Source: Isoetes taiwanensis
Taxonomy: Eukaryota > Streptophyta > Lycopodiopsida > Isoetales > Isoetaceae
DNA: 64,000 bases
NCBI GenBank assembly: GCA_021234155.1
Contig: JAJEKV010000001.1
Coordinates: 36,750,826 to 36,814,825 of the forward strand
Reading direction: 5' to 3'
Positions within the stretch are counted from its first letter, which is position 1, and every line of letters begins with the position of its first letter. Below the pieces are notes generated by a model. The model saw only the letters and a list, made by a program, of their open reading frames with translations, did no database searches and was not told where the DNA came from. Below, in pieces: positions 1-64,000 of the stretch. The translations under genes and the position numbers were made by a program.

Positions 1-171
1 ATTTATTTATCTGAGATAGTCAATCCAATTGTTGATCAAGAATGGGGATGTGATGCCATAGAGACACAAATTCAAGATTATATCCACGAGAACACTAAAC
101 TACTCAGTTACATACACAATTTGATCGACGGGTACTTGTGGATGGATGAATATAGTGGAACTACAAACTGA
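1..171 (+). CDS. 3' part of an unrecognised reading frame
   Basis: Frame 1 is open from the first base of the window to a TGA at 169-171, giving 56 residues that include LSEIVNPIVDQEWGCDAIE and end in WMDEYSGTTN. The frame enters from outside the window, so the start is unknown. The composition looks like a soluble, acidic protein, with no membrane segment. I do not recognise the family. It could be the last exon of a host gene, or of a gene carried by the Helitron whose 3' end lies at 5638. Chance open frames of this size do occur, so confidence is low. Confidence 0.3.
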   Translation: MYLSEIVNPIVDQEWGCDAIETQIQDYIHENTKLLSYIHNLIDGYLWMDEYSGTTN

Positions 172-634
172 TTGCAAGTACATGGTCTTTTATTCTGGGC
201 CATTTAATAGTTAGTTATTATTTTGCCGAAAAGACAGCGAACAATTTTACCTAAAACTAGAAAAATCGTGAGCTATTTTCTCGTCCGTACTGCCGGGCAT
301 TCGTTGTCTACGAACAACAGATAAATTGTTCTGGGTTGGCAGCATTCATGCATGCCTCCTTCTTTCTTGCCGGAACGAAAAACGGGGATTGAAGTTTCTC
401 TGGTCGGATTTGGACCCCCAAAGTCGGTTCTTTTGATTTCTTCTCTTCCGAGTTCTTGTTTGATCGAGGATCATGTCTAATGCAAGTAGAACGTGAGGTG
501 ATAAGGCAGTCGCTTTCTTGGGTTCGGATCCTTTGACGCTTTAGTTTGCTGGTGGGTTTCTTTTTCTTTTGCTGATCGTTTTCTTATGAATCTAAATTGT
601 GCCCTTTTCTTGTCTGCAGCCAGAACTGTGTTTT
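172..634. other. No gene seen; possible 5' leader
   Basis: No long reading frame is visible. The stretch 420-600 is T-rich and ends in a good acceptor (TCTTGTCTGCAG at 608-619), so it could be a leader intron for the small frame that begins at 635. Confidence 0.3.
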
Positions 635-956
635 AATGGCAGAAAACAACATGGTTTCTGTGTTATCGGACTTGGGTTTTTCTGTGTCTGAGTTCCCTCC
701 CGATGTAAACGCCCCCTCAGTTCCCTATGGATTAAAACAGACCCCTGATGAAAGTTCTTCTCCGGTTGATCAGGATGAAGTAAATGACGGTATGTCCTTT
801 CCATTGTCATCTTTAGACCCTCCTTTGCCACCTGACCATGCATAACATCGGAAGTCTGGTTCAGTGCAATATGTGAATGACGGTGATGCTGCATACAACG
901 GACTCGATTTGCATTTTTCTCTTGCAGCCAGTGACGAATCTCTGGCTTCAAGTTGA
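635..956 (+). CDS. Candidate two-exon fragment, MAENN... protein
   Basis: An ATG at 635, just after a plausible acceptor at 619, opens a frame beginning MAENNMVSVLSDLGFSVSEF and rich in S, P, D and E. A donor (GACG|GTATGT) at 789/790 and an acceptor (CTCTTGCAG) at 927 would join it in phase to ASDESLASS and a TGA at 954-956, about 60 residues in all. A second copy of the NDESLAAS wording occurs downstream at about 976 in the same frame after the stop. The protein is not recognised. It lies upstream of a Helitron 3' end, so it may be a captured fragment. The splice model is inferred. Confidence 0.3.
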
Positions 957-1076
957 CATCATCGTTCTAGGATGTTTAATGATGAATCTCTTGCTGCAAG
1001 TATATTGGCTTTGTCAAGATGAGACCATCACGTTTTACATATGCCATGTCTTTGATTGCCAATACTCTCCCTTAAA

Positions 1077-1146
1077 GAAAAGCATACCAGAACTTCTTTT
1101 TAGCCATCCACAAGGTTAGATGAACAGAAGTTCTGGTATGCTTTTC
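1077..1146. repeat. Perfect 21-bp inverted repeat (hairpin)
   Basis: The 21 bases at 1077-1097 (beginning GAAAAGCATACCAG) are the exact reverse complement of 1126-1146, with a 28-base spacer. An RNA from either strand would fold into a perfect 21-bp stem. The paired length is short for a typical plant miRNA precursor. Confidence 0.7.
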
Positions 1147-1807
1147 AGAAAATGTGCTACACTCATGGTTAGATATGCTTTTCCCCAATGCCAGTTCAAA
1201 TCTCACGTTCAGGTAACAAGACCAAGGTAACAAGACCAAGGTATGGAGAAGTGCCATAGTTATGGCAAAACACAGCTCCTACAATAGTTTAACATCAATG
1301 CAAAGAACATACTCAATGCCATAGAAAGTATCTATGCGGATTGCTGTATATTCAGCGGGATGTGGTTAATCCTTATCAGCTAGAGAACAACCGCACGGTG
1401 AGTTTGTGGCAGTTTGAAGCTCTTGAAATGCCAACAAGCCATGAATTACATGTAAAAGATGCTCTAATTCTGCACTTGTGGTGGTGGTGTCTGATAACCC
1501 ATGTCTTACATTTTAGGTTAACCTAATCACGTAATACAGAAAGGTTGCTGCACAGATGCATATCATACATTGACACCCACATTCAGACATGTGAGTACGT
1601 ATGAGGGGTCCATTGTAGCTTATAAACGTAGCATGATTCCTTAGAAAGATGAGAATTTGAACGTGTCCATCAAAGTCTTGCTCACATAATTTTTAAAGAT
1701 ATAAAAATTCCTACATAAGCATTGTTCCTTACAGAAACAAACATGAGCCTATTTTTGAATTGCTGCCATGGCTGAGACAAAAAAATGCTAGCACAGGAGT
1801 AAAAGCA

Positions 1808-2606
1808 ATGCTAGACTCTACCAAGAAACCAATGGCTGGAGTTCCTGATGCTTACATACTGCATCATTCTCTTAGGCCCCGAACCAACATGGTAACATCC
1901 TCTAACACTCCCCAAGTCCCAGTTATTGACATTGCAATGCTTCATAGTTCAGGACATGCTGAAGTGGTCCAAGCAGATGGAGAGGCTTGTGAAAAATGGG
2001 GTTTCTTTCAGATTGGTCCCTTACCTTACTTCAACATGGCATATTAGGCTCATCAAATGTTTTGTCTTTGCAGGTTACTAATCATGGTATTCCTGGATCT
2101 GTGTTAGCAGGAATGATGCATGTAGTGCAAGAGTTCTTTGATCTGCCCTTTGAAGACAAAAAACTCTACTATTCCAATGATCCATCTAGGATTATGAGGT
2201 TTGAAACCAGCTTTAATCCAAAACACGACTCCGTCTTAGAATGGCGGGATTACCTCAGGCATCCTCTCTTACCAATTTCCGTGGAACTGTTGCCTCAACA
2301 GCCAGCCTGCTACAAGTAAGTCTTTCCTTTGTAAATTTTCTACACAGAGACTGACACTTTAGTGCTTTACACTTGTCAGGAAGGCTGCATTAGAGTATGC
2401 TGATCATTTGAATAAACTATCCTCATCCCTCTTGGCTGCTATCTCAGAGAGCCTGAATCTTGAGTCAGGTTATATAGCAGAGATATTTGACAAGATTACT
2501 CTGCTGTCAAATCATTACCCACCTTGTCCAAATCTAGAGCTTACCATTGGAGTGAAGAACCATTCAGATCCAGGAGGCATCACCATTTTGATCCAGAACC
2601 ATGATG
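1808..2606 (+). pseudogene. 2-oxoglutarate/Fe(II) dioxygenase, 3'-truncated
   Basis: Three exons encode the N-terminal two thirds of a plant 2OG-Fe(II) oxygenase (DOXC class). Exon 1 (1808-about 2014) has VPDAYIL, the proline-rich PQVPVIDIA strand and EACEKWGFFQI. Exon 2 (2074-2315) opens VTNHGIPGS and carries the DIOX_N helix region. Exon 3 (2380-2606) has YPPCPNLELTIG and the Fe-binding HSD in NHSDPGGITILIQ. The intron 2316-2379 is canonical and in phase. The first intron is not: to keep frame it must start GG (2015) rather than GT, and the only nearby GT shifts the frame. After the donor at 2607 no exon with the second iron-binding His or the RxS 2OG-binding motif follows. The start at 1808 is the first in-frame ATG; earlier bases also stay open. 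A captured, dead fragment is most likely. Confidence 0.8.
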
Positions 2607-3305
2607 GTCTCTAACAATATTTTCTTGCTAAGCATACTTCACAGCATGCATCCAGTCTGGGTTGGTGCTTGTAAATTGTTCTGCACCATACAAATCCCTA
2701 TTCTGCAAATGTAATAAACATAAGGATCCAAGTAAGTGGATGCCCTATAAAGGCTTTTAGATAGCTCTGGCCCGTTACTCCTGCAACAATCTATGGTGAT
2801 CCAGTATTTTCTAAGACGCTTCTAGAAGTCTAGGTCTCTTTTGCTTCTTAGGATTTGTCTTAAACTCACCAGTTCTGTTTGTTGCAGATATGGGAGCAAG
2901 CAAGTGACATAGGAGCACGCAGATTTTGGAGCATCATATGTGTTTTGATCTGAAGTCTCTATTCTTGAGGTATTTTGCTTTGCCAGATCCGTTTCTTTCC
3001 TCTTTTTATTATGAATGTTTGGGTTTTCTTAAGAACGTAATCATATCCTGCACATTATCCGACATAATTCTCCTCCTCTGCCTTCCATTATTAATTCAAG
3101 GTCAAGAAATCGGGCAGCAACAACTCATCCGGTGCACCAGGTTTTCCCTCGCTGATTTGCCAGGTTTCTTCTTCTGAAACAAAACTGAGTATGCCTACAA
3201 GATGTCCAATTAGACTATTAGGGTTTTTGAAACATCCCTGTTTTAGATTTCTCTGTGCAGCTAGATAAACCTATATTTTAGAAGAAGAGTTTCTGAAAGA
3301 ACATC
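2607..3305 (+). other. No gene seen
   Basis: The 3' part of the oxygenase would be expected here but no recognisable exon is present. An acceptor-like TTGTTGCAG ends at 2887, but it leads to MGASK and a stop. The rest is T-rich and intron-like. Confidence 0.4.
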
Positions 3306-3407
3306 ATGGCGGAGAGGATTGTTGTCCAGAGATGGCTTTTAAGGTTTTTGTTCTGCATTTCAGTAATTTCGTTTGTTGTGTTCTTTCATTTGTTCAGCCA
3401 GTATTGA
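3306..3407 (+). CDS. Small ORF with a signal-anchor-like segment
   Basis: An ATG at 3306 opens a 33-codon frame beginning MAERIVVQRWLLRFLFCISV and continuing hydrophobic to HLFSQY before TGA. Basic residues precede about 20 hydrophobic residues, as in the N-terminal anchor of a type II membrane protein such as a Golgi glycosyltransferase. It may be a first coding exon cut from such a gene, but no catalytic part follows. Function unknown. Confidence 0.3.
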   Translation: MAERIVVQRWLLRFLFCISVISFVVFFHLFSQY

Positions 3408-4370
3408 AGAATTTTGTGGGGAGTTTCATAAGTCTAATCATGACACAGATGCACATTGGAGCTGCAGTTGTGGATCTTTTATTTGTGCATCCCATTCCAA
3501 TAGTATTTGTCAGGGCTTATGATTGCATCTTGGGATATTTCTAGCTCTTGAGATATTTCTACTTTGATTGTGGGCCAGGTCAAACCCCGTAAACCCTGTT
3601 AATCTGGCATCTTCCGATACAACATTTGAAATTGGTTTGCTAATGAAATTGTTTTTGTAGCACTAGCTAACCTTCTGGCCCTTTGTTTCGCCTTTTTTTT
3701 CGCTTACCTGATTAGAACATTGTTTCATGCTCAAAGATCTGAAGGACAGTACAAATGCGTAGGAGAATAATTCTTGCCAAAGCTGAGATCATTTTTATAC
3801 TGTCAAAGCTTTATGGAGAAAGGAGAAGATGAGTAGGCACTATGGAATGCCTAAAGAGTTGTCCTCTTAGCCGTACTCTTTACCAGAAGCATTACTCTGA
3901 TGTCATAAACAGTGCAGCTCCATACCCAACCTAGACAACATTTGATGCATGAACTGTGCTTTGATGCTTTGATTAGAGGAGCCGATTTTACAGGAGCTGC
4001 AAAAGATAAGAGGAGGACATGCACCAGGGATTCTCTCTGTGTAAACTTGAAATTGACCTTTTTTGTTCTGAAGAGTTCCAGATTTGAGCTTAATTATTTT
4101 GCAAGGACCTACGAAAAAGTGCCATAGTTTGCTCTAAAACATTCAGTTTTCTTATTTATTTAACATCTGCAATCTGATTCCTAAAACATGTGAATTGCTT
4201 GAATGAGGGAATTTGCTTTGCAAAAAGTCCAATTGTTTAATTGCAATTTTTTTTCCATGTGGAGGAACTGGAGTCAGGCAATTCCGGCATCTTGGCTCTC
4301 AAGGGTGATTATTATCTCTTAGAAATCTGTAGATGAGCCCACAAGGTAGTTTTCTTCTTCGAGAGATCAT
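3408..4370 (+). other. No gene seen
   Basis: AT-rich sequence with only short open frames that I cannot assign. It lies between gene fragments upstream of the Helitron end at 5638. Confidence 0.4.
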
Positions 4371-4478
4371 AGGGAGATCATAGGATCCGCATATGGACAT
4401 CTTTCTTGACATATTTTTTTATCTAGGGAGATCATGGGGTCCATATATGGACATCTTACTTGACATATTTTTTATCTG
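4371..4478 (+). repeat. 54-bp tandem duplication
   Basis: Two consecutive units, 4371-4424 and 4425-4478, share AGGGAGATCAT, then ATATGGACATCTT, CTTGACATATTTTTT and TATCT, with a few substitutions. The purpose is unknown. Confidence 0.65.
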
Positions 4479-5602
4479 TTTACTAATTTCTTGGGATGCT
4501 CATAGCAAAGCTCATGCAGTCTTGCCAGGTACTTTGGTGCCCAGTCCTAAATGCTTAGTGCAAAGTTATTCCGCCTTGGCCAATGTAACAGGTGGAGCAT
4601 CTTTTATATTTTCATCGTTTGTCACTTAAGGATAGCATTTCTTGAATCCCACAACCCATTGAGAGGCAAAGCCATGGTGGTGCAAGTCTGGCACTCAATG
4701 TGGCAATGTTTTTGCAATCTGTACCATTTTTGCCATATTTTAAAGGTAGGGAACTGCTAACCAAGCAGTCTTAAATGTGGATGAATATTGTTTTGGTTTT
4801 CATTCTCAAGGTGGTTTTTGGTGAATCCGTACTCTGATCTTATGTTGCTGATTGTCAATATGTCAATGTGCAAAGCATTCAATTAAACTGTAGGTTGGGA
4901 GCAACCAATTTATGAAGATGGGCTCTAGGAACAAGTTATGAACAAGTTATATTGTTGTGGCTTAATTCTATTACCATTTATCATTTCCAGGTCATTCATA
5001 TTGTGGCAGATGTTAGATGTCTTTCTATAACTGCAACATGATAGATAACAATATTCATCCTACTTAGTAGTTTAGTAGATAACAATATTCATCCTAGATC
5101 AAACAGAAAGGATTAAAGCATTTCTTCGCAAGGTTGGCCGGAAAGAGAGCTCCCTTTGTTACATGTCCCCGATTGAATACTTACTTGGCCCATGTTTGTT
5201 AGACAGAAGATTCCTTTCATTTGACACATCACAACTCACATAAGATTTGCACTACGTACTTTGTAAACACTATCACAAATGCCTGTATTGAAGAAACCAA
5301 TAGCAACAAAACACATTTTTCTATTTCTCTTGCAAATCTAACCCATTGGGCAATGTCGAGCACACGTTTGCTAGAATACATTAGAATAAACTTTTGTCTG
5401 GCTAAAACACTACATAATAGGAATTATGCATGCCACCACCATCAAGACATAGATATTCACTCATAATTACATTAGTTCATTAGCACCATTGCTATTGCTC
5501 CTAGAAATTTCTGGCGCTAGATTTCCCAACTTATACAATTTTTAACCCTTTATTTGTTGTAAAGTTAAGTCCACCATTTTTATTACTTTTTAACTTATGC
5601 AT
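4479..5602 (+). other. No gene seen; Helitron 3' flank
   Basis: AT-rich non-coding sequence leading to the Helitron terminus. Short open frames here lack recognisable motifs. Confidence 0.4.
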
Positions 5603-5638
5603 GACTAAAAGCCCAGCAACGCTGGACACTTTTTCTAG
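5603..5638 (+). mobile_element. 3' terminus of a Helitron (upstream element)
   Basis: The bases GCCCAGCAACGCTGGAC (5611-5627) form a stem-loop with one mismatch. ACTTTTT and a terminal CTAG (5635-5638) follow, and then a T. This is the Helitron 3' layout: hairpin, short spacer, CTRR end, insertion before T. The same 3' block recurs at 9866-9901. The 5' end of this element was not found and may lie before the window. The 2OG-oxygenase fragment and the other bits at 1-5600 would then be its cargo. Confidence 0.7.
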
Positions 5639-6540
5639 TCTATATCTAGTATCTAGTAATAAAAAAAGCAAAATGTAGTTTGTGCAGAGCATCTCGGCCG
5701 TCAATTTCTTTTCCCACAACTTTCATTTTGGACCGTCAGATCATGACTATTCTTATTCTAACCTCTATGTTTTGGGATAATCTGTGCGCAGTTTGAGCCG
5801 TCGATTTTTTTTATTTTATTTTGGTTCGTTGGATTTTCGGTTTCAATTTTGTTTGATGCGGTGTTCCCTCTCCTGCTTCAGGGTCTTCGAAATTGGTTCT
5901 TCCAGTGACATCCTGGGTATGCAATTTATGGAGCCCGGCAGCGGTGATATAGCAACGCAAAGATTCACCTCGGTCTATCTTCATGTGGCAAGGGTTTTGT
6001 CTACAAATCTGTTTGGCCGCAAAAGAAATGGCGGTCTTTGAGATCTTGAATCAAGCCGGTTCTGGGCGCTCTATGGATAGGAGCTTTATTGTTCAAGCTA
6101 TCAATTTCCGATCTTGGAAAAATCAGCTCTGAAGCTGTAGATTACAGATTTGCATTGTCAATTTCAGCCAGGTTAGGAAAGACTCATTTTTTTGTTGATT
6201 TAGTTAGAGGGCAGTCCTTATCTTTGCGCAAATCGGTATGGATTTTATGCCCTACTTCAGTGCCTTGCGCTGCTCAAGCTAACCTAGCTCCCAATCAAAT
6301 GTGCCATTGCTCTTTTTTTTAATTAGTATGATGGCTTTTACTTTATTTCTCTTTAAGTTTGCTGTTTGGATTAAGTCCTTAGCAATTAGAGGCTGTTGTC
6401 CATGTATGAACTTCAATATGGGAGTACCCATGTAATGGTTTATAACAATTCATATACAGGGGATGCATGTGAGCCATAGCCCTGCATTGCATGCTACTGT
6501 AGAGTTAACGTCAGATGAAATGCATCAATGTACCATAAGT

Positions 6541-7101
6541 TTTAGGTTTTATGGCAGTTAAATCACAATCCATCTTGCATTTGGAACATTTCCTTGGTTG
6601 CATGTCTACCATGGTGTTTTTTTGCAACTCATATTCTTGCTGTGTTGTAATTGCAGATTATTGTTAGCACACAAATACATCATCAAGGTTAGGGAGCAGT
6701 GACTCTAGAGCAAATACTATTCAAGGCCTTTAAGTTGGAAGAGTTTTTTGCATACAAAGTGCGGAGGAGATTGCATAGTGAAGGTATTGTTCTACCGTTG
6801 CTCCAAACCTTTAGCCTACGTTTTAGGTTTTATGGCAGTTAAATCACAATCCATCTTGCATTTGGAACATTTCTTTAGTTGCATGTCTACCATGGTGTTT
6901 TTTGCAACTCATATTCTTGCTGTGTTGTAATTGCAGATTATTGTTAACACACAAATACATCATCAAGGTTAGGCAGCAGTGACTCTAGAGCAAATACTAT
7001 TCAAGGCCTTTAAGTTGGAAGAGTTTTTTGCATACACAGTGCGGAGGAGATTGCATAGTGAAGGTATTGTTCTACCATTGCTCCAAACCTTTAGCCCTAC
7101 G
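6541..7101 (+). repeat. 281-bp tandem duplication with an exon-like core
   Basis: Unit 1 (6541-6821) and unit 2 (6822-7101) are nearly identical, with a period of 281. Each begins TTTAGGTTTTATGGCAGTTA and contains an acceptor-like TTGTAATTGCAG followed by about 130 bases ending GCATAGTGAAG|GTATTG. An exon with its flanking intron therefore appears twice. The frame of the exon-like block is interrupted by TAG. Confidence 0.8.
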
Positions 7102-7294
7102 GACCTAAGGCACTGCGCGAACTACCCTGCAATACCATTTTTCTGTAGAAGCTTGAAGTTAGAGGTTGACAGTGATAGACCTCCATATTGTTTCAGTTCT
7201 ATATCCCCCAGACCTGGCCTGCCATGCTATTTTGAGTAAACTAAGAAGATTTATACGGCATATAGAAAGAAAGGCTATGTTCTTGGCAGCATAA

Positions 7295-8252
7295 ATGGAC
7301 TTATATCTAAACACTATGCCCAGATTAGGCTCTGCCTCTGGTAATTTGTATCAAGTTGGGAAATGTTATCTTAGGAAGCCATCGGCACAGGGTCTGTTAC
7401 ATTACAATGCTCAAATCAGCCGACCAGCTGTTATAGAAGCAAGTTCTCCATCTCCAACTCAACCATCAGGTTTGTGGGTTTATGTTTGTTATTGCATGCA
7501 TGCCTTATAGTGTACAGTCTATGTCTCTATACAGCATCTGCATGTCCTTAATGTGTACATACAGGACTCGAGTGGGATACATAGATGATGTGTGTATGTG
7601 TTGGATAAGAGTTACTTGATCTCCACCATGGCATATTCTTAAGACAGCCCAGTTTTCAGCTAGGAGCATCCAGCTTGAATTTTACAGTTCCATGTAGCCT
7701 CGCCATCAAAGTACATGAGACATAGCAGTCTTCATGGGTCACATTGATTATTTGAAGGAATTATAGGTTTTGACCATTTGTACCTAGATTAATGCAGGCT
7801 AATTTATCATAATGATGGTGGCTACATTAGGAATTAACATGATTGTTTTGGGTCAATGGTTAATCCAAATTTGCAGGATTCAATGAAACGAGCTGTTACA
7901 GTTCTTTTAAAATGATTTCTAAAGGCTTGAGGTTTGGATTTGTATACGCTTGTCTCAAAGCTTTTCTATTTTGTTATTACTTGATCCATAATTTGTATTC
8001 TTTTTCTAGGTTATGGTATTGGAGCTGCAAGTGACATACAGTCCAGAAGGGACAGCGGTGCTAGCAGGCCTGATGCTGGAAGTTTAGGGCCTGATGCCTT
8101 ATCCAGGGAGTTGGAGGTAAAAGGATCTGGTTAGTGTTTTTGATTAAAAAACGGTGTTTTATTGATTTCATGCCATATTCAGGTTCTTTCTGATGCACTC
8201 ACAACATTGTCACTTTATCTAAACCGAATGGAACAAGCATTTAGCGAGAATG
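7295..8252 (+). pseudogene. Three in-phase exons, possibly BAG6/Scythe-like
   Basis: The first exon ends SSPSPTQPS plus one base at 7469 (donor GTTTGT). The second is 8010-8116 (acceptor TTTTTCTAG), starts GYGIGAASDIQSRRDSG and ends ALSRELE. The third is 8183-8252, VLSDALTTLSLYLNRMEQAF, ending SENG at a GTAAGT donor. Phases match across both introns (1 and 0), so these are genuine consecutive exons of one gene. The DALTTLSLYLNRMEQ helix recalls the middle of plant ubiquitin-like BAG6-type proteins. This assignment is from memory and uncertain. No start, ubiquitin-like domain or C-terminus is visible, and the exons lie inside a Helitron, so this is probably a captured internal fragment. Confidence 0.5.
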
Positions 8253-8579
8253 GTAAGTTAGACAACGAATGCAGTTGACAAGAATCAGAAGTAGATAGCC
8301 TACCATTTAGGGAAATATTTAAGACATGAGTTTATTTTCATTCGTGTATGTTAGCTATGTAAGCAGGCTCAAGGATTGTACAGTTCTTTTAAAATGATTG
8401 CTAAAGGCTTGAGGTTTGGATTTATATACGCTTGTCTCAAAGCTTTTCTAAAGTCAGCTTCATATTAACGCTTGCACTGGGCAAAGGATGAAAGTAATGC
8501 ACAGCTGAAACATGACAGTTAACAAAGAGGAATTAACCTTGTCACAGGCAATGCTTCATCATGATTGATAATTCCAAAG

Positions 8580-8738
8580 ATGATGTGCCTCCGGATGATG
8601 TTTATCGGTGCAATAGCTGGTGGGATGGCTATTGCCAATTTATTGTTTCTCGCCAGAAAAGATGCCAAAAATGCATCTTTGAAAATTTTGCATGATAAAT
8701 GGAAATGGCGGATCAGGAATTTGGAGCTTGGCAACTAA
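8580..8738 (+). CDS. Small ORF, 52 residues, hydrophobic N-terminus
   Basis: An ATG at 8580 opens a frame that contains MFIGAIAGGMAIANLLFLAR and then a basic, Trp-rich tail (KWKWRIRNLELGN) before TAA at 8736-8738. One membrane segment is likely. An acceptor-like TGTCACAG lies upstream at 8540-8547, so it may be a last exon. I do not recognise it. It lies within the Helitron between the BAG6-like and PTI1-like exons. Confidence 0.3.
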   Translation: MMCLRMMFIGAIAGGMAIANLLFLARKDAKNASLKILHDKWKWRIRNLELGN

Positions 8739-9078
8739 TATAGCATGCACCAAATTACCAAGGCTTATTGGAGTTTCACTTTACTTGGGAATCGTCATGA
8801 TTTGATTAAATTCTTGGTGGTCTTTATTAGGGTGCATTCCCATTACTACGGGACTGTATTTACGAGTTTGCCACGTCAGATATTTGCTGGTCCCTTTTAC
8901 CAGTTTTCCAACGTTCCATTCCCATTAGACCGTCTCCACTCAAGGGACATACTCCATGACCATGTAAACGTTTAAGTCATCTTCACAGGCATCATAAAAC
9001 CACACCAAATTCTGTCAGGGCTTGCAACTTTATGACGCTGAGGCAGTGCTAAGTTTATCCAACTGGTATCACTCTCAG

Positions 9079-9165
9079 GCGACCCCCAGGTTAAGTGAAG
9101 ATAAAGTAAAGCAATGTGTTGATCCAAAGTTGAAAGGAGAATATCCAGCGAAGGCAGTTGCAAAA
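9079..9165 (+). pseudogene. Single exon of a PTI1-like protein kinase
   Basis: Between an acceptor (ATCACTCTCAG) and a donor (GCAAAA|GTAAGT) lies a phase-0 exon of 29 codons: [20 protein letters not shown] followed by EYPAKAVAK. This wording matches subdomains X-XI of the PTI1-like cytoplasmic Ser/Thr kinases, where [16 protein letters not shown] is nearly invariant. No other kinase exon (glycine loop, HRD, DFG) is nearby. Either strand bias or capture could explain it; its position near the right end of a Helitron favours capture. It cannot encode an active kinase. Confidence 0.82.
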
Positions 9166-9865
9166 GTAAGTATTTGGTACAAAAACATCATTCTGCTGGA
9201 TCCACACAATGCATATTCTCAGTAACTGGATTCCAAAGGAGACATTGGAGTTGATTGCTTTTTTGTTTACTTTGAAAGGTCATGAGGCGATATAGAAGCA
9301 AGCTCAATGTTTCTTTCGCAATGGCTTTTTCTAAGCATTAAAATTGTGCAGCCTAATGTGCCATGCCAAGATCTTCGCACTTTGGCTCTTGGACGTTGGC
9401 AAGCATTGCTTAAATATGTGAGGAGCACAAATGATGGGAATGCTTATTATATCTTGCATCTATAATGGATGCAACAACCAGAAGCTCATGTTTGGTTTGT
9501 CCTCATACACAATCTGAAAGAGTAGTTCTTGCCCTAATTCACCTAAATGGGCAATTTGTGCTGGCTATGGCAAATACCATGTGGGCCATGTGGATTTCTA
9601 TAAAATTAGATTTGTATCATTTAAATCTCAATCGTTAAAAAAAAAGGGAACTCCTTTTCGAATACATGACTTGAACATTGTGATCTGCACGATTGCCTTT
9701 GCCTTTTGTGCTTTCTAAAGAGTAACAAGGAGGTTATTGTAAAAGCTATAAGTATGATTGATATCACATTCAATTAATCACTAGACATGCATTTGCACAA
9801 CATTTGAACATCAAGGTTCCTTTCCCTTTTACCACCAACAAAATATTCGCCCAAAAATTATGCCT
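9166..9865 (+). other. No gene seen; Helitron right arm
   Basis: AT-rich non-coding sequence. The next exon of the PTI1-like kinase would be expected shortly after 9165 but was not found. Confidence 0.4.
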
Positions 9866-10028
9866 GACAAAAAGCCCAGCAACGCTGGGCACTTTTTCTA
9901 GTTGAAATATATAAGCAAAATAGTTTAACCGTATTCAACTACAACTTCAGCAAAGACACAACAGCTTCTTCTGGCTTTAAGCTTTAACATGATGCATAAT
10001 TTAAAAGCAAGAAGCCTGCAACACCAGA

Positions 10029-10896
10029 ATGGCATATTCAACAAAATCTGGAGTTATTCAGATATAATAAACATAGATATCATTTTAAGATTATATATCA
10101 TGTTTAATTCTTCTTGATTATTATAATTTTAAAAATTCTAATCATTTTAAGATTATATATCATGTTTAATTCTTCTTGATTAGTATAAATTTAAAAGTTC
10201 TAATCATATAATTTTATCTTTAAATTTAAAGTATAATTGTTATAGAAACATAAAATTGCTTTCTAAACTAATTTTCACGTGAAGTTATTTAGAATTAGAC
10301 ATTTCAGGAATATAAAATTTTAATTTTTAGTGATTTCTTAATAAATTTAAATTTTGGCAATCAGAATAATTTATAAATGAAATATGATGGTTTGATAAGT
10401 GATTCATTTAAAATTATATGAGAATTTTATAATTTACAAAGTCTTAGCACTTTAAAAATACTTTAAAAAAAGTGTTAGATTAAAATTAATTAAAAGATAA
10501 AGTTTATGTTTTAATGACAAATATTGAATAGTTTATTATTGATGAAATAAATATATGTTATAAATTAATAAAAAATAAACTATTCAATTTTTTTTAATTA
10601 AAACATAAACGTAATTATTTGATTCATTTCATCTAGACTTTCTTTAAACATTTTCAAAAAATAATATTTTAATCATATACAGTTCATTTTAGATGAAAAT
10701 TTAATTTTAAATAGATTAAAGTAAAAATTAGTCTAGAAAGCAATTTTAAACTTTTAACTATCATATTTTTCTCCAAAGATAAACCGTAAATTTTAGAAAA
10801 ATCAGCAAATGTTAACAATGCATATAATCTTATCATGGAATCCTTGAAGGATATCTATTAGATTTGAATAATTCTAAATTTTATTAAATATATCAT
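10029..10896. mobile_element. AT-rich inverted-repeat element, copy 1
   Basis: This 868-bp AT-rich element starts ATGGCATATTCAACAAAAT and ends ATTTTATTAAATATATCAT. The ends are imperfect inverted repeats of about 40 bases. It is flanked by CAGA at 10025-10028 and 10897-10900, a 4-bp target duplication. No coding capacity is seen. A 62-base block (around ATATATCATGTTTAATTCTT) is duplicated inside it at about 10078-10200. Its relative at 12681-13342 shares ends and internal wording. Confidence 0.75.
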
Positions 10897-10973
10897 CAGA
10901 AGAAGTAAAACCTCAAACTCAAACATCATAGAAAGTATGAACAAAAAACAATAAGCATGCACTTTCTATCATT

Positions 10974-11800
10974 TTATGCCTCTTTCATTGGCTGGGACAA
11001 CTCTTGTAAAATTGGAAACAAATCCAAGATGTAGTTCATCGGCACTCCAGCAGGAACACCTCCAACCCTCGTCCCAAAAACTCTGAGAGAAGGGAAAGTA
11101 AGAGTATCTCTGAGAGTAAAAGGATTACTAGGTGCATTATTTAGTGGCCAATTATTACCTACACCCACCCCCCTCAAACGAGGATCATGTGACCAAGTGG
11201 CATTGTGTCATAATCCATCTGTCCCCAGGGAGATTATATCTATCGGATTTCCTGCCTTTACTACCCTATCATAAACTGTCGTTACTAGGCATTGCAAGCC
11301 ATTATTATTGATGTCGTACATTATAATACCAATATAAAATTCACACCATGGACAATCGGGACCTATATAAAATGAAGCCCATTGTGCTATGTCTTGAGGC
11401 TTCTGATTACACCCCATCGCAACTATAATGACTGGATACCTATTCACTGCACCTCCCTGAAGAATTCTAGCACTTAATATAAGAAAAGCAATATCGGGCT
11501 TATAAATATCTCCATTTACTCTAATTGCCTACTCATCAAAATGCACCCCTTTGATAAGAAAATTGCCCACAAGTTTTTCCTGTAGTACAAGCATGGGGAA
11601 GCAAAGGGATTTCTCGAATGATGATATCCCCATCAATATAATCAACAATACATCCTCTATTTTTCTCTGCCCAGCATATAAATGCATCACCATCGGTCAC
11701 AGTTCTAACTTTTCTCTGTTCCTTCGACAAAAAACTTGTCTCATCTCCCAAACTTACCCTGTTTAATCTGAGTATTCTCTCTCTCATAGTATTAAACGCT
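10974..11800 (-). pseudogene. Decayed Uma2-like (PD-(D/E)XK) nuclease-type frame
   Basis: Read on the minus strand, a nearly continuous frame broken by a few stops contains YIDGDIIIREIPLLPHACT, then GDIYKPDIAFLIL, NRYPVIIVAMGCNQKPQDIA, QWASFYIGPDCPW and FYIGIIMYDINN. The order (D-G-E/D start, His, PD, a hydrophobic strand with V-V/A-x-x-x-S/C-Q, D, W, FY) resembles the Uma2 family of putative PD-(D/E)XK nucleases. The expected catalytic Glu in the VxxVE strand appears replaced by Ala-Met, so activity would be lost. It lies just beyond the gypsy integrase but is not a usual part of such elements. The assignment is pattern-based and tentative. Confidence 0.4.
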
Positions 11801-12320
11801 TCACTATCTATATAGCAAAAGCTTCGTACATTTTCGTTACTGCTACTGCTGCTTCTCCTGCTTCCTGCAGTAAGTCGGTCCTGTATTGGATTAGACTAGT
11901 CACACGACCTACTCCTATTTTGTTGGGTCCATTTTTATATTTTGGTGAAGCAGCATTTCGTGTAGAGTAAGTAAGTCAGCCTCCCTTTTTTTATTTATTG
12001 ATGAGATAGGCTTGTATGGCCTTATTATCATTATTTCATTTGTGCCAGTGTTTACATTTCCTATGAAAAGAAGAGTAATCTTAGCTTCTATAGAAGACCA
12101 ACCATCTTGAAAAGACACACCATTGTTCTACTATGAATTAAACCACACCATTGTTCTACTATGATCTGTCATGTTGAACTAAATATGAATTGAATTGAAT
12201 TGAATTTTTACGTCCACTTAAGTGCATTGATAACAATGAGACCATTACCACTAGGACTAAACTTGGCCTCGTAGATTTTTTTAGTCCCTGATAATTGTTC
12301 CTTTTTTTTTCCTATTTAAG
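11801..12320 (-). other. Non-coding; short tandem tail
   Basis: On the minus strand this segment ends with a short tandem AATTC tract (around 12182-12206 on the plus strand, TTGAATTGAATTGAATT), a tail type seen on some LINEs. An open frame at 11915-12118 has no recognisable motif. Confidence 0.35.
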
Positions 12321-12676
12321 TTATAAATACCAGGTCATACTAGGTCGATGTGAGAATTCTTGCTTGGTACTATTATATGTAAACTCTACCAAGTAAATAT
12401 AGTCAACCCATTTTAACTGCTTATTGCATACATAGTTCCTCAATATGCCTTCTAATATCCGATTGGTGTGTTCTGTCTGCCCATCAGTTTGGGGTTGATA
12501 TGATGTACTCATGGACAACTTTGTCTAGATCGTGTTGAAGAAGTCCTTTCAGCAATCTAAATATTTCCTTTGCAAAAAGCAAGACGGTGTCCAAGGCTGT
12601 ATCTATGGTTTGACACGGCAAAAAGTGAGCCATCTTTGATAGCTTGTCAACCACAACCATTAAGACGTCATGGCCC
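12321..12676 (-). pseudogene. Ty3/gypsy integrase core, broken
   Basis: The minus strand encodes RGHDVLMVVVDKLSKMAHFL and, further on, STSYQPQTDGQTEHTNRILE and LVEFTYNSTKQ. These are the second and third catalytic blocks of a gypsy integrase (DDE). A frame break separates the two parts near 12500. The final strand of the domain and the chromodomain or LTR are not seen. The upstream part of the same integrase resumes beyond the AT-rich insertion at 12681-13342. Confidence 0.88.
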
Positions 12677-12680
12677 CTTG

Positions 12681-13342
12681 ATGGCATATTCAACAAAACT
12701 TGGACTTATTTAGATTTAATAGATAACATATCAAGGATGCCAAAGAATATATGTATTGTTTAATTCTTTTTTATTGTTATATTTTTTATAAGTTTTAGTT
12801 ATATAAGTCTTCAAATCAAAACTATAATGGTTAGTAAGAATATAGAATTTTAATTTTTAGTGATTTAACAAATTTAAAATTTGGCAATCATGATAATTTC
12901 TAAATGAAATCTGATAGTTTAATATATTATGAGAATTTCATAATTTACAGACTTTTATACTTTTAAGAAAAGTTTTATGTTGAATTTATTATTGATTAAT
13001 TTTCAATATATTTAATTTCATCAACAATAAATTATTCAATAGTTATTATTAAAACATAAACGTAATCATTTAATTAATTTCAATCTAAAAATTTCTTCTT
13101 TAACGATTTTAAAGAAATAACATTTTAATCACTTACATGAGAATTTAATTCTAAATAGATTAAAGTGAAAATTTGTTTAGGAAGCAATTTTATACTTTTG
13201 TAACTATACTACTTTTGATCTAACAATAAATTGAACAAATTATTAGAATCAATAAAGTTAAAAATACATATTATCTTATCAAGGCATCCTTGAAGTATAT
13301 CTGTTAGATTTGAATAAGTCCAAATTTTGTTAAATATATCAT
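12681..13342. mobile_element. AT-rich inverted-repeat element, copy 2, inside the integrase
   Basis: This 662-bp element starts ATGGCATATTCAACAAAACT and ends AATTTTGTTAAATATATCAT. It has inverted ends like copy 1 and is flanked by CTTG at 12677-12680 and 13343-13346. On the minus strand the integrase frame ends at one CTTG and resumes at the other. Ignoring the element and one CTTG leaves both sides in a single frame, which fixes the element's limits and the 4-bp duplication. No gene inside. Confidence 0.85.
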
Positions 13343-13346
13343 CTTG

Positions 13347-14190
13347 CTGTTCTTGGGAGTTCGGTTATAAAATCTATGCTCACAACCTCTCATTTAGTGT
13401 TTGGTACTACCAAGGGTTATAAGGTTCCCAGAATTCGGAGTTGCTCCGCTTTTGTTTGCGTATATAACTGACACTGTTAAATGTAGTTGGCGATGTCCTT
13501 ATTTATGCCAGGCCAAAAGTAACTACTTATCTTGAAGTAAGTCTTCATGAACCTTGTGTGGCAAACAATTGGGCTATTATAAGTATCATGAAGAATTAAC
13601 ATCCTTCCTCCCGATGCCTCTGGGACGCAAAGTTTATCCTTGTGATACAAAAGATTGCCTTCCTTTTTATATCTTTTATAGATTTCTCTTTCTTTATCTG
13701 TTCTTGCTTCCTTACAAAGGCTAGCCCATACTTCCTTAAATTCTTTGCTTGAAGGCAAAACCTCTTTAATATTTTTTTCGAATTCACTAGACAAGTTGGA
13801 GATGGCATTTCAATGCACTTGAGTCTCCAATGGCCAACAAGAGAGTGCGTCACATTGAATTTGCCTGGCTTATAGACTATCTCGAAGTCATACTCTTCAA
13901 GGAATTCCATCCAGCATCTTTGCCTCAAATTGAGGAGTGGTTATGTGAAAATTTATTGGAGGCTTTGGTGGTCAGTGTCTCCAAATATGAAGAACTCTTA
14001 CAACGGCTAGAAATTCGTGATCATGCATCGGATAACGTTGTTCGACGTCATTCATCTTCTTAGAATCGTAGGCTATCACCCTTCCTTCTTGCATGAGTAT
14101 TCCCCCTGTTGCTAGCTTACTTGCATCAGTTGCTACTAACTTATCCTTGTTTGGATCTGGTAGGGTGAGCGCTGGTGTTGTTGTCAAGGC
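13347..14190 (-). pseudogene. Ty3/gypsy RNase H and integrase N-terminus
   Basis: On the minus strand the RNase H appears as KLVATDASKLATGGILMQ, VIAYDSKKMNDVEQRYPMHD and EFLAVVRVL, then EEYDFEIVYKPGKFNVTHSL (the usual DALSR is degenerate). It is followed by LHDTYNSPIVCHTRFMKTY and FWPGINKDIANYI, the zinc-finger start of the integrase. Several stops and frame changes (about 13596, 13930, 13972) show decay. It continues the RT at 14230-15090. Confidence 0.9.
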
Positions 14191-14229
14191 TTCTTTGAGC
14201 TTTTCGAACGAAGTTTGAATGTTTTCTAG

Positions 14230-15090
14230 TCAATGTGCCACCCAATCTTTTACCTTGTTATTCTTAGTGAGGTTCGACAAAGGGGATGCCCACTTAGCGA
14301 AGTCCTTTACAAATTTGCGGTAGTAGCCTGTTAAGCCAAGAAAGCTTCTCACTTCAGAGATATTCTTTGGTGCTGGCCAATCCACTATGACTTCTATTTT
14401 TGCTGGGTCTGTTGAGATTCCCTCTGTTGTGACCACATGCCCCATATATTCCACTCTACCTGTTGCAAAGTGAGATTTTAAAAGTTTACTATATAAACGA
14501 TGTCGTCTTAGCTTTTCTAAAGCTCTCCTCAAATGTACGACATGTTCTTCCATAGACTTGTTAGAGATTAGAATGTCATCGAAAAATATGATGACAAACT
14601 CGTCCAAAAAGTCCCTGAAGTTGTTATTCATCAGGCGCATAAATGTTGCTGGGGCATTTAATAGACCAAAGGGCATGACTGTGAACTCGTAATGCCCATA
14701 CCACATTCTAAAGGCGGTCTTATGAATATCCTCCTCCTTGATTTTTATTTGATGGTAGCCAGACCTTAAATCAATCTTGAAAAAGAACTTTGCTCCTTGG
14801 AGCTGGTCCATTAGATATCCGCTCTTGGCAATGCATATTTGTTCTTTATCATTTGCTTGTTGAACTGACGATAATCAATGCACATCCTTAGACTTTCGTC
14901 TTTTTTCTTCACGAAGAGAAGGTGATACACTTGGCCTAATGAACCCAAGGTCTAATAATTCCTGCAGTTGCTTCTTGAGCTCAGCCAGATCAGATGTGCT
15001 CATCCTATAGGGAACTTTACTAGTTGGTTTTGCATCTAATGCAAGAGTGATTTTGCATTCTACACCTCTATAAGGCAGTAATTCTCGGAT
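14230..15090 (-). pseudogene. Ty3/gypsy reverse transcriptase
   Basis: A 193-codon minus-strand frame carries FKIDLRSGYHQIKI, FRMWYGHYEFTVMPFGLLNA, and VIIFFDDILI (the catalytic box, FFDD where YxDD is usual), then VRSFLGLTGYYRKFV. Upstream on the same strand [16 protein letters not shown] and [20 protein letters not shown] continue the domain, with stops around 14830-14890. The element is cut off at 15090 by the A-tail of a LINE. Confidence 0.92.
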
Positions 15091-15093
15091 TCC

Positions 15094-17530
15094 TTTTTTT
15101 TTTTTTTTTTTTTTTGAAGAAAAAGCAGCAGTATTGTATCAATTTACATGCAAAAGGTTACTTGATATACAAAATTTGAATAAAAGGGATCCTATCCAAA
15201 AAACATAGCTAAACAGGTCAGTTATAATCACCTCAACAAAGAGGGAAGCAGAGTTAAATACTTAAATACTGAAATACTTAAAAATTAGTATTATAGCTAA
15301 GAGAAACAGATAAGTTTTTTTGTAGATAATAAAAGGCTCAGATCTGTTTAGAAGTCAAGTCCTCCATCCAATATAATGAGAGAGAAAACTCATTCGGTGT
15401 GCTGGAACATGAGGTTGTCAAGTTCTGTTGGTCCATAAGGGGTCGAATCAAGCAGGTGCAGGATCCAGTATCTCGACAATTCTGAAGAATGTGCAGCTTT
15501 TCTTCAAAATACATTTTAATTTCCTTGTTGAACTCCCAGATATCCTTGTCCTTTAAAACACGCTCCAAGGTCATGCAACCAATCATCTCAGGTTTGACCC
15601 ATTGCAGGCACTCTATGGCTTGTTGCTGGGAGAGCAAGACTGTGTTGGGGTCAACTTCATGATGGTGTCCTCCTTCATGATGCTTCTTCACCAGATAATC
15701 TGCATGGAGTATCATCAAGATTGTTAAAATAAGTTTCAAAGAATAGAAACAGCCCAGAGAATGTTTCAATAGAATTGCAATTGACATCATGATCAGGGCC
15801 TACTTTAAACCTATGTGCCATAGCAGTTTCCATGAGCAGACACTGCAAAGTTGCTTTGAGGTCATTGTAATTGGGATTGAAGTGGGTTATGGCCACATTA
15901 TTTCTGTGCTTCCAAATGGCCCAGCAACAGCGTGTCCTGGTGGTGCGTTGGAATCAGAGTTAGTGTTCAACAAGTGGAAGAGACCAATTTCATCTACAGG
16001 GACATCTCCTAGTAAAGGGCGGATCCATGCCCAGAAAGGTTGCAGCCAAGGGCAGGTGAAGATATAAACCATGGTTTCAATAGCTCCACATCCCAAAGGA
16101 CAGAGCTAAGAGACCTCTGGCTTATATTTGGCAAGATATTCATTTGTCTTGAGGCTATTGTTGAGGATGAGCCATCTAAACACAATGATCTTGCTTGCAC
16201 AGTAGAGCTTCCAGCCCTTGCAAGTATTGGAGGTTATCTCTCTGCTTAGTTATGTCCATTGATCAGCAGCCTTTGGGAAAGTGTTTTCCAATAGGAGCTT
16301 ATAGATTGCAGAGACTTTATATCCCCGACCATTGCAATGCCAATTTGAGAGTGTATCTGCTTGTTGATGCCCAAGGTTTTGTCGAAGATTCTGCTGAGTG
16401 ATCAAGTGGAAGATTCCTCTATTGGTGATCGAGGTTTGGAGTGTGGAGGCCTCCCACAGAGTTTGGATATCAGGTATCAAATTGTATTCATGGTGTATAG
16501 GCCAGCCTGCAGCCATTCCTTATATTTCTGAGGGTGTTTCCTCACATACTAGATCTTGGTGCCAGAAAAAGCCAAAAGTGTCATTTGCTCCTGCTAAAGG
16601 AACAGCTTTGAAGCATCTGGAGGTCTGGTTCCAAGCCTCAATGATTCTTCTCATGATTTTAGAAGTACATAGGCTTGTAGACTGGATCCAATACCTAACG
16701 AGTTTTAGAGCAGGGGAGGAGGCTGTAATGAACAAAGCCGTCCAGACTATTTTTGCTGTCAGTGCCTGTGCTTGAAGAAAGAGATCTTTACATTCCAGTC
16801 CCCCAAGCTTTTTTGGAATAGTCAATGTTTTCTAGGGAACCATCCAAGCACCTTGCCATATGAAGTTCCTTATAGTGACCTCTAGATCCTTGTAGGGTTT
16901 TTTCTCTGCTATTATGGCTGAAGAAAAAAAACATGAGTATTGGCTACGACACTATTTATGATCTCTACTCTTCCTGCAAGGGATAGAGTATTGGAGTATT
17001 GTTGAATTTCCTCCTTCATCATGTTCACAATTGGCTTCCATAGATTCATATTGTTTGCAAGAGGTAAGCCAAGTAATTTGGTGGCAGTAGAGTGACCTGT
17101 AACTTTGATTCCAGAGTGTATTGTAGAGTCCATCACAATGGTGCATTTCTCTTTATTCAGAATCACCCCAGAAGCTTTGTCAAAGAGATCCATAGCAGTG
17201 AGGAAAGTGGGAAGGCTGCATCCATCATTCTGTAGAGACACAAAGGTGTCATCTGCATATTGCATCAAGGATAGCTCTCCCAGATTCTCAGGGCGTTTTA
17301 AACAATGTATGGAGCCACGGCTTTGGAGTGCCATGGTGGCTCTTGTGACTAGTTCTGCTACCATGAGGAAAAGGTAGGGTGCCAAAGGGCAGCCTTGCCT
17401 AACTCCCCTTTTGCGCTCAAAATGTTTTTATGGAGCCCCATTAACTAGGACAATTAAACAATGCACGAATTCATTAATTTGGGAAAAATTATCAAAATGC
17501 TCCAAATTGCCCTTTTGATCCGTTTAAAAG
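15094..17530 (-). mobile_element. A-tailed L1-type LINE, 5'-truncated and decayed
   Basis: A run of 22 T (15094-15115) on the plus strand is the poly(A) tail of a minus-strand element. Reading away from it on the minus strand: GVRQGCPLAPYLFLMVAELV, LMQYADDTFVSLQ (YADD catalytic box) and NKEKCTIVMDS are at 16912-17420. LGGLECKDLFLQAQALTAKI lies at 16520-16825. A zinc-binding end, LGCGAIETMVYIFTCPWLQ, is near 16040-16100. An acidic C-terminal frame with HHEGGHHHEVDP lies at 15338-15680. The upstream RT and endonuclease are missing. It landed in the gypsy RT. Confidence 0.88.
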
Positions 17531-17589
17531 CATGTTTTCGATTAGGTACCAAAGAAGCTATTGGCATGTGAATATGACTCAAATCCTGC

Positions 17590-18057
17590 TCACGGGAAGC
17601 AAGCAAGACTGACTTTGTAAAAAAAATATTTTAGAGGACGAGAATCACATGCTCAACGATTGTACAACATATAAAGACATCAGAAACAAATATAGGCGTA
17701 TACGGTGGGGAATGGCAAGAGCAGATACAAAAGCGGATCTGGCAGACGCAATCAGGAAGATGATAACTAGACACCGGGAGGTGCACAAAGAAAGAGGGTG
17801 GGTAATATGAACCAGTGAAAAGGTGGGACATTGAAGCCCGCAGAAACTCAGCTAAAAACTGATGATAACGACGCACCACCGCACGGCCATGATGTCGATT
17901 ATAAGCAGGGTGCCAGTATCAATAGAAAATAAGAGAAGCCCTCTGAAAGGGCTACAATGTATCAGCATGCAACGCTAGTAGCATCCATTGGGAGCTCGCC
18001 CATGCTACATCAGTCCGGGGGCCTCAGGGCCTCAGGGACAATAATTCTATTCGATTC
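17590..18057 (+). mobile_element. 3' end of a second LINE type
   Basis: Plus-strand EDENHMLNDCTTYKDIRNKY is the zinc-knuckle end of a LINE RT protein. About 400 bases later the element finishes in ATTCTATTCGATTCTAT, a short-repeat tail like the CATTCT tail of the LINE at 29758-32716. Everything upstream of the zinc-binding region is absent. Confidence 0.65.
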
Positions 18058-18284
18058 TATATTTTGATGGTTTCAAGGGCCGAGCAAGTAAATAAATACA
18101 TTATTTTGATCAGAAATATCACCGCTGCGATGTTTTGAATGCAAAATGTATGGGAAACATGAAAAAATTGGCATATGCATTACTAGTATACAATTTATAT
18201 GCTTTAAAGCAATTATATCAACTAATATTAGATCTATATGATAAGCACAGAAGCTAAGATTTCTACATTTTATAGATGATGTCA

Positions 18285-18548
18285 GCGATCCACAAGATCG
18301 CCATGGCGATCTATCCAAGCAAACTTCATGTTTTCACCTCCTGCTAGCTCTTCCATAAGATCGCAAGGGCAATCTAGCAAAGCAGATTTCCTGCTTTCAT
18401 GGCCTTCTTTTTTCTTCCCAAGATCGCAGTGGTGATTTGACCAAGCTGCTATGGGAATGGAAAAAACAGAAGAAACAATTGTCAGCAGCTGCTTGGCCAA
18501 ATCACCATTGCGATCTTGGGAAGCAAAAAAAAGGTCGAGTTCAGCCAA
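18285..18548. repeat. GATCGC-box repeats with a 37-nt-arm foldback
   Basis: Units of the form AGATCGC-N6-GATTT/ATCTA-N-CCAAGC recur at 18296, 18359, 18420 and, inverted, at 18490-18520. Bases 18414-18450 and 18487-18523 form an inverted repeat (about 34 of 37 positions pair) with a 36-base loop. Read on the minus strand the units give short repeated peptides such as QDRNGDLAK and IDRHGDLVD. An RNA from here would make a long, nearly perfect hairpin. Confidence 0.7.
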
Positions 18549-19113
18549 TGGTTAGCTTGAAATCAGTTAGAAATCTTGTTAAAACCTTGAATCTGACTTG
18601 TTCATCATGAAATGAGCCCCCAATGACTTAATAATAGCTTCAAATCTGTCGTGGAAGCCTTTGAATCAGTCTAAAAAGCCTTCAATAGACCCAAACCAGC
18701 TTGAAACCCTGTTAACGCCTTGAATTTCACTTGTTCATCATGAAATCAACCTGTAATAACCTAATAATAGCTCCAAATCTATCTAAGAAGCCTTGAATTA
18801 CCTAAAAAACACTCAACATATCTGAAATTAGTTTGAATCGATGTAGGAGTCTGTTGCTAAAAATTTGAGGAGGAATTCTGGCTGAAAAACCATGTGATAC
18901 ATGAACTGCATTTATAACCTATTGATTTGCTTGGGTCGCTGGGCTGCTCGACCTCTAGCCGCTGGGCGATTTTTCCCTGGCCGCTTGTCGCTCCTTCTCT
19001 AATTGGTGTTCGCTCACCGCCCTCCTCCTCCCCCTCCCCCCCTAGCCGCTCTTCCCCTAGCCGTTGATCTTATCTAAGGCTCAAGCACGTGGTTAAAATT
19101 CAAATTTATCCCG
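18549..19113. other. No gene seen; CACGTG minisatellite at right edge
   Basis: Sequence with repeated wording (CTTGTTCATCATGAAAT occurs at about 18597 and 18732). C-rich low-complexity DNA lies at 19015-19060. From about 19078 short repeats of the form TCAAGCACGTGGTTAA-AATTCAAATTTATCC lead into the large duplication. Confidence 0.45.
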
Positions 19114-19329
19114 CTCAAGGTCAAGCACGTGGTTAACATTCAAATTTATCCCCTTCAAGGCACGTGATAACCATTCAAATTTATCCTACCCAAAGTATGT
19201 TTTAGCATTTGAATTAAAGGTAAAAGGTCAGGCATGTGGGCACCGTTTGAATTAAAGATGAACGTAACGTGGGTTTTCCTTGCTAGCTTCAAATTCTCAT
19301 TTTAGCTATTTTTTATCCAATTAATGAAT

Positions 19330-19480
19330 TGGTGCTTAACAGCCAGTCACATTGAGCTATGCACTTTGTCCACCCGTTTATCTGAAAACCCTAGATGGAT
19401 CATGGCTTTGTGGAGGAACCCCCAGTCAATTGTGTCAAACACCTTCTTGAAGTCCAATTGTGTCAAACGCCCTCTTGTAA
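19330..19480 (-). pseudogene. LINE RT scrap in copy A (also 24656-24806)
   Basis: The minus strand gives LDFKKVFDTIDWGFLHKAMI and HLGFSDKRVDKVHSSM, which is block A of a non-LTR reverse transcriptase. A partial internal duplication of the CAATTGTGTCAAAC words sits at its left end. It joins directly to gypsy linker sequence, so two element types are fused here, and the junction is present in both copies. Confidence 0.75.
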
Positions 19481-19483
19481 TTC

Positions 19484-20510
19484 TCGAATTTATCCGGAAA
19501 TAAGTCATGAAATTCTTTAATTAACTTGGCAATTGCCTTAGGTAACTGCTTTGAATTTGCATCCTCCTCCTTATTCTTTTAGTCTGGATCAATGGCTTCT
19601 AGCCTAAGGATATAATCAACCTCATCCTTACTGATGCATTTACACAATTGCTTTAATGACATGCACTGCATTATTGAGGCAATTTTTTTACCTTTGGCCA
19701 AAAAACGTTTGCTATTACGCGTCATGATTGATATCTCGTGTTTATCACAATCGATCATTGCCCGGAGGATTCACACAGAAGACTCGTATAAACCTAGTGA
19801 GTATGTGAAGGGGATTTTTTCTCGATGTTTTTGTACATATACTAGGGGTTTAAATCCCCCTCTTACTGACATTCTAGTGTATTTTCTCCACGGAAGGGGT
19901 GTTTTTCCAACACTTTTACATACGTCTATAGGGGTGTTTCTTCTCACCTTAAGCGCACAGGTGGCATATGCTCATATGATAAAGGTGAATCTCCCGGGTA
20001 TCACTACTTTAGCTGCCTTTAAGAATTCCATGCGGACCATGAGATCATATTTCTAATATCCATGACTTTAGCCTATGTTTAGATTTGCCTCGCTCAATGT
20101 TATATCAAACTTCACTCTTTTCCTTTTCAGATGATGCATTGCCCCGGTTTGCCATGCTCAATCGGTCGGGGTTTAGACTTGAGGGTCTTTATTTTGAGCA
20201 GCGCTGCCATCCTAGAAGATGGAAAATTGTGGGAGCTCCATGTATCTATTAGGACTAGATAGGGTTTATCATCTATAATGCCCTCTGCTGAAATGACAAT
20301 GGACTGACTCTCCACATTTTCCGTTTCTATGGCCGCACAAATTCTACACTCACCTTTAATGAAATCTTGGGCCTCCTCATTGTTGATATCTATTTCTGCT
20401 GGGGAATCCCATCCTTCAAGATTTGCCATAGTTGCTTGTATGACAAAAGGGCACTTATGAGTGCGATGATCCAGCTGAAACACCTGAAGCACAACTTTTT
20501 CTTTATACAT
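19484..20510 (-). pseudogene. Ty3/gypsy protease and linker, copy A
   Basis: The minus strand encodes a retropepsin region ending IIDDKPYLVLIDTWSSHNF (the DSG active site reads DTW, so it is probably inactive). It is preceded by KVVLQVFQLDHRTHKCPFV. Further on come CDKHEISIMTRNSKRFLAKG and KAIAKLIKEFHDLFPDKFEN, the linker that precedes a gypsy RT. The RT itself is missing. The plus-strand open frame at 19634-20056 is antisense to this coding region. Confidence 0.75.
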
Positions 20511-20899
20511 TCGTCCCTCTTCTCTTTAGGTATGTTATTCAAAAATTGCTCCACCGACTTACCCGCTGAGGGACCTGCTATATAAGGTTCCTTAAAGGGT
20601 GTCTTTTTGTCATTTTTACCCTGATACTATTGTGTTCTTTTCTGTGCAGGGGTTGGCGCTCTTTGGTTGAAGCTGCCTATTGCTTTCCCTTTGTCGTAAT
20701 ACGACTGTCTCTGCACCGGGTTTTGCGATGTTTGGCCTTATCTTCTGCTTCCCCTGTTGTCCTAGGGTTTATTGCACGCAGTAGCCTTTTGATGTTGCTA
20801 TTAATCCCCTCTATATAACTACCTTTTTCATATTCTAGGCACGTTCAAACGTAGCCTCATAAACTCCTCTGTGTACTTGGCTACAAACAGATTCCCCTG

Positions 20900-21650
20900 A
20901 TCTAGGCGGTAAAATTATTGTATTTGACGGCTAGTATGCGAGCGTGGCACATAATATTTACGGAAAGCCTTGCTGAAGGTTTTGAATCTGCAATTGTTTC
21001 TCCTTAGCCTATTTGAATTTGGATATCCCTTCCACCATATGTGCGCTGGCCCTATCAATTTGGTTGTTGCTACCTTGCCAATATCTCTGTCCTTCATGCC
21101 ATATAAATTGCCAAATTCTTCCATCTCATCTAATCAGGCTTCAGCTTCCATGCCTGATCTGTCTTTCCCTGCAAATTGTCCGAGCTTGTTGTTTTCTAGA
21201 CATTGGTCATTGCACTGTCTATTTTCTTTTGATAATCCTCTGTTCTACGATGCTTATTCCTGCCATGTGAGCTGTCCGAGCTGCTGTCAGAGTTACTATT
21301 TGAGCTACTATCTGAGCTACCATTCAAGCTTGAACTCGAAGAGGTTTGATATCTTCTGGTCCTTCTTTCTCTCTTGTTGTGTCCGAATGACTGTGGGCTG
21401 GGTTGTAGTTCTGGCTGATTGTTGGGTTGGTGTTCCTGCTCCTGAGGAGATGGCTGTTGTGGCCCATACTCCTCCTGTTGAATGAGTGGGGTGACAATCT
21501 GTACACTAGGTGCCTATTTATCTGCGCTTGTGTCATCTCTAACTCTTGTGGTTCTTGGCCGAAAAGATTTCTTGGCACCCAGTTTGAGGCTTGGCCTTGA
21601 CTAACCTGGTTCTGCGAAGGTGTCATGAAGTTTCTAGCTGCAAACATTAA
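20900..21650 (-). pseudogene. Ty3/gypsy gag relic, copy A
   Basis: The minus strand has MEEFGNLYGMKDRDIGKVAT and AHIWWKGYPN, a retrotransposon gag core (the AxxWW motif). Upstream at 21324-21647 is a Q- and N-rich frame beginning MFAARNFMTPSQNQVSQGQA. Frames are broken between these parts. Confidence 0.75.
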
Positions 21651-23309
21651 TCACAAATATCCGTTATGCACTATGGTTACTATGGTGTTATTGCTATTGT
21701 CTCCTCCTCATCTGGAAGATCTTGGTGTGCATCCGATGCTTGATAAAATCATATGCTTGTATGTCAGTGATGTTCTTGTTGTGTAGGCCTCCTTTTCAGC
21801 TATTTCCCTTGGAAGGTTCTTGCTCTGAATAGTCGATGAAGTCATCGTTATAAGCATCAATGATGACAAATAGGAGTTCATCCAAGCGGAGACCTTGATC
21901 AATACAGTATGGTAGGTGTAAGATATCATCTGCGAAAAGGTACTTCTCCTCTTCGATAATAATTGGCGTAAGAGATGTGATTCTAACTGGGGGAGTTGTT
22001 GCCTTACTTGGGAGGTCCTCTGTGGTCTCGATGTATTTCTCCAACTGCTTGGTTAATCTGGATTCATTTTCGAAGTCATGGGCTTCCTCCTCATAGTCCC
22101 CTTCCTGAAGCTCTGCTGATGGTCCCTCTAGACATGGTGTCTAGTTCTTCCAAATATGGCCTAGCTGCCCTCATATTCAATGGTGCTAGATCAAGAGGTC
22201 GCACTGATGGTTTCCATGTCATGTTTATTGCCTGGTAATGCAAGAAGGTTGCTAATAAGGCTGCTTCTGCTAATACATATTTGTGCCCTTGGACCTTACA
22301 TGTCATGTACCCTGGCATTCTTTCAGTCCTTTTCCTAATTGTTTTTCTTGGTGTATGACTCAGTGCTGCCGTGATAGCTTTAAGAGAGATCCATGTTCCG
22401 ATTTGTCCTTGAAGTCTTACTTCCTAGCCCTGGAGCTCTTGATTGTATCGACGAAGGATATCTTGATAATAAGACGTCCTTGATATTGTCTCATAAAGAT
22501 CAAAGGTATGCTGAAAGACTTGAAATACCTTGTCAATTGGTGCCTCTCTGACCATTGAACGAATTCCGTAGGCGCCATCGACTAGGCAAAGTGCAAATAA
22601 AAGTTATATAATATGATGAGAGGTGTGAAAATTGCCTGACTAGCTTCAAGTAGAAGTTGGAGGATATATACATCCAAAAAGATTCTTAGGGTTCTGTGCC
22701 AAGACCCTAATTTTGCAAAGTGTAGGTTTTGTCCAATAGATGAGTATTTGGAGCTTGGAATTTATGCAACCGAATCATGTCCTTTTTAATTACTTAATGT
22801 TCATAACATGGTAAGTTGATCTAGGCACAATTGGGACAAGGATGTAGCGAAAGAAAGGAAGAAAAAGAATTTATATTGCTTAGCGAAGATTGAATTGCAT
22901 GTTTTTTAGCAGGCTTGCCTAACCTCCCCTATAACAATTTCTGCAATTCTAGCCTATCCACATACCATGCCATGTCATCTACTTTTACTCTCTGCCATTG
23001 AATCTCCTTAATTTTCAATCAATGGGTGAGGAAATTAGTTAATCTCCAATCAGAGTTCTTCATCTTGTCAATCAATCTCTCCGCCATGTCTTAATCCTCC
23101 TGCACCTCCACTTAATTCGATGTGCCTTGTGTCGAATTCCTTTTCCATTTTTCAAAACACTTTGGGCTTCACTAAAAAGTCCAAAGCCCTCATTCCTCAC
23201 CCTATTTCCAGCCATCCCCTGCTTACACGCTCTTAGAACAGATGTATTCTACCTGATTAACTGCCTCAAATGACACTAGAGCTCGAGAGGCCCCTGTTTA
23301 CAAGCTGTA
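21651..23309 (-). other. Gypsy 5' region of copy A, no clear gene
   Basis: Short minus-strand frames (for example 21796-22044 with LTPIIIEEEKYLFADDILHL, and 22091-22318) are conserved in copy B but not recognised. The segment 22913-23333 occurs a third time at 28984-29400. Confidence 0.5.
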
Positions 23310-24439
23310 AGTCATATTTTCTTGCTGGAAATTAGTACAATACACCATCAACATCAAAGCATCAAAGGGGCTCTTACCCGGGGATTCAGGCTCAATGGGG
23401 AGTCGACTAACAGTTGGGGCTCCAGATAGATCAGACTGAATTATGGCACTGACTTGGGCTGGCAATAGACAATGGCTAGAGTTGACCACTCCATTCGCCC
23501 CTCCTCTGCATACTTTGCAGATAGGCCAAATTAGGCTCTGTCGTGACTGTAACATGTCGGAAATGTAATCCTATGGTATCACCCAACGAGACTACTCTGG
23601 GTTGCATCGGTCCGATGAGGCGGGGGAAGGGGTTGCATCTCCAAAGTGCAACGGCTCGATAGGCCGCTAGAGGATCGTGGCGACACACCTCTGTACCTGA
23701 CTGAACTCACCAAAACAAGAGCTAGGCTGACACCTGCAGCTCTTGAGAGTCAGGGCGACACCATTGACCCAAGAAGTGTCGGACTGATACCCAGCCCACA
23801 CAAAGTGACTGACTATAAACGTAGCCTGCTATGGGTCCCCAGTAGCCACGCTCAGCCGGGACCTCCCTCCACTTTGCCACTGACCCCCTTGTGTGGTGTT
23901 CAAGCACTCAGCCTCCGTAGCCAGGTGGGCTCTATGCACGGGCCGCATATTAATGGAAACTAATGGGTCTAAACTAGGAGCATCATCTACTAATAGCTAC
24001 TAGGTCTCTACCCCCCTTCCCAATACACAAGAGATGCACTATACGATCAACCACAACATATCAACATGATCTTGAAAATAAATAAGAATAACAACTAATC
24101 CTAATCACATACATCTAACTTATAGTTATGGTTCATTGATTAGGGTTCATGCTTTAGAACAATAGGTTCTATAATGGCTTTACTAGGATACAACATGCAA
24201 CTCAACTAGAACCTACTCGAAATACCTGCTCCTGATGCGCTACCACTAGCTCTTGGTTCTCCATCTTTAGCAGATGGCTCGAGAGGAAGATCCTCCTCTG
24301 CTGCTATGACTCAAGCTGTCGAAGATGATCTTTGAACTGGAGATGTGATCGCAAACGGCTGGGTCTGAGGTTGGTGGAGCCAAAAGTGTCTAATGTTTAG
24401 GGTTTAGCCTTTTATATGTTAGGGTTTACATGAATGCCA
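23310..24439 (-). mobile_element. LTR fragment (minus), truncated at its 5' end
   Basis: On the minus strand this is the LTR family fully seen at 54310-55904. It runs from the GGCATTCA...CATATAAAA promoter area to the GTAACAGTCACGACAGAGCC block. The first 220 or so bases of the LTR are missing where it joins copy B at 24439/24440 (GCCACT|CAAGG). Its far end merges with the duplicated block near 23330. Confidence 0.85.
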
Positions 24440-27400
24440 CTCAAGGTCAAGCACGTGCTTAACATTCAAATTTATCCCCTTCAAGGCACGTGATAACCAT
24501 TCAAATTTATCCTACCCAAAGTATGTTTTAGCATTTGAATTAAAGGTAAAACGTCAGGCATGTGGGCACCGTTTGAATTAAAGATGAACGTAACGTGGGT
24601 TTTCCTTGCTAGCTTCAAATTCTCATTTTAGCTATTTTTTATCCAATTAATGAATTGGTGCTTAACAGCCAGTCACATTGAGCTATGCACTTTGTCCACC
24701 AGTTTATCTGAAAACCCTAGATGGATCATGGCTTTGTGGAGGAACCCCCAGTCAATTGTGTCAAACACCTTCTTGAAGTCCAATTGTGTCAAACGCCCTC
24801 TTGTAATTCTCGAATTTATCCGGAAATAGGTCATGAAATTCTTTAATTAACTTGGCAATTGCCTTAGGTAACTGCTTTGAATTTGCATCCTCCTCCTTAT
24901 TCTTTTAGTCTGGATCAATGGCTTCTAGCCTAAGGATATAATCAACCTCATCCTTACTGATGCATTTACACAATTGCTTTAATGACATGCACTGCATTAT
25001 TGAGGCAATTTTTTTACCTTTGGCCAAAAAACGTTTGCTATTGCGCGTCATGATTGATATCTCGTGTTTATCACAATCGATCATTGCCCGGAGGATTCAC
25101 ACAGAAGACTCGTATAAACCTAGTGAGTATGTGAAGGGGATTTTTTCTCGATGTTTTTGTACATATACTAGGGGTTTAAATCCCCCTCTTACTGACATTC
25201 TAGTGTATTTTCTCCACGGAAGGGGTGTTTTTCCAACACTTTTACATACGTCTATAGGGGTGTTTCTTCTCACCTTAAGCGCACAGGTGGCATATGCTCA
25301 TATGATAAAGGTGAATCTCCCGGGTATCACTACTTTAGCTGCCTTTAAGAATTCCATGCGGACCATGAGATCATATTTCTAATATCCATGACTTCAGCCC
25401 CTATGTTTAGATTTGCCTCGCTCAATGTTATATCAAACTTCACTCTTTTTCCTTTCGTATGGCGCATTGCCCCAGTTGCCATGCTCACTGGTCTGGTTTA
25501 GACTTGAGGGTCTTTATTTTGAGCAGCGCTGCCATCCTAGAAGATGGAAAATTGTGGGAGCTCCATGTATCTATTAGGACTAGATAGGGTTTATCATCTA
25601 TAATGCCCTCTGCTGAAATGACAATGGACTGACTCTCCACATTTTCCGTTTCTATGGCCGCACAAATTCTACACTCACCTTTAATGAAATCTTGGGCCTC
25701 CTCCTTGTTGATATCTATTTCTGCTGGGGAATCCCATCCTTCAAGATTTGCCATAGTTGCTTGTATGACAAAAGGGCACTTATGAGTGCGATGATCCAGT
25801 TGAAACACCTGAAGCACAACTTTTTCTTTATACATTCGTCCCTCTTCTCTTTAGGTATGTTATTCAAAAATTGCTCCACCGACTTACCCGCTGAGGGACC
25901 TGCTGTATAAGGTTCCTTAAAGGGTGTCTTTTTGTCATTTTTACCCTGATACTATTGTGTTCTTTTCTGTGCAGGGGTTGGCGCTCTTTGGTTGAAGCTG
26001 CCTATTGCTTTCCCTTTGTCGTAATACGACTGTCTCTGCGCCGGGTTTTGCGATGTTTGGCCTTATCTTCTGCTTCCCCTGTTGTCCTAGGGTTTATTGC
26101 ACGCACTAGCCTTTTGATGTTGCTATTAATCCCCTCTATATAACTATCCACTGCCTGCCTTTTTCATATTCTAGGCACGTTCAAACGTAGCCTCATAAAC
26201 TCCTCTGTGTACTTGGCTACAAACAGATTCCCCTGATCTAGGCGGTAAAATTATTGTATTTGACGGCTAGTATGCGAGCGTGGCACATAATATTTACGGA
26301 AAGCCTTGCTGAAGGTTTTGAATCTGCAATTGTTTCTCCTTAGCCTATTTGAATTTGGATATCCCTTCCACCATATGTGCGCTGGCCCTATCAATTTGGT
26401 TGTTGCTACCTTGCCAATATCTCCGTCCTTCATGCCATATAAATTGCCAAATTCTTCCATCTCATCTAATCAGGCTTCAGCTTCCATGCCTGATCTGTCT
26501 TTCCCTGCAAATTGTCCGAGCTTGTTGTTTTCTAGACATTGGTCATTGCACTGTCTATTTTCTTTTGATAATCCTATGTTCTACGATGCTTATTCCTGCC
26601 ATGTGAGCTGTCTGAGCTGCTGTCAGAGTTACTATTTGAGCTACTATCTGAGCTACCATTCAAGCTTGAACTCGAAGAGGTTTGATATCTTCTGGTCCTT
26701 CTTTCTCTCTTGTTGTGTCCGAATGACTGTGGGCTGGGTTGTAGTTCTGGCTGATTGTTGGGTTGGTGTTCCTGCTCCTGAGGAGATGGCTGTTGGGGCC
26801 CATACTCCTCCTGTTGAATGAGTGGGGTGAGAATCTGTATACTAGGTGCCTATTTATCTGCGCTTGTGTCATCTCTAACTCTTGTGGTTCTTGGCCGAAA
26901 AGATTTCTTGGCACCCAGTTTGAGGCTTGGCCTTGACTAACCTGGTTCTGCGAAGATGTCATGAAGTTTCTAGCTGCAAACATTAATCACAAATATCCGT
27001 TATGCACTATGGTTACTATGGTGTTATTGCTATTGTCTCCTCCTCATCTGGAAGATCTTGGTGTGCATCCGACGCTTGATAAAATCATATGCTTGTATGT
27101 CAGTGATGTTCTTGTTGTGTAGGCCTCCTTTTCAGCTATTTCCCTTGGAAGGTTCTTGCTCTGAATAGTCGATGAAGTCATCGTTATAAGCATCAATGAT
27201 GACAAATAGGAGTTCATCCAAGCAGAGACCTTGATCAATACAGTATGGTAGGTGTAAGATATCATCTGCGAAAAGGTACTTCTCCTCTTCGATAATAATT
27301 GGCGTAAGAGATGTGATTCTAACTGGGGGAGTTGTTGCCTTACTTGGGAGGTCCTCTGTGGTCTCGATGTATTTCTCCAACTGCTTGGTTAATCAGGATT

Positions 27401-28926
27401 CATTTTCGAAGTCATGGGCTTCCTCCTCATAGTCCCCTTCCTGAAGCTCTGCTGATGGTCCCTCTAGACATGGTGTCTAGTTCTTCCAAATATGGCCTAG
27501 CTGCCCTCATATTCAATGGTGCTAGATCAAGAGGTCGCACTGATGGTTTCCATGTCATGTTTATTGCCTGGTAATGCAAGAAGGTTGCTAATAAGGCTGC
27601 TTCTGCTAATACATATTTGTGCCCTTGGACCTTACATGTCATGTACCCTGGCATTCTTTCAGTCCTTTTCCTAATTGTTTTTCTTGGTGTATGACTCAGT
27701 GCTGCCGTGATAGCTTTAAGAGAGATCCATGTTCCGATTTGTCCTTGAAGTCTTACTTCCTAACCCTGGAGCTCTTGATTGTATCGACGAAGGATATCTT
27801 GATAATAAGCCGTCCTTGATATTGTCTCATAAAGATCAAAGGTATGCTGAAAGACTTGAAATACCTTGTCAATTGGTGCCTCTCGACCATTGAACTAATT
27901 CGTGAGGCGCCATCGACTAGGCAAGGTGCAAATAAAAGTTATATAATATGATGAGAGGTGTGAAAATTGCCTGACTAGCTTCAAGTAGAAGTTGGAGGAT
28001 ATATACATCCAAAAAGATTCTTAGGGTTCTGTGCCAAGACCCTAATTTTGCAAAGTGTAGGTTTTGTCCAATAGATGAGTATTTGGAGCTTGGAATTTAT
28101 GCAACCGAATCATGTCCTTTTTAATTACTTAATGTTCATAACATGGTAAGTTGATCTAGGCACAGGGGAAAAAAAAGTTAATGCCACTAATACTTTTTCG
28201 AGCTTGCACAAGGTCTAGGCAAGGTATGATTTGACAAAGGCTAGGCACAAGTGAATTGGGACAAGGATGTAGCGAAAGAAAGGAAGAAAAAGAATTTATA
28301 TTGCTTAGCGAAGATTGAATTGCATGTTTTTTAGCAGGCTTGCCTAACCTCAATTCTAGCCTATCCACATACCATGCCATGTCATCTACTTTTACTCTCT
28401 GCCATTGAATCTCCTTAATTTTCAATCAATGGGTGAGAAAATTAGTTAATCTCCAATCAGAGTTCTTCATCTTGTCAATCAATCTCTCCGTCATGTCTTA
28501 ATCCTCCTGCACCTCCACTTAATTCGATGTGCCTTGTGTCGAATTCCTTTTCCATTTTTCAAAACACTTTGGGCTTCACTAAAAAGTCCAAAGCCCTCAT
28601 TCCTCACCCTATTTCCAGCCATCCCCTGCTTACACGCTCGTAGAACAGATGTATTCTACCTGATTAACTGCCTCAAATGACACTAGAGCTCGAGAGGCCC
28701 CTGTTTACAAGTTGTAAGTCATATTTTCTTGCTGGAAATTAGTACAATACACCATCAACATCAAAGCATCAAAGGGGCTCTTACCCGGGGATTCAGGCTC
28801 AATGGGGAGTCGACTAACAATTGGGGCTCCAGATAGATCAGACTGAATTATGGCACTGACTTGGGCTGGCAATAGACAATGGCTAGAGTTGACCACTCCA
28901 TTCGCCCCTCCTCTGCATACTTTGCA
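24440..28926. repeat. 4.4-kb direct duplication, copy B
   Basis: Second copy of 19114-23527. It holds the same LINE scrap (24656-24806), protease/linker (24810-25835), gag (26236-26983) and 5' frames in the same order on the minus strand. The LTR part at its right end stops at 28926 (CATACTTTGCAG), then unrelated AT-rich sequence follows. The LTR between the copies and the partial LTR after copy B fit unequal exchange between related elements. Confidence 0.92.
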
Positions 28927-28983
28927 GCTATAATCACGTTCTTATAGAATTATATGGCTCAAACAGTTTATTTATTTATTAAC

Positions 28984-29400
28984 AAGCTTGCCTAACCTCT
29001 CCTAAAACAATTTCTGCAATTCTAGCCTATCCACGTGCTATGCCATGTCATCTAATTTTACTCTCTGCCATTGGATCTCCTTAATTTTCAATCAATGGGT
29101 GACAAAATTAGTTGATCTACAAATATCCGAGTTCTTCATCTTTTCAATCAATCTCTATGTCCTGTCTCTGTCCTCCTGCACCTCCACTTAATTCGATGTG
29201 CCTTGTGTCGAATTCCTTTTCCATTTTTCAAAACACTTTGAGCTTCACTAAAAAGTCCAAAGCCCTCATCCCTCACCCTATTTCCGGCCATCCCCTGCTT
29301 ACACGCTCTTAGAACAGACGTATTCTAGCTGATTAGCTGCCTCAAATGACACTAGACTTTGAAGGCCTCTGTTTACAAGTTGTAAGTCATATTTTCTTGC
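28984..29400. repeat. Third copy of a 420-bp part of the duplicated block
   Basis: From GCTTGCCTAACC to GTAAGTCATATTTTCTTGCT this matches 22913-23333 and 28343-28738, but with more differences than those two show to each other. An older local duplication therefore preceded the 4.4-kb one. Confidence 0.85.
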
Positions 29401-29757
29401 TCTCTTGAAAAGAGAAAAGGTTACTGGAGTACCTATTAGTAGAAGCCATGGCAAGTGGAAATTCTAAGCCTTGTTTTTTTATATCTATGATATCTGATGC
29501 ATAGGGTTTCCCAATTGATTTGACAGATTTTGAGAAAGAAATGGAAGTGCAAAGAAAACAATCGCATATAATGTCATAGAGCTTTCTACTGGTGGTATTA
29601 TTGCAGAACTTTCTAATAACCTTCAAGAAACCAAATTCCTTGGTTATTCCCTCCTTCAAGCAGATGCCATAGCTGTCACTATGCTTGCCAACACAGATAT
29701 CTTATAAAAGAAGGGACCATATGCATTGGAGAAAAGGTCCAAGCATTTGTTAAGATT
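29401..29757. other. No gene recognised
   Basis: A 90-codon minus-strand frame (29387-29659) has no motif I recognise. Another minus-strand frame reads CLDLFSNAYGPFFYKI. Nothing can be assigned. Confidence 0.35.
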
Positions 29758-32716
29758 GATTTGCGACAACAGGCACAAGCTTGCCATCTTTCATTGAATT
29801 TGTCATGTTTATTCTTGGCCTGCAATGCTTATGATATTCATGTTTGTGATACAGGTTCATCAGCCACTCATCTACTACAGGCAAGTTCCCTTGTAGGCAG
29901 GAAAACCAGGGGGGCGGATCTAGTGTGGTGGACTATGTGTTGGTGCCTGAGCAGGATATGCATGTCATCAAGCACTTTCAGGTGGGAACAACTAATCGGG
30001 ATGAAGAGATCGACTCAGACCACTTACCACTTTACTTGAAGTTGGCTTGGCAGGTTGTGCGAACCCCCGGTGCAACAACTCCTCACATGCCTCAGCTGCG
30101 ATTGGATTATGAACATGCAGGGGCTTATGCCCAGATGCTTATAGATGACCTGGCAGAAATTTTGCAATATCCTACACTAGAGCAGCACACGTGCCGGCCG
30201 ACCGATGTGCTTAGGATCATGCAGAGGTTTTGGGATAAGCCGCCCGCGACAGACCTCCAAGAACACAACCTTCCCACGTAATCAATGGTTTGATGCAGAG
30301 TGCAAGGAACACAAACGCCGGCTCCGCCAAGTCACGAACACCTCGCTACGCCCGACATACGGTTAGACAAGACCGCATCTTCCTTAAAGCTAAGAAAGCC
30401 GGGTACATTGCAACAAGATCAAAGGGAAATGTTTTACCTCACGAACGTCACTCCCGGGACCTTCTCGGGCGAAGGGTTCTTAGAAAGCCGCGACAGCCCC
30501 ACGAGGGAATATCACTCCCGGCGGTGGAGGCAATACTTGCAACAGCTATCGACCCTCGGGATGCACATGCGGCATTACCCTTGCAAGAAGGCCCGGTCTT
30601 TGGAAATCACGATTCGGACGTGGAACAAGGCTTACAACGTCTTGCCAATGGGAAAGCCCCGTGACTTGGATGGTATGCGTGCGTAATTGCTTAAGTGGGC
30701 AGGGCCGTCCATAATATCGATCTTCGACCGCCTTTGTTCAACAAGGCATTACAGAAGGCTTACCATTGCAAAGTGGACCAATAGCGAGTTGTTCCCATCT
30801 ATAAGGCGGGTGACCCACATCGCCTAGCCATTACCGAGCAATCATGGTGGGTTGGTGTTTGCAAAACCGCTTTCGGGATTCTCGAAAGCAGCAGTTGACG
30901 GGTCGGCGTGAGGCAAAGAGAGGTGCGGGCCCTCACCCGTGCGTGATTCAGACTCCCGGCACTCAACCATTGACCACATCTTCACGCGAACTCGATTGAA
31001 GACAGCCAGAACCGCCCGTCGGGGATCTATATTGTTGCTTTGTGGATTTTTGCTAAGGCGTTTGACACCGCGGCTCGGGGAAAAACTATGGGCAAGACCG
31101 CAATTACCGGGGTTCCCTGTAGATTTGCGTAATCGCGATTCTGTGCTATATGAAAGATGCTCGAAGTCGGTTGCGCGAGACAAGCCAACCATTTGATAGT
31201 AGTATCGGGGTTCGCCGGGGGATGCCCCCTCTCCCCAACATTGTTTGGGCTTTACATTGATCAATTGGAGAGCCGCTTGCGATAATGGGGGCGATGGAGC
31301 TCACCTTCTCTATCGGATCATCGACCGGTTAATATATGCCGATGATGTGGACCTCCTAGCTTATACACCAGCAGACATGCAACGACATCTCGATGCCCTC
31401 GACACGATCGCCAAGTTTAACCGATATGCGCGTGGCCAACCCGCCAAGACTAAGGTGGTTTTCATATCATCTTCACGTCGGTAGGGTCCCCTCCTTCGAT
31501 TACCAAGGCGTAATGTGGAAGTTGCATCCACATACAAGTATTTGGGAGTGGAGTTTCCTTCTACTATGCACCGGGACACATCCATACGGGCACGACAGTG
31601 ACGGCAGGCTGGAAGGCACTATATGCAATGCAAAACAATAGTCATAGAGCGGAGTTGTATGATTGGGCCCATCGGTCCACACTGCTCAAGGTCTTAGTAG
31701 AGCCTGTCCTTTTTATACGGGGTGGAAGTATGGGGCTCAGTAGTATCACTTGCTACTTGGAATGACTTGGAGCAGGTCCAGAAAGCCTTCTTAGTACGAG
31801 CACTAGGGGTGAAGTCCACAGTCCCATATCAAATTCTACTGCAGGAGACGTAATTCTTGCCTCTTCAGGGCTTGGCCCTTGATCGCCACATTGTCTATTT
31901 TCATAAGGTGGTCAATATGGACGATGCTCGCCTCCCTAAACTAGCTTATATCATGGCAATGGGGACCGCAGCCTCAAGGCCTCTTTGGAGGGAAAAGAGA
32001 GCTCAATGGTTGGCTAGATGGAATGTGCAGGAGCACAGGTGCATACACATGCAAACAGAGGCAGATCGCCATAGCTTGAGGCAATATCTTGACGCTTGCT
32101 TCCTCGGCAAGCTTTGGGATGCCAATGCCCTTGAACATGTCAAGACAGCACACTATCAGCGCCACATAAATCCCACATTGGAACGAGGCCCGCAATGCTA
32201 CCTGCGTACCCACTTGCCCATGAAAAGGCATGCACTCATTGCCTCCATTCGCACAGGGGCACATCATCTTCGAATTGAGACGGGCAGATGGATTGGTGAG
32301 CCACGCCAGATGTTCTCACAATGCTGCCAAATGGGAGTCATTGAGGATGAATCTCATACCCTTCAAAGTTGCCCAGTATATGATCAAATTCGGACGCGCT
32401 ATGCTGAGTTGGTCAGGCCTGGCCAGCCATTACATGTGACATTGAGCACAGCATCCGTACGGGTGCTGGGATCATACCTTCAGGAGGTTATGGACATGCG
32501 AGATCAGCTATGTCCTCGGGCACACACTTGACATGTATATATACATTGATGTATACTTGTACAGTTTGACAGCATTCTTATTACTGCCACGGTTTTTCCC
32601 TCGAAAACCCTTCGGGGCGGGGGTTTTTTTAACCCGGACAGTTTGCTGCGCTCCTTGTGGGTCCCATAGGCCGATTCGCCTCAGTGGACGATAAAAAATC
32701 ATTCTCATTCTCATTC
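29758..32716 (+). mobile_element. LINE with CATTCT tail, multiply broken
   Basis: Plus strand in order: an endonuclease end with SSVVDYVLVPEQDMHVIKHF and IDSDHLPLYLKL (the SDH catalytic motif of the EEP fold) at 29850-30280; a linker at 30290-30690; and RT with RGMP/GCPLSPTLFGLYIDQL at about 31215-31265. DRLIYADDVDLLAYTPADMQ (YADD box) follows at about 31330. A 224-codon C-terminal frame (31857-32531) ends in the zinc-binding CQMGVIEDESHTLQSCPVYD. The 3' UTR holds a CGAAAACCCTTCGGGGCGGG hairpin region and the tail is CATTCTCATTCTCATTCT (about 32699-32716). Several frame breaks lie between 30660 and 31860. It is related to the LINE at 46515-48172. Confidence 0.9.
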
Positions 32717-33179
32717 TAGTAGCTTTTGATTGCCTAAGATTTTATTTCAATTTATACAGACCCATGACAGAGAATGAACTAGCAAAGACATTATTAATGG
32801 TGAAATATTTGCTCAAATTTGTAAGAACAGCACACAACAATACGTTCCCTAAACTTTTGCAAATTTTATTTGCTGTTCTATTTACATCATTAGATATGAA
32901 GGATGGAGCCATTTTTATAGTTTATTGGTACGTGAGCAAAATTCGTAGATCTTGCAGACAAGTTATATATCTTGTTGCTTTGACTGGTGCTTTGTTATGG
33001 TTTTTTCCTCTCTGTTCTAGACTTTAATGTTGCCAATGAATGTAAGACGTCTGATTATATGTGTGGACATCATTAGAAAAGAGAAAAACACTTTTGGCTT
33101 CCGTGTGTGTAATATCTTGGGTTCAGGCATCCATTTCATCATCCTATTGACATGAATGATGATCATTGTCATGTGATTA
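32717..33179. other. No gene seen
   Basis: AT-rich spacer between a LINE tail and a foldback element. The open frame at 32764-33027 has no recognisable motif. Confidence 0.4.
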
Positions 33180-33642
33180 TTAACACAAACCATTGCATTT
33201 GACACATTTAAATTAAAATCCCCCTTAAACCCCCTTTGGTTTGGATGCATATCACACGGGGGGTTACTCCGGGCAACGAGAGCTGTCGGATGGGCATATT
33301 TGCCCTTTATTCCAAGATCTGGACCGTACATAGCGATCCTCGTTTGTGGGGTATGCATGTACAAGTTTTTGTATACTGTATATTAAGGTTTGCAAAATAC
33401 TATAAGGTTTGAGAGAATGTACTTAATGGTGTTAATTTTGTACATGTATTGTAAATTTTTTGGGGCTCTCGCTGCCCTACGTAACCCCCGTGTGAATACG
33501 CACCCAAACCAAAGGGGGTTTAAGGGGGATTTTAATTTAAATGTGTCAAATGCAATGGTTTGTGTTAATAATGTTAATGGTAGTTGTGTGTTAATGGTTT
33601 GTGTTAACTAAAAAATTTTTTAGCCCCTTCCGGGGCCTTAAG
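33180..33642. mobile_element. Foldback element, copy 1
   Basis: The left arm (33180-33283) and right arm (33465-33568) are about 104-base inverted repeats around a 180-base centre. Core arm words are CCCCCTTAAACCCCCTTTGG and GGGCAACGAGAGC. The copy-specific word AAACCATTGCATTTGACACA appears exactly complemented in the right arm. It ends in TTTTTTAGCCCCTTCCGGGG with a GCCCC-TTCC-GGGGC hairpin at 33623-33636. No gene. Confidence 0.85.
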
Positions 33643-35244
33643 GATAGTGTAGGGGTGCATGTAATATTGTGCATGGAGTTTCCTTAGTGCATGTGATATT
33701 GTGCATATAATATCTGTGCATGGAGATTCCTTAGTGCATATGAATCATAATAGAAAATGGTAGTAGAGATAAAAACAAGCTATTACATTCGAAGTCATAA
33801 TATTAAGTGTGACATAATACCATGATAGATAATAGACAAATAATAACACATTTAAGAAACAGAAAACATTAGTTCAAGACCAAATCTGAAAAGAACAAGT
33901 GCAGCAACAAAACTAAGAATTTAGAAACATGCTAACAATGACAAGACGACCATCATGGAAATTTCTGTTTCTGTAAATTTTTTGCCTATAAAATGAACCA
34001 CCCGGGAAGTCAAATCACAATAAATAACTGATACCTATCTTCTTCAAGCTACGTATTCCATATACTGGATACAATTGGTTATCCAAGACAATATGTACTA
34101 AGGATACCGCTTGGAAAACAAAGCATCTTCATGGCTTTGATGGCTTTGCAGATAAGCTTGTACTTCCCACAAGAAATGCTTCAGTCTCTTCCTGATATAG
34201 ATATAGTTATTCACTCACTTACTGAGAGCAGCAGTTGTAGAAGCCATCATTTTAAACACAGTTCTAACATTCTGTACAAATTTGCCATTTAGACATAATC
34301 AGTCATACTCGTTTGCTCTCCTAGCCATTTCGGAACTTGTATTGTAACCCATGAACTAGAACCAGTAACCTCCTTGCATGAACTGGAAGCTCTGGTCGCC
34401 AGAAATGAGAGCAGATCTAGTTTCTGAAAGCTGGTAGTTTCCTATGTTTTTTGCGTAACAGGAATGTTTGCTGACATTTTTCCACCTCCCCATCCAGTAG
34501 CAGGGGTTGTTAATATTTTAAGGATGCAGGTAGTGGTAAGCCAGCAAGAGGTCCCTCCTGTCTATTTCACAAATGAAAACAGCAATTAAAGATGTGAAAA
34601 ACATTGATGGCAAAAACATGGATTCAAAGAAAATACAGATGAGCCAGAAACTAAGGTGGATCTTATGAGCTCGTTGAAATCAGATGCACGATTCATATCT
34701 GATGCTTCCATCTCACACCATACGGCATTTCATTTTGTAATCTGCCTAAAACTTCACACCAATCAAATCTTCAAACGCAGGATCAAATTACACTAGATAC
34801 GCTTCTATAGACAATCCAAGAAAAAGTAAGATGAAGATGGAGATTATGCTCCAAAGAAACATTCAGAAACTGCAGCTATTGAGAATCTTATATACTACTA
34901 ACCTCTTGAAAGAATTTCCTCAGTGCTGAGGTAATCCGGCCTTCCCTAAGCAACGATTCCTTAAAGAAATAACTATGAAGGTAGCTCAAGGCAAGTAAAT
35001 TTTGCATTACTGAACTGAATATCTAGCATCAGAATCGTCTGGCCTTGTTTCAAAACGAGACATAACAGAGCTTTCCTCTCAAGGAAAAGCAAACTGAACC
35101 ATCTCTACAGCCCGATGCAGAAGAAATGGGATCGAGCATGTCCGTTGCCTACAACATCATCCATAGACTGCTCGTGCATTTAGCTTGCCAGCATTCCGAC
35201 ATCTGGCCCCTTTCTTCTTCAATACCTTCCCTTTGCCTTTTTTT
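33643..35244. other. No gene recognised
   Basis: Begins with a duplicated phrase (GTGCATGGAG(T/A)TTCCTTAGTGCAT at about 33670 and 33717). The remainder is intron-like and AT-rich, with no long frame or motif on either strand. Confidence 0.4.
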
Positions 35245-35514
35245 TCATTTGCCCCACTGGAGCCTTGTTGCAGACTGCAATTGTGAAGCTAAAATTTCCA
35301 AATTAATTCCAACACCAAGATGTCCACATTTAAACTCCACTGCCACCTCGCTGCTCGCCTCATCGTGCTCATAATCCTCGCGAACTGTGGAAGCCGTAGC
35401 GAGGAGGAAACTGTAGGAAATGATCTCTGTATTCTCCTCTAAATCCCCTTCTCCACGAACCCTAAAGTTAACCCTAAAGTTGAAAGCCTCGTTGCTTGCA
35501 TGGCCTTCATAAAA
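35245..35514 (-). CDS. Open frame without ATG, possible exon
   Basis: On the minus strand 89 codons stay open, with coding-like wording such as ATASTVREDYEHDEASSEVA and VEFKCGHLGVGINLEILAS. There is no ATG in the frame before it, and the final residues (TRLQWGK, stop) may be read-through past a splice site. It could be a real internal exon or a captured piece. The family is not recognised. Confidence 0.3.
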   Translation of the reverse strand, partial: FYEGHASNEAFNFRVNFRVRGEGDLEENTEIISYSFLLATASTVREDYEHDEASSEVAVEFKCGHLGVGINLEILASQLQSATRLQWGK

Positions 35515-35616
35515 TTAAATTAATTAAGTTTTTAATTAAGTTTTTAAGGAACAAAAACATGCAAGGCAAAACCATTGCAAAACCATAGATAAAATGCCAT
35601 TCAAATATGAGAATCC

Positions 35617-36200
35617 AGTGTGCACTCTAGATATATTGATTAGTATGCCTCGTGCAATACGCCCATGAAATCATATAAAAACCATGCCAAAAAACGTATA
35701 AAATCACAAAAAAAACCCCCTGTTATAATGCTAGATACGAGCTAACATTAATTATCACAACCATTGGATCCAACACATTTAAATTAAAATCCCCGTTAAA
35801 CCCCCTTTGGTTTGGGTGCATATTCACACGGGGGGTGACTCCAGGCAACGAGAGATGTTGGATAGGCATATTCACCCCTTATTCCTGAATCTACACCGTA
35901 CGTAAAGTTCCTCGTTTGTGGGGTATGCAAGTACAAAATTTGCTATACTGTATAACAAGATTTGCAAAATACTATAAGATTTGAAGCAAAATACTATATG
36001 GTGTTGATTTTGTACGTGCAAAATATAATAAGGGCTCTCGCTGCCCTACGTCACCCCCCGTGTGAATATGCACCCAAACCAAAGGGGGTTTAAGGGGGAT
36101 TTTAATTTAAATGTGTTGGATCCAATGGTTGTGATAATTAATGTTAATGGTAGTGTGTTGGTTGTTATACTAAAAAAAATTTTGGGCCCTTCGGGCCCTG
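35617..36200. mobile_element. Foldback element, copy 2
   Basis: Arms are 35743-35854 and 36033-36146. The left arm starts TAACATTAATTATCACAACC and the right arm ends in its complement. Its own version of the variable word is GGATCCAACACA, complemented as TGTGTTGGATCC. An outer left part begins GTGTGCACTCTAGATATA (35619). The right end is a GGGCCC-TTC-GGGCCC hairpin at 36184-36198 followed by CTGA-like bases. No gene. Confidence 0.85.
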
Positions 36201-37674
36201 AAAAAACAAAACATATATAAAAACATGTAAAACATGCAAAACATGTAGCAATATGTAATATCTAATATCTAGCATTATAACAAAAAAAAAAAAAAAAAAA
36301 AACTAATATGAAGCCTGAGTAACTATAATATTATAGCATAATGTAACTTAATTACATACGCTTTAAAAAGCATATTATTTAAAAATTTATTAAGTCATTG
36401 AAGACAACAAGAGTATTATAGCAATTTTGAAGCACTCAAAATAGATAGCGGCTTAAGATACGATATACATCTTCGTTGATTTGCCTATCAAACGATGCGC
36501 ATTGCAGGCGGTTAGCCTATTTACTTGTGCACGTAAACCCAACCAACCAACCAACCATAATAACACATCAATAGGGTCTTCGCCATGCGCGGTGGTGGTT
36601 CTTGTTGATGGTAAGGGGACTAATTGAACTTGATCTTCATTTATTGGATTCTCTGGTATAGTAATGATGTTTGGATCAACATCATGTTGACTTCAGGCAT
36701 CAAAGAAATGTCATGTGGAATTGATGGATTGAGAGATTCTATAGTCTGCATGAACGTAAAGGAAAGAAATTGGTTAGATTGATATTAATTTAGAAAATAG
36801 AATTTTACTAGTGAAATAAATTTGAATCAATAAAAGCTTTTGACACTGATATGCTCTACAATAATGTTTTATTCACAAACCTTTAGTAACAAAAAAAAAT
36901 TGAATCAAATAAAAGCTTTAGACATTGATATGCTCGACAATAACGTTTTATTCACAAACCATTGCATGAAAGACAACAACATCAACGTTACTCTGCAGTA
37001 ACAATTGGTGAGGTTCATAAAGAACCAGTGACACTTTCTCACGGGTTGCCTGGCTTTGGTTTAACAAGTGAAGAGAATCGGCCAGTTTGGTGATGTGGAG
37101 TAGGTTTCCGTATGATCGGTGAAGCGAGATCAAGGATAGAGGTTTTGAAGCAAGCTTTTCTTTGTGTTAGCATTCCACGTGTTGTTACTTCAGCCTACTG
37201 GCTATTTCTCTTTCACAATGAAACCATTGTTTATCGATCCATATGATTTTGGATGCTCCATATGGCCTTCGTTTGACCGACCGCGACGACTAATTTAAAG
37301 CGGCATGGAATAATCCGCCTGTTGTGTGCACAAGAATCCATTTGTTGATTGAAGCTAAAGGCTGGTTGCTATGAATAATCCAGCAGGCCAGGAATATCCA
37401 AGAAGTTGGAAGCAAACAGAGGGCCTAAAACTCTAAACTCTTTTAGAATCTGCAACAAATCTTAGAACAGACAAAGTGAAGGAAACAAAGGCGGGTTTTG
37501 TAGCATTGCATTGTAGAACCAGAAAACCAATATCTTGTAAAAAATACCATTATATTAACTGAAGAAACATTAAAAAAACAAATACCTTTGTAAATGTGAG
37601 CAAAAAATCCATCTCGTGATAACCTTCCATCAGCAAGCATCCACTCCGGCAACAAGAATCCAAGAGGGCAAGTA
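36201..37674. other. No certain gene
   Basis: Contains a 20-base A run at about 36283-36302, a short CAAC tract near 36540, and a duplicated AT-rich phrase (AATAAAAGCTTT-GACA-TGATATGCTC) at about 36830 and 36907. A minus-strand open frame at 36948-37133 (GNLLHITKLADSLHLLNQSQ) may be an exon but is unassigned. Confidence 0.4.
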
Positions 37675-37755
37675 CACATGCACATGCACATGCACAGTAC
37701 ACATGCACATGCACATGCACATGCACGTGCACATGCACATGCATACACATGCGCA
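37675..37755. repeat. (CACATG)n microsatellite
   Basis: Imperfect CACATG repeats, interrupted by CACAGTA and CACGTG words. The same hexamer, on the other strand, forms the tract at 52538-52584. Confidence 0.9.
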
Positions 37756-37835
37756 GTGTTCATGCACAAACATGCAGAGAAAGACAACAACCCTCGGATT
37801 GTTTCAGCCAACGAAAATTAACGGCCCATAAAGGG

Positions 37836-38436
37836 TGCACTCTAGAAATACTATTTAGTACACCTCAATGAATACAACAACGAAATCATAGAAAAACCAT
37901 GTGAAAAAGCGTATAAAAAACAAAAAGTAACCCCCTGTTATTATGCTACAATCAACACACAACTACCATTAACATTATTATATTACACCATTGCATTTAA
38001 TACATTTAAATAAAAATCCCCCTTAAACCCCCTTTGGTTTGGGTGCATATTCACACGGAGGGTTACTTCGGGCAACGAGAGCCTTTGGATGGGCATATTT
38101 GCCCTTTATTCCAAGATCTGGACCGTACATAAGAATCCTCGTTTGTGGGGTATGCATGTACAAGTTTTTGTATACTGTATTTTAAGGTTTGCAAAATACT
38201 ATAAGGTTTGAGTGAATGTACTTAATGGTGTTAATTTTATACATGTATTGTAAATATATTTTTGGGGCTCTCGCTGCCCTACGTAACCCTCCGTGTGAAT
38301 ATGCACCCAAACCAAAGGGGGTTTAAGGGGGATTTTTATTTAAATGTATTAAATGCAATGGTGTAATATAATAATGTTAATGGTAGTTGTGTGTTGATTG
38401 TTATATTAAAAAAAATTTTGGGCCCTTCGGGCCCTA
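37836..38436. mobile_element. Foldback element, copy 3
   Basis: Perfectly symmetrical arms of 136 bases (37948-38083 and 38266-38401), starting ACAATCAACACACAACTACC on the left with its complement at the right. The variable word is TTTAATACATTT/AAATGTATTAAA. The outer left part begins GGGTGCACTCTAGAAATACT (37836). The right end is the hairpin GGGCCC-TTC-GGGCCC (38420-38434) followed by TAA. No gene. Confidence 0.88.
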
Positions 38437-39779
38437 AGTAAAGCAGGAAGAAAATGGGAAAATCTTCCACTAACATTGAGAAATGAAGAAACATCCATTC
38501 AGCACTATTACAAGTTCAAATACCATATTTATAAATTCTTCCTTTTTTTCATCTTTTTATTTGTTGCTTGAGTGCTAGGAATCTTTAAGCAAAATCGAAA
38601 TGTTTACATGTCTCAAAGAGTCATTTAAATGGATTTCTACAGGTTTCATTTGGTGACTCAAAGATTCAGCCATCAGATTTCACTGTGCTGAACACGTATT
38701 TGACCATCTTATTTGGCCCCATTAAAGAGGCAACACTAAGCCATCACTATAAGCCCGTATAACAATATAATGCCATTATAAGTAAATAGTCGTTCTTTTG
38801 GACACCACCTTCACTCCAAGCATCGTTAACAGCTCAAAGGTCGATAGTGCATAAGATAGCATGGGAATCACATAAGAGGCCTATGTCTACAAAACCTGAA
38901 TAATTATTACAAGCATTTTAAAAGCGCAAACAAATCAATATGATTTCACACCTCTAAGATGAGAGGGTACAAAATTGGCGAATGTATCTTGTCTTAGAGA
39001 TAATGTTTTCCTTTTCTCTTACAAAGCTTTATGAAATCTTTTATTTAAGCAACCCCCGAAAGGCAAAGTGTATATTCCCATCAATCTGTACTAGCAATCG
39101 AGAATATTTTGCACATACCTCTAAAAAGACGCAGATTCGAGAAGACTAAGTTCTAAAAACGGACTAAGTTCTAGAACAGTGAGAGAAAGAAAAACCCAGA
39201 TGCACAATGGTTAAGCTTATTCTTCTTGCCCTGTTGTCATAGACCATGCTTCATGGAGCATATGATTGAGAAGACCTCTCACAAAGACCGCAGAGTACCC
39301 CGCATCATTAAGGCTAAAGGAAACAGGGGAAAAACATATTGCATGAGAAACCGAGAGCAAGAAAAAGCAACTCACGCTTCTTTTAGAGCCTTTATCTTCT
39401 CCGGATCAGTTTTCGTTCATGTTTTTCTACATTCATGTCGATAATGTAGTACGATGCCTCCCTGTTCCCATTCTTCCACGCAATAACTCTGCGTCAACTT
39501 ACTCTAATATGGAGGAAACGAAATAGGAAGCTACCTTGTTACCAATGTATTCGGCTCCCTAAGGCATTCTCTGTAATTAGAGCTTCGAAAACAGTAAGAG
39601 CTTAAGCAATCACGGATGTATAAGTAAGAGGATGTTTAATGACTTACATTTGGTATTTGTTTGCAATATGGGGCGGATTGCGCTAGGGAATGGCAAGAAG
39701 AGCTTGAATTTCGAGCAAATAATCGTAACATGGGCCACCTCGGAATGAGAACCGACAAATTTCCGCTTGATCTTGCCCT
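38437..39779. other. No gene recognised
   Basis: AT-rich sequence. The open frame at 39226-39444 has no known motif. Confidence 0.4.
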
Positions 39780-39980
39780 GTGCTGATGTTCCTGTTAATG
39801 ATTCTCCTGCTGAGGAAACTGAGGAAGAGAAATCTGAGAAGCCTGCCAAAGAAAAGAAGGCTAAAACTCTAAAGCAGAAGAAGCCTAAGGCTCCCAAAGA
39901 GAAGAAGCCCAAGGCCCAAGATCAAGGCTGCAAAGCCTGCAGCAAAGCCCAAGCCAGCTGCTGCAGCAGCGAAAAAAGAC
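39780..39980 (+). pseudogene. Linker histone H1 fragment, frameshifted
   Basis: The plus strand reads ADVPVNDSPAEETEEEKSEK, then a Lys/Ala/Pro-rich tail (KAPKEKKPKA). After a one-frame shift near 39920 it continues KIKAAKPAAKPKPAAAAKKD. This is the N-terminal tail of a plant linker histone. The globular winged-helix domain that should follow is absent and the sequence before 39780 is unrelated, so it is a short, broken fragment, probably moved here by a transposon. Confidence 0.65.
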
Positions 39981-40470
39981 ATGCAAGGACATGATCATCA
40001 CAAGATAGAAGGATGCATAATTGTGAAGCGTAACCACAGTAGTACCCATTCCCAACAATTGACCAAGGATTTGGGCATTCAAGCATTGAATTGCCGATAA
40101 TATTTCCCCGCTTTAATCCACCACCCGGAGGATCACAATATGGCCGACCACTTTGCAGATTTGCGTTGCATGCATGACCCATTTCTCTTACAACGAAATT
40201 TCATCCAGGAGTATGAGAAATTCCAGAACCTGCAATTTCGAACAAGCGTTTGGCCTGTCGCTTTGAAGGAAGGGGCGGCGTGCAAATTTTCTTACCTTCC
40301 AAATCTTTTCTTGCCTGCTTTCTTCCTAACCCTAAAATAACCCTAAAACATATGGCACGATGCTTGCATGCAAAACTTTGTAAATGGCAACTAAAATAAA
40401 AAGAGGGCTTTTGTTGTGAGCCCTTGGATGTTGGACCATTGAAAAAAAAAAGCTAAATCAACGACTAAGA
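39981..40470. other. Cys-rich minus-strand frame; otherwise no gene
   Basis: On the minus strand, 39990-40182 encodes a Cys- and Gly-rich stretch with RPYCDPPGGGLKRGN and LECPNPWSIVGNGYYCGYA, like a secreted small domain. I cannot place it in a family. The remainder is unassigned. Confidence 0.3.
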
Positions 40471-40600
40471 AATGGTGCACTCTAGATGTACGCATTAGTA
40501 CATCCATTTGAATACGTCATGAAATCTTAGGAAAACCTTTGTGAAAAGCGTACAAAAACACAAAAAAAACCCCCTGTTATTATGCTACATATGAGCTTAT
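40471..40600. repeat. Left-only remnant of the foldback family
   Basis: The bases beginning AATGGTGCACTCTAGATGTA and ending ACCCCCTGTTATTATGCTAC match the outer left part of copies 2 and 3, but no inverted arms follow. Confidence 0.75.
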
Positions 40601-42872
40601 AGATTTATTCTCAAAATCATAACTTAAACATATCTAACACGAATTACGTTCTAATAGTGCAAATCTATGGAAGAAATGTGTAATTTGCCATCTCGATATA
40701 TTTAAAAAGTCAATTTTTCTGTCAATTGCAAAATCGGTTATCATTTTCTTTTTCATATTCTGAAAAAGCAGTGTGTACTTGATATATTGTTTGTGAGGGA
40801 GTTTACTAGGTGGATCTACCTGCAGACAAACAACATCATCCTTTTAAGTAAGATAGTGATGATTATTATGGAAGCTTTGGGTTGCTTATTAGAGATGGAT
40901 GTTAGTAGTTAAAAGCTCAAAGGAATTTGGAGCGCTAACCATTTGTTTATATATATGCAGCAGAGTAAAAAATAATTCTCATCATGAACTGGAAAACAGA
41001 AATCAGACAGCATTATGCTTACAGCTACGAACATAGTCTTCATTTGGATGAGAAAGAACTACAGCAGGATCTTCCTCGGAGAAGTTTTAATACTAAGCAT
41101 CACCCATTGTTGTAATAAGGAGGCTACATAGGACGTAGGCAAGTTATTCTTGTTCATAGGGGAAGTTTTTAAAGCTTTCAGGGTTAGGGTATTAAAGAAT
41201 GGCTAAAGTTCGCCAAATGGCGATTTTTTAGACCTTTAGTCAAATTTCATGGCTAAAGTTAATAAAGGTAATTTCTTAAGATAAAAAATAATTTAGCCAT
41301 TCCAAAAAGGGGGAAATTATGGATGCCTAGGATTTAGCCGGAATTGGCTGCAACGTGGCATGCTGAATCGCCTTCTCTGAAGCTAATTGAGCGCATCCAA
41401 ATCAATTCAAATAGCCATGCCGAATCTATAAAAGGGCCTGTTTCATTTAGGTATCGTTGTTACCTACCTCAATCATGCTTTGACGGATATTGAATTTGAA
41501 TCTATAAGTTGTTTAGGTCAAACATTATGAAGAATGTTATATAATGAGCATTAATAGTGACCCTGAGGAACTCCGTGCATTAAGTTAGCTATTTGGATGC
41601 ATTTGACTCCAACTTAAATATGATATTGTTTGTTCCTTATGAATTGTACTTTGAAGGAATACACCTATTATATTTGTTGTGTTGGAAACTGCTTCCATGC
41701 CGTGTCACGAGCTGTTCATAGTCAGAAGTATGTCCATTCATTGACATAGCCAGACTATTTATTTGGAATGTTGGCTTGGGAGCGAGTTCTACTTCCCGCC
41801 TACTATCATGGGCTTTAAAACCCACAATCCCACAATTGCGGAAGTTACTCCTTGGAGATGGACATTAACAGTTTTCAAAAGCTTAAGAAATAATACCATA
41901 TTTGCTGAGCTTACTCCTTGAAGATAGACCTTAGGACTTCTCACAAGCTTTAAGAATACCATACATGCTTGCAGATCATCTTCTAAGCTTTAGAAATACC
42001 ATATGTGCTTGCCCATATCTTTTGTTATGGCAGGTAAGTTTCTTTAATCATATCTTTAAATAGATTTATGGCAATTTGAGAAAGTGCTCCAGCTTGATCA
42101 TCCTATGGAAATGCACTTGCTTGATTTAAACATATTTATTGGAGTTTTAACTTTTATTTCTACCAACAGTTGTGTATGCAATCATTGACAAGTGAAGATT
42201 ATCATGTATCCTTCAACCGAAGGGTGCAAGATAATCCATGATCCAATTAAATTTACCTTGTTGTACAGCCAGAAAGAAAAAGAAAAGAAAAGAAAATAGA
42301 AGAAAAAAGCTAACCAATACATCACTAACATCTCTTACGTTGAGCATATAAAACTAGCAAACTTTGATTCTCTATTACATCTCCACTTTCCTATACGAAT
42401 ATCCAATTTGAGGCATACTCTAAGAGATGTTAGCCTAATTCCCTATTACATCTCCACTTCATTCTATATGAATTTCCACTAATCTTGGCACACTCTAAGA
42501 AATAGCCACTCCAACTCCACTTATTAAAAAATTTAATCCAAACATATCGCTCGACGGGGTTTGTGCATGTGTCATTTGTTCATGTATTATTCAAATAACA
42601 TTGTAAATGATCATATATTATTCACATAAAGTTGTAAATGATTCTAAAATTGTTTTCATAATGTGATTATTGTACCAACATCTAGTAAGGAAAGGAGCAA
42701 TGTGAAGATGACTCTACAAGTTGTACTAAACACAAAATGTTGTTATATTCTATTAAATGAAGAAAAAACTACTCTGCCTCTAAGCGAGTTGACCTTCTTT
42801 GTCAAATTTTTATCCCCCTGCCCATAAGCCCACAATGTCATTCTTATTAGGAATGTACACTTGAGTTATAGG
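40601..42872. other. No gene seen
   Basis: AT-rich sequence with local repeated phrases, for example CTTACTCCTTG(G/A)AGATGGAC-type words at about 41845 and 41908, and TCCCTATTACATCTCCACTT-type words at about 42370 and 42440. No coding motif on either strand. Confidence 0.4.
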
Positions 42873-43680
42873 GCAATGCAACCTAGCCTGCTATAGGTCC
42901 CCAGTAGCCGCGCTCAGCAAGGACCTCCCTCCACTTTGCCACTGACCCCGTTATGTTGTGCTCAGTCACTCCATAGCCTCCTTAGCCAGGTGGGCTCTAT
43001 GCACAGGCCACATATTAATGGGAACTAATGGGTCTAAACTAGGAGCATCAGCTACTAATGGCTACTAGGTCTCTACCCCCCTTCCCAATACACAAGAGGT
43101 GCACTATGCGATCAACCACATCATATCAACATAATCTTGATAATAAATGAGAATAACAACTAATCCTAATTACATACATCTAACTTATAGTTAGGGTTCA
43201 TTGATTAGGATCCATGTTTTGTTTTTAAAACACAACATGCAACTCAACTAGAACCTACTCGAAATACCTACTCCTGACGCGCTACCACTAGCTCCCTAGT
43301 TCTCCATCTCTAGCAGGAGGTTCGAGAAGGTGATCCTCCTCTGCTGCTGCAACTCATGCTGTCGAAAACGATTTTCGAATCGGAGCTGTGATCGCAAACG
43401 ACTGGGTCTGAGGTTGATGGGAGCCAAAGGTGGCTAGGGTTTAGGGTTTAGCCTTTTATATGTTAGAGTTTATATGAATGCCACTTGGCTCCTGTAGGTG
43501 CGTCTATGTGTCGATTTGCCTATAAGGGAGGCCATGTGAAAATGGCTTCTTACCTTAGATTGGCCAAGTTATGTAAATAACTTAGTCATCTCCCCACATT
43601 GGTCTATTGATGTAGAATTTTATGGTGACATGGCCATAAAATATATATATTTATACCGTATATTTTAAGGGAACGTCACA
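42873..43680 (-). mobile_element. LTR fragment (minus)
   Basis: On the minus strand this starts TGTGACGTTCCC at 43680, the true LTR end, and matches about the first 830 bases of the LTR at 54310, including the CATATAAAAGGC promoter area. It stops near 42873 at the AGCAGGCTAGG word. The rest of the element is missing. Confidence 0.85.
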
Positions 43681-44719
43681 GCCTCTTTTAGAGCCTTCTT
43701 CCAGCAATACAAGCCAATCCAGTCCCTTTCCCAAGGATACATGCATCTCCACATAAGGCTTTAAGTTATAGCTCTGGAATGCTTGCTTCCAAAACCACAA
43801 AACATGAAAGAAAACTTCCTTTACACATCCTGGCAAACACGCACCGTCCCCAACGTCCCCTCTAATTTTTTGGAGTCTAATCAGGGAGATCCAACAGCAT
43901 GCAACAATTCAAAGACCAAAGCAATTCAGAAACCACAACTAGAAGGCCACATGTGCGAGACTTACCGAAATAAACCATATCAACCTAATTTTAAATGCCA
44001 CCAAATATTTGCTCATCCTTTAAAACAAACTACAAAAAGATCTATTGCAAACCTTATGTAACCTTATGGCTCACCTTGATTATATCTAGTAATAGCTAAA
44101 GTGTATAAGCATATCTAGGACAAGTATCTCGTATCCCTACGTGATAATCATGGATATTTGATTATAAGCCACATTCTGTTGGCATTGACATCAATAGCAA
44201 AGGCTTGATAATTATGTCAAACATCTAAAAACACTTCTTCCAATACAACATTACAATACCTTCGAAACAAATTTCTACCCACCTCACATCACTACACCTT
44301 TTACCTGCCGGGCAACACCCAAAGCGGAAGCACCTTATTCCTTTCTTAATGTTCACATATAATAGACAAAAAATTTACAGGATTTGTATATTTTATAAAG
44401 TAATTCTTCAACCAACACAATTCTAGTGTCCCCACATAGCAACATCCCCAGTCTCAGATGTCAGAATTCTACTATGAAACTAAATCTGATGGCTTCCATT
44501 TGACAGATTTTGGTTCTGTAAGCAGAGGCCTGCGAGATCATCCATATACCAGAGTTGGTTCTGTAAGCAGAAATCAGTTATCCAGTGAAGAAAAGTTCGA
44601 CGTATCTTCACCAGTATGAGAGCAAATTTAGTGGCTTCAACCATCATAATGAAGCATAATTTTTCTCAGCACTATTGGCACATAGGGTGCTGGCAAAATT
44701 GGCATTTGACAGTGTGGGG
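43681..44719. other. No gene seen
   Basis: Spacer downstream (3') of the AIM24-like gene. Short open frames on both strands show no motif. Confidence 0.4.
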
Positions 44720-47700
44720 TTATTGATCAGCCAAGATCAATGACCAAATAATCAAGACATGAGACAAGAAAATGAAGATTCCCGCTTGGATGAGGAAACG
44801 TGGATTATCCCGGATATGAGCAGACGTAACAGCCCTGTTCCTCAAAGACCATAAGATGATTTCAGAATCTACCAAACACAAATCTCGTGTACACCGTTGA
44901 AAAATGAAATAAGTACCTAGCAATCTTCTGAGCTGCTTTTTGGAAAGGCGAGCTTTGAATGAACACTACCCCAGGTCCAGTTAGGCGAAGGTTAAAAGAG
45001 TTTTCAACCTGCATACAAGAAAACATAGTACTTACTCTGAATAAGAACTACCTTACTTGCTATTTCAGCCTGGATGACTATTGGAAGGAAATACTCATGC
45101 AAACACATTCCATGTAAAGTAAGCAGAAGGTAACATACCCCAAAAAGTGCACGTCTTAGTGTTACTGATGGCTTAACCTCATAATCTACAGAGCTTGTCA
45201 ATGCAAGCACACATGCAACATCAACCACTATGACCTCCCCTTGAGCCAAATGCTTCTGCAGAACTAGATCCATAAAGAAGTAAGGTTAGCAGGCAAGGCT
45301 GCAGCAGGTTATTCACCTGCACCATAGCAATTTCTCATAGGAAACAAAGTGAAGGAAATAGAAAACCTACTGGATCCTCCTGCTGTGATAAAAGCTAGAC
45401 CTTGTCCAGTTAATTTTTGTGTGCCAAAGACCTGACAACATGCAACTTTATGCCATTATGCACAAAAAAAAGATAAAGGGACACGCTCGACCAACAAGAA
45501 CTTGCCTCTCCGCCAAAATAGCCTCCCCTTGTTCTTTGTGCAGGAACTGCGCCAACCGTGACATTATTAATCGAGCATAAGAAGGCATCTCGCTGGACAA
45601 AACATGAAAATGTTCAAACATGAAAATGTTAAAGATATTTATAAACTTTATGTCTACTTCCCATAAAACACCACCTGGCATATGATCTCTCCGCCAAATA
45701 TGGTCAGATCAATCTACACATGACAATAGACAAATATAGTATTTCAAAGCGTCTGATAAAATGTATGCAAAGGCTTAAACAAAACTGCCATGTACCGGAA
45801 GAATTCTAGAAAGATTTGAAGCAGCTAAACCAATGTACCCATCCTGCGAACCATAATTAATGAAGCTGTAAGCAGAACACCGAACATATTAGAGCAATTA
45901 CCAGAAAGATTCAAGAGTACATCAAAGGCTGGCAGATGGCCAAGCAATGGGCCAAAACGATCAATGCAACATAAGGATGTGAGTGAAAGGAGTAGGATCA
46001 TACTAAAACTGCCAAAAAAAATAACAAATCATCAAATTTGCGAGCATGAAAAAGTTCCATAAAGGTGCAAAATTAGTTCTTGTAAAAATGACAACTATTG
46101 TTTTGGAGCTATTGAAAACCATAAGTCAGGCACACATGCTCAGTGGTAGAGAACTTGGCATGCAAGCTGGAGATCCTGGGTCCCGTATCCAGCCTGCCCT
46201 CAGTTTCTCACATTAACAAGACTGCCTTAATAATGAAACCAGATAAGGAACCCTATGACCTAATTTCATGAGAAAGGTAATATTGCATGGCATTTCCACA
46301 CAAGCCTTCAAGAGTGGTATTTCAAAGCTTTAACCCTTGCTCATATGCAGTTTAGGATTACAGTTCCGGCATATTTTATTGACAAGTCTGGCATCACTTT
46401 ATACTTTGGGCCCGTGGCCAAGAAGACAAAAGTTTCTTAACTTCATTTGTTTTAGTTTTCTTTTCCTTTTTTTAAACAATATTTCTAGGTGGCTGCAAAT
46501 GCGCCCCTAGCTGGACATGATTGATGTATATATGGTCTCATAGACCCAAGCGGTCTTTCGTAGACGTTAATATAATCTTTCTTTATGGAGGCATCTTGAG
46601 ACCATTGGGCTGCCAATAGAGTTAAGGAACGCCATTGCCACACTGTACAAAAAGGTAAAAATTCAGCTTTCTGTTCCTCTCTATACACAATGCAATGACA
46701 CAGTTGACAGCAATATGGGGGTCAAGCAGGGCTGCCCGCTTTCCCCGACCTTATTTGGCATATACATCGATCAGCTTGAAACATGGATGGAGGAGCATGG
46801 GGGTATGGGAACGCCATTAGCAAACTGCATGATACAGTTGCTATTATATGCTGATGATATAATCATGTTTGCTAGAAATGCAAAAGAAATGCAGAGACAC
46901 CTGGATGCACTTGCTGATTTTTGCAATAAATATGGAATGTCGGTCAATCTGACTAAAACCAAAATACTAATCTTTGGTACTAAGGCAAGAAGTGATTACC
47001 ATTTTTACTATGAAGGAAAGGAGGTGGAAGTTACAAATACTTATAAATACTTAGGGCTGATCGTGGACCATAACTACGGGTGGCACAAAGCAGTAGAACA
47101 AAGAGTTGATGGTGGGTTACGCGCCCTATATGGCATGCAGAGAAAGTGCAGGAAAGCACACATAGTTGACTGGAAGCTTAAAAAAATGCTATACACTTCA
47201 TTTGTGCGGGCCGTGGTACTATATGGATGCGAAGCATGGGCACCAGGCCTATCTCAGGACATGTGGAAAAGAGTAGAAAAAATTCAAAAGAAATTCTTAT
47301 TCAGCGAATTGGGTGCTAAAATGCAAACGCCATATCCCATGCTACTAGCAGAAGCAGGCATGATGCCTTTGGAGGCTGAAGCTTTGGTGCAGACACTCAA
47401 ATACGTGAGAAAAGTACATGGATTAGGATCAGAGCAGCTACCTGCATTAGCTAAGCAACAAAGTGAACACAAAGGCTGGTATATGAGTATAAAAAAATGG
47501 TTAAACAGATGGGGAATAGACATAAAGCACATGCCGGTGGACATTGACCATATAAGAACATGGATACAGATACATGTGCAGCATAAGATGTGGCTAAACC
47601 CAGGCACGAAAATGCTGTTCTATAAGGAAAACATCAACATCAGTTTAGCAGAAGCACCACATTTGCTTGAAAGGGTATCCTACCACAAAAGACATGTGAT

Positions 47701-49512
47701 ATGTAGGATGCGATTGAGCTCCCACCACTTGGGGGTGGAGGTAGGAAGATGGGGGAAACTCCCTAGGCAACTCAGAGTATGCAAAGTTTGCGGGTCAGAT
47801 GAAATCGAGAATGAAGAACATTTAATTTTGCATTGCCCAGCATATCAAAGCATAAGACGAAGATACAAAATACAAGAAGATATTTCATTAAGTGCCTTTT
47901 TTGCACTCCCAGCAGAACTCATAGGAGGTTACTTAATAGAAGTATCCGAGATGAGAGCAGTCAGCATTAAGAACTATAAGTCATTGTTAGAGATGTATGA
48001 TGAATATGAGAGTGAGTGAGAGCTGGGGTGTACTCATGATGAGTACATCTCTCGTACTTGAAAAGTGTTGAAAAATCTATGATGTATCAAACTGCCATAT
48101 GGACCTGATGGTCTAAAAGGCGAAATAATCAACATTCTTCTTCTTCTTCTTTCTTTCTTTCTTTCTGTCCTATCATATTTATGATAGTTCAAATGAGCAT
48201 TTGAATTCAAGAAGAATAGCATGTGGATGGCTTACACATAATACCCTTCACTGTCAATTTAAAAGAATGGGCATTTTAGCGATTAAGTTGGTTGATAGCA
48301 AGAATATTACTCACATCATTGGGAGATCAGATTTCCCAAGGAACCACTGCAGAACCCCGCCCATATTCTCAACAGGAACATTAGCCTCTGCTTGTACAGA
48401 CGATGACGTATAGCATACTGAACCTGCAAAAGTTGATGAAGAAAATGGATAAATCAAGAAATGACAGATAGATAGCTGCAATAACTCCAATCGGATTATA
48501 AGAATGCTATTTGCAAGGGCAAAAAGGTTGACTTCTCTTCGATTTAGTTAGAATGGGTTAAGGCAAAGCCACTCAAAATAAAGTGTTCAGATGAAGAATT
48601 AATATGAGAAAGACACTAAAGGAAAAACAAAGGCATGGGCACCACGAAAGAACGAATAATGAACGATGCCCAAGCTCTAGAAAAAAAGGTTAACAGCACA
48701 ATGCTATAAAATAATAATCATCTCGATGATTTTCTCGTGTACTGTTAACAGAGCGATATCCACATTTTATAAGTTACCTGGCTTTGCTAGTAACTTTTCC
48801 TGGGGCCTCAACATAATCTGTATTAATTCCCACCATAAGGACAAAAGAGTTGTGCAAATATAAAAGACAAGCCAGTCATACCTGTAAGACTTGTGATTCC
48901 ACCCCAAAAATTTGAAAAGCCGTTACAGATGCTTCGGGTCCACGACCCTGCCAACCAATGATAAACAAAAATTGGCTACGTTGCCTCCAAACCAATAAGC
49001 TCAGGCACAAACCCTATGTAGGCATGCTTAATATTGGTATATCAAACGTACGAAACATTACTGTTGGTTTTCTGTAACTCTCAAAGAAACGGCAAATTCC
49101 CAGCTCATCTAATATGCTAAATTGATATTACCCTTCTGCCATTCATTTTTCCCTGAACCCTCACTTGCCAAAAATTATCCTTTTGGCATCCATTCGCCTA
49201 TGCTCCAATTTAAATCACCTTTCAAGAATTCCAATCGATGTAGAACGATAAAAAAAATGGAGGTTTAAAACCAAATTGACGAGTCCTTACAAAAATTTCC
49301 AAAAATAACATATTTCAAGTTTTCTTAAATTTTATCGGTTCTTTGTTACTAGAAACAGAATAAAACAAGCCAACAAAGAGTTAGGTTTTTTGTTAGGAGC
49401 GCTTGAGTAACTCCATATATGGGAGACAAATGTGCTTTGCAAACTGCTTAAATCAGTTTCTCACCTGATACACATATGGCTGGAAAGGTGTTGAAAGAGC
49501 TGGAGCTGCCAT
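44720..49512 (-). CDS. AIM24: AIM24-family protein, 11 exons recognised
   Basis: Minus-strand exons: 49512-49465 (MAAPALSTPFQPYVYQ), 48947-48882, 48817-48778 (MLRPQEKLLAKP), 48423-48315 (GGVLQWFLGKS), 45843-45796 (DGYIGLAASNLSRILP), 45713-45675 (IDLTIFGGEIICQ), 45592-45506 (RDAFLCSINNV), 45431-45371 (LTGQGLAFITAGGS), 45263-45139 (GEVIVVDVACVLALTSS), 45008-44917 (LTGPGVVFIQSSPF) and 44834-44720 (IRDNPRFLIQAGIFIF, TAA). Phases agree at every junction except 48315/45843, where phase 2 meets phase 0. A short exon for the usual LRNxG stretch is missing or too diverged to see. The 275 residues found are close to plant family length. Family members are beta-rich proteins tied in yeast to mitochondrial organisation; the plant role is unclear. 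The last 20 or so residues form a membrane-like helix. A LINE lies in the intron after exon 4. The seventh intron uses a GC donor. A leader intron probably ends at 49582. Confidence 0.88.
46129..46200 (+). repeat. tRNA-Ala-like sequence, probably SINE-derived
   Basis: CTCAGTGGTAGAGAAC matches a tRNA A-box, GGCATGCAAGC sits at an Ala(TGC)-like anticodon arm, and CTGGGTCCCGTATCCAG matches a degenerate B-box/T arm. Stems are imperfect, the 3' end does not close well and non-tRNA sequence follows, so a decayed tRNA or SINE head is likelier than a working gene. It lies inside an AIM24 intron. Confidence 0.5.
46515..48172 (+). mobile_element. LINE, 5'-truncated, with intact 3' frame
   Basis: A 434-codon frame (46715-48019) has GVKQGCPLSPTLFGIYIDQL, LLLYADDIIMFARNAKEMQR (YADD box), SVNLTKTKILIFG, the thumb region with VLYGCEAWAP, and a zinc-binding end CKVCGSDEIENEEHLILHCP. 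Upstream, in another frame, LRRHLETIGLPIELRNAIAT-type wording (46580-46690) continues the RT; block A and the endonuclease are lost. The element ends in an ATTCTTCTTC/TTTC tract at about 48133-48172. It is the best-preserved LINE here and sits antisense in an AIM24 intron. Confidence 0.9.
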
Positions 49513-50572
49513 GATCGTATTGTGCACATCAAAATTGACGATCAGAATACTGGATCCTTATTACTAGAAACCTCTCTTTCATCTGCAACAAGTAGGGTAT
49601 GTCTCTTACTAATTCCAGGGTCTAAAAAGAAGAAAACCACCAGAGATCAATGAAACCTCATATAGAATCAGAATACAAGCAATTAAAGTGATAGTGATCT
49701 GAAAACAAACAATAAGCGCTTACAAGCGATGAGAGGGACAGCGGGCAGATCACGTCAGGAAAACCCACATTACGAAATTCCAAGCCGGAAAGATGCAAAG
49801 CTCGACACCGGATCGAAGAGTGACAAGTAAAGCGATAAAAGTGGATGTTAGAGATCACGTCAGCATTTTTTTTTTTTGCTCCCTTCGTTGGGTCTCACAG
49901 CCTCTTTTTTTATCACCTAAAATTCGAGGACCATACGTTTGAAATCTAACGTATGATAACATTGTGCAGTTGTGTAAGTCTTGGTTTCGAGGTTCGATGT
50001 TTAGTTTCTTGTTTGCAAAATCCAAACCATTAGCCACTAGATAGTGATAGACGAGCACTAGGGCGTCCTTTAGTGAGAGGGAGCGAAACTGAAAGAGAAA
50101 AGAAGAGATAGAAACGGGTAGAGCCTTAAAGAAGGTGCTAAAATACTGCCAACATAAAACATCATGAATGATTAGCATCATGAATGGTTGTTTTGATTGG
50201 CAAAGTTGTGCTTATGATAGGTTTCTCCATTGAAATGACTTTTAAGGAAAAGAATATGCTTGTTGACACATGTCCATATTTTCAATATAGTTGCATTTGA
50301 CAATAATGGAGATGCCTTTGTTCACCATAAGCTGTCCCAGTTTGTGAAACCGTATATTTATGACATATGGTTTGAATGGTTAAAGTTAGGTATTGTATGA
50401 AAGTTAGTATGGAAATAGGGCAAATTGGTTCGCTGTATTTCTGGAGTCTGCGGGATGTGGGCAAGCAGGTCGGATGCATGGTTTGATGCAGGCGCTATCT
50501 TTGGAAGGTGCCTCTTTCTGTTCCTGGCAAGCTGGAAGCGGATAAGATGGGGAATCCGGCCCTCTTATAGTC
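49513..50572. other. AIM24 promoter side; otherwise no gene
   Basis: On the minus strand a CTTGTTGCAG acceptor (near 49582) suggests a leader intron for the AIM24-like gene. The 5' UTR after it holds a short upstream ATG frame of 17 codons. The stretch 49868-50572 has no recognisable gene and borders the Replitron-like locus. Confidence 0.4.
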
Positions 50573-50579
50573 TATAAAT
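50573..50579 (+). promoter_or_regulatory. TATA box before the HUH gene
   Basis: TATAAAT lies 85 bases before the ATG at 50664, at a spacing that allows a start about 30 bases downstream. No second element was recognised. Confidence 0.45.
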
Positions 50580-50663
50580 CCTGAGCTTGGAGCCGGCTGC
50601 GTACCTAACCAGGTGAGCTTCAGATTTCCTTGTGTTTTTCCCTCTTGTCTTTGCTTTGTTTTC

Positions 50664-51676
50664 ATGAGGAGGAATGCTAGGAGAGCAGGGCGGGCAGCCA
50701 GGAATGGGCAGCCAGACTCTTCTTCTGGGAGGTCTGGTGTGGAGGCATGCAGAAATGCTGTTGAGGATGAAGGCATAGGCCTCATAGACGTGAGTGTGAC
50801 ACTGGGTGTGGCAGGCATGGATGCACCCCCAGAGTTCTATGACATGCTCCTTAATTTCTGTGAGAAGGACTGTGTTTCAGGTGTTGTTGCAGCGGAGAGG
50901 GGCAGTGACTTAGATCACCTGCATTACCAGTGTGTCTTTAGGCTTGCTCTGAAGTCCTCTAGAGTTGTGAATTTGGCCATGAAGCGGAGGTTTGGGTGGG
51001 GAGGTAAGAAGCCTGTGGGGGTTGTTCTTGTTTGTAAGGCGTTAAAGAATAGCAGGCTCCATTGTTTCGAGGGGCTAATAGGGTATTGCATGAAGGATAT
51101 GGGGAAGCCACACTTCAAGCTGCACACAAAGAATGTGTCTGAGCGCCAGTTGAAGATGGGCAAGGATCTGTACTTGCTCTATGGTGCAGGGGACATCAAT
51201 CATGTGGTAGTTTTGGACAACATGAACCTCTTGGGAAGAGCCCTTCATTTTGTGAACTATCATGGGGGAAGGCAGCTGAGTTCTAGCCTTGTGTACACAG
51301 TCACTAGGATGCTTAGAACCGTAAATTGCGTGTTGTCTACTACTATTTGGATCCTTCCTTCTAACACGCTTTTATATCTGAGCATAGAGTGAATGCCGCC
51401 TGGCACCTGACACTAAACCCCAAAGTCGCATTGCCAAGTGATGTGAGGTGTGTGCTGTATGGCATCCCGGCTGGGATGGAACCCATTCAGCGGATTGGGA
51501 AGGGTAGAAAACGATATTGGGATGAGGCTGCCACGCCTGGAGATATGGATGAGAACTTCGTGGAAGGGGAGGATGATGAATTGGGCCTCAGCCAGCCGTG
51601 GACATGCCTGGGACTGATTTCATACCTCTTGACACCACGGATTACACAATGGCAATTGGTTGACCTGTGCTTGTAG
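50664..51676 (+). pseudogene. Rep-type HUH endonuclease (Replitron-like transposase), frameshifted
   Basis: From ATG 50664 the frame runs 242 codons. It starts with an Arg-rich tail (MRRNARRAGRAARN). Motif 1-like VSVTLGVAG is at residues 43-51, then AERG (77-80), the metal-binding HUH motif HLHYQCVF (H85, H87) and the catalytic-Tyr motif YCMKD (Y141, K144) followed by GKPHFKLHTKNVSERQLKMG. Near 51360 one base is gained or lost. The next frame (to 51676) continues AFISEHRVNAAWHLTLNP and DVRCVLYG, a C-terminal block that to my knowledge follows this domain in Replitron-type proteins. No helicase follows, unlike Helitrons. Replitrons are eukaryotic transposons with a single-Tyr HUH nuclease. Family placement is from memory; the HUH and YxxK motifs are seen directly. 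Confidence 0.72.
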
Positions 51677-51805
51677 GGGGCTGCCTGCAGGTTTTGTACA
51701 TATGTTTCTCTTTGTTTTGATGTTGCATCTTTGTTTGCAGTTATTTCTTTATGCCTGGACTAGAGATGGAACGTGGTAATGGGACTGTAGGGATGGAGAT
51801 TGGGA

Positions 51806-52288
51806 ATGGGTTGCTTTGCTACAAAGCAGCCCGTTGGAGTTGTCAAGATGAGGCCAACTGTCGGGGATGGCGTGATTAACATTGACAGTGATGAAGAGGC
51901 CTCATCTTTCCCTCCTCACAGGCCTGCTGCTCCCGGGCCAAGTATCCATGGTGTAATTCATAATGCAAAGCCCTCTCCTGTTGCATTCTTTCCGAACGGG
52001 GAGCGTGTCCAGGTTGCTTTGGAAGTGATCTCAAGCATTGTTAACATTAATACTCTTGCCGAGTCTGTGGCAGCCTCTGTCGGATTGTTTAGGATGCAGC
52101 TTGGCCGCCTGTTTGCAGCATTGGAGGAGGCCGTTTCCCACATGGAGTGGGAAGAGGTGGAGGTCACTAGAGATGAGCGCCAGCATATGCGGGCGCATAT
52201 GAATCTGGCCCGGGCTCTTCTTATCAGGGAATTGCGGCGAATTGACACTTTGGCCAGGCGCCACAATGCTGTTATGAACAACAACTAG
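51806..52288 (+). CDS. Unrecognised ORF downstream of the HUH gene
   Basis: An ATG at 51806 opens 160 codons beginning MGCFATKQPVGVVKMRPTVG (an inner ATG is at 51851). An acidic VINIDSDEEASSF patch and a Pro-rich PPHRPAAPGPS segment follow, then an alpha-helical second half (ESVAASVGLFRMQLGRLFAA, ARALLIRELRRIDTLARRHN) ending MNNN. The helical part could form a coiled coil or oligomerise. IDSDEE resembles a SUMO-interaction motif. It is on the same strand, 130 bases after the HUH frame, with similar base composition, so it may be a second element protein or a last exon. No homolog comes to mind. The frame is intact, unlike its neighbour. Confidence 0.55.
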   Translation: MGCFATKQPVGVVKMRPTVGDGVINIDSDEEASSFPPHRPAAPGPSIHGVIHNAKPSPVAFFPNGERVQVALEVISSIVNINTLAESVAASVGLFRMQLGRLFAALEEAVSHMEWEEVEVTRDERQHMRAHMNLARALLIRELRRIDTLARRHNAVMNNN

Positions 52289-52537
52289 ATACTGGTATGC
52301 TTGTATGATTCTCTGCTTTGCTTTCTTTATGTGTGTGCTTTGTGTGCTACGGGTGTTATGCATCAGAAAAGGAAATAAAAAATGCAAAAGGGATGCGGAA
52401 ATGGATTGCACGTGAGAAAAAAAAGTGTGTTTCTGATTGGAAAAACCATATTGGTGTGTTTTTGTGGGTTCATATGATTGACTATGGAAAAAAGAACTGA
52501 AAAACTGAAAAAATAAAGGGAAAAGCATGGTGTGATT

Positions 52538-52584
52538 GCATGTGCATGTGCATGTGCATGTGCATGTGCATGTGCATGTGCATG
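52538..52584 (+). repeat. (CATGTG)n microsatellite
   Basis: About eight perfect hexamers directly precede a hairpin and a T-arm-like stem. It may mark the 3' end or the insertion target of the Replitron-like element. Confidence 0.9.
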
Positions 52585-52590
52585 GGAATA

Positions 52591-52663
52591 GCCCCTGCCC
52601 TTTAAGGGCGGGCAGATTGCTTGGAGCTGCGCATTGCACAGGGGGTTCGAATTCCCCAGTCTG
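52591..52663 (+). other. Bulged hairpin plus tRNA T-arm-like stem
   Basis: Bases 52591-52613 fold as GCCC-(CT bulge)-GCCCT-TTA-AGGGC-GGGC. Right after, CAGATT (52613-52618) can pair with AGTCTG (52658-52663), enclosing a 5-bp stem and 7-base loop GGGGG-TTCGAAT-TCCCC (52641-52657) that contains a Pol III B-box-like GGTTCGAATTCC. The enclosed part is too short for a tRNA. Compact end structures like this suit a HUH-nuclease substrate. Confidence 0.5.
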
Positions 52664-53125
52664 TTTCCTCATTTCACTTGTAGTTGCAGCAGCCTGGTGG
52701 ACGCAGCAGAAGGTAGGGAGTTCAGTTGGTGCAGCCCTTTTTGATGGCTGCAAACGTGTGCCTCAGGTTTGTGGTAGCAAACATAGAAAGTTTATCTTAG
52801 CCTTTCTTCTATTTCCAGATGGCTGCCTATTTCAGACCCTCTTCTAGTCTGGGGTCAATGCAATATTAATTGCTTGTGCAATGGTTGTCAAAGGCCCTAA
52901 AGAATAGGGCCAACTAAGCGTTTGACCCCATCTCTGAATGACGTGTACGGCTGCACTGCTCCTAGAGGGAATATTCGAGGGAATATTCTTGCATCCTGCG
53001 GCTGGGAATACATATTTGAGGTCAAGAAGGTGGAATTACTGTGTCAAGCTATTCCAAAGCCTTATGAAATTTATAAGGAACTTGTGCTCTCAAACCAAAG
53101 TAAGTGTGTTTGTAGATGATGTTTT
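52664..53125 (+). other. No gene; small hairpin
   Basis: GGCCCTA-AAGAA-TAGGGCC (52893-52911 region) is a perfect 7-bp stem. Short open frames at 52922-53138 have no motif. Confidence 0.4.
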
Positions 53126-53465
53126 GAGCGTGAGATAAAACCTTTGAGAGCTTGGGGCCCACTAAGGATCCACCCTTTTGGGCCTGATGTCTAGCCCTAT
53201 GGGTTAGTGTAATATTGAATATCAAAGCACAGGTTCAATCGATCTTCCCCCTTTAGGGGCAATTCAGAAGATTAGTGGGAATGTTTTTGTGAGTAATATA
53301 CGCCTCCTAATGGGGTCAGAACCCACATGCTCACGGGCAAGCATCGAATGTGAGGGGAGGATTGTCAAGGGCATGGAATAAAACCTCTGAGAGGTTGGGG
53401 CTCCCTAAGAATCCACCCCTTTAGGCCTGATGGCTACCTCTACGAGGTTAATGTAACATTTAACT
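53126..53465 (+). repeat. Diverged direct repeat of about 95 bp
   Basis: ATAAAACCT(T/C)TGAGAG-TTGGGGC-C-CTAAG-ATCCACCC-TT-GGCCTGATG at about 53132-53215 recurs at 53376-53462. Spacing is about 240 bases. It may be LTR-like remnants. Confidence 0.65.
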
Positions 53466-54309
53466 TACAACTTATGGACACAAAACTCTAACGACGATGA
53501 AATTTTGCTTTTTTCCACTCAGATTAATGAAATTTTGCTCTTTTTTAGGATTTTAAGAGAAAAATTTTAACTTTGATGAAAAAAGGCCTCGCGGCTACTT
53601 TTTCTGCTTGCTTTGGAGCTCCGTCAAGAGAGAATGCTCTAGATCACGAGAAGACTATAGCCCAAATATAGCTATAACCATTTGCAAAGGAAGCCACTGG
53701 ATGAAATCAAAACAACCATAATCCTAAAAAATTAAACAAACATTTTTTATTTGAATATCACAATCCAGCATCCTCTACATCAGAGATCTCGACTTCTTAT
53801 TCCAATGGAAATAGAAAAGAAAAAGGAATGAGCTCTGGAACAACACCATATCCAAGTTCTTTGAATAGGACAAGATACTATATCTGGCCATCAAACAAAT
53901 ATTTTAATCTCAGTTCATGAAGGATGAAGAAAAACAAGGAGCTTCAATTTTATTCCAAAAGAATACAATGCATGCACCGCATGAAACATATAGGGCACAT
54001 CCATAGTTTTGGAAGCGGCAACGCATTCCACCAACAGATGTCTCCATAGTTGAAATCATCGCCAAGATCTGGGGTGTGACTTCAGTCTTTCTAAAAGACA
54101 AACAAAACAATCGTTTTGTTGTTTATCTGTTTGGCTTTGTTACAAGATGGACATTTATGTCCAATACTCCTCCTCAAAAGAGACAGACTTCTAACTTTTA
54201 TATGAAGAACTACAACATAATTGAAGAGCACACAAAACAAAAACTTGAACAATGAACTGGTTTTCTTTGATGTGGTTTGTAGCAACCATCCCCAATTCAT
54301 CAATGCACC
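53466..54309. other. No gene seen
   Basis: AT-rich spacer up to the LTR start. Open frames here are short and unassigned. Confidence 0.4.
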
Positions 54310-55904
54310 TGTGACGTTCCTCTTGAATATATGGTATAAATACGTATATATCACGGCCACATCACCATACAACTCTACATAAGTAGACTCGTATGCACCT
54401 AATGTAGGGGAGATGACTAAGTTATCTACATAACTTAGCCAACCTAAGGTAAGAAGCCATTTCCACATGGCTTCACCTTATAAGCGAACCGCCACATAGA
54501 CGCACCTATGGGAGCCAAGTGGCATTCATGTGAACCCTAACATATAAAAAGGCTAAACCCTAAACCCTAGCCACTTTTGGCTCCGCCAAACTCAGACCCA
54601 CCAGTTCGCGCCCACAGCCAATCCGAGGAACTTCGACAGCCTAGGTTGCAGTAATAGTCCGGGAGCGAAAGCGCAGCAGAGGAGGATCATCGACTCGAGT
54701 CACCTGCTAGAGACGGAGAACCAGAGAGCCGAAGGCAGCTCATTATGAGCAGGTATTTCAAGTAGATTCTAGTAGAGCCATTCTAGAACCTATAGTTATG
54801 AACATGAACCCTAATCAATGAACCCTAATTGTAAGTTAGATGTATGTGATTAGGATTAGTTGTTATTCTGTTATTTATCATGCTCTGTTGATATATGATG
54901 TTGGTAGATCTCATGTTTGCACCTCTTGTGTATTGGGAAGGGGGGTAGAGACTTAGTAGCCACTAGAAGATGATGCTTTTAGTTTAGACCTATTAGTTCC
55001 CATTATTATGCGGTCTGTGCATAGAGCCCACCTGGCTACAGAGTCTATGGAGTGACTAAGCAACCATATAATGGAGTCAGTGGCAAAGCGGAGGGAGGTC
55101 CCTGCTGAGTGCGGCTACTGGGGACCCATAGCAGGCTAGGCTCATAGTCAGTCACTTCGTGTGGGCCAGGTATGGGTCCGACACTTCGTGGGTCAATGGT
55201 ATCGCCCTGACTCTCAAGAGCTGCAGGTGTCGGCCTGGCTCTTGTTTTGGGGAGTTCAGTCGGGTATGGACGTGTATCGCCACGATCCTCTAGCCGCCCA
55301 TGGAGACATTGCCACTCCGGTAAGGGGAGATGCAACCCTTCCTACCTCATCGAACCGGGCAGATGCAACCCGAAGTAGTCTCGTTGGGTGATACCATGGG
55401 ATTAAGTCTCCGATAGGTTACAGTCACGACAGAGCCTGATTTAGCCTATCTGCAAAGCATGCACAGGAGGGGCGGATGGAGTAGTCAACCCTAGCCATTG
55501 TCTATTGCCAGCCCAAGTCATTGCTATAACTCAGTCTGTTCTATCTGGAGGCCCCCAGCCATCAGTCGACTCCCACTTGAGTCCTGGGTAGGAGCCTCTA
55601 TTTGATGTATTCGATGTATTTGATGTATTGTTGTATTCAGTGACATGGATGGATGGATTATCACTACTCTACGGGGTAGTTTATTGTTGTTATGTTATTG
55701 CTAATGCTTATGTTTATATGTTTTGCTTCTGCTGACATAGGGACCCCTAGAGGACGGAATGGAATGACACCTCTGTATCCTCTAATCGATAGTCTGGCCA
55801 CCCTAGACGCGAGTTAGAGGGCCCATACGATGGGTAGCCGCTGGATGGGGAAGGTCCTTCGTTGTATACCGCGGGCTGTCGTATATAGCGCAAGGAGCAT
55901 CACA
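54310..55904 (+). mobile_element. Complete LTR of an LTR retrotransposon
   Basis: Starts TGTGACGTTCC and ends GCATCACA, with the inverted TGTGA/TCACA ends expected of an LTR, 1595 bp long. A TATA box (CATATAAAAAGG, 54541-54552) is followed by a leader with repeated AACCCTAA words. A primer-binding site follows the end at once. No gag or pol is found to its right, so the element is broken. Related fragments lie on the minus strand at 23310-24439 and 42873-43680. Confidence 0.85.
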
Positions 55905-55905
55905 A

Positions 55906-55918
55906 TGGTATCCGAGCA
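55906..55918 (+). other. Primer-binding site, Met-tRNA type
   Basis: TGGTATCCGAGCA differs at one or two positions from the TGGTATCAGAGC word used by plant retrotransposons that prime on initiator Met-tRNA. It begins one base after the LTR end. Confidence 0.8.
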
Positions 55919-58076
55919 ATGATCTTGGTTGACCAAGACCAAGCACTGGCCATCGTCTTATGATAGAAAACTAATTGGCCTAGTAAAAAGTTGGGGTGCA
56001 AATCCCAATACTGAACCTCGAAAAGTGGAAAAAAATTTCCACGAGTAAGGTCGTCATTAAATTAAGTTAGATTGGAGAATATGAATAATAGAGTCCAGGA
56101 ATTCTAGTAAATTTGGGCGAAAATTTGTGCATGAACTCAATATTCCACTAGGAACAAGTCGAAGAATCGGCCAAAACAGCCTTCCCAGTGGAATATGACG
56201 CAAATCCACAATAAATAACCTAAGAAGCATTGAACATTTTAGTATTTGAATACTTTTAGGGTCATTATAAATAAAGCTGGTTGTTGCAAATGACCATAAA
56301 TACCCTAATTTGGCCACAAAACGAGTCACCATTATGCCAAAGGACATGAATTTGGCGCCCAAAGAAAAAAAAAGAGAGAGAGAGAGACACGAAGAGAGAA
56401 GATATTGGGGGTACTTTTGAGGAGCAAACCATTGTTTGGTGGTATTGTTGAGGGAGGTAGGAATATTATCTTCATTCACACCAGAACTTAGGTCAAAAGT
56501 CCTGCTGCTAATAGGTTTCTTTTTCGTCGCTAGATTTCATTAGCTGCTATATGAGTATGGGAGTCCTATATTATATGGTGGTGTGATTTGTACGTTCAAT
56601 GCATTTAGCATAAAACTAGCTTCACAATGGCTTGACATATTAAGTTGGCTGCTATCAAATATATAAAAAACGTTGGATTGGATAAGCAACATATGATCTT
56701 GTTGGGCAACCAAAGGCTTTGCAACTCCAACTATGCGAAAAGCAATGTTTAGCCAAGCATGCCATTATAATGGTAAGGCTTGTTTTGTAAGTCCAACTAT
56801 TCTATCGAAAAGCAATGTTTAGCCAGATTGCACAATTGCACAATTTTTCCAGTAGAGACAATTTTTCTAGTAGAGACATAGGTGTACACATCGCGTACAC
56901 ATCATAAGTAGTACAAGAAATTTATCGCGGCGGCCAAGGCCGCCGCGAACATTTCTCTTCATTTGTTTTGAACTGGCACTTCCTCACCTTGTGTCTAGAA
57001 AGATAATGTAAAGTAAAGCCTTTCCAGACCTGTGAAATTAATGTGCAACGTCTATTAATTGAATTAAATGATTTTTACCGTTAATGCAATGGTATGAAGC
57101 ACAGTTGGGATTAGAGATATTTTGTCTCCACCAATAGACTCGAATTATAAATAATTCATAGATAGTATTCAATAATTGATGGGTTTCTAACAACTTCATG
57201 CATATGCTTTATATCAATCAAATCCAAGGTTTACATCCATGTGTTTTAATGACATGATTCTCTTCTAGCGTACAAATTTAAGATTTTTGCTAGAATAATG
57301 TGTTCATAGGTCACTAGTGATTAACGGGGTAAAGCCTTTCTTAGTTTTTGCAAAGGTTCCTTAATGTCCTCTAAATCACTACATTAACACCATATATAAC
57401 TTGCCTCTTCATGAAACATTTTTTTTCTTATAAATAGTATATTTGCATTAAAATAATACGTATATATTATCATCCCGCTCCATTGTGCAAAGAAATATTC
57501 CACACAATCGAAAGTGGCATCTGTGGCATCTGCATGCCTACGAAACATTCAACTAGAACACTCGGAGGAGACAAAAGGGAATACCAAAGAGATGAAATTT
57601 GGCAGTGTGCCAACAATATAGCAACAATTATTTAGTTACGTAATGGAAGCTAAGACAACGCTTTCCTAAACACATGCAAGGTCGGCACAGTAGGCGCGGA
57701 GGATCCTGGCAGCATTGATCATGTTTGGTAACGGATATCAAGATCATAATCATGATGCATAATGTGATTAAACTACCTGAATGATATGCCCATAAATAAC
57801 AAGCATCCCTATCAATGTTTTTGACTCAAGATAGTGTGCAATGGATTTGTTGATCTTATCAACCAGTCTAAAAAATAAACCCCCCATTCAAGAAACATAA
57901 ATCACCATGAGATCAAGAGATGGTTTCTTAAGACCCTAACAAAGAAACGAACCAATAAAACTACAACAAAACTACTTCTTGAAACAATCAGATTCAATAA
58001 GATAGCAAGCTAATAAAAATCAACCAAGGTATATATATGAACAACCAACAAAACTACAAAACTATAAAACTACTTC
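55919..58076. other. No gene seen; 24-base GC palindrome
   Basis: AT-rich sequence with a GA tract near 56370. A 24-base palindrome TCGCGGCGGCCAAGGCCGCC (continuing GCGA) stands at 56925-56948 in AT-rich surroundings. From about 57950 a phrase (CAATCAGATTCAATAAGATA) occurs that recurs after the LINE at 58313. Confidence 0.45.
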
Positions 58077-58312
58077 ATGAACCGGGAGTAGTAGAGCGGA
58101 AGTTTGCCATTTGGCGGGACTTCTTGGGTGTTGTAGATGGTGATGGTCAGTTTGTACAGCAGTAGAGTTGCAGTTTTTCTGTGAGTTTGTTGTGGAGTGT
58201 CGAGGTATCGCTGTCTCTTTGGGGCAGTTCTCCTTCCTCCTCACTTGTTTTGTAACATTGCCATTCTTTTAATATATTGATGACACAGTTCTTCAAAAAA
58301 AAAAAAAAAAAA
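58077..58312 (+). mobile_element. Short LINE 3' end with poly(A)
   Basis: Only the last 235 bases of an A-tailed LINE are present: TTTGTAACATTGCCATTCTT, then GATGACACAGTTCTTC and an 18-A tail (58295-58312). It matches, inverted, the 3' end at 63078-63300. AATCAGATTCAATAAGATAG-type sequence lies on both sides (57986 and 58315), a longer duplication than a normal target site. Confidence 0.85.
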
Positions 58313-58859
58313 CAACCAGATTCAATAAGATAGCAAGTTAATAAAATCAACCAGTATGATAAAGGCCATTAGCTTCCCATTCATATTTAAATGTTACATA
58401 GGGCCATAAGAGAATGATGGAAAGCATAACCATCTCTAACTTCAAATGTGATACAAAATTTCAGCAAAGAGCCTTCAGCTTCCGACGAATCTTTTAGGAA
58501 CTCCAAACACTCCAAATAAAATAATCCATCAGCAGTACCAGACAGAACAGTAGCCGATAACAGAATATATCAAAACGCAACTAAGATACCTTCAGCCACT
58601 ACTGGTACCACCTTTAGGATGTGCCTTCCCCTTGCTTCTGTAGTCTGGATCAGCACACCCCCCATAGCACTACCTTCAAGAAGTGTCTTCCCCTTGCCTT
58701 TGTAGTCTGGATCGCCGACGCCTCCTATTTGATCTATTCTTGCAAGGAAGACTCTTTTCTCTTTAGGGAAAGTGATTCAAAATCATTGTTTGAGCATCTT
58801 GCTTGGGAATTTTCACTCAGAGTGGTTGCTGCAAGCAACCTGGAGGTTCTAAACCACTG
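58313..58859 (-). other. Duplicated coding-like snippet
   Basis: On the minus strand GATCCAGACTACA-(G)AAGCAAGGGGAAG occurs at about 58620-58652 and 58683-58713. In one frame it gives DPDYRSKGKAHPKGGTSSG before a stop. It may be the C-terminus of a captured gene, duplicated locally. The family is not recognised. Confidence 0.3.
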
Positions 58860-60790
58860 AGGTTGAAGGTTTTGCCAAGAACACCTTCAACACCTCCCTT
58901 TAGGCAAGCCTGCTTCAAAAAAATAACTAGCAAAAATGCAAGCTTGAGGCAAAGGATAGGGTGGGGATAGAGAAGTTACAGCCGCAATGCTTATTTTGAC
59001 ATGATTATATAGTGGAGTTTGATGGTGTGCTTCTGCGTTGTTGTTGATGTACGATGAAATGTTGGCTATGTGGGCTTTATGCAAGTGTCATTTGAACGTG
59101 AGAGAAAAGATAATGAATGTATGTTTATCACCTTAATGTATACAAGTGTTAGAACATGAAGTGAAAGTTGCTTAGTGCTTACAATTAGTGCAAACTATAC
59201 ATATAGAGGTGAGATAGGGAAGTATGGAGGCATTTTAAATATGTTCTAGTTTGAGATATTATGGCATGCTACCAATTGTCATGATGTAAACACATTAGAA
59301 GAGCAATTCATCCGACAACATAATACCATTAAGAATGGCTATAACAATTTGCATAGTAGTCCTTCAAGTTCCAAGAAGTTTCAGTATAATTTGAGGCAAA
59401 ATGTGAAATTATGATATAAGACAATATCATATACAGGGTTTAGTGGCTAGATGTAAATCGAATATTGTGTTTGTTGTGTTGTGTTTAATAATTGTGCTTC
59501 ACCTTGTGGGACCTTGATTGCACATCAAAACTGTAGCCGAGTGTGTAGGTATTTGTACAAGTCAATTATTGGTATTTACAATTTATTTGCATGTTGAATA
59601 GGACTTGGTAACTGAAAATGCAAGAAATAAGTATTGATTTTATGTAATATTGTTCTTTTGCATAAGTTGGGTTCAAGGTCTTCTACCTGGTTGTATAATA
59701 TGGAGAAGTCTGCCTATGTATGTCGGCAAATAGCTTGATGGATGTCATTGTGTAGAAGTTTAATTTTCTTGTGTAGCAGCAATGGAGATTCTATTTATTT
59801 ACTAGTAGGAACAGAAGCATGTTATACGATTTTGTCTATACATGATATGAAGTACATTTTTTTTAAAGAGTTCCATTCTTTTGTTCTTGCGAGCGACTTC
59901 AAGACATGCTCTTGGTCTTTTTATGTCGCAATCATCATGCATGCAAGTGTCTGTCAATGCCCAATCATGCCATTGCAAGAAAATACAAGATTATTGATAT
60001 GAGTATAAGCACTTTGAGAATATATTGATATCTAATTCGTCAAATATAAAATCTCAATTTTAACATGTGCATTTGTTGTAATCAAGAAATATACTGTATT
60101 GTACAAATTGATTTGTTGAATGGAATTCATTTGCCCTAATGCAACTACTTGCTTTACATCTGTGTATATACAGAAGATACACCTGATTAGAAGAGGTTGC
60201 ATTTTCACCTACTATTACCTGCACGGAAGTATCCATATGCCTCCAGACCATGCAATTACCTACATTTATATCAGCCCTGAAATGAGAACGATAAGGGTCG
60301 ACATATTATCAACATGACAAGATTGGCACATTAGCAGCTGGAGTCAAACTACACTTACTGTTAATAGATTTCTGTGATAATGGATCCATTGCCACTTTTG
60401 TTGCCTTCTTGCTTGGCTATGAGACCTTTGCAATCATTTGAAGCCCAAATAGATTAACAAAACCTTATCCCAAAGTTTAGTTATATTATCGTCTGCAGAC
60501 GACTTAATTAAAAGGATCGTCGTTTGGGACAAGAGATTAAAAGATGATACATTACAACACTTAATGTCATAATTCACTCAGTTCCTGTACCTGTTTATTG
60601 AGGCTTTCACTGTGAAAAGTACCAGTCTCGTTGTGCAATTCAATAAAGCTGTATATTCAACTATTAGGGAGGTTGTAAAGCCTGTTATATTGACTATTAG
60701 GTAAATGTCTCTCGTACTGTTATTTGGTGCAACTTCCTAAATAATTTATTTCCATTGATGGTAAGAAGAGAAAGAAAGTTACAAATACAG
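58860..60790. other. No gene seen
   Basis: AT-rich sequence with no motif on either strand. Short open frames at 59742-60002 and 60120-60317 look random. Confidence 0.4.
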
Positions 60791-61876
60791 GAATGGGGCT
60801 CGCATGAAAACGACAAAAACCTCCCGATAGATAAGCTTCTCATTCATCTTAGCAGATTTTCTACAATGGTGGATAGTGGGTAGCCGCATACATGCGAACT
60901 ACCCACGAAGAAAAATAAAGGAAATGCCCAATTATACAATTTGGACCCCATGAAATACAATGCTAATAGATGTTTGGTTTGTGTACCTGCCGAAAGTTAA
61001 AAAAACCCCGCCCTTTCAGGTTTTCGAGGAAAAACCCTAGTGATAAGCCTTCGGCAAGGGGCTTGGACAAACGTAAGGCTGAGAATTCGCTCCCAAAACC
61101 CACGAATGGAGAAGTCGAAGCTGCTGCCGCTTGCCAACCTGTACCTGCACATCACCAACACTAGAACAAATGTGACAAAACAAACCTCCCAAAGTGGAAG
61201 GGCTGATCACGCGTGCCACGCGACAACAAAACAAAAACCTCTTCAAATAGAGGGACTGGTCACGCGTGCCAGGCGATAAAGACATTAAACAATTAGGGGA
61301 GGGGTGGGTTTCAAAGAATTGAGAATAAGGTACTGCTAAGAGAGAAGAGGAAGCGCCGACGAGACGTTGATGAAGAACCTCGCCTAATATAGCGATCTCC
61401 CAACCAAAGAAGGCATGCGCCGCATGCATGCATGCAAGACATGCATGCTCGCCCTCTCTAGAATTTCGATCCGAGGGCTCAGATCGATGGGATTCTAGAA
61501 TGAGGCTCGCATGAAAACGACAAAAACCTCCCGAATAGAAGAGAACTTCCTTATCAAAACGGGATCAAGGACGAAGGTCAAAAGATTATGGCTAAAGAAG
61601 AGGCAAGGCCGAGAAAGGACATGCCACAGCATGAAAGAAACGCCAAATTGGTCAATCCAAGCAGGGAGAAGCCCCTCCCCTGCATGGTTTCAAAGAATAG
61701 AGAATAAGGTACTGCTGAAAGAGAAGAGGAAGCGCCGATGAGACGTTGATGAAGAACCTCGCCTAATATAGCGATCTCCCAACCAGAGAAGGCATGCACC
61801 GCATGCATGCATGCAAGACATGCATGCTCGCCCCCTCTAGAATTTCGATCCGAGGGCTCGGATCGATGGGAATACA
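60791..61876. repeat. Interrupted direct repeats, 380- and 707-bp spacing
   Basis: GGCTCGCATGAAAACGACAA at 60797 recurs at 61504. A block of about 185 bases starting GAGAATAAGGTACTGCT (61320) recurs at 61698, including GACGTTGATGAAGAACCTCG, GCATGCATGCATGCAAGACA and TTTCGATCCGAGGGCTC. At 60998-61040 AAAAACCCCGCCC and GTTTTCGAGGAAAAACC resemble, inverted, the 3' UTR of the LINE at 32590-32630. Confidence 0.75.
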
Positions 61877-62640
61877 GGAAGGAGGAATTCATCAATGTTC
61901 ACTAGATCCTTGTTTATTGGCTTTCATAGAAGTTGCCACATATTTATGATTGAATGCTAGGGGAAGGTGGCCATTCGTGGCCCCGTCCATTGGCGGCCAT
62001 CTAATTTGATTTTTAGTGTTTTTAGGGTTTCCATCACGATTTTGACGGCAGACTAGAGAGGGCTCCGCTTTCACAGCTAAAGAACATCTTGCCACAACCA
62101 TTACATTTGTCCATAGTCACGAGGTATCGATGTTGCTATCCACGAGGGTTCTCATTGCTCTTGGAAATTTAGGAAGATGACAGTAAATTTCTTCTTTATT
62201 TTTCATTTCTCTGTCAAAAACTTATATTTTTTTTTTCGTGGAACCAGACCTCACATCCAAATTACCATCTGCAAGAAAACCATGAAACCACAAGTCGTTT
62301 ATGCATACTCTGCATTTACCTGCTTGACTTGCATTTACTTGCTTGATCAAAAGGCTTTTATCTGTCTATGTAAGTATAGGCTTACTGTAGGGGATAAGTG
62401 GTGCTGTTATTTTCCTTATTTTCTTTTCAAAAGTGCATAGTGTTGAATTTGTCACGAGTTTATTTAAGTTTACTTACTTGTTGAAGTCTTCGCTTCACTA
62501 CGTTCCTTTTGCACTAAGATATTTTTATAGGTTTTTAGACATGTTGTGATAGGGTATTGTTCACCATGGTATTGTTCTTATTTTGAGAACATGCATTAAT
62601 CTATTTAATTTATATATCTAGTTTCTACCTTCAGTCATAA
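61877..62640. other. No gene seen
   Basis: No recognised motif. An open frame at 62177-62440 is hydrophobic and Phe-rich but has no family signature. Confidence 0.35.
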
Positions 62641-62965
62641 TAAATTTACTTTTATACTTTGCAGGAAGCACCTAGCAAGTTCCCATAGTTCATAATGTAG
62701 GAATTATAGAGAAGATACGTCGTCCAACTCAAGAAGGTTTGTTTATTTGCTTTAAGTCTTTTCATTACAAGGTTTATTTATCTGCTGAAAGTGTTTGAGG
62801 ACATGCTCTAAGCTATTCAATTTATATAACTATTTTCTACCTTCAACCACCATAATAATTTAATTTCTTTTTTTGTAGGAAGCACTTAGCAAGTTTTCGT
62901 GGTTCCTAATGTAGGAATTGTAGTAGAAGATACGCCGTCCAACTCAAGAAGGTTTGTTTATTTGT
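62641..62965 (+). repeat. Duplicated exon-like block
   Basis: GGAAGCAC(C/T)TAGCAAGTT at 62663 and 62877 begins two related blocks of about 100 bases (spacing about 213). Each is preceded by a T-rich acceptor (TTGCAG, TTGTAG) and ends CAACTCAAGAAG|GTTTGT. Both look like exons of one unit, but stops occur in the frames. Confidence 0.6.
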
Positions 62966-63077
62966 TAAAAGCCTTTGCTTCACTACAATTTCTATGCAAT
63001 AAGATATTTCAAAACAATATGCATTATAGTTGAAGTAGTATCGAGAAAGAGCACTAGAAAATAACTTAAAAAAATTC

Positions 63078-64000
63078 TTTTTTTTTTTTGAAGAACTGTG
63101 TCATCAATATATTAAAAGAATGGTAATGTCACAAAGCACGTGAGGAGGAAGGAGAACTGCCCCAAAGAGACAGCGATACCTCGACACTCCACAACAAACT
63201 CACAGAAAAACTGCAACTCTACTGCTGTACAAACTGACCACCACCATCTACAACACCCAAGAAGTCCCGCCAAATGGCAAACTTTCGCTCTACTACTCCC
63301 GGGAATACCAGAAAGCTTTGAAATAACTTGTACCTGAGTCGAGGAATCAGAGAGGCTACAGGATGCTGAATCCCCTGAAAGATCCACAACCGCCGCCGCT
63401 TCCAAATCAGTCACACCAACCAAGCCACGCACAAATGCAAGGCTTGCTGCCGCAAGAGCGGCCAAGCACCAGGATACACATGAAGCAAAGAAGCTGGCGG
63501 CTAGTCAATCTCACACGAAGCAGAGCCCTAACCCAATCCCGAGGCAAACGCAAGTGAGGGCATAAAACCGCACAATGCTCCACGGTCTCACGATGAAGGC
63601 CACAACAAGGGGCGAGAGGGCTCACACCCCGCCTAAGCCGACTCACAAGGGCATTCACCGACGATACTGGCGGTGCACCACACGCCCGCGAAGCACCCTA
63701 ACCTTTGGTGGGGAAGTGAGCTCCATGTCCACGCCCAAACCGAAGGCCATCGAGAACCCGGAAGCTGTAGAGACCACTTGCCCGGAAGGGGCGGTGTGTC
63801 ATGAATAGCCAGCACACGGTAAGAAGACCGCACAAAGCAAGAAGACACAACATCCGGATGAACCTTCCAAACTCAAGGCCACCACATCATCCCGAGGGAC
63901 TATAGGTATGTGTAGCGGAATACTCCCCGCCACGTGTTTCCAGATATCCCGGTCACTGCCCCTCAGGCAAAAGCGAGCTCGAAAGAACTCCCACGAAACT
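63078..64000 (-). mobile_element. 3' part of an A-tailed LINE
   Basis: A T run (63078-63089) is the poly(A) tail of a minus-strand LINE that leaves the window on the right. The minus strand at 63407-63658 reads NALVSRLRRGVSPLAPCCGL followed by HRETVEHCAVLCPHL, a zinc-binding end of an RT protein (CxxxHxxxxxHC-type). The last 220 bases match the fragment at 58077-58312. Confidence 0.85.

Follow-up and report, generated by a model that had tools for sequence, protein, structure and literature searches.

Replitrons are a class of transposons named in 2023. In its section on these elements, a review citing Craig 2023 names liverworts, mosses, lycophytes and ferns among the hosts, and it describes Helitrons as lacking target duplications (PMC10741241). 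The locus analysed here lies in the genome of Isoetes taiwanensis. A preliminary description, made from the DNA letters, had compared it with Replitrons, looked to fern genomes for further copies and expected a plant copy to widen the class. The host is a lycophyte and not a fern, and the copy does not widen the class, because land-plant groups including lycophytes already stand in the host list of that review section (PMC10741241). The basic finding is therefore a further Replitron in a host group where the class is already known.

Like Replitrons (PF21859), the Isoetes element combines an HUH profile, a single tyrosine motif, no detected helicase, a length of ∼2.7 kb and a lycophyte host with short target duplications and a possibly comparable short direct repeat at its ends. 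With Helitrons it shares the nature of a eukaryotic HUH endonuclease transposon. However, it differs from them by its single tyrosine motif, by the presence of target duplications and by a helicase domain that was not found. Compared with Replitrons as presented in the review section, the Isoetes family adds a conserved second gene, a possible nested intron and a tRNA-like module. None of these three is named for Replitrons in that section, and the passages mentioning Replitrons in PMC10741241, PMC13231165 and PMC13253262 describe neither a second gene nor an RNA module; Craig 2023 may have all three, including a description of ORF2. The conserved second gene and the tRNA-like fold may be undescribed so far, the novelty of these two and of the splice-like layout among Replitrons being uncertain.

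A high-copy family and a dead copy in the window

The features discussed below are all on the forward strand of the window, by which we mean the whole stretch of 64,000 nucleotides that was analysed.

50326-53012, +, Replitron copy (blastn against 12 fetched copies, ends compared)
50573-50578, +, TATA box, TATAAA (sequence; upstream regions compared)
50610-50618, +, donor-like splice site CAG/GTGAGC, 51 nt upstream of the Rep ATG (score 7.6)
50664-51389, +, ORF1, encoding the N-terminal portion of the Rep/HUH transposase, including H85, H87 and Y141 (PF21859, invariant residues)
51389-51676, +, ORF in which the ancestral Rep continues out of frame, the final third being out of frame again (comparison with intact copies)
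51640-51663, +, relic of the Rep C-terminus DYTMAIG with its stop codon (conserved across subfamilies)
51727-51741, +, acceptor-like splice site ..TCTTTGTTTGCAG/T (score 9.7); the ancestral ORF2 ATG follows 10 nt downstream
51751-52288, +, ORF2, with a SIM-like VINIDSDEE and a helical C-terminal domain (relatives, model, selection)
52580-52663, +, tRNA-like module, closed by a stem of 52613-52618 with 52658-52663 and carrying a T-arm-like hairpin at 52641-52657

Copies were searched for in 1,658,258,908 bases of the genome (1110 contigs). The window Rep protein gave at least 151 matches, the window included (best 150 of 3900 candidates scored), and among the matches listed the others are 52-93% identical to it. 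In a search with PF21859, all of the best 150 of 2165 candidates passed the cut-off. The Replitron family of Isoetes is thus large and present in high copy number.

The extent of the full-length element was read from the closest of twelve copies fetched with their flanks. The element had been taken to span 50573-52663, and this restriction was rejected, as full-length copies align from about 50326 to about 53012. The 5′ end is CATAAG (50326-50331), and the 3′ homology stops at ∼53012, roughly 22 nt before the 3′ end of the copy L023. The resulting length lies inside the Replitron range of 0.9-4 kb. Five short copies (C926, C908, C1038, C1057 and C945) measure 1.1-1.4 kb end to end and have the ends of the full element; they are probably non-autonomous derivatives. 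The TATA box reported earlier is present and is retained in most of the copies of the window subfamily shown. Because both genes carry frameshifts and the 3′ tip (∼22 nt) is lost, the window Replitron is a dead copy.

Elsewhere in the window, two reverse-transcriptase ORFs (PF00078) at 46715-48019 (+, E = 1.2e-20) and 14230-14811 (-, E = 8.5e-26) are retroelement remnants. Two near-identical ORFs of 171 aa at 20970-21485 and 26306-26821 (+), 5.3 kb apart, mark a duplicated or repeated segment, the first of them having no Pfam match, and a tandem repeat with a period of 280 bp occupies 6539-7101 (two copies, 97% matches).

The Rep/HUH gene

The ORF at 50664-51389 matches the Pfam family PF21859, Replitron_HUH, over residues 50-170 with E = 2.9e-17 and 63.6 bits (cut-off 28.5), and no second Pfam family was found for it at E values up to 10. 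The best profile match is thus an HUH family above its curated cut-off, and this E value together with the copies in the same genome excludes chance as the source of the match. The intact relative L017 gave PF21859 as well (E = 8.7e-16) and no other Pfam family for its Rep. The Arg-rich N-terminus, the HUH motif HLHYQ and the single catalytic tyrosine motif YCMKD, all noticed in the preliminary description, are confirmed: the protein begins at the ATG at 50664 with MRRNARRAGRAARNG, and H85, H87, Y141, K144 and D145 are invariant in all 13 aligned sequences, that is, the window and 12 relatives, with the remaining loci, whose ORF1 is broken or redundant, excluded. Pfam finds no helicase in the ORFs of the window or of L017, as had been stated, and hence no protein joining Rep to a helicase as in Helitrons. 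A Rep/HUH protein that is not a Helitron protein is what one tyrosine motif and no helicase domain found by Pfam indicate. The closest resemblance is to Replitrons, as the profile, the motifs, the undetected helicase, the copy number, the short target duplications and, more tentatively, the direct repeat at the ends support.

The window Rep ORF had no match in PHROGs, and neither Rep nor ORF2 of L017 had one in NCBIfam. Searches of the PDB detected no relative among solved structures, a further one giving a single match at chance level (E = 0.39), and the single-sequence structure model of the window Rep protein had a mean pLDDT of 38.4 and no usable fold. For these reasons the putative active site (H85, H87 and Y141) is assigned by motif only.

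The gene had been described as a single frame, 50664-51676. Comparison with intact copies led us to reject this, since it uncovers two frameshifts. The frame that opens at 50664 stops at 51390-51392; a first frameshift lies near 51370, the next part of the ancestral Rep being found within the 51389-51676 ORF, and a second one lies near 51575, so that the end of this ORF is out of frame relative to its relatives (window ..DDELGLSQPWTC.. versus ..DDEFRPQAVVDMPG..DYTMAIG in L015). In 18 of 55 pairs, those unsaturated at synonymous sites, the dN/dS of ORF1 is 0.10-0.27.

A conserved second gene

The second ORF mentioned in the preliminary description turns out to be a real gene. In the window, the ancestral ATG stands at 51751, a frameshift follows shortly after, and the frame is open from 51800 to 52288. 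The intact ORF2 of L017 (176 aa) gave at least 150 matches in the genome (best 150 of 1887 candidates scored); among the matches listed, identity goes down to 47%, and many lie directly 3′ of Rep matches. It has no Pfam family.

ORF2 was detected in all 13 diverged loci of a first set (tblastn, E up to 1e-3), six of which (L111-L116) had been chosen with a nearby ORF2 match known. The other seven of these 13 (L108-L110 and L117-L120) had been chosen from the Rep list alone, which gives 7/7. ORF2 was further detected in five of eight loci of still other lineages (E up to 1e-2). ORF2 is therefore present in 12/15 diverged loci picked without regard to it. No homologue was detected in L130, L131 and L136 (E up to 1e-2), and the small ORF at the corresponding place in L131 and L136 has no supported relatedness to ORF2 (hhalign probability 0.3). 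The C-terminal domain has a dN/dS of 0.04-0.25 (20 of 45 pairs, those unsaturated at synonymous sites). Together with the ratios for ORF1, this indicates that both Replitron genes are under selection. The Isoetes Replitron family thus has a two-gene architecture.

In the single-sequence model of the window ORF2 (mean pLDDT 56.6), two long helices are predicted, mostly at about 70-81 by blocks of ten residues. The N-terminal part carries a stretch that reads VINIDSDEE in the window and L019, VINVDSDEE in L017, VIEISDSNSD in L113, VIEISDSSNE in L114, IIVISDESED in L132 and LIVITDSSED in L134; these stretches resemble SUMO-interacting motifs (SIM). No SIM-like stretch was seen in ORF2 of L112, L115, L118 and L135. 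Separately, ORF1 of L108 and L117-L120, subfamilies whose ORF2 has no SIM-like motif, carries DSDDVV[VI]LEP close to its C-terminus, an inverted SIM-like stretch.

Splice-like signals around the Rep gene

Donor and acceptor sites were scored with splice-site matrices in 21 tabled copies; two copies per side had no usable ATG, which left 19 for testing. In 13/19 copies, the 60 nt before the Rep ATG hold a donor scoring at least 7.3, and an acceptor scoring at least 9 precedes the ORF2 ATG by 2-11 nt in 16/19. In L110-L113 and L115, the donor-like site immediately precedes the Rep ATG. Donor-like sites are absent or weak in six of the 19 copies and acceptor-like sites in three. Among the 13 good donors, shuffles of the same stretch reach the score in a fraction of 0.00-0.21; this fraction is 0.00-0.12 among the 16 good acceptors and 0.10-0.97 in the remaining copies. 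What gives the signals weight is that subfamilies already saturated at synonymous sites still have them in the same position. The Rep gene may thus lie inside an optional intron (candidate 50613-51740 in the window), Rep being possibly made from unspliced RNA and ORF2 from spliced RNA.

Alternatively, both genes could be read without a splice, from a bicistronic RNA or with ORF2 under its own promoter; the splice-like signals would then be leftovers or due to chance. The modest results of the single-copy shuffle tests and the copies in which one signal is missing would agree with such a layout, whereas signals standing just before each ATG in saturated subfamilies argue against it; we regard it as a serious possibility, if a somewhat doubtful one.

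A tRNA-like module in the 3′ region

Downstream of ORF2, a module was recognized by its constant start GCATGGGAWTAGCCCC, a T-arm-like hairpin and a box-B-like GGTTCRANTCC. A T-arm with a fully paired closing stem of 6 bp is present in 14 of the 34 loci scanned (0.056 per locus in shuffles), and all 14 belong to the window subfamily or to L110-L116. Twelve distinct rows, assembled by hand, have 95.5% of their cells paired, and sliding the partner strand lowers the pairing to 32-60%. Changes on both sides affect 7/11 pairs (reached by 4/500 shuffles) and 23 cells, while the number of further pair types shows no excess (456/500 shuffles reach the count).

A strict pattern of the module occurs at 111 places in the genome and at none for the reversed control. 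Of these places, 20 diverse ones were chosen blind to their 3′ strand. At fixed spacing, the closing stem is 71% paired versus 36-57% at other spacings (permutation p = 0.005) in 22 rows, of which 21 are distinct; they comprise 16 of the 20 new places and six older rows, the other four new places having another length and the window row being absent. When the best stem near the expected place was taken, 5 or 6 of 6 pairs formed in 16/20 rows, versus 42% of swapped pairs. For the middle hairpin, compared in 32 rows of which 18 are distinct, pairing is 80% versus 15-55% when slid, with a non-significant permutation test (p = 0.20). The closing stem of the tRNA-like module, as its aligned copies indicate, covaries. 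The single-strand folding energy is unexceptional in L013 (z = -0.7) and L022 (z = -1.2) and lower in L111 (z = -2.4) and L115 (z = -3.5).

No Rfam family reached its gathering score in the window. Among five loci given to Rfam, mascRNA-menRNA (RF01684) had the top bits over the module in L013 (27.4), L022 (24.7) and L115 (22.0), none of which reaches the gathering score of 42.5 (E = 0.087, 0.44 and 2.2, respectively); L111 and L114 gave no match to it. The closing stem, small arms and T-arm are shared, a likeness of fold only. Short tmRNA fragments also score over the module. Apart from the module, positions 40-141 of L114 form a long near-perfect hairpin like mir-249, below the gathering score (34.4 versus 70 bits, E = 0.00022).

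It is known that mascRNA is excised from MALAT1 by tRNA-processing enzymes, and because of this we would guess, by analogy, at a role of the module in RNA 3′-end formation. The module could instead be a passenger, e.g. the relic of a tRNA-derived SINE acquired by an ancestor, rather than a functional part of the element. Such an origin would suit the box-B-like sequence with its constant start, the restriction to part of the lineages and the shuffle measure without excess. However, a passenger would not readily account for a closing stem that stays paired as its sequence changes, with alterations on both sides, nor for the pairing at fixed spacing in the rows selected blind to their 3′ strand, and we consider it unlikely.

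Ends and insertion junctions

Among 48 aligned left ends, most read ATAAG, some TTAAG and those of one subfamily ATATAG; the 29 right ends are mostly CCATCARCCATAA or near it. The termini (C)ATAAG.. and ..CATAA form a direct and not an inverted repeat, and these ends hold no terminal inverted repeat. The repeat (C)ATAA measures 4-5 bp versus 5-11 bp in Replitrons. As ATA stands at the junction in readable empty sites, this part of the repeat may be target sequence.

A first test for target duplications in 23 copies was not significant (p = 0.09, 0.18 and 0.47); duplications standing after filler bases escaped this narrow test. The absence of duplications was rejected, since empty sites display them, some after filler. 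Five copies could be read against empty sites:

C1038, empty site L072: duplication CTAATA, 11 extra bases
L106, empty sites L122-L125: duplication TGATA, 23 extra bases, with a mismatch to the empty sites at the following base
L099, empty sites L127-L129: duplication GCATA, 15 extra bases
C908, empty sites L057-L060: duplication ATA(A)
C1007, empty site L071: duplication ATA(A), 8 extra bases

These duplications of 3-6 bp lie inside the Replitron range of 2-8 bp. For the empty sites L072 and L071, a reading as deleted was rejected in favour of the duplications CTAATA and ATA(A). C1018 and L013 are too diverged from their empty sites for a clean reading, and C1094 has a duplication of at most about 1 bp. 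When filler was allowed in 25 copies, own flank pairs were better than swapped ones (p = 0.0046, 0.0008 and 0.013), a fourth setting being not significant (p = 0.11).

The copy L023 has a duplication of 11 bp, outside the 2-8 bp range, and a filler of 23 nt, of which 11 nt are copied from the target downstream (0/500 shuffles). Templated filler as a general rule was rejected, as L023 alone is clear among the eight fillers tested: in each of four more, a single marginal match was seen (p = 0.02-0.06, with five comparisons made), and three have none. We read the 5′ junction as precise and the 3′ junction as made by repair. L014 and L121 (the copy L106) have a similar 3′ tail just after CATAA/GATAA, so that some tails may be inherited rather than made at insertion.

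Proposed mode of transposition

A circular single-stranded DNA virus that became endogenous (geminivirus-like or with another CRESS Rep) is a very improbable source of the locus: Rep and a second gene in one unit of ∼2.7 kb, and a motif order with HLH and YxxKD like that of viral Reps, are offset by Replitron_HUH as the sole Pfam family in place of a viral Rep domain with helicase, by the high copy number, common ends, target duplications and shorter same-ended copies expected of a transposon, and by the lack of any relative among viral contigs (43 pattern matches, 0 confirmed).

We are largely confident that the window holds a dead copy of a high-copy, two-gene Replitron family with an RNA module, a probable nested intron and probable Rep-driven transposition, working as follows. 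In intact members, one gene codes for a Rep/HUH transposase with a single tyrosine and no recognisable helicase, the other for a small accessory protein that is largely helical. Through Y141, Rep would nick one strand at the 5′ (C)ATA/AG end and stay linked to the DNA; host replication or repair would make the copy, which would be pasted at an A/T-rich site. An insertion would then show a short target duplication and a precisely joined 5′ end, its 3′ end often being truncated or padded by up to about 24 bases. With the Rep gene in an optional intron, unspliced RNA would yield Rep and spliced RNA ORF2, and the tRNA-like module would act on the RNA, in 3′-end formation or stability. More tentatively, the family may represent a clade of two-gene Replitrons defined by Rep in an optional intron, a fast-changing yet covarying mascRNA-like structure as the 3′ end of the RNA, an accessory protein with a SIM and a helical hairpin, precise joining at the 5′ end and error-prone, sometimes templated repair at the 3′ end.

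Significance

The second gene and the RNA module may be what sets the Isoetes family apart from known Replitrons. At least 150 copies of the family were scored, and it also provides both genes, short copies that end like the full element, and readable empty sites. With copies and empty sites in one genome, target choice and 3′-end formation are open to comparative study. The strong selection on the second gene hints that its product may be a factor required by Rep, and the tRNA-like RNA element, should it be real, would give a plant DNA transposon an unusual means of ending its transcript.
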